Of a stretch of 27,292 nt of DNA, positions 1 to 27,292 are shown in pieces. Position numbers and translations under genes: made by a program. Each line of letters starts with the position of its first letter. Position 1 is the stretch's first letter. Below the pieces are notes generated by a model. That model was not told where the DNA came from and searched no databases. It was given only the letters and a program-made list of their open reading frames with translations. The DNA comes from an uncultured Lachnospiraceae bacterium (GTDB lineage: Bacteria; Bacillota; Clostridia; Lachnospirales; Lachnospiraceae), in NCBI GenBank assembly GCA_944376975.1, contig CALWEE010000001.1, positions 1 to 27,292 of the forward strand, given 5' to 3'.

Positions 1-1324
1 CGATGACCTGTTCATAACAGGTCCGGGCATTCTCAAAATCGGTCAGGTTCTGATAAGTCCGTCCCAGGTAATAGAGGGCTTCGTCCGAATCCGGAACGAA
101 GACCAGATACCGTTTATAGGAAGCGGCCGCGTTCATATAGTCCTTGTCCTCATAATAGGTCTGGGCGTCGGCAAACAGCGTATCGGCTACCACGTCTTTC
201 GTCCGGTTCACCAGATAATCGTAGATATCCCGACTGTTCTCGTCTGTCAGGGCGGAAGCGTCAATATCCGCCGCCGTCAGCCCGGCTGTGGAATAATCGT
301 TGGCCATATAGGCTTTTACGGCCTGCAAAAGCGCTTCGTCCGCCGCGGAACGGGTCTGGGCGGAAACGGCGTCGCCGCCGCTGTTCTTTAACTGGTCGTT
401 TTCCTGGGTCAGTGCGTCGACCTGGGACTGGAGACGGGTGATCTGCTCGTTCCTGTCAGAGATCTGGCTGCTGTATTCGGTGACCGCCTGGTTATATTCC
501 ATCCGGTTCATCCGCCGCATGGACGGCACCAAAAGCAGGCCGACGACCGCCGCGCCGATGATCAGGCCGATCAGGATATTGACGAAGGAAAGGGTTCCTG
601 TATTAAAATCGGAATAGCCGCCTTTGCTCCGTTCAATGACAATGGGATTCGGATCTTTGATCTGGACCGTTTTCTGGCCTTCCACCGGCCGGCGTCTGCG
701 CCCTTTCTGTCCGGTGATCTCCGCCAGTTCGTTCATATACCGCACGGTGGTGATATTGTTCCGGTCCATCTTAAGGGCCCGGGACAGGACCTTCCTGGCG
801 GCGGCGTATTGTTTGTGCCGCATGTATAAAAGCCCCAGGAGCTGATACGCCCGTATAAGATTGGGGTTTAAGTTGACCACCTTTTTCAGTTCGATGACGG
901 CCAGATCCTGACTGCCTTCTTCCAGATAGCGCAGCGCCAGGTTGTATTTCTGGATCGTTTCGTTGATCACCTGGAGTTTGCCCGGGTTATTCTGGACTTT
1001 CCGGATATAATTCCGGGCCACGTTCCCCTGGCTCTGAAAATGGACGCTGATGACCCATTCGCTGAGGGCGTCCACGATCTCGCCCATCTGATAATAAACG
1101 AGCCCCAAAAGATTCCTCGCGTTGGTCTGGCGTTTATTATATTTCAGGCTCATGCGCAAGGAAGCCGCGGCGCCGCTCAGATCCCGGACCCTGGCCTTGT
1201 AAAGTCCCTGATTGTAATGGTAATTGGCCGCGAACAGGATACGGCGCATCGTGGGATCTTCGTAATGGCAGCGGGGGCAGCGATATGTATTTTCAAGAGG
1301 AGTATGGCATCTTGGACAATTCAT
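1..1324 (-). CDS. Zinc-ribbon, single-pass membrane TPR protein (3' end cut by window)
   Basis: The frame is open from an ATG at 1324 to the window edge, giving 441 residues with the C-terminus missing. The N-terminus carries two CPRC knuckles (C3/C6 and C16/C19), a zinc ribbon. Residues about 28-200 are TPR-like helices, including a repeat near 129-190 with NLNPNLIRAYQLLGLLY. A basic stretch (RRRR near 209-212) is followed by one hydrophobic segment at about 246-266, a predicted coiled coil at about 275-315, and further TPR units from about 385 (YYEDKDYMNAAASYKRYL). The ribosome-binding site AGGAGG overlaps the stop of the small upstream gene, so translation is probably coupled. It is the last visible gene of the valS operon. 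The build suggests a membrane scaffold with TPR surfaces on both sides of the membrane. I do not recognise a named family or function. Confidence 0.85.
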   Translation of the reverse strand, partial: MNCPRCHTPLENTYRCPRCHYEDPTMRRILFAANYHYNQGLYKARVRDLSGAAASLRMSLKYNKRQTNARNLLGLVYYQMGEIVDALSEWVISVHFQSQGNVARNYIRKVQNNPGKLQVINETIQKYNLALRYLEEGSQDLAVIELKKVVNLNPNLIRAYQLLGLLYMRHKQYAAARKVLSRALKMDRNNITTVRYMNELAEITGQKGRRRRPVEGQKTVQIKDPNPIVIERSKGGYSDFNTGTLSFVNILIGLIIGAAVVGLLLVPSMRRMNRMEYNQAVTEYSSQISDRNEQITRLQSQVDALTQENDQLKNSGGDAVSAQTRSAADEALLQAVKAYMANDYSTAGLTAADIDASALTDENSRDIYDYLVNRTKDVVADTLFADAQTYYEDKDYMNAAASYKRYLVFVPDSDEALYYLGRTYQNLTDFENARTCYEQVI

Positions 1325-1333
1325 AGGCGCCTC

Positions 1334-1495
1334 CTAAATACTCCGGCCCCGTCCGGGCGTTGTCTTGACTTCACGCAGAAGCTCCTCCACGATGTCGATC
1401 ACGTCCCTCAGATCGTTTCCGTTGATCGCGTCCTCCGCCTGATCGATCTCCAGGCTCGGTTTGTATTTTTTTAATTCTTCATCAAAGTTGATCAT
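1334..1495 (-). CDS. Small acidic hypothetical protein, 53 aa
   Basis: This short frame starts with ATG immediately after the folC stop codon (TAG then ATG, no gap). It is preceded by GGAGGA, which lies inside the last folC codons. It encodes 53 residues, beginning MINFDEELKKYKPSLEIDQA and ending TTPGRGRSI. It is rich in Asp and Glu, and the middle (LRDVIDIVEELLREV) looks like an amphipathic helix. There is no signal peptide, membrane segment or cysteine. Its stop codon overlaps the ribosome-binding site of the zinc-ribbon/TPR gene, so it sits exactly between two translated genes with almost no spare bases. That packing and the good start site support a real gene. I do not recognise the family. 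It may partner the adjacent TPR protein, which is inference from position only. Confidence 0.75.
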   Translation of the reverse strand: MINFDEELKKYKPSLEIDQAEDAINGNDLRDVIDIVEELLREVKTTPGRGRSI

Positions 1496-2812
1496 CTAAA
1501 TTCCTCCCAGCATTTCCTTTACATGTCCTGCGAGATAAAGGGAACCTGTACATATCAGCACGTCTTCCGGGCCCATCAGATCCATGGCCGTCCGGATGGC
1601 CTCATTTACATTATATGTGCCGGATATTTTTCCATGCCACTTTCGTGAAAAATCGTCCATGACTTCATGGTAGTCCCGCCGCCTGCCGTTGTCCAGCTCG
1701 GTGACGATGATCCGGCGCAGGCCGGTCAGTTTTGAAAGATGGGCGGCCATCTGCTGATAATCCTTGTCTTCCGCCACGGCGAACACCAGGATGAGCGGAC
1801 GGCCTTTAAACGCCGTCTCCAGAGTTTCCGAAAGCCGTCGGACGCCGTCGTCATTATGGGCGCCGTCCACATAGATCCGGTCCGCCAGCTTTTCCATGCG
1901 TCCGGCCCATCCGGCCCGACCAAGGGCTCCGGTGACAAGACGGCGAAACGCGTCCGGCGACATGCGTCCCAAAACCGGATCCCGGTCTTTTAAGACGCGC
2001 ATGGCCGAAAGGGCGATGCCCGCGTTTTCGGTCTGGTATATGCCGTTGGTATTTAAGATTATATCATATTTTTCCTCATCTGGACACCGGAAAACGAACC
2101 GGATCTTTTCCCCGCGAAAATGTATATCGCCGATCTGGTCTTTTTTTACGGGAAACGCGGGCGCGTTCAGGCTGGCGGCCCTCTCCCGGATCACGTCGGC
2201 CGACTCCGCCCCTCCGTCCAGATAGACCAGGGGGACTTGCGGCTTGATGATGCCCGCCTTCTCTCCGGCGATCAGCGGGAGGGTATCGCCCAGTATGGCT
2301 GTATGATCCCGCCCGATGGACGTGATGACCGTCAGATACGGCCGGCGGATCACGTTGGTCAGATCCATCCTTCCGCCCAGCCCGGTTTCGATCACGCCGT
2401 ACTCGATATGGTTTTCGGCGAACAGGACCATGGCCATCAGATAGATAAATTCAAAAAAGGTGGGATGGGCGATCCCCTCCGCCGCCTGATCGTCCACCAG
2501 CCGTTTTACTTTTTGAAACGCCCGGACAAACGCTTCATCGTCCACTTCTTTCCTGTCGATCTGTATCCGCTCATTGATCCGGACAAGGTGAGGCGATGTG
2601 AACAGGCCGGTCTTAAAACCGGCTTCCCGGAGGCACTGTTCCAGATAGGCGCAGACCGAACCCTTCCCGTTGGTCCCGGCCACATGGATATATTTAAACG
2701 TTTCCTGGGGATTTCCCAGCCTTTCCAGCCGTCGGGCCGTCATAGAAAGACCCCCGGTCCTGGCGAACCGGGGTATCTTATATAAATAATCTGTCGCTTC
2801 TTTTATCGTCAT
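1496..2812 (-). CDS. folC: Bifunctional folylpolyglutamate synthase/dihydrofolate synthase
   Basis: The protein has 438 residues, the usual length for FolC. This ATP-dependent ligase joins glutamate to dihydropteroate and adds the poly-gamma-glutamate tail to folates in the cytoplasm. The P-loop GTNGKGS is at about 46-52, followed by the Mur-ligase family segments [13 protein letters not shown] (about 75-87), [14 protein letters not shown] (about 142-155) and a C-terminal domain with YVDGAHN. The ATG overlaps the valS stop codon in the arrangement ATGA, so translation is coupled to valS. valS-folC is a common pair in Firmicutes. Through this coupling, folC should come under the valine T-box upstream of valS. 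No truncation or missing motif is apparent. Confidence 0.95.
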
Positions 2813-5469
2813 GACCGCATCAAACGCTCCAGACGTTCGTTGACCTGACTGAGCATCTGTGTGTATTTTTCCAGTTTTTCCCGTTCCGCCGCGATCTTGG
2901 CCTCCGGGGCCTTGCTCACGAAATTGGGATTGGACAGCATGCCGGAAGCCCGGCCGATTTCTTTGCCCAGTCTTTCTTTTTCTTTGCCCAGACGTTCTTT
3001 TTCCTTTTCCACATCCACCAGTTCCTTAAACGGCAGGTAGACCGCCGCTCCCTGGAGCACAGCGGAAACCGCGTCCGCGTCAATGCCGGTTTCGTCCGCC
3101 TTTACGTATACGTCTCCCGCTTTGGCCAGCGTGGCGAAAAAGACTTTGCCGTCTTCAAATATCTTCCGGACGCGCGCGTCCTCCGACACGACGATGGCCC
3201 GGACTTTTTTGCTGGGCGGCACGTTCATCTCGGCGCGCACGTTGCGGATGGCCCGGACCGCTTCTTTGATCCGCTCAACGGCCTCTTCGTCCGCGTTAAA
3301 ATCCCATTCCGGCCGGTATTTGGGCCAGGAAGAGACCATGATCGACTCTTCCTTATCCTGGACCGTACAGAAGATTTCTTCCGTGATGAAGGGCATATAG
3401 GGATGGAGCAGCTTCAGACACTGGATGAGCACGGTCTTTAACGTCCACAGCGCCGCGGCCCGGGTCGTGTCTTCCTTGTTGTACAGACGGGGCTTCACCA
3501 TCTCGATGTACCAGTCGCAGAATTCTTCCCAGATGAAGTCGTTCAGTTTCTGCACCGCGATGCCCAGCTCATATTTTTCCATGTTGGCGGTCACGTCCCG
3601 CGCCAGTGTATTGGCTTTGGATAAGATCCACTTGTCCGCCTGGGTCAGGTCGTCTGTCGTCACGTCGTCTGTGGACAACCCTTCTTCGGCCGCCTGGTCA
3701 AAGTTCATCAGGATGAACCGGGAAGCGTTCCATACCTTATTGGCGAAATTCCGGCTGGCTTCCACCCGTTCCCAGTAAAAACGCATATCGTTGCCCGGCG
3801 CGTTCCCGGTGATCAGCGTGAAACGCAGGGCGTCCGCGCCGTATTTGTCGATGACTTCCAGCGGGTCGATGCCGTTGCCCAGCGATTTGCTCATCTTCCG
3901 CCCCTGGCTGTCGCGCACGAGGCCGTGGATCAGCACGGTATGGAAAGGCACCTTGCCCATATGCTCGATGCCGGAAAAGACCATTCTTATGACCCAGAAA
4001 AAGATGATATCATATCCGGTCACCAGCACGTCGGTCGGATAGAAATAATCCAGCTCCGGCGTCTTATCCGGCCAGCCCAGCGTGGAGAAGGGCCACAGCG
4101 CCGACGAAAACCAGGTATCCAGCGTATCCTCATCCTGGACGATATGGGCGGATCCGCATTTTTCGCACACATGGGGCGCTTCTGTATGACGGGCCACCAT
4201 GATATGGCCGCAATCCTGACAATAATAGGCCGGTATCCGGTGTCCCCACCACAGCTGCCTGGAGATACACCAGTCGCGGATATTTTCCAGCCAGTGCAGG
4301 TAGGTCTTGTCAAACCTTTCCGGAACAAACTTCAGCTCGCCGTTTTTCAGCGCGTCAATGGCCGGCTTCGCCAGCTCGTCCATCTTCACGAACCACTGCT
4401 GTTTGATCATGGGCTCCACCGTCGTATGGCAGCGGTCATGGATGCCCACGTTATGGCTGTGATCTTCCACTCTTACAAGCAGTCCCTGTCTGTCCAGTTC
4501 TTCCACGATGGCTTTCCGGGCTTCGTAACGGTCCATGCCGGCGTATTTGCCGCCGTTTTCATTGATCGTGCCGTCGTCGTTGAGCACGTTGATCTCTTCC
4601 AGTCCGTGCCGTTTGCCCACTTCAAAATCGTTCGGGTCATGCGCCGGCGTGATCTTTACCACTCCGGTCCCAAACTCCATATCCACATAAGCATCGGCGA
4701 CAACCGGTATCTCTTTCCCGACGATGGGAAGCAGCACCTTCCGGCCGATCAGATGCTGATAGCGGGGATCGTCCGGATGGACCGCGATCGCCGTATCGCC
4801 CAGCATGGTCTCCGGACGGGTCGTGGCGATCTCCACCTTTTCATCGGAGCCTACCACCGGATAATGGATGTGCCAGAAATGTCCGGCCTGTTCTTCATAG
4901 ACCACTTCCGCGTCGGAGATCGTGGTCTTGCACACCGGGCACCAGTTGATGATCCGGTTGCCTTTGTAGATCAGTCCTTTTTCATAAAGCTTGACAAAAA
5001 CTTCCTCGACGGCTTTGTTGCAGCCCTCATCCATGGTGAACCGTTCTCTGTCCCAGTCGCAGGATGAACCCAGTTTTTTAAGCTGGCTGATGATGCGTCC
5101 GCCGTACTCTTTTTTCCAGTCCCAGGCTTTTTCAAGGAACACGTCCCGTCCCAGGTCTTCCTTGCTGAGCCCTTCTTCTTTCAGTTTCTCGATGATCTTG
5201 ACTTCCGTGGCGATGCTGGCGTGGTCGGTCCCCGGCTGCCACAGGGCGTTATACCCCTGCATGCGTTTAAACCGGATCAGGATATCCTGCAGCGTATTGT
5301 CCAGGGCATGGCCCATATGGAGCTGTCCGGTGATGTTGGGCGGCGGGATGACGATGGTAAACGGTTTTTTGCTCTTATCCACTTCCGCGTGGAAATACTT
5401 TTTGTCCAACCACTTTTTGTAAAGCTTGCCTTCAATGGCGGCCGGATCGTATGTCTTTTCCAGATTCAT
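2809..5469 (-). CDS. valS: Valyl-tRNA synthetase
   Basis: The protein has 886 residues, full length for class I ValRS. It charges tRNA-Val with valine and edits misactivated threonine. The HIGH motif reads HMGH at 51-54 within [18 protein letters not shown]. The KMSKS motif is exact at 525-529. The editing domain is recognisable from [18 protein letters not shown] at about 215-232. Cysteine pairs at C177/C180 and at C417/C420 with C435/C438 look like zinc knuckles. The anticodon-binding domain is followed by a charged C-terminal coiled coil of about 60 residues, typical of ValRS. The ATG has a strong AGGAGG site eight bases upstream. Expression is controlled by the T-box leader just upstream, and the gene overlaps folC by four bases. 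Confidence 0.98.
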
Positions 5470-5538
5470 GTTCTACCTCCTCAGAAATTCCTGTTATCTT
5501 TTTATCCGGTGAAGATCCCGGAGGGATATTCGCGGAAT

Positions 5539-5570
5539 AAAAAAACTTCCGCCCGTATAAGGGCGAAAGT
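5539..5570 (-). terminator. Rho-independent terminator of the valS T-box
   Basis: The inverted repeat ACTTTCGCCC / GGGCGGAAGT (ten pairs, one G-U) has a six-base loop and is followed by seven T on the minus strand. It directly follows the T-box sequence and competes with the antiterminator. It is the off state of the switch. Confidence 0.92.
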
Positions 5571-5788
5571 CCGCGGTACCACCTTACTTACAGGCCGGAA
5601 GCCCGGTCTGTATCTTTAGCTGTCTGTAACGGGACAACCCGTGACAAAGTACTTGGAACCTGTCCGTTCCCCTGCCCTGTTCAAAAGCTACCTTCGGGAT
5701 ACAGAGCTCCGGGCTGCCTTTCAGCCGGCGGGCCGCCCTCTCTTGGAAGATATATCCTTACTCCTCTTTATCATCACATTTGCCTATG
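5539..5788 (-). promoter_or_regulatory. T-box riboswitch leader (tRNA-Val specific) of valS
   Basis: On the minus strand the leader contains the conserved T-box sequence AAGGTGGTACCGCGG at about 5571-5585. Its UGGU can pair with the ACCA end of uncharged tRNA. The start of stem I is the typical GATGATAAAGAGGAGTA (about 5760-5776), followed by AAGAGAG and the GGCTGAAAGGC distal-loop element near 5715-5726. The 3' side of stem I contains CCCGAAGGTAGC. The GTA at 5689-5691 is the best specifier codon and reads valine, which agrees with the gene downstream. Uncharged tRNA-Val should stabilise the antiterminator and allow valS, folC and the following genes to be transcribed. The specifier call is by position in the loop and was not folded by computation. 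Confidence 0.93.
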
Positions 5789-5794
5789 TTCTTT

Positions 5795-5823
5795 ATTGTA
5801 TGCGACATGGGATGAAAAGTCAA
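5795..5823 (-). promoter_or_regulatory. SigmaA-type promoter of the valS T-box operon
   Basis: On the minus strand TTGACT (5818-5823) and TACAAT (5795-5800) are separated by 17 bases. Transcription would begin near 5788, a few bases before stem I of the T-box. Each hexamer differs from consensus at one position. Confidence 0.85.
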
Positions 5824-5857
5824 GACTCCATCCGGCGCCGGCATCAAAAATCAAACA

Positions 5858-5906
5858 GGCCGCCCGGCTTTTCCCTCCGGATATGGAGGCGAAAAGCCCG
5901 GCGGCC
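5858..5906 (-). terminator. Long hairpin terminator after the glycerol-3-phosphate/mgtC operon
   Basis: Arms of about 16 bases (GGCCGCCGGGCTTTTC on the minus strand and its near-perfect complement, one mismatch) enclose a second short stem of GCCTCC/GGAGGG. It starts 10 bases after the stop codon of the distal mgtC gene. The following T-tract is weak (TGTTTGATTTTT). It separates this operon from the valS promoter. Confidence 0.75.
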
Positions 5907-5916
5907 TTTGGATGTC

Positions 5917-6618
5917 TTATCTTAATTCCACGCTTTCGACGCCGTTTAATCCGGCAGCCAACGTGTAGACCGTCTGGTTGTCCATTCCCGTGGGCAATTC
6001 CAGCACAGCGAGCAGACGGATCTTTCCGTCTTCCCTTCCCTTGGACATACTCATATTCTGCACTCTGAAGCCTCTTTCTTCGATCTCTGACGTGAACGAA
6101 GCGACATATTTCCTGTCTACGAACTCCACGACGACTTCACAGGTGGTGGAGCTTTCATGGGCCATATCGTTGATCCACTGTGTATGTTTGTACACAATGT
6201 ATACGATGATCGTCGTCACGATCGCGCCGCTGTAGTAGCCGCTCCCCACCGCCAGGCCGATACAGGCGCAGACCCACAGGCCGGCTGCGGTGGACAGGCC
6301 CCTTACGACCCGCCTTTTCCCGGTCACCATGATCGTACCGGCGCCGAGGAAACCGACGCCATTGATGACCTGGGCCGGAAGCCGGGCGATATCGCCTGTG
6401 TTGTATTCCATATAAAGATAGATAAACTGACCGGTCAGCATGACCAGAGCAGCTCCCACGCATACGATCGCGTACGTCTTAAACCCGGCCGCGCGGCCCT
6501 TGACACTCCGGCTGTATCCGACGATACCGCTCAAGAGCAGCGCCAAAAGCATGCGGATCAGAACGACCGGCGCGCTGAACGCATGCAGATAATCATTGAT
6601 CATTCCAATTATTTCCAC
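5917..6618 (-). CDS. MgtC/SapB family membrane protein (distal paralogue)
   Basis: The protein has 233 residues, full length for the family. The N-terminal half holds the MgtC membrane domain, about five hydrophobic segments. It includes the signature GYSRSVKGRAAGFKTY (about 34-49), then AQVINGVGFLGAGTIMVTG (about 82-100) and GLSTAAGLWVCACIGLAVG (about 107-125). The C-terminal 80 residues form a soluble ACT-like beta-alpha domain. MgtC proteins affect magnesium homeostasis, phosphate uptake and F1Fo ATPase in enteric bacteria and mycobacteria. The role in Clostridia is not established. The start is a GTG with AGGAG about eight bases upstream. It lies 77 bases after a clear paralogue and is the last gene before the terminator hairpin. 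It should be co-transcribed with the glycerol-3-phosphate genes. Confidence 0.9.
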   Translation of the reverse strand: MEIIGMINDYLHAFSAPVVLIRMLLALLLSGIVGYSRSVKGRAAGFKTYAIVCVGAALVMLTGQFIYLYMEYNTGDIARLPAQVINGVGFLGAGTIMVTGKRRVVRGLSTAAGLWVCACIGLAVGSGYYSGAIVTTIIVYIVYKHTQWINDMAHESSTTCEVVVEFVDRKYVASFTSEIEERGFRVQNMSMSKGREDGKIRLLAVLELPTGMDNQTVYTLAAGLNGVESVELR

Positions 6619-6644
6619 GATTTCTCTCCTATATACTGGTGCTT

Positions 6645-6665
6645 GGGATATGCTGAAGATATCCC
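6645..6665 (-). repeat. Short hairpin between the two mgtC genes
   Basis: The perfect seven-base inverted repeat GGGATAT / ATATCCC with a seven-base loop lies in the 77-base gap between the mgtC paralogues, upstream of the ribosome-binding site of the distal gene. There is no T-tract, so it is not a classical terminator. It could be an RNA processing or stability element. Confidence 0.4.
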
Positions 6666-6695
6666 GGATCTAAAACGTCTTTTCCCGGCAACGCT

Positions 6696-7406
6696 TTAAC
6701 CGTGCATATCCACGTAAAGGATGCTGCGCTGCTTCATCAGAAGCCTGTACAGTTCCTGTCTTTCCGTCCCCGGAGCAAGCTCAAGGGAAACGTCCATCCG
6801 GATGACATTCTCGTCATCTTCTTCGTCCATGGTGGATATGCCCATATTCAGCATATGGTAGCCGTTTTCCTCCAGGACTTTCAGGAAAGAAGAAACATCT
6901 TTCCGCGTTTCAAATTCCACACTCAGTTCACAGGCGTGGGAATGGGAGTGAGCCATGTCGTTGACCCACTGCATATGTCTGTATAATACAATGATGATCA
7001 CTGCCGCTATGATCGCGCCGCTGTAAAAACCGATGCCGCAGGCAAGCCCGATGCAGGCGCTTGCCCAGAGACCGGCCGCTGTCGTCAGACCTTTGATCTC
7101 CCGTCTGCCGGTGACCATGATCGTTCCGGTGCCGAGGAAACCGATACCGGCGATGACCTGGGCCGACATACGGGCCACGTCGCCCGTCTGATGAGCCAGG
7201 TTTATATAGATGTTCTGTGATGTCAACATGACAAGTGTCGAGCCGATGCAGACAAGCACATGTGTCTTGAATCCGGCTGCCCGGCCTTTCGCGCTTCGGC
7301 TGTATCCGATGATGCCGCTTAAAACACCGGCCATCACCAGCCGGAGCAACATGACCGGCATGCTGAAAGTATGTAAGTATTCGCTGATCGCTGCAATTGT
7401 CTCCAC
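6696..7406 (-). CDS. MgtC/SapB family membrane protein (proximal paralogue)
   Basis: The protein has 236 residues with the same plan as its neighbour: membrane domain with GYSRSAKGRAAGFKTHVLVC (about 34-53), AQVIAGIGFLGTGTIMVTG (about 82-100) and GLTTAAGLWASACIGLACG, then a soluble ACT-like domain. By eye the membrane halves of the two proteins are much more alike than the C-terminal halves, as expected for a tandem duplication whose regulatory domains diverged. This copy carries AHSHSHACE just after the last membrane segment; the other copy has AHESSTTCE there. The start is GTG with GGAG seven bases upstream. Only 26 bases, without a hairpin, separate it from the DUF1667 gene, so it belongs to the glycerol-3-phosphate operon. 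The transported or sensed ligand is unknown. Confidence 0.9.
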   Translation of the reverse strand: METIAAISEYLHTFSMPVMLLRLVMAGVLSGIIGYSRSAKGRAAGFKTHVLVCIGSTLVMLTSQNIYINLAHQTGDVARMSAQVIAGIGFLGTGTIMVTGRREIKGLTTAAGLWASACIGLACGIGFYSGAIIAAVIIIVLYRHMQWVNDMAHSHSHACELSVEFETRKDVSSFLKVLEENGYHMLNMGISTMDEEDDENVIRMDVSLELAPGTERQELYRLLMKQRSILYVDMHG

Positions 7407-7432
7407 TCTGATTCTCCTATCCTCTTGCTTTC

Positions 7433-7801
7433 TTATTCAGCTGCTTCCACATTCTTCGTAGCGATCACGTCCACGCCTGTCCCGGCCACGTCTTTAACGA
7501 TAACGTCTCCGATATGGACCGGTGCCTGAACGGCGACGCCTTTTAATGCTCTGGCGCAGTCAAAGATCTTTCCCTTGGGGATATCCGACCGGGTCTTGAC
7601 GGAAACCATGGGGATCGTCCCGCCGTCCACGTTCACGATCGAGGTCACGATACGCGTGGGATCGGTCACTTCTTTACGGGCGTAAACATCGCCTCTTTTG
7701 CATGTATTCCCGGTCACGCTGATCACTTCGCCGTTTTCCATTTCCACTGTGATCTGGCACCCAAGAGGGCAGCCAATACAGGTTAATTCTCTTTTTTCCA
7801 T
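7433..7801 (-). CDS. DUF1667 family protein, probable Fe-S subunit of the G3P oxidation complex
   Basis: The protein has 122 residues. The N-terminus has the pattern C8-x2-C11-x3-C15-x18-C34, embedded in CIGCPLGCQITVEMENGEV and followed by GNTCKRG. This closely resembles the [4Fe-4S] N-terminal domain of molybdopterin oxidoreductases, without the rest of that enzyme. The C-terminal half (KTRSDIPKGKIFDCARALKG) is a small beta-rich domain. It starts four bases after the stop of the FAD oxidoreductase gene. DUF1667 genes are known to sit next to GlpA-like and FAD genes in Firmicutes. I infer a role in electron transfer from flavin to an acceptor, standing in for GlpC. The family has no settled biochemical function. 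Confidence 0.88.
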   Translation of the reverse strand: MEKRELTCIGCPLGCQITVEMENGEVISVTGNTCKRGDVYARKEVTDPTRIVTSIVNVDGGTIPMVSVKTRSDIPKGKIFDCARALKGVAVQAPVHIGDVIVKDVAGTGVDVIATKNVEAAE

Positions 7802-7805
7802 GCTC

Positions 7806-9077
7806 TTACGCCTCCTCGATCTTAATGGTAATCTGTTTCAGGTCCGGATGCGCGAGAAGTTTTTCTTTCGTCAGTTTGACTTCTTCCATTTCACCCGGCG
7901 CTACCACCGGACGTTTCCGGCGGCTAAACAGCTCGTCATCAAAATAGGTTGCCACATAACAGTTTTTATATACGCCGCCCACACGGAAACGTACCGTGAT
8001 CTGGTCGTCCATATTGTCCACGTTGATCGTCTTCGGAACCGTATAGCGCACGCCGCCTGTGGGGTTCATCTTGATGACCGGATGGGACGGTTCGTCGTGC
8101 TTTCCGCCGTTCTTGATATATTTGGCCGCGTTCTTTCCGGCAACGGTGGCTTCTTCCGATACGAAGTCTACCAGATCGTGTACATGCAGTACGTTGCCGC
8201 AGGCGAACACGCCGTCCACGCTTGTCTCCAGGCTTTCATTTACGGCCGGTCCGTTGGTCACCGGTTCCATATCCACGCCGATGCCTCTGGAAAGTTCGTT
8301 TTCCGGGATCAGGCCGCAGGACAGGAGCAGGGTATCGCAGTCGTAATGTTCCTCTGTTCCCGGGATCGGTTTGCCGGTATTGTCCACTTCAGCCAGCGTG
8401 ATGCCTTCGACACGTTCCTTGCCCTGGATATCCACGACCGTATGGCTCAGTTTCAGCGGGATGTCAAAGTCGTTCAGGCACTGTACGATATTTCGTTTCA
8501 GACCGCCGGAGTAAGGCATCAGTTCCGCTACGACCTGGACTTCGGCGCCTTCCAGCGTCATACGGCGGGCCATGATCAGTCCGATATCGCCGGAACCGAG
8601 GATAACGACCTTCCGCCCGGGCATATAGCCTTCAATGTTGACCAGACGCTGAGCGGTACCCGCGGAATAAATACCGGCCGGACGATAACCCGGAATGTTC
8701 AGGGCGCCTCTCGGGCGTTCCCGGCAGCCCATGGCCAATATGATCGCTTTGGCCTGGATCTCGAACAAGCCGTCTTCCCGGTTCATGGCCGTTACTTTTT
8801 TGGAGGCGTCGATATCCACGACCATGGTATGCAGACGATACTCAATGCCCAGTTCTTTTACCTGCTCGATAAAACGGCTGGCATATTCCGGTCCTGTCAG
8901 TTCTTCTTTGAATGTGTGCAGGCCGAAACCATTATGGATACACTGGTTCAAAATGCCGCCCAGCTCGGGCTCCCTCTCAAGGATAACGATGCTGTCGATA
9001 CCGTTTCTTTTCGCGGAAGCCGCTGCCGCAAGACCCGCGGGGCCGCCGCCGACAATGACAAGATCATATGTTAACAT
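7806..9077 (-). CDS. NAD(P)/FAD-dependent oxidoreductase, partner of GlpA-like protein
   Basis: The protein has 423 residues. An N-terminal FAD-binding dinucleotide fold has GGGPAG at 10-15 and an acidic strand end (ILEREPELGG). A second dinucleotide fold has GSGDIG at 161-166, consistent with NAD(P) binding. The segment GGILNQCIHNGFGL (about 40-53) and the late FACGNVLHVHDLVDFV are typical of the subfamily found beside GlpA-like proteins, related to the alpha subunits of sarcosine oxidase and amino-acid dehydrogenases. There is no CxxxxC redox disulfide as in thioredoxin reductase. It lies between the GlpA-like gene (19 bases away) and the DUF1667 gene (4 bases). I infer that it passes electrons from glycerol-3-phosphate to NAD or an Fe-S carrier. 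The exact electron acceptor cannot be read from the sequence. Confidence 0.88.
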   Translation of the reverse strand: MLTYDLVIVGGGPAGLAAAASAKRNGIDSIVILEREPELGGILNQCIHNGFGLHTFKEELTGPEYASRFIEQVKELGIEYRLHTMVVDIDASKKVTAMNREDGLFEIQAKAIILAMGCRERPRGALNIPGYRPAGIYSAGTAQRLVNIEGYMPGRKVVILGSGDIGLIMARRMTLEGAEVQVVAELMPYSGGLKRNIVQCLNDFDIPLKLSHTVVDIQGKERVEGITLAEVDNTGKPIPGTEEHYDCDTLLLSCGLIPENELSRGIGVDMEPVTNGPAVNESLETSVDGVFACGNVLHVHDLVDFVSEEATVAGKNAAKYIKNGGKHDEPSHPVIKMNPTGGVRYTVPKTINVDNMDDQITVRFRVGGVYKNCYVATYFDDELFSRRKRPVVAPGEMEEVKLTKEKLLAHPDLKQITIKIEEA

Positions 9078-9096
9078 GTGATTGTACCATCCTTTC

Positions 9097-10533
9097 TTAT
9101 AACTTATCCTTGATCGTTCCTACGATAAACTTGGAATCTCCGCCGCATTTCGTGATATCCGCCATATCCATGCCCAGCTCTCTCGCAAGGATCTCCATGG
9201 TCCTGGGTGAGCAAAAGCCTGCCTGGCATCTGCCCATGCCCGCCCGTGTCCGGCGTTTTACGCCGTCCAGGGATCTGGCGCCCACCGGACGATGGATCGC
9301 GTCCAGTATCTCGCCTTCCGTGACCATTTCGCAGCGGCAGATGATATTGCCGTACGCCGGTTGTTCTTTGATAAGTTTCGTCCGCTCTTCGTTGTCCATT
9401 TCCCACGGATTCAGAAGGCCTTTGCGGACAGGTACAAAATCCGGATCTTCTTTCAGATCCAGCATCTTCGCCACGATATCTTTCACCATCACGCCGATGG
9501 CCGGGGCGCTGGAAAGTCCCGGTGATTCAATGCCGGCCACATCGACGAAGCCTTTCGCGTCTTTGACTTCTTCGATAATGAACTCATGGCCGTCTTCATG
9601 GGCCCGCAGGCCGGCGAAAGAAGTGATGACCTGGCGCATCGGGATATTGGCCACAGCCTGTCCCGCTTTCTTCGTCAGCTCGTCAAGGCCGTCCCGGGTG
9701 GTCGCTGTGGATTCCTTGTCCTCCACGTCAACGGCTGTCGGTCCGACCAGCAGGTTGCCGTGGACTGTAGGCGTAACAAGGACGCCCTTGCCGTATTTGC
9801 CCGGAAGCTGGAATACGGTGTGGGATACATGGTCTCCGGCTGTTTTGTCCAACAGGCAGTAATCGCCGCGACGGGCCGTGATGTGGATCTTGTCCGCGCT
9901 GACCATGTTGTGGAAGGTATCCGCGTAAACGCCGGCCGCGTTGACCACGACCTTCGTCTCCAGATCGCCTTTATCGGTCTTAACGATCCAGTTCTCACCG
10001 TTTCTTACAATGTCTGTCACTTCTGTGTTCAGTTTAAATTCTACGCCGTTTGTGGCAGCGTTTTCAGCGAGGGCGATCGTCAGGCCAAAAGGACATACGA
10101 TCGCGCCGGTGGGCGCGTAAAGCGCCGCTACTACGTTGTCGGAAAGATTCGGCTCCAGCTCATGGGCTTCTTTCTTATCGACGATACGAAGATCTTTAAC
10201 GCCATTTTTGATGCCCCGCTCCAGCAGTTCCTGGAGTTTGTCCATATCTTCTTCATGGGTGCAGGCTACAAGGGCGCCGTTCCTCTTATACGGGAAATCC
10301 AGCTCTTTTGACAGATCTTCCATCATCTCGCTGCCCAGAACGTTCAGCTTCGCCATCAGAGACCCCGCGGCCGCGTCAAAACCGGCGTGAACAATGGCGC
10401 TGTTGGCTTTGGATGTGCCGGCGCATACGTCCTCTTCCTTATCCACGACACAGATATTCGCCTGATATCTGGATAATTCCCTGGCCGCGGCGCAGCCGGA
10501 TACTCCGGCACCAATGATAATAATATCGTACAT
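9097..10533 (-). CDS. glpA: Anaerobic-type glycerol-3-phosphate dehydrogenase, GlpA-like, with [2Fe-2S] BFD domain
   Basis: The protein has 478 residues. It has an N-terminal FAD-binding motif GAGVSG at 8-13 and a DAO-type fold with TSKANSAIVHAGFD (about 40-53), characteristic of GlpA/GlpD-like enzymes. After the catalytic domain comes a BFD-like [2Fe-2S] domain with C399-R-C401 and C436-x4-C441. The reaction is oxidation of glycerol-3-phosphate to dihydroxyacetone phosphate. The neighbours support this assignment: a glycerophosphodiesterase upstream, a flavin partner and DUF1667 downstream, and a GlpP antiterminator gene nearby. A closely related group oxidises other 2-hydroxy acids, so the substrate is inferred from context. 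The ATG has AAAGGAG about ten bases upstream, and a GC-rich hairpin precedes that site. Confidence 0.87.
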   Translation of the reverse strand: MYDIIIIGAGVSGCAAARELSRYQANICVVDKEEDVCAGTSKANSAIVHAGFDAAAGSLMAKLNVLGSEMMEDLSKELDFPYKRNGALVACTHEEDMDKLQELLERGIKNGVKDLRIVDKKEAHELEPNLSDNVVAALYAPTGAIVCPFGLTIALAENAATNGVEFKLNTEVTDIVRNGENWIVKTDKGDLETKVVVNAAGVYADTFHNMVSADKIHITARRGDYCLLDKTAGDHVSHTVFQLPGKYGKGVLVTPTVHGNLLVGPTAVDVEDKESTATTRDGLDELTKKAGQAVANIPMRQVITSFAGLRAHEDGHEFIIEEVKDAKGFVDVAGIESPGLSSAPAIGVMVKDIVAKMLDLKEDPDFVPVRKGLLNPWEMDNEERTKLIKEQPAYGNIICRCEMVTEGEILDAIHRPVGARSLDGVKRRTRAGMGRCQAGFCSPRTMEILARELGMDMADITKCGGDSKFIVGTIKDKL

Positions 10534-10566
10534 CTTTTTTGTCTCCTTTCCGCTTCTATAGCAGAA

Positions 10567-10592
10567 AGGCGCCGCCGCTGCCGGCAGCGCCT
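10567..10592. repeat. GC-rich intercistronic hairpin before glpA
   Basis: The inverted repeat AGGCGCTGC / GCGGCGCCT (nine pairs including one G-U, eight-base loop, minus-strand reading) lies 12 bases after the phosphodiesterase stop codon. On the minus strand it is followed only by TTTCTGC, too weak for efficient termination. On the plus strand a T7 run lies about seven bases beyond it. It may act as a leaky attenuator or an mRNA stability element that sets the ratio of phosphodiesterase to GlpA. Confidence 0.5.
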
Positions 10593-10604
10593 CCCTCTCT
10601 TTTT

Positions 10605-11327
10605 TTATTTATTTTCGATGATCTCCTTGACCATATCCGGGAAATTACCGATCACGGAATCTACGCCCAGATCCATCATGGCTTTGACCGATGCCCGGTC
10701 GTTCACGGTCCATGTGTTGATCTCAATGCCGTTGTCTTTCAGCTCTTTTACCGTTTCAGGCGTCAGCGTACGGTAGAGCGGATGCCAGCATTCGATGCCC
10801 TGAGCCTTTGTGTAAGCTCCCGCGTTCACGATCCAGGATCCTTCAAGGAATCCGCACTTCACGGTCTTGTCGATGGCTTTCATGCGGAGCAGGGAATAAT
10901 GGTTGAAAGATGAGAAGAATACCTGATCTTTCATATCCATCTCCATCATCAGATCGTAGATCTTCTGCTCGATGCCCGGATAAACGTATTTGCCGCTCTT
11001 GATCTCGATGTTCGTCACAACGCCGGTCCCCTTGAGCAGTTCAAAATACTCTCTCAGCGTCGGGATGGGATTCGCGCCGTACGGTCCCTTATGTATATAG
11101 GAAGCGTCCAGTTTACGAAGCTCTTTTAACGTGTAATCTCTGACGTATCCTACGCCGTCTGTGGTACGGTCTACGGTTTCATCGTGGATCACCACCAGTT
11201 CACCGTCTTTTGTGTACTGAACGTCATTTTCAATGCCGTCCGCTCCGGCCTCGATGGCCTTTCTGAATGCTAACATTGTGTTTTCCGGATAGCGTCCGCT
11301 AAATCCTCTGTGGGCAAAATTTTTCAT
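10605..11327 (-). CDS. Glycerophosphodiester phosphodiesterase, cytoplasmic
   Basis: The protein has 240 residues, a complete GDPD TIM barrel. Visible catalytic and metal residues are H6-R7 (AHRGFSGRYPENT with E15-N16), E33 and D35 (IENDVQ), H48-D49 (VIHDETVDRTTDG) and E108/K110 (NIEIKSG). The C-terminal INTWTVND and SVIGNFPD motifs are typical. It hydrolyses glycerophosphodiesters such as glycerophosphocholine to glycerol-3-phosphate and an alcohol. There is no signal peptide, so it acts on imported or internal substrates. It is the first gene of the operon, directly behind the promoter and regulated leader, and feeds its product to the GlpA-like enzyme encoded next. Relatives are named ugpQ or glpQ; I leave the symbol open because the exact orthology is uncertain. 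Confidence 0.93.
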   Translation of the reverse strand: MKNFAHRGFSGRYPENTMLAFRKAIEAGADGIENDVQYTKDGELVVIHDETVDRTTDGVGYVRDYTLKELRKLDASYIHKGPYGANPIPTLREYFELLKGTGVVTNIEIKSGKYVYPGIEQKIYDLMMEMDMKDQVFFSSFNHYSLLRMKAIDKTVKCGFLEGSWIVNAGAYTKAQGIECWHPLYRTLTPETVKELKDNGIEINTWTVNDRASVKAMMDLGVDSVIGNFPDMVKEIIENK

Positions 11328-11368
11328 TACCCTCGCAACCCCCTTTGTGGAATCTCTTAGCAGTTAAT

Positions 11369-11420
11369 AAAAAAAGACAGGTCAAGACAGATGGTCAGTG
11401 TAAAACCATCTCCACTTGCC
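11369..11420 (-). terminator. Leader terminator of the glycerol-3-phosphate operon, probable GlpP target
   Basis: On the minus strand GGCAAG-TGG-AGATGG and CCATCT-GT-CTTGACC form an imperfect stem around an 11-base loop, followed after four bases by T7 (11369-11375). It lies between the promoter (11462-11490) and the first gene (start 11327). Just upstream is a purine repeat, GAGAGAAGAGAGAGG at 11419-11433. A factor-independent terminator in a glp leader beside a glpP gene is the known arrangement for GlpP antitermination in Bacillus. The GA-rich tract as GlpP contact is inference. Confidence 0.8.
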
Positions 11421-11461
11421 TCTCTCTTCTCTCAGGCTGCTATGAATTTTTTCGTATAATC

Positions 11462-11490
11462 AGGATACCACATTTTTCATCTCCGCGCAA
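11462..11490 (-). promoter_or_regulatory. Promoter of the glycerol-3-phosphate operon
   Basis: On the minus strand TTGCGC (11485-11490) and TATCCT (11462-11467) are 17 bases apart. Transcription would start near 11455, about 125 bases before the first gene, leaving a leader that contains the terminator. The surrounding 11328-11576 holds no gene: only this promoter, the leader and the glpP hairpin. Confidence 0.65.
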
Positions 11491-11537
11491 CGTTTTTAGA
11501 ACAAAAAACAAAAGTCTATTTTTTAACAAGGATCGAT

Positions 11538-11571
11538 AAGGGGATATGCCCAATCGCCGGCATATCCCCTT
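11538..11571 (-). terminator. Hairpin after glpP
   Basis: A perfect 13-base inverted repeat, AAGGGGATATGCC and its complement, with an eight-base loop, begins five bases after the glpP stop codon. The downstream sequence on the minus strand lacks a clean T-run (ATCGATCCTTGTT), so termination may be incomplete and some readthrough into the glp leader is possible. No comparable T-tract is present on the plus strand. Confidence 0.6.
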
Positions 11572-11576
11572 GTCCG

Positions 11577-12143
11577 TCAGATCCGCCACAACGACGCGTT
11601 GGTTGTGGAAACAGCGTCCGCCCCCGATGAGAGCGCCGCGATCACGTCTTTTTTATCAGTCAGCAGGCCGCCGGCGATAATGGGCACCCCCGCGAAATCG
11701 CGGATGACCTTCAGTATCTTCGGCATGACGCCCGGCATGATCTCCACGCAGTCCGGGCAGCACGACTCGATCTGCCTGCGGGTATTGTTGAGCGCGATGG
11801 AATCGATGATAAAGAAACGCTGTATGGCCAGCAGCCCCAGTTCCTTCGCCCGTTTCACCAGCAGCGGTTTGGTGGTGATGATCCCGTCGGCCCGGGTGGA
11901 ATCTTTGATGTAATCCACGGAAACTTCCTTGGAACTCAGCCCGGTGATCAGATCCATATGCACGATGGCGATCTTCCCGGCTTCTTTCAGTCGATGGACG
12001 ATATCGCCGATATTGCAGATCGTCCCATACAGGACGAAGATGACTTTGCAATCTGTCGTCAGACAGTCTTTCATGCCTTCCTCGTCCTTGATCGCCGCGA
12101 TGACCGGCGAGTCCATGAGCAACTCAGCGTCAAAATGTTTCAT
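11577..12143 (-). CDS. glpP: Glycerol-3-phosphate-responsive antiterminator GlpP
   Basis: The protein has 188 residues, close to Bacillus GlpP. Recognisable family segments are SPVIAAIKDEEG (about 12-23), VHMDLITGLSSKEV (about 61-74), GIITTKP, QRFFIIDSIAL (about 108-118), EIMPGVMPKI (about 133-142) and PIIAGGLLTDKKDV (about 153-166), in a TIM-barrel-like fold. GlpP binds glycerol-3-phosphate and then the leader RNA of glp operons, preventing termination. A matching leader terminator lies about 160 bases downstream, in front of the phosphodiesterase gene. The ATG has GGAGGAATAGGT just upstream. The gene begins 23 bases after the stop of the Hsp70-like gene and may share its transcript, which would tie the antiterminator supply to that operon. 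No separate promoter was recognised. Confidence 0.93.
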   Translation of the reverse strand: MKHFDAELLMDSPVIAAIKDEEGMKDCLTTDCKVIFVLYGTICNIGDIVHRLKEAGKIAIVHMDLITGLSSKEVSVDYIKDSTRADGIITTKPLLVKRAKELGLLAIQRFFIIDSIALNNTRRQIESCCPDCVEIMPGVMPKILKVIRDFAGVPIIAGGLLTDKKDVIAALSSGADAVSTTNASLWRI

Positions 12144-12166
12144 ACCTATTCCTCCTTTGCAGTGCC

Positions 12167-14302
12167 TTATCTATTGCGGCAGGCGGCTTTTTTCTGTTCA
12201 ATGTATTCTTCCGCCATATGTTCGGCAGCTTCCCATTGCCCGTCGGCCTGAAGTTCCTTAAACCGGGAAAGATAGTCTGTCCGTTCCGCTAAAAACGCGT
12301 CTTCCGCCCGGGCGTACCGGTCATCCATATCGGCCAGCACATCCGGCGGGAGCATGAGCCTGGCGCTTTCTTCTTCCAGCGTCCGGGTATCGTCCATGAC
12401 TTTCAAGGCCAGGATCCACGCTTCCATGGACGCGGACGATCCGCTGATGTCAAACGCTTTCCGGAAACAGGCCGCCGCCGCTTTCATATTCGCCAGCCGG
12501 GCAAAAGCCACGCCGGTGTCGTGCCATACGATGCCTTTAAATTCCCTTGTCGCCATCGAACCCGGCTCGTCCATTAACGCCTGGACTTTTTTGTAGACCT
12601 TGAGCGCCTGCAGCGGATGGCCGTACCTCAGGTAATTGTCCGCCTCCACTTTCCGGCTTTCCATGGGGTTTTGAGCCTCGATCTCATCAATGGTGCGGTA
12701 AAGGCCTTCCAGCTCCCTGGAAGTGTAATATCCGGCTCCGTTCATCAGCAGTTTGACATAGTCTTTCAATGTCCGCTTCTGTTTCCGCGCCTCCCGCAGG
12801 TGCCTTACCAGGATCTTCTCTTTCAGCGCCGATTCCAGCCAGTAGAACAGTTCGTCGTCAAAGGTGTCTTCCGATACCGCGTAGATATGATGATAAACAT
12901 AATAACACAGTTCTTCCAGGGTATAGACTTTTATGCCGCTCAAATTGAAATAAAACGGCACCTGGTTTTCTTCTTCCGCCGTAAAGATCAGCCGTCCGAT
13001 CTCCGGCGCTTCCCGATCGCTGTAGCTTTCGTCATAAATATCCGCTATAAATTCCCATGTTTTCCCGGAAGACGGATAAAACTCGCCGAAGCCCTTGTCT
13101 TCCACATAAACATGACAGTGGGACGCGTCGTCGAACGTCATGCGGACCGCCAGCTTATCGCTTTTATCAAGCCTCGGTTCAAAACCTTCCATCGGCACTT
13201 CCACCCAGCGTTCCCGACGGGTCAGATAATCCTGTATGTTCAGCCGGAAGCTTTTCGCCCCGTCCAGTATGAACGCGGCCTTTCCCGAAGCGCTGTACCA
13301 TTCTTTTCCCGCCTGGACCAGTTCCACGTTCACCATCTGGCCATGCCGGCTTCCCCGGATATACACGGTTTTCGCCGTCACATCCTCGTTCAGGGCCACG
13401 AACGCGTCCTTTTCAAGAATGCCGGCTTGCCGCAGGCTCTGGTAGCAGGCCCCTCTGGCGAATATATTGGAACCGATGAACCCTCTCCGGTGATTGCAGA
13501 GATTTTTTAAGGATATCCGGGCCCAGTCGCCTTCAAATCCTTCCCCGGTCAGATACACGGTGGAAATGATCCGCTTGGCCGTAGCCTGACGGACAACTTC
13601 CAGGAATCGGCGGTCCAGTTCCGGCGGCGCCGTTTTCCCGATCTCGCTTCCGTCAAAATATTCTTTAAACGGGATGACTTCCGCCGACACGGTGGGCAGC
13701 GTCCGTTTTTTGGAAATGTTCAGATGATAATAGGTCATGCCGGTACTGCCGTAGTCAAACAGTCCCACATCGTGCTGCCACAGTTCCTTTTTCTGGTTCA
13801 GGGCATAATGCTCGTAACTGGATACATGGCTCTGGGCGCCGATCTGATCTGGCGTCACATAAAGGCGCGGCGCCAGTCCCTTTATGGCCTTTATCATTTC
13901 CCGCCCCAGATGCTCCACTGTCACGGTAAGGAAGCCGACTTTCCAGTGGGGATAATATTTGGTTATCATCTTCAGGCTTTCTTCGATGTAGATCTGTATC
14001 AGCTCGGTCTTGCGGTAGGTGTCCCCGTCCACGTCAAGCGTCGGTTCTTCTTCCAGATCTTTCACGAAATGATCCGCTTTCGCCCCTCTTTTTTCGTTGA
14101 TCGCCCGCCAGGCGTCATAACCGCACAGCCACGCGCCGCCGTCATAAAGGCGGCAAAGGACGGTGGGAACGCGTTCCATCATCTTATCGCCCACGTAGCA
14201 GATCGTGTCCATATCTTTGGATCTCTGATTATAACAGCACATCTGGACATAATCGTCGCACAGATCATAGCCGATGATCAGTTCTTTTATCCTGCTATCC
14301 AT
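12167..14302 (-). CDS. Divergent Hsp70/actin-fold protein with C-terminal TPR region (DUF5716-like)
   Basis: From ATG at 14302 the protein has 711 residues; an in-frame GTG at 14317 adds five. I prefer the ATG because GTGAGG lies about nine bases before it. The first 300 residues show actin/Hsp70 ATPase landmarks in order: phosphate-1-like IIGYDLCDDYVQM (9-21), phosphate-2-like VGLFDYGSTGMTYYHL (179-194), adenosine-loop-like VYLTGEGFEGDW (249-260) and FARGACYQSL (281-290). A beta-rich region follows at about 300-450, where Hsp70 has its substrate domain. Then come helices (LCYYVYHHIYAVSEDTFDDE near 465-484) and TPR-like repeats near 585-680. The glycine-rich loops are degenerate, so ATP hydrolysis is uncertain. 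It is fused end to end with the 1183-residue gene upstream. I recall such proteins as DUF5716 in Lachnospiraceae; function is unknown. Confidence 0.85.
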   Translation of the reverse strand: MDSRIKELIIGYDLCDDYVQMCCYNQRSKDMDTICYVGDKMMERVPTVLCRLYDGGAWLCGYDAWRAINEKRGAKADHFVKDLEEEPTLDVDGDTYRKTELIQIYIEESLKMITKYYPHWKVGFLTVTVEHLGREMIKAIKGLAPRLYVTPDQIGAQSHVSSYEHYALNQKKELWQHDVGLFDYGSTGMTYYHLNISKKRTLPTVSAEVIPFKEYFDGSEIGKTAPPELDRRFLEVVRQATAKRIISTVYLTGEGFEGDWARISLKNLCNHRRGFIGSNIFARGACYQSLRQAGILEKDAFVALNEDVTAKTVYIRGSRHGQMVNVELVQAGKEWYSASGKAAFILDGAKSFRLNIQDYLTRRERWVEVPMEGFEPRLDKSDKLAVRMTFDDASHCHVYVEDKGFGEFYPSSGKTWEFIADIYDESYSDREAPEIGRLIFTAEEENQVPFYFNLSGIKVYTLEELCYYVYHHIYAVSEDTFDDELFYWLESALKEKILVRHLREARKQKRTLKDYVKLLMNGAGYYTSRELEGLYRTIDEIEAQNPMESRKVEADNYLRYGHPLQALKVYKKVQALMDEPGSMATREFKGIVWHDTGVAFARLANMKAAAACFRKAFDISGSSASMEAWILALKVMDDTRTLEEESARLMLPPDVLADMDDRYARAEDAFLAERTDYLSRFKELQADGQWEAAEHMAEEYIEQKKAACRNR

Positions 14303-14317
14303 ACTATCCAGCCTCAC

Positions 14318-17300
14318 TTACACTATATCAAAAAGTTCTTTTGCCATATATGTTATCTTTTCATAGTCTTCCGCCGTCTTCCACATGGCCTCGTGATCGG
14401 AAAACTCTTTCTGGAGGATCATCCGGTTGATATGATCTTCCTCGCTTATCAGTTCTTCTTCACCGACAGCCTCCGGGCAAACCTTTACCGGCTTTGTCTG
14501 GATCTCGCGGCCGCCGTCGGAATCGATCACATACCACATCACGTGCTCGTCGGCAAACACCTGCCACGACTTGACAAAAAGCCCGCCGTACACATTCTGC
14601 ATATTTTCTTCATGCCACTCTCCCGGACGGCTGTCCGTGTTGAGCTGCCAGCAGATCTTCACCGAATGTTTCGGGCTGGTCACATAGCTGGCGAAGCAGC
14701 GGTCCACCAGTTCTCCCGGAACTTCCAGAAGTTCCCGGAACTTAAGGAAGCCGGGAAGGATCAGTCCCCTGTTGATAAAGCCGGATATCTCTTTGCGGAT
14801 CCACGGCCTGAGGTTTTCCTCCGGCGCCTCCATGGATGAAAAATGCTTCAGCATGGCCAGGCTGCACACGTCCCGGCTCCGGCCCATCTGATCCAGTTCG
14901 ATCTCCATGGCCTGGTAGATGCCGGCGCTCATGGGAACGTCTTTGACCAGATACTGATAGGCGTTATAGCCCAGATAGGCCCGCACGATCTTTAAGTTCG
15001 GCTTCTTTTTGTAATAGGAATCGAAGACCTCCCGGGTCTCCGCTACCCGATTTTCCGTAAAAAGGACCTGGCAGAGCGTCTTTTCTTCCAGAAGGTACGC
15101 GTCGACTTCAAACGCGTTGGAGGCCCGCCACAGTTCCAGATATTCCTCCGTCGTGCCCAGATAGTACCGGTTCAGGTACTGGAGGATCGTCTCGTCGTAT
15201 TTTCCGGCCCGGAACGAATGGAAAGACATTTCGAGCAGGAGCGGATCTTCCGTGAAATCGGTCTTGCGGATCATGCGGGAACACAGCCGCATCAGCCGTT
15301 TGTCCTGTATATTGTCATACCCGTATTCGCTGATGGCGTTAAACGCCCTTTCCACGAAGCCCCGCTGGATATAATACTCGATGATGCTGCCCCGCTCGTT
15401 GCTGCCCAGCAGGCGTATATCCAGCCGGAGCAGGTATTTTTCCAGGGTCTCCCCTTCATAATTCTCATAATAGATGTCGATCAGGTTCTTCAGTATATTC
15501 TTCCGGTATTCGTCCCGGATCGTGCGCAGTTTCAGCGTCCGCTTATAAATATCGATGGACACTTCATCCACCATCTGGTAACGGAGCGCCCGTTCGCTCC
15601 GGTTCATCAGGACCATGGCGCTGCTGGGGTTCAGCTCGTAACATTCCTTGATGAATTCACTGTCGTCCATCATCTTCTTCATTTCATAGGTCACGGAGCT
15701 GATATACCGGTGTTTCTGCCCGTCTTCAAAGGCGATATTGTAATCGTCCATAAAAATGTCCACATAGGCTTTTCCGCCGGCCAGCGGGTAGATGAACTCC
15801 CGGTCGATATCCCGCATGGTCACCACCACCGCCGTGATCCGGGGATGGGCGCAGGTTATCTTATATTTGAACATGACCGCCGGCAGTTCCTCGGCCAGCT
15901 TCCGGTTCATCTTGTCTTTCGTGATATAATGCCGGTACAGGCAGGCCATATTGTCGTCCATGCGGCCTGAAGCCAGCTGCTCATGGGTAAAGGCCTTCAT
16001 GATGTTGTCATAGGAATGATAGACCCTTGGGATCTCTTCCCGGTGCTCGATGATATACCGGTAAAGGAAAGCTTTTTTCCCGGCCGGCAGCTGATTATTG
16101 TAGTTAAAATAATAGAGCACCGCCGACGGCAGCGTGTCCGCCTTCGCCTCGTCCAATGACAGCATATAATATTCGTAGATCTGGGTCAGTTTAAGGGATG
16201 ACTGGATACCCAGCAGATACCAGCGGTTATACTTGCTGTCTGTCATGGCGCCTTTGATGAGCATGCCGCAGACTGCCGCCAACAGTTCCTTCTTCTCATA
16301 TATGCCGCACAGCGTCATCATGGCGCGAAGGACCGCCGGATTGAACGTCTTTTCGTGGACGGCCAGATCCGCGTACTGGTAGATCAGCGTCTGGGACAGC
16401 CGTTCATGACGCGCGCCCCAGAGGAGCAGCGCCACTTCAAAGCGGTCCAGTTCCCGCACGATGGACGGATCTTCATTCATCAGCCGAAGGGCTTCGGAAT
16501 AAAGGAACGGACTGTGGCAGCCTTTTTCAAATTCGTTCTTGATCAGTTTGAACGTGGCCGCGCCGCCGCCTGCTATCCGTTCATCCAGACGGATCAGCAT
16601 ATACAAAAGTTCCCACCGGTCGCACTGTCCGGAATAAAATTCCCGGAAACGCTCGATGATGTAGCGGGTGTAGCCTTCATCTTTCCGGTAAAGCACCTCG
16701 ATGTACATGGCGAAACAATATTTAAGGAAGGCGGTCCGCCTCAGTTCCCGCACGTTGATGTCGGACATGATATCCCTGGCCTGGGTATCTTCGCCGGCCA
16801 TCGTCAGAAAAGCCGCTTCCAGAAGGGCATAATCGACGGAATCACTGTTGTTCCGGCACCCGTCCACGTCTTCCCTTGTCTGGGCGTACCACTCGTCCCG
16901 GCTGATCGCTTTCTGTTCATAAGCCAGGGCGCGCCGGAAAACGCGGTAAACGCTTTTTTCCAGGAAATGCCTGGTATCCTCTTCTTCCCGGAACGCTTCT
17001 TTCCGGCACTGGACGCGGACTTCGATATCGCCGAAAAAGGTATGGATGATGATCTTGCCGTAATTGTTGCCCCGCGTCATCCATTCCGGATCAATAAAAT
17101 ATTCCAGTTCATAATAACTACCGAGAAAATCTTCGGTCGTCAGCCGCCGTTTGTACACCCGGAGGAAATCCCCCTCTGTTGTCACCGTGATCTCCTGGTA
17201 GCCCCAACCGCTTTTTTCAATGACCAGTTTGTCCGCGAAGGCTTCGTCCACTTTGCCGCAGATGATCTCCCGCTGGCTGACCGACAGGCGCACCTGTTCC

Positions 17301-17869
17301 TTGCGCTTGACCGTACAGAGGAACTCTTCCATGGCTTGATTGATGTTCCTTCCCCGGACCAGTTTATCGTAAATATGACTGTGCAACTTATTGACCAGGC
17401 ACACGCGTTTAAAATTCTCCGACCGGAACAGCTTCACCGCTTCCTGCCAGTGCCGCGCCGCGAGCCGGGTAAATTCGTCCAGGTCGCCCACATGGCCGAT
17501 GGATGTTTCACAGAATGGCGCGCAGATCTCCACCTGGTAAGGCACGGCGATCTCGCCGCCGTTGCTGATCAGGCTGATGCGGCCTTCCACCTTGTCCCCG
17601 GGCTCCATGCCATGGCTGTCAAACGTATAATGGATCGTGTTGTCCGGGCCGATGATATCGGTCTCCACGCACTGCATAGGCTTATTGGAAGAAAAGATCT
17701 TCGCCCGTATTTCGACTTTATTCTCTGAATAGACACGCAGCTCTCCGTTGCATGTACTTTCCGCTTCAACTTCCAGGCAGATCTTATCTTCAGACAACCG
17801 GATATCCGGGCAGTCATATTCAAAGATTCCTTTGGATAACAGATTAATCTTCTCTTTCAATATTCTCAC
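14318..17869 (-). CDS. Very large beta-sandwich/alpha-solenoid protein (DUF5717-like)
   Basis: The protein has up to 1183 residues and no signal peptide or membrane segment. Residues about 10-115 form a beta-rich, Ig-like domain, and a second beta domain spans about 205-295 (KSGWGYQEITVTTEGDFLRV and nearby strands). Residues about 300-1060 are almost wholly helical with repeated Tyr/Leu/Arg-rich helix pairs, an alpha-solenoid. A third beta domain lies at about 1069-1133 (SVKICWQLNTDSRPGEWHEE), then a helical tail. I see no catalytic motif. The GTG start has a poor ribosome-binding site; TTG three codons later, preceded by AGGTGA, is a credible alternative (end 17860). Its stop codon abuts the start region of the Hsp70-like gene, so the two are translationally coupled. 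I recall DUF5717 for this family. A scaffold role is inference. Confidence 0.85.
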   Translation of the reverse strand: MRILKEKINLLSKGIFEYDCPDIRLSEDKICLEVEAESTCNGELRVYSENKVEIRAKIFSSNKPMQCVETDIIGPDNTIHYTFDSHGMEPGDKVEGRISLISNGGEIAVPYQVEICAPFCETSIGHVGDLDEFTRLAARHWQEAVKLFRSENFKRVCLVNKLHSHIYDKLVRGRNINQAMEEFLCTVKRKEQVRLSVSQREIICGKVDEAFADKLVIEKSGWGYQEITVTTEGDFLRVYKRRLTTEDFLGSYYELEYFIDPEWMTRGNNYGKIIIHTFFGDIEVRVQCRKEAFREEEDTRHFLEKSVYRVFRRALAYEQKAISRDEWYAQTREDVDGCRNNSDSVDYALLEAAFLTMAGEDTQARDIMSDINVRELRRTAFLKYCFAMYIEVLYRKDEGYTRYIIERFREFYSGQCDRWELLYMLIRLDERIAGGGAATFKLIKNEFEKGCHSPFLYSEALRLMNEDPSIVRELDRFEVALLLWGARHERLSQTLIYQYADLAVHEKTFNPAVLRAMMTLCGIYEKKELLAAVCGMLIKGAMTDSKYNRWYLLGIQSSLKLTQIYEYYMLSLDEAKADTLPSAVLYYFNYNNQLPAGKKAFLYRYIIEHREEIPRVYHSYDNIMKAFTHEQLASGRMDDNMACLYRHYITKDKMNRKLAEELPAVMFKYKITCAHPRITAVVVTMRDIDREFIYPLAGGKAYVDIFMDDYNIAFEDGQKHRYISSVTYEMKKMMDDSEFIKECYELNPSSAMVLMNRSERALRYQMVDEVSIDIYKRTLKLRTIRDEYRKNILKNLIDIYYENYEGETLEKYLLRLDIRLLGSNERGSIIEYYIQRGFVERAFNAISEYGYDNIQDKRLMRLCSRMIRKTDFTEDPLLLEMSFHSFRAGKYDETILQYLNRYYLGTTEEYLELWRASNAFEVDAYLLEEKTLCQVLFTENRVAETREVFDSYYKKKPNLKIVRAYLGYNAYQYLVKDVPMSAGIYQAMEIELDQMGRSRDVCSLAMLKHFSSMEAPEENLRPWIRKEISGFINRGLILPGFLKFRELLEVPGELVDRCFASYVTSPKHSVKICWQLNTDSRPGEWHEENMQNVYGGLFVKSWQVFADEHVMWYVIDSDGGREIQTKPVKVCPEAVGEEELISEEDHINRMILQKEFSDHEAMWKTAEDYEKITYMAKELFDIV

Positions 17870-17900
17870 CTGTACTTTATTTCTTCTGTCTGTCGCTTCG

Positions 17901-17929
17901 TTTACATTTCGCGAACTTCAGTGTATACT
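17901..17929 (+). promoter_or_regulatory. Promoter of the aminotransferase gene
   Basis: TTTACA (17901-17906) and TATACT (17924-17929) are separated by exactly 17 bases, a strong sigmaA pattern. The start codon at 18003 lies about 70 bases beyond the predicted start of transcription. It interleaves with the divergent promoter for the 1183-residue gene. Confidence 0.8.
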
Positions 17930-17945
17930 GGATACGTTAGTATTG

Positions 17946-17975
17946 ATTATACCACCATGCCTGAACATGGCGCAA
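17946..17975 (-). promoter_or_regulatory. Candidate promoter of the DUF5717/DUF5716/glpP operon
   Basis: On the minus strand a perfect TATAAT (17946-17951) lies 18 bases after TTGCGC (17970-17975). Transcription would start near 17939, inside the region of the divergent aminotransferase promoter. The same TTGCGC hexamer is used in the glycerol-3-phosphate promoter. The -35 match is partial. Confidence 0.65.
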
Positions 17976-18002
17976 CAAAAAACGACAAGAGGAGTGTTTT
18001 AT

Positions 18003-19100
18003 ATGATACAGATGTCTGACCACTTCCACGGCAGCGATCTTGAGAAGATCGAGGCGACCTATCATATCAAAAAGGAAGACATCACCAGTTTTTCCGCCAA
18101 CGTCAATCCCATCGGGATCTCCCCGCTGCTCCGGGAGACGCTGGCCCATCACATTGACGATATCACCGGCTATCCGGACCGGGAATATACTTCCCTCCGC
18201 CGCTGTATCGGCCGCTACATCGACGCGGATCCGAAAAATATCCTCGTGGGCAACGGATCGTCCGAACTGATCTCCCTTTTTATCGAAAATCTGAACCCGA
18301 AAAAGGCCCTCATCCTGGGGCCCACCTATTCCGAATATGAACACGCCGTCACCCTCTGCGGAGGCAGCGCTTATTATTACCGGCTGGACGAAAAGCACAA
18401 CTTCTCTGTCCATGTGGAAAAGCTGGAAGAAAAGCTGACCGAAAAGATCGATCTGCTCCTTATATGCAATCCCAATAATCCCACTTCCACCGCCATCTCC
18501 CGGCAAGATATGCGGCGCATACTGGACACATGCAAGATGCACGGCATCTATGTCCTGATCGACGAAACCTACGTGGAATTTACCGAAGACGTCCGTTCCG
18601 TCACCGCCGTCCCGCTGGCCCATATCTACAACAACGTGATCATCCTGCGGGGGATCTCCAAATTCTTCGCGGCGCCCGGCCTGCGCCTGGGCTATGCCAT
18701 CTGCAGCAACCGGGACCTGACAAAAAAAGTATCCGGCCGGCAGAATCCGTGGAGCATCAATACACTGGCCGCCATAGCCGGAGAGATCATGTTCAGCGAC
18801 GAAGATTACATTGAAGAAACCCGCAGTCTCATCTCGGAGGAACGGGCGCGGATCTGCCGTTTCCTGGACGGATGCGCCGGCCTGACCTATTATCCGCCGA
18901 CCGCCAATTTTATCCTTGTCAAGATCACCCGTGAGGGCGTGACCGCCGACGACCTGTTCGACGCGGCCATCCGCAGGGGCCTGATGATACGCAACTGCGC
19001 GTCTTTCCCCTTCCTTGACAACAAGTATTTCCGTTTCTGCTTCATGATGCCGGAAAAAAATGATGAACTTCTGGCGCTGATCAAAGAGATGCTGGGATGA
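18003..19100 (+). CDS. PLP-dependent class I/II aminotransferase, HisC/CobD-like
   Basis: The protein has 365 residues from the ATG at 18003, chosen because AGAGGAG lies eight bases upstream; the open frame extends further 5' without a start site of that quality and would overlap the divergent promoters. Fold-type I landmarks are FSANVNPIG (30-38), GNGSSELI (83-90), the NPNNPT loop (156-161), D187 and Y190 in IDETY, the PLP Schiff-base lysine K220 in RGISKFFAAPGLRLGY, R228 and the carboxylate-binding R344. The opening HGSD...FSANVNPIG resembles threonine-phosphate decarboxylase CobD, while the overall length also fits histidinol-phosphate aminotransferase. No histidine or cobalamin genes are nearby, so the substrate is unknown. 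It is the only plus-strand gene here and is monocistronic, with its own promoter and terminator. Confidence 0.9.
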   Translation: MIQMSDHFHGSDLEKIEATYHIKKEDITSFSANVNPIGISPLLRETLAHHIDDITGYPDREYTSLRRCIGRYIDADPKNILVGNGSSELISLFIENLNPKKALILGPTYSEYEHAVTLCGGSAYYYRLDEKHNFSVHVEKLEEKLTEKIDLLLICNPNNPTSTAISRQDMRRILDTCKMHGIYVLIDETYVEFTEDVRSVTAVPLAHIYNNVIILRGISKFFAAPGLRLGYAICSNRDLTKKVSGRQNPWSINTLAAIAGEIMFSDEDYIEETRSLISEERARICRFLDGCAGLTYYPPTANFILVKITREGVTADDLFDAAIRRGLMIRNCASFPFLDNKYFRFCFMMPEKNDELLALIKEMLG

Positions 19101-19115
19101 CATCCAAAATACGCC

Positions 19116-19159
19116 AAGAGGCCTGCCGGGCATAAAGCCCGCAGACCTCTTGTTTTTTT
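19116..19159 (+). terminator. Rho-independent terminator of the aminotransferase gene
   Basis: The stem AAGAGGCCTGCCGGGC / GCCCGCAGACCTCTT has one mismatch and one bulge, a short ATAAA loop, and is followed by G and seven T on the plus strand. It lies 15 bases after the stop codon, between convergent genes. On the minus strand the sequence after it is GGCGTATTTTGG, only a weak terminator for the opposing gene. Confidence 0.93.
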
Positions 19160-19186
19160 ATGCTATGTCATTCTTGTTTGTCCCGG

Positions 19187-19816
19187 TCACGCCTTCGTCG
19201 CCGGAGCCAGTTTGAGCACCTTCGCCATAAACTGGGGCATCGCCGCGTTTTGCTTGTAGGTCATGACGACATGGCCTTTTTCCAGCCGTTCCTTCATGGG
19301 GAGATCCGGCGCGAGCACTTCCAGCCGCCGACCGTAAACGGAGCGTATGGAAAAATCAAATTCTATGTAATCTTCCGTGCCGTTGAGCCGATAGCGCTCC
19401 CGTTCATATTCCACGACCACGCCGATACGCAGCTGATTGATGACGATCTCCAGATAGAGACTGGCCAGCACCGGATACCGGTTGTCTTTCAGCCAGTTCA
19501 CGTCGCCCCGGAGCAGCCGCTCACATTCAGCCCGTTCCAGGGGCGCGTAATCTTTGCAGACCATGCCTTCCCGGCGGCTTTTCTTCTCCACCATGAGATG
19601 CTCCGCGTCGCCGTCGATCATCACGATGCTGTAGATGTCTCTGTTGGATGGATCCGCGTCCTCCAGATAATTGATATCGTCATTAAAATATATCTTACGG
19701 ATGCGGTTTTTCCTGCCGGGCCTTCCTTTCTCGGAATTAAGCCCGGGACCGATCATCTTTTTATAATCCTTGTCTGTGATGACATTGTTGGTCTCGTAAT
19801 AAGCTTCTAATCCCAT
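19187..19816 (-). CDS. Divergent VTC-domain protein (polyphosphate polymerase-like)
   Basis: From ATG at 19816 the protein has 209 residues; an in-frame GTG at 19831 has its AAGG directly against the codon and is less likely, although the ATG has a longer than usual spacing from GGGTGG. The segments IRKIYFNDD (about 39-47), VEKKSRREGMVCKDYAPLER (about 76-95), LLRGDVNWL and VVVEYERERYRLNGTEDYIE (133-152) followed by FDFSIRS match the order of motifs in VTC domains. These are tunnel-fold enzymes of the CYTH/TTM group that make polyphosphate from ATP. The protein is shorter than usual, and the final strand, normally LEVKY-like with a metal-binding glutamate, reads HVVMTYKQ. It may therefore be inactive or changed in substrate. 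It has no membrane segments. Confidence 0.62.
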   Translation of the reverse strand: MGLEAYYETNNVITDKDYKKMIGPGLNSEKGRPGRKNRIRKIYFNDDINYLEDADPSNRDIYSIVMIDGDAEHLMVEKKSRREGMVCKDYAPLERAECERLLRGDVNWLKDNRYPVLASLYLEIVINQLRIGVVVEYERERYRLNGTEDYIEFDFSIRSVYGRRLEVLAPDLPMKERLEKGHVVMTYKQNAAMPQFMAKVLKLAPATKA

Positions 19817-19908
19817 GTTCGTATATTCCACCCTTTCTTCACAGCTTATTTATACCTTCACTCACTATTATATGCGGCAGCTATGAAAAAATGATGGCGA
19901 AATACAGA

Positions 19909-19953
19909 AGAAAGACTGAAATAATTCTTAAATAATTCTAAACCCGTCTTTCT
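19909..19953 (-). terminator. Weak candidate terminator after the beta-CASP gene
   Basis: On the minus strand the inverted repeat AGAAAGAC / GTCTTTCT starts within the stop codon of the beta-CASP gene and encloses an AT-rich loop of about 29 bases with a repeated GAATTATTT. It is followed by the pyrimidine-rich TCTGTATTTC. A TATAAT hexamer at 19867-19872 could be the -10 of a promoter for the VTC-like gene, but no good -35 was found. Confidence 0.35.
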
Positions 19954-21553
19954 ATCGGTCCCATTTATCGCATAGCTGATTGATCTGATCGGTAAACCGG
20001 GCCAGATCTTTATTGCTCCCGCCCTCATTATGGCTGATGACCAGCATGAGCCGCCGTCCGGCTGCCAGAAGCCGTTCAAATACAGACGCCGCCCGCTTGG
20101 CCGCCGCTTTCTTCGTCACTTTGACCGGCATGCCCTTTACAAGGCAGGCTCCCGTAGCCAGGTCGTACACGGTCCCGGAAAAAGGCGCCGTCGCGTCCGC
20201 CTTAAAAACACTGTGTATCGTGTCCGCGAAGATGTCGCATACCGCGTCTTCCCCATGGACGACAAAGACCTTTTTGGGAAAATGCTCAAAGCCGCCCAAC
20301 CAATCCAAAAGGCCGTTCTTATCGGCGTGTCCGCTGATGCCCACCAGTTTTTCGATGTGGGCATGGATTTCGATCTCCTCTCCGAAAAGCTTCACATGCT
20401 TGGCGCCTTCCACGATGGACCGGCCCAATGTCCCTTGGGCCTGGAAACCAACGAACAGGATGGTACATTCCGGCCGCCACAGATTATGTTTCAGATGATG
20501 CCTTATACGGCCCGCTTCGCACATGCCCGACGCCGATATGATCACCTTCGGCTCATCGATAAAATTGATCGCTCGGGATTCATCGCTGGTCACGGATGTC
20601 TTCAGCCCTGGAAACGAGATCGGGTTGATCCCCTGTTTGACCAGCGCCATGGCTTCTTCGTCGAAGCAATCGTAAATGTTCCGGTTGAACACGTGAGTCG
20701 CCTCCACCGCCAGCGGGCTGTCCACATATACCTTAAACCCGTCGTGTCCCTTTATCCGTTTTTCCGCCTTGATCTGCCGGATGAAATAAAGCATTTCCTG
20801 GGTACGCCCCACGGCGAAGGAAGGAATGACCACGTTCCCGCCCCGGTCGAACGTCTCCTGGATGATACGGGTCAGTTCCGCCACATAGTCCGGCCGGTTG
20901 GAACTGTGGATCCGGTCTCCGTATGTGGACTCAATAACCACATAGTCCGCTTCGCTCACATAAGCCGGGTCTTTGATCAACGGCTGATGGGTATTGCCCA
21001 CATCGCCGGAAAAAACGATCTTCTTTTCCACGTCTTCCTCCCGGATCCAGATCTCGATACAGGAGGACCCGAGCAAATGCCCCACGTCGGTAAACCGGAT
21101 ACGGATGCCGTCGCAGACGGAGATCACCTGACCGTAATCGCAGCCCCGGAAATGTTCCAGGACGCCTTCCGCGTCTTCCATGGTATACAGCGGTATATAA
21201 TCAGGACGTCCGGCCCGCCGGCCTTTACGGTTCCGCCATTCCGCCTCAAACTCCTGGATGTGGGCGCTGTCACGGAGCATGATCTTGCACAGATCCTGCG
21301 TCGCTTTCGTGCAGAGCACTGTCCCCTTAAAGCCCTGGGCGTACAGCATGGGCAGCAGCCCGGAATGGTCGATATGGGCGTGGGTCAGGAAAACCCAGTC
21401 GATATCTGCCGATGATACCGGGATTTCCTGGTTTTCATATATGTCTTCACCTTGTTCCATCCCGCAATCAATGAGGATCTTCCGGCCGCAGGCTTCCAGA
21501 TAATGACAGCTGCCCGTCACCTCATGATCGGCTCCTAAAAATGTCAAACGCAT
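19952..21553 (-). CDS. Metallo-beta-lactamase/beta-CASP RNase-like protein (COG1236 type)
   Basis: From ATG at 21553 the protein has 533 residues. This start is chosen because GGGAGGGATTTT precedes it and the fold begins at once (MRLTFLGADHEVTGS). The zinc ligands are H58-A-H60-x-D62-H63, H159 in DVGHL and D184 in FSGDVG. The beta-CASP part has ESTYGD (208-213), PSFAVGRTQE (about 244-253), SASGMCEAGR and the late SGHAD. Proteins of this build process RNA, as RNase J and CPSF73 do. After the catalytic core comes a tail of about 100 residues rich in Lys and Ala (VTKKAAAKRAASVFERLLA) that may bind RNA or a partner. The bacterial COG1236 subgroup is poorly studied, so RNA cleavage is the likely but unproven role. 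The leader contains a hairpin that covers the ribosome-binding site. Confidence 0.92.
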   Translation of the reverse strand: MRLTFLGADHEVTGSCHYLEACGRKILIDCGMEQGEDIYENQEIPVSSADIDWVFLTHAHIDHSGLLPMLYAQGFKGTVLCTKATQDLCKIMLRDSAHIQEFEAEWRNRKGRRAGRPDYIPLYTMEDAEGVLEHFRGCDYGQVISVCDGIRIRFTDVGHLLGSSCIEIWIREEDVEKKIVFSGDVGNTHQPLIKDPAYVSEADYVVIESTYGDRIHSSNRPDYVAELTRIIQETFDRGGNVVIPSFAVGRTQEMLYFIRQIKAEKRIKGHDGFKVYVDSPLAVEATHVFNRNIYDCFDEEAMALVKQGINPISFPGLKTSVTSDESRAINFIDEPKVIISASGMCEAGRIRHHLKHNLWRPECTILFVGFQAQGTLGRSIVEGAKHVKLFGEEIEIHAHIEKLVGISGHADKNGLLDWLGGFEHFPKKVFVVHGEDAVCDIFADTIHSVFKADATAPFSGTVYDLATGACLVKGMPVKVTKKAAAKRAASVFERLLAAGRRLMLVISHNEGGSNKDLARFTDQINQLCDKWDR

Positions 21554-21555
21554 AA

Positions 21556-21602
21556 AATCCCTCCCATCTATATGTATAGTATACATGAAAACGGGAGGGA
21601 TT
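21556..21602 (-). promoter_or_regulatory. 5'-UTR hairpin sequestering the beta-CASP gene ribosome-binding site
   Basis: On the minus strand AATCCCTCCC (21593-21602) is perfectly complementary to GGGAGGGATT (21556-21565), which contains the Shine-Dalgarno sequence two bases before the ATG. An inner stem ATGTAT / ATACAT with a three-base loop lies between the arms, separated from them by a six-by-six internal loop. The predicted transcription start (about 21602-21603) falls at the foot of the stem, so the mRNA would begin with this structure and hide its own translation start. Alternatively the palindrome could be a DNA operator. Confidence 0.7.
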
Positions 21603-21609
21603 ACTATTA

Positions 21610-21637
21610 ATTATTTGTAAACTTTTATATTTGTCAA
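21610..21637 (-). promoter_or_regulatory. Promoter of the beta-CASP gene
   Basis: On the minus strand a perfect TTGACA (21632-21637) is followed after 16 bases by AATAAT (21610-21615), five of six matches to consensus, in AT-rich surroundings. A second possible -10, TATACT at 21578-21583, has no matching -35 (TAGTAA at 17 bases). Confidence 0.75.
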
Positions 21638-21676
21638 AAATTGTCAGACTACATATGGTGGCGGATCCAAACGCGT

Positions 21677-22279
21677 CTACTCTATATGGTCTTCCAGCAC
21701 CTTTTCTTCCATCAGTTCCCAGATCTCATCCCTTCCCTGACGGGTCACCGCCGAAAAAGGAATGACAGTCGTGCCTTTTTCCAAAGCCAGGCTTTCCCGC
21801 AGGATCTTCAGCTGCTTCGCCACCTGGCTGCGTTTCAGCTTGTCCAGTTTCGTGGCGATGATCACCGGATGAAAGCCCTGGCTGAGGATCCACTCATACA
21901 TCTGCCGGTCATTGGCGGAAGCTTCATGGCGGATATCGATGAGCAGGAACACGATCTTGAGCTGTTTGGAACTATGCAGGTACCGTTCCACCATCTTGCC
22001 CCAGCTGGCTTTGGCCGCCTCGGACACTTTCGCGTAGCCGTATCCGGGCAGATCGACAAAATACAGTTCGTCATTGACCCGGTAAAAATTGATCGTCTGG
22101 GTCTTCCCGGGCTGGGAAGATGTCCGCGCCAGCGACTTGCGGTTGAGCAGTCCGTTGATCAGCGACGATTTTCCGACGTTGGATTTTCCGGCGAAGGCCA
22201 CTTCCGGAAGGGCATTGTCCGGGAGGACGCTGGTCACGCCGCATACGGTCTCCAGGTCTACTTTTTTAATTATGTGCAT
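21677..22279 (-). CDS. engB: Ribosome biogenesis GTPase YsxC/EngB
   Basis: The protein has 200 residues, typical for EngB (YihA/YsxC). The GTPase motifs are G1 GKSNVGKS (31-38), a G2 region in SQPGKTQTINFY (about 55-66), G3 DLPG (76-79) within DLPGYGYA, G4 TKLD (143-146) and G5 FSA (175-177). The protein binds the 50S subunit and is needed for its late assembly, and it is essential in Bacillus subtilis. The ATG begins one base after the lon stop codon, and its ribosome-binding site AAAGGAG lies inside the last lon codons, so translation is coupled. lon-engB is a common pair in Firmicutes. No terminator is visible after the gene. Confidence 0.97.
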   Translation of the reverse strand: MHIIKKVDLETVCGVTSVLPDNALPEVAFAGKSNVGKSSLINGLLNRKSLARTSSQPGKTQTINFYRVNDELYFVDLPGYGYAKVSEAAKASWGKMVERYLHSSKQLKIVFLLIDIRHEASANDRQMYEWILSQGFHPVIIATKLDKLKRSQVAKQLKILRESLALEKGTTVIPFSAVTRQGRDEIWELMEEKVLEDHIE

Positions 22280-22280
22280 A

Positions 22281-24629
22281 TTACGCTCCTTTTTCCTCCG
22301 CTTCCGGAAGGCTTTCTTTTACCAGCGCTTCCTTCAGCACGTCTTCCATCTTATCCACATAGACGACGCGCACGCCGTTTGTGATCTCCGCTTCCAGTTC
22401 TTCCACATCCTGCCGGTTCTTTTTCGGCACGAGCACTTTTTTGATCTTGGCCGTCTTGGCCGCCAGTATCTTTTCTTTCAGGCCGCCTATGGGGAGCACC
22501 CGGCCTCTCAGGGTGATCTCGCCGGTCATGGCCACGTCCGCCCGCACTTTTATGCCGGTGATCGCCGAGATCATGGCCGTCGCCATGGTGATGCCGGCCG
22601 ACGGGCCGTCCTTCGGCACCGCCCCTTCCGGTATGTGGATATGGATATCGTGGGTTTCAAAAAACTCCGGTTTGATGTGGAGCCGCTCTCCGGCGGAACG
22701 GATATAGCTGATGCCGGCCACGGCGGATTCTTTCATGACATCCCCCAGCTGTCCGGTCAGTTCAAATTTTCCTTTTCCCGGAAGGACGTTGACCTCCACG
22801 GAAAGGGTATCGCCGCCCACGCTCGTCCACGCGAGGCCGCGGACAATGCCCACTTCATCCCGCGTATTGGCTTCATCGAAGGTATACCGTTTTTTGCCCA
22901 GATATCTTTCCAGCGATTTAACGCCGATCTTGACGACCGTCTTTTGATCTTCCATGATCTCCCTGGCGGCTTTACGGCATATGTCGCCGATGCGCCGTTC
23001 CAGGTTGCGCACGCCCGCCTCCCGGGTGTAATGGGTGATGATACATTCCAGCGCCTTGTCCGTCATGCTCAGCTGGGTCTTTTTAAGCCCGTGTATCTGT
23101 ATCTGCTTCGGTATGAGGTGCTCCTTGGCGATGTGGATCTTTTCGTTCTCCGTATACGTGTTCACTTCGATCAGTTCCATACGGTCCAGAAGGGGTCTGG
23201 GTATGGTGGATACGGTATTGGCCGTGGCGATGAACAGTACTTCCGAAAGATCCAGAGGCAGCTCGATGTAGTTGTCCCGGAACTTGTTGTTCTGTTCCGA
23301 ATCCAGCACTTCCAAAAGGGCTGAAAAAACGTCGCCTTTGTAGTCGTTGCTGGCTTTGTCCACTTCATCCAGGAGCATGACCGGATTTTTCACGCCCGCG
23401 TTGCGCAGCCCCGCGGCGATCCGTCCCGGCATGGCGCCCACATACGTCTTTCTGTGCCCGCGGATCTCCGCTTCATCCCGCACGCCGCCCAGGCTGATGC
23501 GGACATATTTTTTATCCAGCGCCCGGGCTACGGACCGGGCAATGGAACTTTTCCCGGTCCCCGGCGGTCCTACCAGGCACAGGATCGGGCTTTCGCCTTT
23601 GCCTGTCAGCTGGCGCACGGCCAGGTATTCCAGTATCCGCTCTTTGACCTTTTCCAGCCCATAATGATCTTCATCCAATATCCGCGCCGCTTCCTTCAGG
23701 CTGACTTTTTCTTCATCCTTCCTGTCCCAGGGCATGGACAACAAAGTTTCGATATAGCCGCGGGAAACGCCGTTTTCGGAAGGCGATCCGCTAAGGCCCC
23801 GGAACCGCTCGATCTCTTTTCGGATCTTTTCCTTGATCTCGCTTCCGGCTTCCAGTTCTTCCAGTTTCTTTTCAAATTCACGGGCTTCCGCCTGGGCATT
23901 GTCCTCGCCCAGTTCTTCCCGTATCACTTTCAGCTGTTCCCTCAGTATATATTCCCGCTGGTTTTTGTCCACCCGGTTCTTCACTTTTTCCTGGATCTCC
24001 CGGCCAATGCGGATCATCTGTATCTCGTGATCCATAAACACGGTCAGCCGGTCGAACCGGGTCTGAAGATCCGTCGTTTCCAGATATTTCTGGCGTTCCT
24101 TGTACTCCATGGGAAGATCGACGCACAGCTGGTCCACCAGCCGTTCCAGATCGTCTTCCTCCATGAGCTTCCGCGCCAGGTCCGAACTGAAACTGGGATT
24201 GCTCGCCGCGTAGGCCTTCAGGTTTTCATGGAGATAGCGGACCATTCCCCGCTGGGTCATTTCGTCGATATCGTTCACCGTCTTGTCGATCACCCGCACT
24301 TCCGCCTTGAGCATGGGTTCTTCCATGACCAGGCTTTCCAGATGCCCCCGGTAAACGCCTTCCACAAGGACGCGGAGCATATTTTTAGGCAGCTTGACGA
24401 TCTGTTTGATGCGGGCCACCGTACCGTAGGCGTACAGGTCTTTTTCTTCCGGATCTTCTGTCTCCGGATTTTTCTGCGTGACCAGGAAAACATTCTGATC
24501 TTTCACCGTAGCCGCTTCCACGGCATATTTTGATTTTCTCCGGCTCACCTCAAAATGAACAATCATATCCGGCAGGATAGTCAGCCCTCTCAGCGCGATC
24601 ACCGGAAGCTCCAAACGTAAATCATTCAT
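22281..24629 (-). CDS. lon: ATP-dependent protease La
   Basis: The protein has 782 residues, full length for LonA. The N-terminal substrate domain begins [20 protein letters not shown] (8-27) and is followed by a long helical linker at about 190-285. The AAA+ module has Walker A GPPGTGKS (354-361) and Walker [10 protein letters not shown] (417-425). The protease domain carries the catalytic serine S677 in PKDGPSAG and lysine K720 in GGLKEK, 43 residues apart as in the Escherichia coli enzyme. It degrades misfolded and selected regulatory proteins in the cytoplasm. The start has GGTGAG about six bases upstream. It follows clpX across a 76-base gap that holds a hairpin, and overlaps the engB ribosome-binding site at its 3' end. 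Nothing unusual in the coding sequence. Confidence 0.98.
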
Positions 24630-24664
24630 TTTTTCTCACCACTTCTTATCTCATCTCAATTAAT

Positions 24665-24699
24665 AAGGCTGTACCGTTGTGTCAGATACAGCCTTTTTT
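24665..24699. terminator. Hairpin between clpX and lon; T-run faces the plus strand
   Basis: The perfect nine-base inverted repeat AAGGCTGTA / TACAGCCTT has a 13-base loop. On the plus strand it ends in six T, a classical terminator for transcription against the operon. On the minus strand it is followed only by ATTAATTG, so it should end clpX transcripts partially at most. It lies between genes transcribed on the minus strand. Confidence 0.6.
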
Positions 24700-24705
24700 C
24701 TGTCA

Positions 24706-26001
24706 TTATGCTATCTCGCCGTTGGTCCTTCGCGGCTTGCGTTCGGCCGGCTTCCTGGAGGGTTTCCGCTCTCCGTAAGTCAGCCTGGGCTTTCCTTTCC
24801 CGTCCACCACGTCTTTCGTGATCGTACAGGAATCGACCAGGTCGTCGGACGGCGTGCGATACATGATGTCCATCATGGCGTCTTCCATGATGGCCCGAAG
24901 TCCCCGGGCGCCCGTCTTTCTCTCATAGGAGCGATGCGCGATCTCCCGGACTGCCTCCGGCTCAAAAGAAAGCTTCACGCCGTCCAGCTCAAACAGCCGC
25001 TCATACTGTTTGACCAACGCGTTCTTCGGCTCTGTCAGGATGCGCACCAGCGCCTCCTCATCCAGCAGATCCAACGCCACGGTCACCGGAACCCTGCCGA
25101 CGAACTCCGGTATGAGACCAAACTTGATCAGATCTTCCGGCATGACCTGACGGAACAGGTCGCCAATACTGATCTCTTCCCGGGTCTGGCGTATATCCGC
25201 GTTGAACCCGATGGCCTTTTTGCCGGTGCGGTCTTCGATGATCTTGTCCAGTCCATCGAAAGCGCCGCCGCAGATGAACAGGATATTCGTCGTATCGATC
25301 TGGATAAATTCCTGGTGGGGATGCTTGCGCCCGCCCTGAGGCGGAACGGAAGCGACCGTGCCTTCCAGTATCTTCAGCAGAGCCTGCTGAACGCCTTCGC
25401 CGGAAACATCCCGGGTGATGGATACGTTTTCCGATTTCTTGGATATCTTGTCGATCTCGTCGATGTAGATGATCCCGTATTCCGCCCGCTCCACGTCGTA
25501 ATCCGCCGCCTGGAGCAGCTTCAGCAGGATATTCTCCACATCTTCACCCACGTACCCGGCTTCGGTAAGGGTCGTGGCATCGGCGATGGCGAAAGGTACG
25601 TTGAGCATCTTCGCCAGCGTCTGCACGATATATGTTTTGCCGCTTCCGGTGGGACCGATGAGCAGCACGTTGCTTTTCTGAAGATCCAGATCGTCGTCTT
25701 TGCCGGCCAGGATCCGTTTGTAATGGTTGTAGACCGCTACGGAAAGGACCTTTTTCGCGTCTTCCTGACCGATGATAAAATCGTCAAGGAAGGCTTTCAT
25801 CTCCATCGGCTTCATCAGAGCGATCTCACCGGAAAGGCCTGCTTCACCGGCAAATTCTTCTTCGATGATCTCGGAGCAGATGTCGATACACTCATCGCAG
25901 ATATAGACATTGGGCCCCGCGATCAGTTTTCGGACCTGTTCCTGGGTCTTCCCGCAGAATGAGCATCTGGGGATCTTCTTATCTTCTACCCGACTTGCCA
26001 T
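24706..26001 (-). CDS. clpX: ATP-dependent Clp protease ATP-binding subunit ClpX
   Basis: The protein has 431 residues. The N-terminal zinc-binding domain has C13-x2-C16 and C35-x2-C38. The AAA+ core has Walker A GPTGSGKT (116-123), the GYVGE pore loop (149-153), Walker B with D181-E182, and RKTGARGLR near the sensor-2 arginine. The ClpP-docking loop is present as IGF in [10 protein letters not shown]. ClpX unfolds tagged proteins and feeds them to ClpP. The C-terminus is unusual: the last 20 or so residues are strongly basic and repeat RKP ([20 protein letters not shown]). The ATG has GGAGGTGA eight bases upstream. It follows clpP by 26 bases in the same operon. Confidence 0.98.
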
Positions 26002-26027
26002 AAATCTTCACCTCCGGTCACAGACGT

Positions 26028-26609
26028 CTATCGGCTGATGATGACTTCATCGATCAGTCCGTAGTCTTTAGCCTCCTGCGCGGTCATATAGTTGTCCCGT
26101 TCCGTGTCTTCGGCGATCACGGAAAGAGGCTGGCCGGTATTGGCTGCCAGTATTTCGTTCAGTCTCTGCTTTGTCTTAAGGATCTCTTCGGCTACGATCT
26201 TGATATCGGTCGCCTGTCCCTGAGCTCCGCCGGACGGCTGATGGATCATGATCTTGGCATTGGGCAGGGAAAGGCGTTTGCCTTTGGCTCCGCCGGCCAG
26301 GAGAAAAGCGCCCATGCTGGCCGCCATACCCATGCAGATCGTGGATACGTCGCACTTGATATAGTTCATCGTGTCGTAGATCGCCAGGCCCGCGCTGACT
26401 GAACCGCCGGGGCTGTTGATGTACAGCTGGATATCTTTTCCCGGGTCTTCCGCTTCCAGGAAAAGCAGCTGGGATACGATCAGGTTGGCGGATACGTCCG
26501 TCACTTCTTCACCCAGAAAAATGATCCTGTCCTTTAACAGCCGTGAAAAGATGTCATACGATCTCTCTCCGCGGCTTGTCTGCTCTATGACATAAGGTAC
26601 TAAACTCAA
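26028..26609 (-). CDS. clpP: ATP-dependent Clp protease proteolytic subunit ClpP
   Basis: The protein has 193 residues, the usual length. The catalytic triad is S98 ([10 protein letters not shown]), H123 (MIHQPSGG) and D172 ([10 protein letters not shown]). It forms the barrel protease that works with ClpX. The N-terminus [20 protein letters not shown] is the conserved start of mature ClpP, so little or no propeptide is present. The start codon is TTG, with GGGAGG eight bases upstream. An out-of-frame ATG seven bases earlier lies only one base after that site and reads just eight codons, so it is not the start. The gene lies 24 bases after tig. Confidence 0.97.
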
Positions 26610-26633
26610 TATTCATTCCTCCCTGGATCGCCG

Positions 26634-27292
26634 TTATTTTTCAACGGCGGCATCGGTGATCAGATCGAGCGCGTTGTTGGCGAGCATGTCTTTTTTCATC
26701 ATCTCAGCCTGTTCTTCGCCCATGATCTCTTTGATCTTTTCCACATCCATCTTATACGCGTCAGCCATTTTCTGGATCTCGGCGTCAAACGCTTCGTCGG
26801 AAACCGTCAGGTTTTCGGCCTTGGCGATCTCTTCCAGCACCAGACGGTTCTTGATGTTCCTGAGCGCCTGGGGTTTGAGCTGATCTTTCAATGTCTGGAA
26901 ATTCAGTCCGGTGAACTGGAAATACTGATCCAGGCTCAGTCCCTGATAGCTCAGTCTTTCCGCGTATTCTTCCACCATATGGCCCGCCTGGGTCTCCACC
27001 ATGGCGTCCGGGATCTCCATGGACGCGCCTTCAACGACCGCGTCGATCACCTTCTGTTTCTTGGCTTCTTTGGCTTCCGCTTCTTTTTTCTCAAGAAGAT
27101 TTTTCTTCACGTCTTCTTTGTACTCAGCCAGTGTTTCAAAATCAGATACATCCTGAGCGAACTCATCGTCGATCTCCGGATATTCTTTCGTCTTGACTTC
27201 ATGCACTTTTACTTTGAACAGCGCTTCTTTGCCGGCCAGGCTCTTTTCGCCGTATTCTTCCGGGAAAGTCACATGCACGTCCACGTCGTCGC
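26634..27292 (-). CDS. tig: Trigger factor, C-terminal portion (5' end outside window)
   Basis: The frame is open to the window edge and gives about 219 residues of the C-terminus. The first part (VDVHVTFPEEYGEKSLAGKE, then FKVKVHEVK) is the end of the FKBP-type peptidyl-prolyl isomerase domain. The rest is the helical chaperone arm domain, with LDQYFQFTGLN (about 102-112 of the fragment) and LVLEEIAKAENLTVSDEAFD. Trigger factor binds the ribosome exit site and shields new chains. The order tig-clpP-clpX-lon-engB is the common clostridial arrangement. The ribosome-binding and most of the isomerase domain lie beyond 27292. Confidence 0.97.
   Translation of the reverse strand, partial: DDVDVHVTFPEEYGEKSLAGKEALFKVKVHEVKTKEYPEIDDEFAQDVSDFETLAEYKEDVKKNLLEKKEAEAKEAKKQKVIDAVVEGASMEIPDAMVETQAGHMVEEYAERLSYQGLSLDQYFQFTGLNFQTLKDQLKPQALRNIKNRLVLEEIAKAENLTVSDEAFDAEIQKMADAYKMDVEKIKEIMGEEQAEMMKKDMLANNALDLITDAAVEK

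Follow-up and report, generated by a model that had tools for sequence, protein, structure and literature searches.

The described systems closest to the one analysed here are DnaK/GrpE, Hsp110 and Ssz1. In DnaK, whose reference positions we take to be T11/T12, K70, E171 and GGGT, subdomain IIB of the NBD carries adenosine-side residues. Hsp110 (Sse1), whose SBD is extended, serves as a nucleotide exchange factor, and Ssz1 is a eukaryotic protein that keeps subdomain IIB and has a J-protein as its partner. One account of the yeast ribosome-associated complex (RAC) describes Ssz1 as a non-canonical Hsp70 that binds ATP without hydrolysing it and has no SBD-alpha lid, and whose SBD-beta a dedicated partner complements (PMC7083937). 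Here we compare with these systems a gene pair in a window of 27,292 nt, the whole stretch of DNA that was analysed, from an uncultured Lachnospiraceae bacterium whose genome assembly is 91% complete.

The two genes abut, as an earlier note on this DNA had reported, with open reading frames on the minus strand at 12167–14317 (DUF5716) and 14318–17869 (DUF5717). The likely start of DUF5716 is the ATG at 14302, which is preceded by GTGAGG and lies 15 nt past the DUF5717 stop; it gives a long form of 711 aa (12167–14302, minus strand), in which a pseudo-Hsp70 is fused to a TPR tail. DUF5717 has 1183 aa, or 1180 from a TTG at 17860. The family names given in the note were right, because DUF5716_C matched the first protein (E 6.4e-85; 285 bits against a Pfam gathering score of 34.7) and DUF5717_N and DUF5717 matched the second (8e-271 and 8.7e-77; 901 and 259 bits, each against 25). 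Both are direct members of Pfam PF18980, PF18983 and PF18984, whose descriptions, as shown, contain no function; PF18980 spans only residues 130–423 of the 716-aa DUF5716 reading frame. Neither protein had a match in NCBIfam or PHROGs, and the literature searched by listing held nothing on a DUF5716/DUF5717 system beyond one bare mention of DUF5716 in a paper with an unrelated title, so the system does appear to be undescribed.

Single-sequence searches of the PDB with DUF5716 and with DUF5717 found nothing, and for DUF5716 the profile alone worked. This family profile, made from 111 of 152 matches, found DnaK (E 5.8e-5; residues 8–156 aligned with DnaK 4–145), with a weak second match of residues 345–403 to the DnaK SBD-beta. 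DnaK was also the best structural match of the predicted DUF5716 model, reaching model residue 423; the models were built from P0001 and P0121, in which, apart from the start, two residues (202 and 591) and one residue (401), respectively, are not those of the window proteins. The Hsp70/actin-like segments noticed earlier are thus beyond chance, and profile and predicted structure agree on such a fold for residues 1–300. DUF5716 has an Hsp70 fold, comprising an actin-like NBD (residues ~6–300; 13403–14287, minus strand) with degenerate phosphate-1 (GYDLCDD), phosphate-2 (FDYGSTG) and adenosine (LTGEGFEG) loops, followed by an SBD-beta-like domain (residues ~302–425; 13028–13399, minus strand) with an invariant DxGFG, which is the identity of what had been called simply a beta-rich domain. 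The TPR-like repeats seen at the same time are present as well (residues ~437–711; 12170–12994, minus strand), as part of a fused protein: 15 of 20 own-family loci retrieved, and the sister-family arrays, encode the tail on its own, and it measures ~256–441 aa where it stands alone in other relatives (hhalign E 2.7e-22). Among the 111 DUF5716 sequences, 61 are shorter than 480 aa and stop shortly past SBD-beta, with the SBD-alpha lid absent, and the other 50 carry an extra part whose profile matches the tail gene (hhalign).

The partner, DUF5717 (14318–17869, minus strand), begins with two PapD/MSP/ASH-like beta domains of Ig-like PapD fold (residues 16–115, 17516–17815; residues 187–290, 16991–17302). 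They are followed in the model (pLDDT 87.6, DSSP) by an alpha-solenoid (residues ~294–1050; 14711–16981), into which a beta domain is inserted at residues 665–729, and by a C-terminal beta domain (residues 1055–1127; 14480–14698). The solenoid recognized from the sequence is present, and the beta stretches of the protein number four rather than three. Solenoid matches were weak, and the DUF5717 profile had one match in the PDB, also weak (E 0.6). Of 18 sister-family loci compared, 15 have two separate genes, N400 and sol900, in place of DUF5717. Their fusion was rejected as a mark of the Lachnospiraceae, since the remaining three loci (G047, G840 and G878) have it too.

Sister families carry an eight-gene array in which a pseudo-Hsp70 and a GrpE-like protein accompany three canonical Hsp70s, one of them bearing a VWA domain. 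Such arrays, intermediate and complete, occur among others in Defluviitalea phaphyphila and D. raffinosedens; a scan of genome contigs gave at least 18 loci, at least two of which (L108 and L109) seem, judging by length, to repeat the contigs of L048 and L042. The GrpE-like protein has a C-terminal GrpE domain (PF01025, E 7e-11) and, among the candidates scored, mostly 560–650 aa with a long N-terminal part, being shorter in G039 and perhaps G047. The system thus resembles DnaK/GrpE in its canonical Hsp70s and GrpE-domain protein, whereas the GrpE-like protein is longer N-terminally and the array Hsp70s group apart from DnaK in a tree with long branches. No J-domain was listed in the six of eight array proteins of locus L041 that were scanned. 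A further gene, MEM, lies upstream of several arrays and had only weak matches. The array Hsp70 nearest to DUF5716 is hspB (hhalign E 9e-20, 408 columns), and the tree split {DUF5716, hspB} / {hspA, hspC, DnaK-type} is supported at 100/100, with a long-branch warning. A sister-type DUF5716 (L041) still matches Pfam HSP70 (PF00012) at 1.8e-14; the window protein has no match to it at E ≤ 1. The window's own genome has three weak HSP70 matches besides DnaK.

DUF5716 shares the NBD and SBD-beta fold of DnaK but has lost its catalytic positions. None of the 111 sequences has Lys at the aligned K70 position (a loss that depends on alignment in a variable region, with Lys two positions further on in 32) or Glu at that of E171, the phosphate-1 threonines are gone in nearly all, and the phosphate-2 glycines vary, with G at position 185 in 15. 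G11 (111/111), D13 (109/111), G253 (111/111) and G255 (110/111) are conserved, so nucleotide binding may persist. Moreover, residues 221–245 (13568–13642, minus strand) mark the place where sister-family homologues hold ~80 extra lobe II residues (hhalign, A1 versus A6; spacing): the spacing here is 60–79 residues in the 111 own-type sequences, compared with 135–152 in 16 of 18 sister-type sequences and 144–180 in eight canonical array Hsp70s. By position, rather than by superposition, the missing piece would be NBD subdomain IIB. A strict coincidence of this loss with loss of the GrpE-like protein was rejected, because locus L114 has a short, odd DUF5716 (412 aa, spacing 117) beside a GrpE-like protein and canonical Hsp70s, and genome G051 keeps the longer spacing (137) without an hspA or GrpE-like match; we therefore claim only a trend. 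Measured against Hsp70 as a functional ATPase chaperone, DUF5716 has the actin-like NBD and SBD-beta and lacks the catalytic and phosphate residues, the lid, the Pfam match and, it appears, IIB.

With the catalytic positions and ~80 lobe II residues missing, an ATP-hydrolysis cycle is unlikely, and on its sequence DUF5716 probably has no ATPase activity. The earlier note had proposed one complex of an Hsp70-like switch and a dedicated scaffold; its views on fold, family identity, tight coupling and novelty are supported, and the switch is not. Although the residues conserved round the site and an Hsp70 fold with SBD-beta would suit a functioning switch that uses ATP to load or remodel a scaffold of DUF5717, we regard it as unlikely given the losses at Lys70, Glu171 and the phosphate-1 threonines, the shortened lobe II and the lidless short forms. 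In addition, a strong match to the array GrpE-like protein occurs in 0 of 37 own-family genomes, four of which have weak matches to reading frames of ordinary GrpE size. It is just as doubtful that DUF5716 binds nucleotide without hydrolysis, as a structural cofactor or sensor tuning scaffold assembly: the glycines and D13 are kept, but adenosine-side residues would have gone with IIB, and the phosphate-2 glycines vary. Ssz1, with ATP bound and not hydrolysed according to that account of RAC (PMC7083937), is a precedent for that arrangement.

Both genes were present in 137 of 295 genomes, neither in 145, and 13 were discordant (Fisher p ~1e-66, related genomes counted as independent), with matches counted at E ≤ 0.001; above the Pfam cut-off, DUF5716 was found in 134 and DUF5717 in 143. 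One gene without the other is therefore rare (13 of 150 carriers), which supports tight coupling. The discordant genomes, all of other families, comprise eight with DUF5717 and five with DUF5716 alone, and because PF18980 weakly matches hspB, some of the latter calls may be hspB. Within the Lachnospiraceae the pair occurs in 36 of 37 genomes, and in a second survey 48 genomes carry the system and none is without it among those listed. These patterns, the gene fusions and a set that is dispersed yet complete (G040) make it slightly less likely still that the two genes are functionally unrelated and share only inherited synteny, a reading for which the conservation of a CobD-like aminotransferase and a coiled-coil membrane gene near many loci would speak. 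It is very improbable that DUF5716 belongs with the actin-like cytoskeletal proteins and does not derive from Hsp70: its NBD matches that of Hsp70 and falls in the actin/Hsp70 superfamily, but it has an SBD-beta and sits nearest hspB.

Two further candidates were set aside. TMcc, a coiled-coil protein with two hydrophobic stretches whose gene in many loci lies next to that of the tail, was dropped as a component because it occurs in 33 of 61 genomes, including system-free ones, and was not found in five own-genus genomes. A role in anti-phage defence was dropped because neither window protein matched PADLOC at E ≤ 0.001 and the system is near-universal in the family; 4 of 8 sister-locus proteins scanned had weak, partial PADLOC matches. 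In the hhalign controls, A1 gave E 0.0041 with sol900 and 0.0023 with N400, and the tail gave 0.0026 with A2, which places values near 0.002 in the background; GrpE-like, TMcc, MEM and hspA gave 0.46–0.52 with A2.

On balance we lean towards DUF5716 being a pseudo-Hsp70 that acts as a fixed adaptor in a DUF5717 scaffold or client-holding complex descended from the eight-gene machine. Having kept the NBD and SBD-beta and lost catalytic Lys/Glu positions, phosphate-loop threonines, lid and presumably IIB, it would probably have no normal ATP/GrpE-driven binding cycle. Its SBD-beta and cleft would most likely hold an extended segment of DUF5717, the TPR tail or both, in a manner resembling Zuo1 complementing yeast Ssz1, and with the ASH/PapD-like, solenoid DUF5717 it may form a stable cytoplasmic complex. 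DUF5716 is, like Ssz1, a non-canonical Hsp70 without a lid, and partner complementation and ATP behaviour would follow by analogy; unlike Ssz1, it has an ASH/PapD and solenoid partner instead of a J-protein and has apparently lost IIB. The Hsp110 (Sse1) type differs in that short DUF5716 forms end past SBD-beta.

Taken together, these data make it reasonably probable that the order has a second dedicated Hsp70 machine besides DnaK, consisting of three canonical Hsp70s (one with VWA), a pseudo-Hsp70, a GrpE-like protein and an ASH/solenoid scaffold, and that in the Lachnospiraceae it shrank to a scaffold independent of ATP when the canonical Hsp70s and the GrpE-like protein were lost, together with a portion of lobe II, putatively IIB, from the Hsp70 that remained. 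The pair would then be an apparently undescribed Hsp70-derived system, near-universal in one gut family, although few protein machines have been studied as thoroughly as Hsp70. It would give two DUF families a testable identity and, through the intermediate and complete arrays that sister families carry, offer a natural experiment in the passage from ATPase chaperone to adaptor, in which an Hsp70 machine would have been turned into a structural complex.

In the window, DUF5717 (14318–17869, minus strand; 1,183 aa, or 1,180 aa from a TTG at 17860) and DUF5716 (12167–14302, minus strand; 711 aa) are arranged head to tail with 15 nt between them, and GTGAGG precedes the DUF5716 start. Clear Pfam matches bear out the family identities that the earlier note had given; NCBIfam and PHROGs gave no match for either protein. 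The genome of the window holds one match to each family. A glycerol-3-phosphate antiterminator gene lies 23 nt downstream of DUF5716, and among the fetched loci glycerol-3-phosphate genes are linked to the pair in those of the same genus (L057–L060) and, judged by gene starts, were not seen adjoining it in L061–L076. A tandem pair of genes (5917–6618 and 6696–7406, minus strand; 233 and 236 aa), alike at their N-termini, adjoins the glycerol-3-phosphate oxidoreductase cluster of the window. A CobD/HisC-like aminotransferase gene (17748–19100, plus strand) is divergent from DUF5717; judged by N-terminal residues, a similar gene adjoins DUF5717 in nine other Lachnospiraceae loci of 20 (L058–L061, L063, L067, L071, L073 and L074) and is also found near the L047 array. 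Elsewhere in the window, a T-box leader (5556–5783, minus strand; RF00230, 106.5 bits) precedes an 886-aa gene that, judged by its start, is a candidate valyl-tRNA synthetase gene.

The proposed coupling of the two genes holds across genomes. Among 61 relatives, each family was found in 47; the discordant genomes are G024 (67% complete), without DUF5717, and G041 (80% complete), without DUF5716, in which the array extends to a contig end. Both genes share a contig in 34 of the 35 Lachnospiraceae genomes carrying both, and in the exception, G013, both lie near contig ends. Across 295 genomes of the order (E ≤ 0.001), 137 carry both and 145 neither, against 13 single carriers (5 with DUF5716 only and 8 with DUF5717 only); among the matches listed, 48 of 48 Lachnospiraceae genomes have both. 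Outside the order nothing exceeded the cut-off: DUF5717 did so in 5 of 398 genomes of the phylum and DUF5716 in 16 of 391 of the class, all Lachnospiraceae, and a single DUF5716 match in another family fell below it (G756, E = 2.7e-4). Two genomes of one genus in family f5 that carry the system (G961 and G1038; 7.7 and 8.8 Mb) are unusually large among those listed.

In sister families of the same order, DUF5716 sits in an ancestral-looking array of eight genes, in the order N400, sol900, hspA, GrpE-like, DUF5716, hspB, hspC and tail, which is complete in L040, L041 and L046 and spread over three contigs in G040. The three hsp genes match Pfam HSP70 (hspA, E = 6e-78; hspB, 2e-63; hspC, 8e-92). 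HspC, conserved across arrays, is a canonical Hsp70 that also carries a VWA domain at its C-terminus (L041:4787–6862, minus strand; PF00092, 7e-10) and a visible DTTGS stretch. The GrpE-like protein of the same locus (L041:10127–12019, minus strand; 630 aa), named nucleotide exchange factor GrpE in the database, carries a GrpE domain at its end (PF01025, 7e-11), and its first 480 residues gave no convincing Pfam match. Because the L041 DUF5716 matches both DUF5716_C (2e-33) and HSP70 (2e-14), it bridges the two families. Among titled genomes, at least 18 loci carry hspA at 59–82% identity, at least two of them overlapping loci already fetched, before identity falls to 35% or less. All eight genes fall within the fetched stretch in 6 of the 18 listed (L100, L101, L102, L106, L107 and L109); the others are ended by contig ends, incomplete or dispersed. 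The GrpE-like profile found at least 31 proteins; among their sources are Defluviitalea phaphyphila, whose protein is identical to that of L041, and D. raffinosedens. In L045 (G039), hspC and tail are each in two ORFs, reflecting sequencing error or decay. In several arrays a gene, MEM (L053:6748–7743, minus strand; also L042, L043, L046, L047 and L050), lies just upstream of N400, encoding hydrophobic stretches and a coiled-coil-like tail, with a weak ZorA match (E = 3e-4) in the tail part only.

Fusions connect this array to the window. By hhalign, DUF5717 corresponds to N400 and then sol900 (E = 2.2e-45 and 5e-91, respectively), and the tail gene to the TPR end of long DUF5716 (E = 2.7e-22). 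As controls, GrpE-like, TMcc, MEM and hspA compared with DUF5717 gave E = 0.46–0.52, and the TPR-containing tail 0.0026. Of the 18 sister loci checked, 15 have N400 and sol900 as separate genes (L040–L047, L050, L053, L055 and L199–L202) and three have them as one gene (L198 of G840, 1,326 aa; L203 of G878, 1,329 aa; L054 of G047, 1,191 aa). Because these sister-family genomes have one gene, the fusion probably arose more than once. In 15 of 20 fetched Lachnospiraceae loci the order is DUF5717, short DUF5716 and tail; DUF5716 and tail are fused, as in the window, in four loci of the same genus; in G029, DUF5716 is 713 aa long and a separate tail gene gave no match. In many Lachnospiraceae loci the tail gene adjoins TMcc (L071:13177–14373, plus strand, and relatives), which encodes a coiled coil of ~390 aa with two hydrophobic stretches. 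TMcc is also at or near a gene of ~870–900 aa, which may be valS, in 6 of 10 other loci examined (L089–L098).

Judged by its sequence, DUF5716 is a pseudo-Hsp70. None of 111 Lachnospiraceae-type sequences has the Lys or the Glu where it aligns with K70 and E171, the catalytic residues by DnaK numbering; His occupies the latter position in 107. The K70 assignment depends on the alignment: this stretch varies among the sequences, and a Lys stands two positions on in 32 of the 111. The phosphate-loop threonines are kept in 2 and 1 of the 111. G11 is invariant and D13 present in 109, and nucleotide binding may persist in a protein presumably without ATPase activity. The phosphate-2 and adenosine motifs lie 60–79 residues apart (median 70, n = 111), compared with 144–180 in eight canonical array Hsp70s and 135–152 in 16 of 18 sister-family DUF5716 proteins (L114, 117; L115, 133). 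The missing lobe II stretch falls between residues 221 and 245 (hhalign of Lachnospiraceae-type against sister-family profiles, E = 1.3e-54), and its position suggests nucleotide-binding subdomain IIB. IIB is contacted by GrpE and rotated by exchange factors (PMC10825016). In the short forms, 61 of the 111, a lid would not fit either. The 412-aa DUF5716 of L114 (UBA4039) is odd, with an unrecognizable adenosine motif and canonical hspA, hspB, hspC, GrpE-like and TMcc as neighbours; it is a possible separate reduction.

Across the 61 genomes, hspA scores are bimodal: 942–1,121 bits in exactly 11 and at most 230 for every other match. The GrpE-like profile matched 16, the same 11 strongly (E ≤ 4e-73); the five weak matches (E = 6e-9 to 4e-4), four in Lachnospiraceae, are ORFs of 195–239 aa, the size of ordinary GrpE. 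Since strong matches are confined to the same 11 genomes, these profile searches place array hspA and GrpE-like in no Lachnospiraceae genome, nor in G051. In the genome of the window, a contig end truncates DnaK, and three other HSP70 matches are weak. Exchange-factor loss and lobe II loss are not strictly tied, because L114 keeps the GrpE-like protein beside its short DUF5716 and G051 keeps the longer spacing with neither hspA nor GrpE-like. In a tree of 34 proteins, the hspA, hspC and DnaK-type groups are well supported and the hspB group less so (91/89); DUF5716 and hspB split from hspA, hspC and DnaK-type proteins (100/100), a split that carries a long-branch warning. Evolution presumably ran from array to pair.

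The gene fusions and joint presence, including the dispersed set of G040, argue for one functional unit. The best reading of DUF5716 is an ATP-independent adaptor, for which Ssz1 is the precedent (PMC7083937). We infer a complex in which a lidless, catalytically dead Hsp70 would hold a partner segment through its SBD-beta and cleft, bound to a scaffold with ASH-like domains, TPRs and a solenoid, and would serve a putative client. Our literature searches found no paper on DUF5716/DUF5717 or the array. Each component is of a known kind. What appears new is that they occur together, that an Hsp70 machine has become a scaffold and that IIB has apparently been lost.
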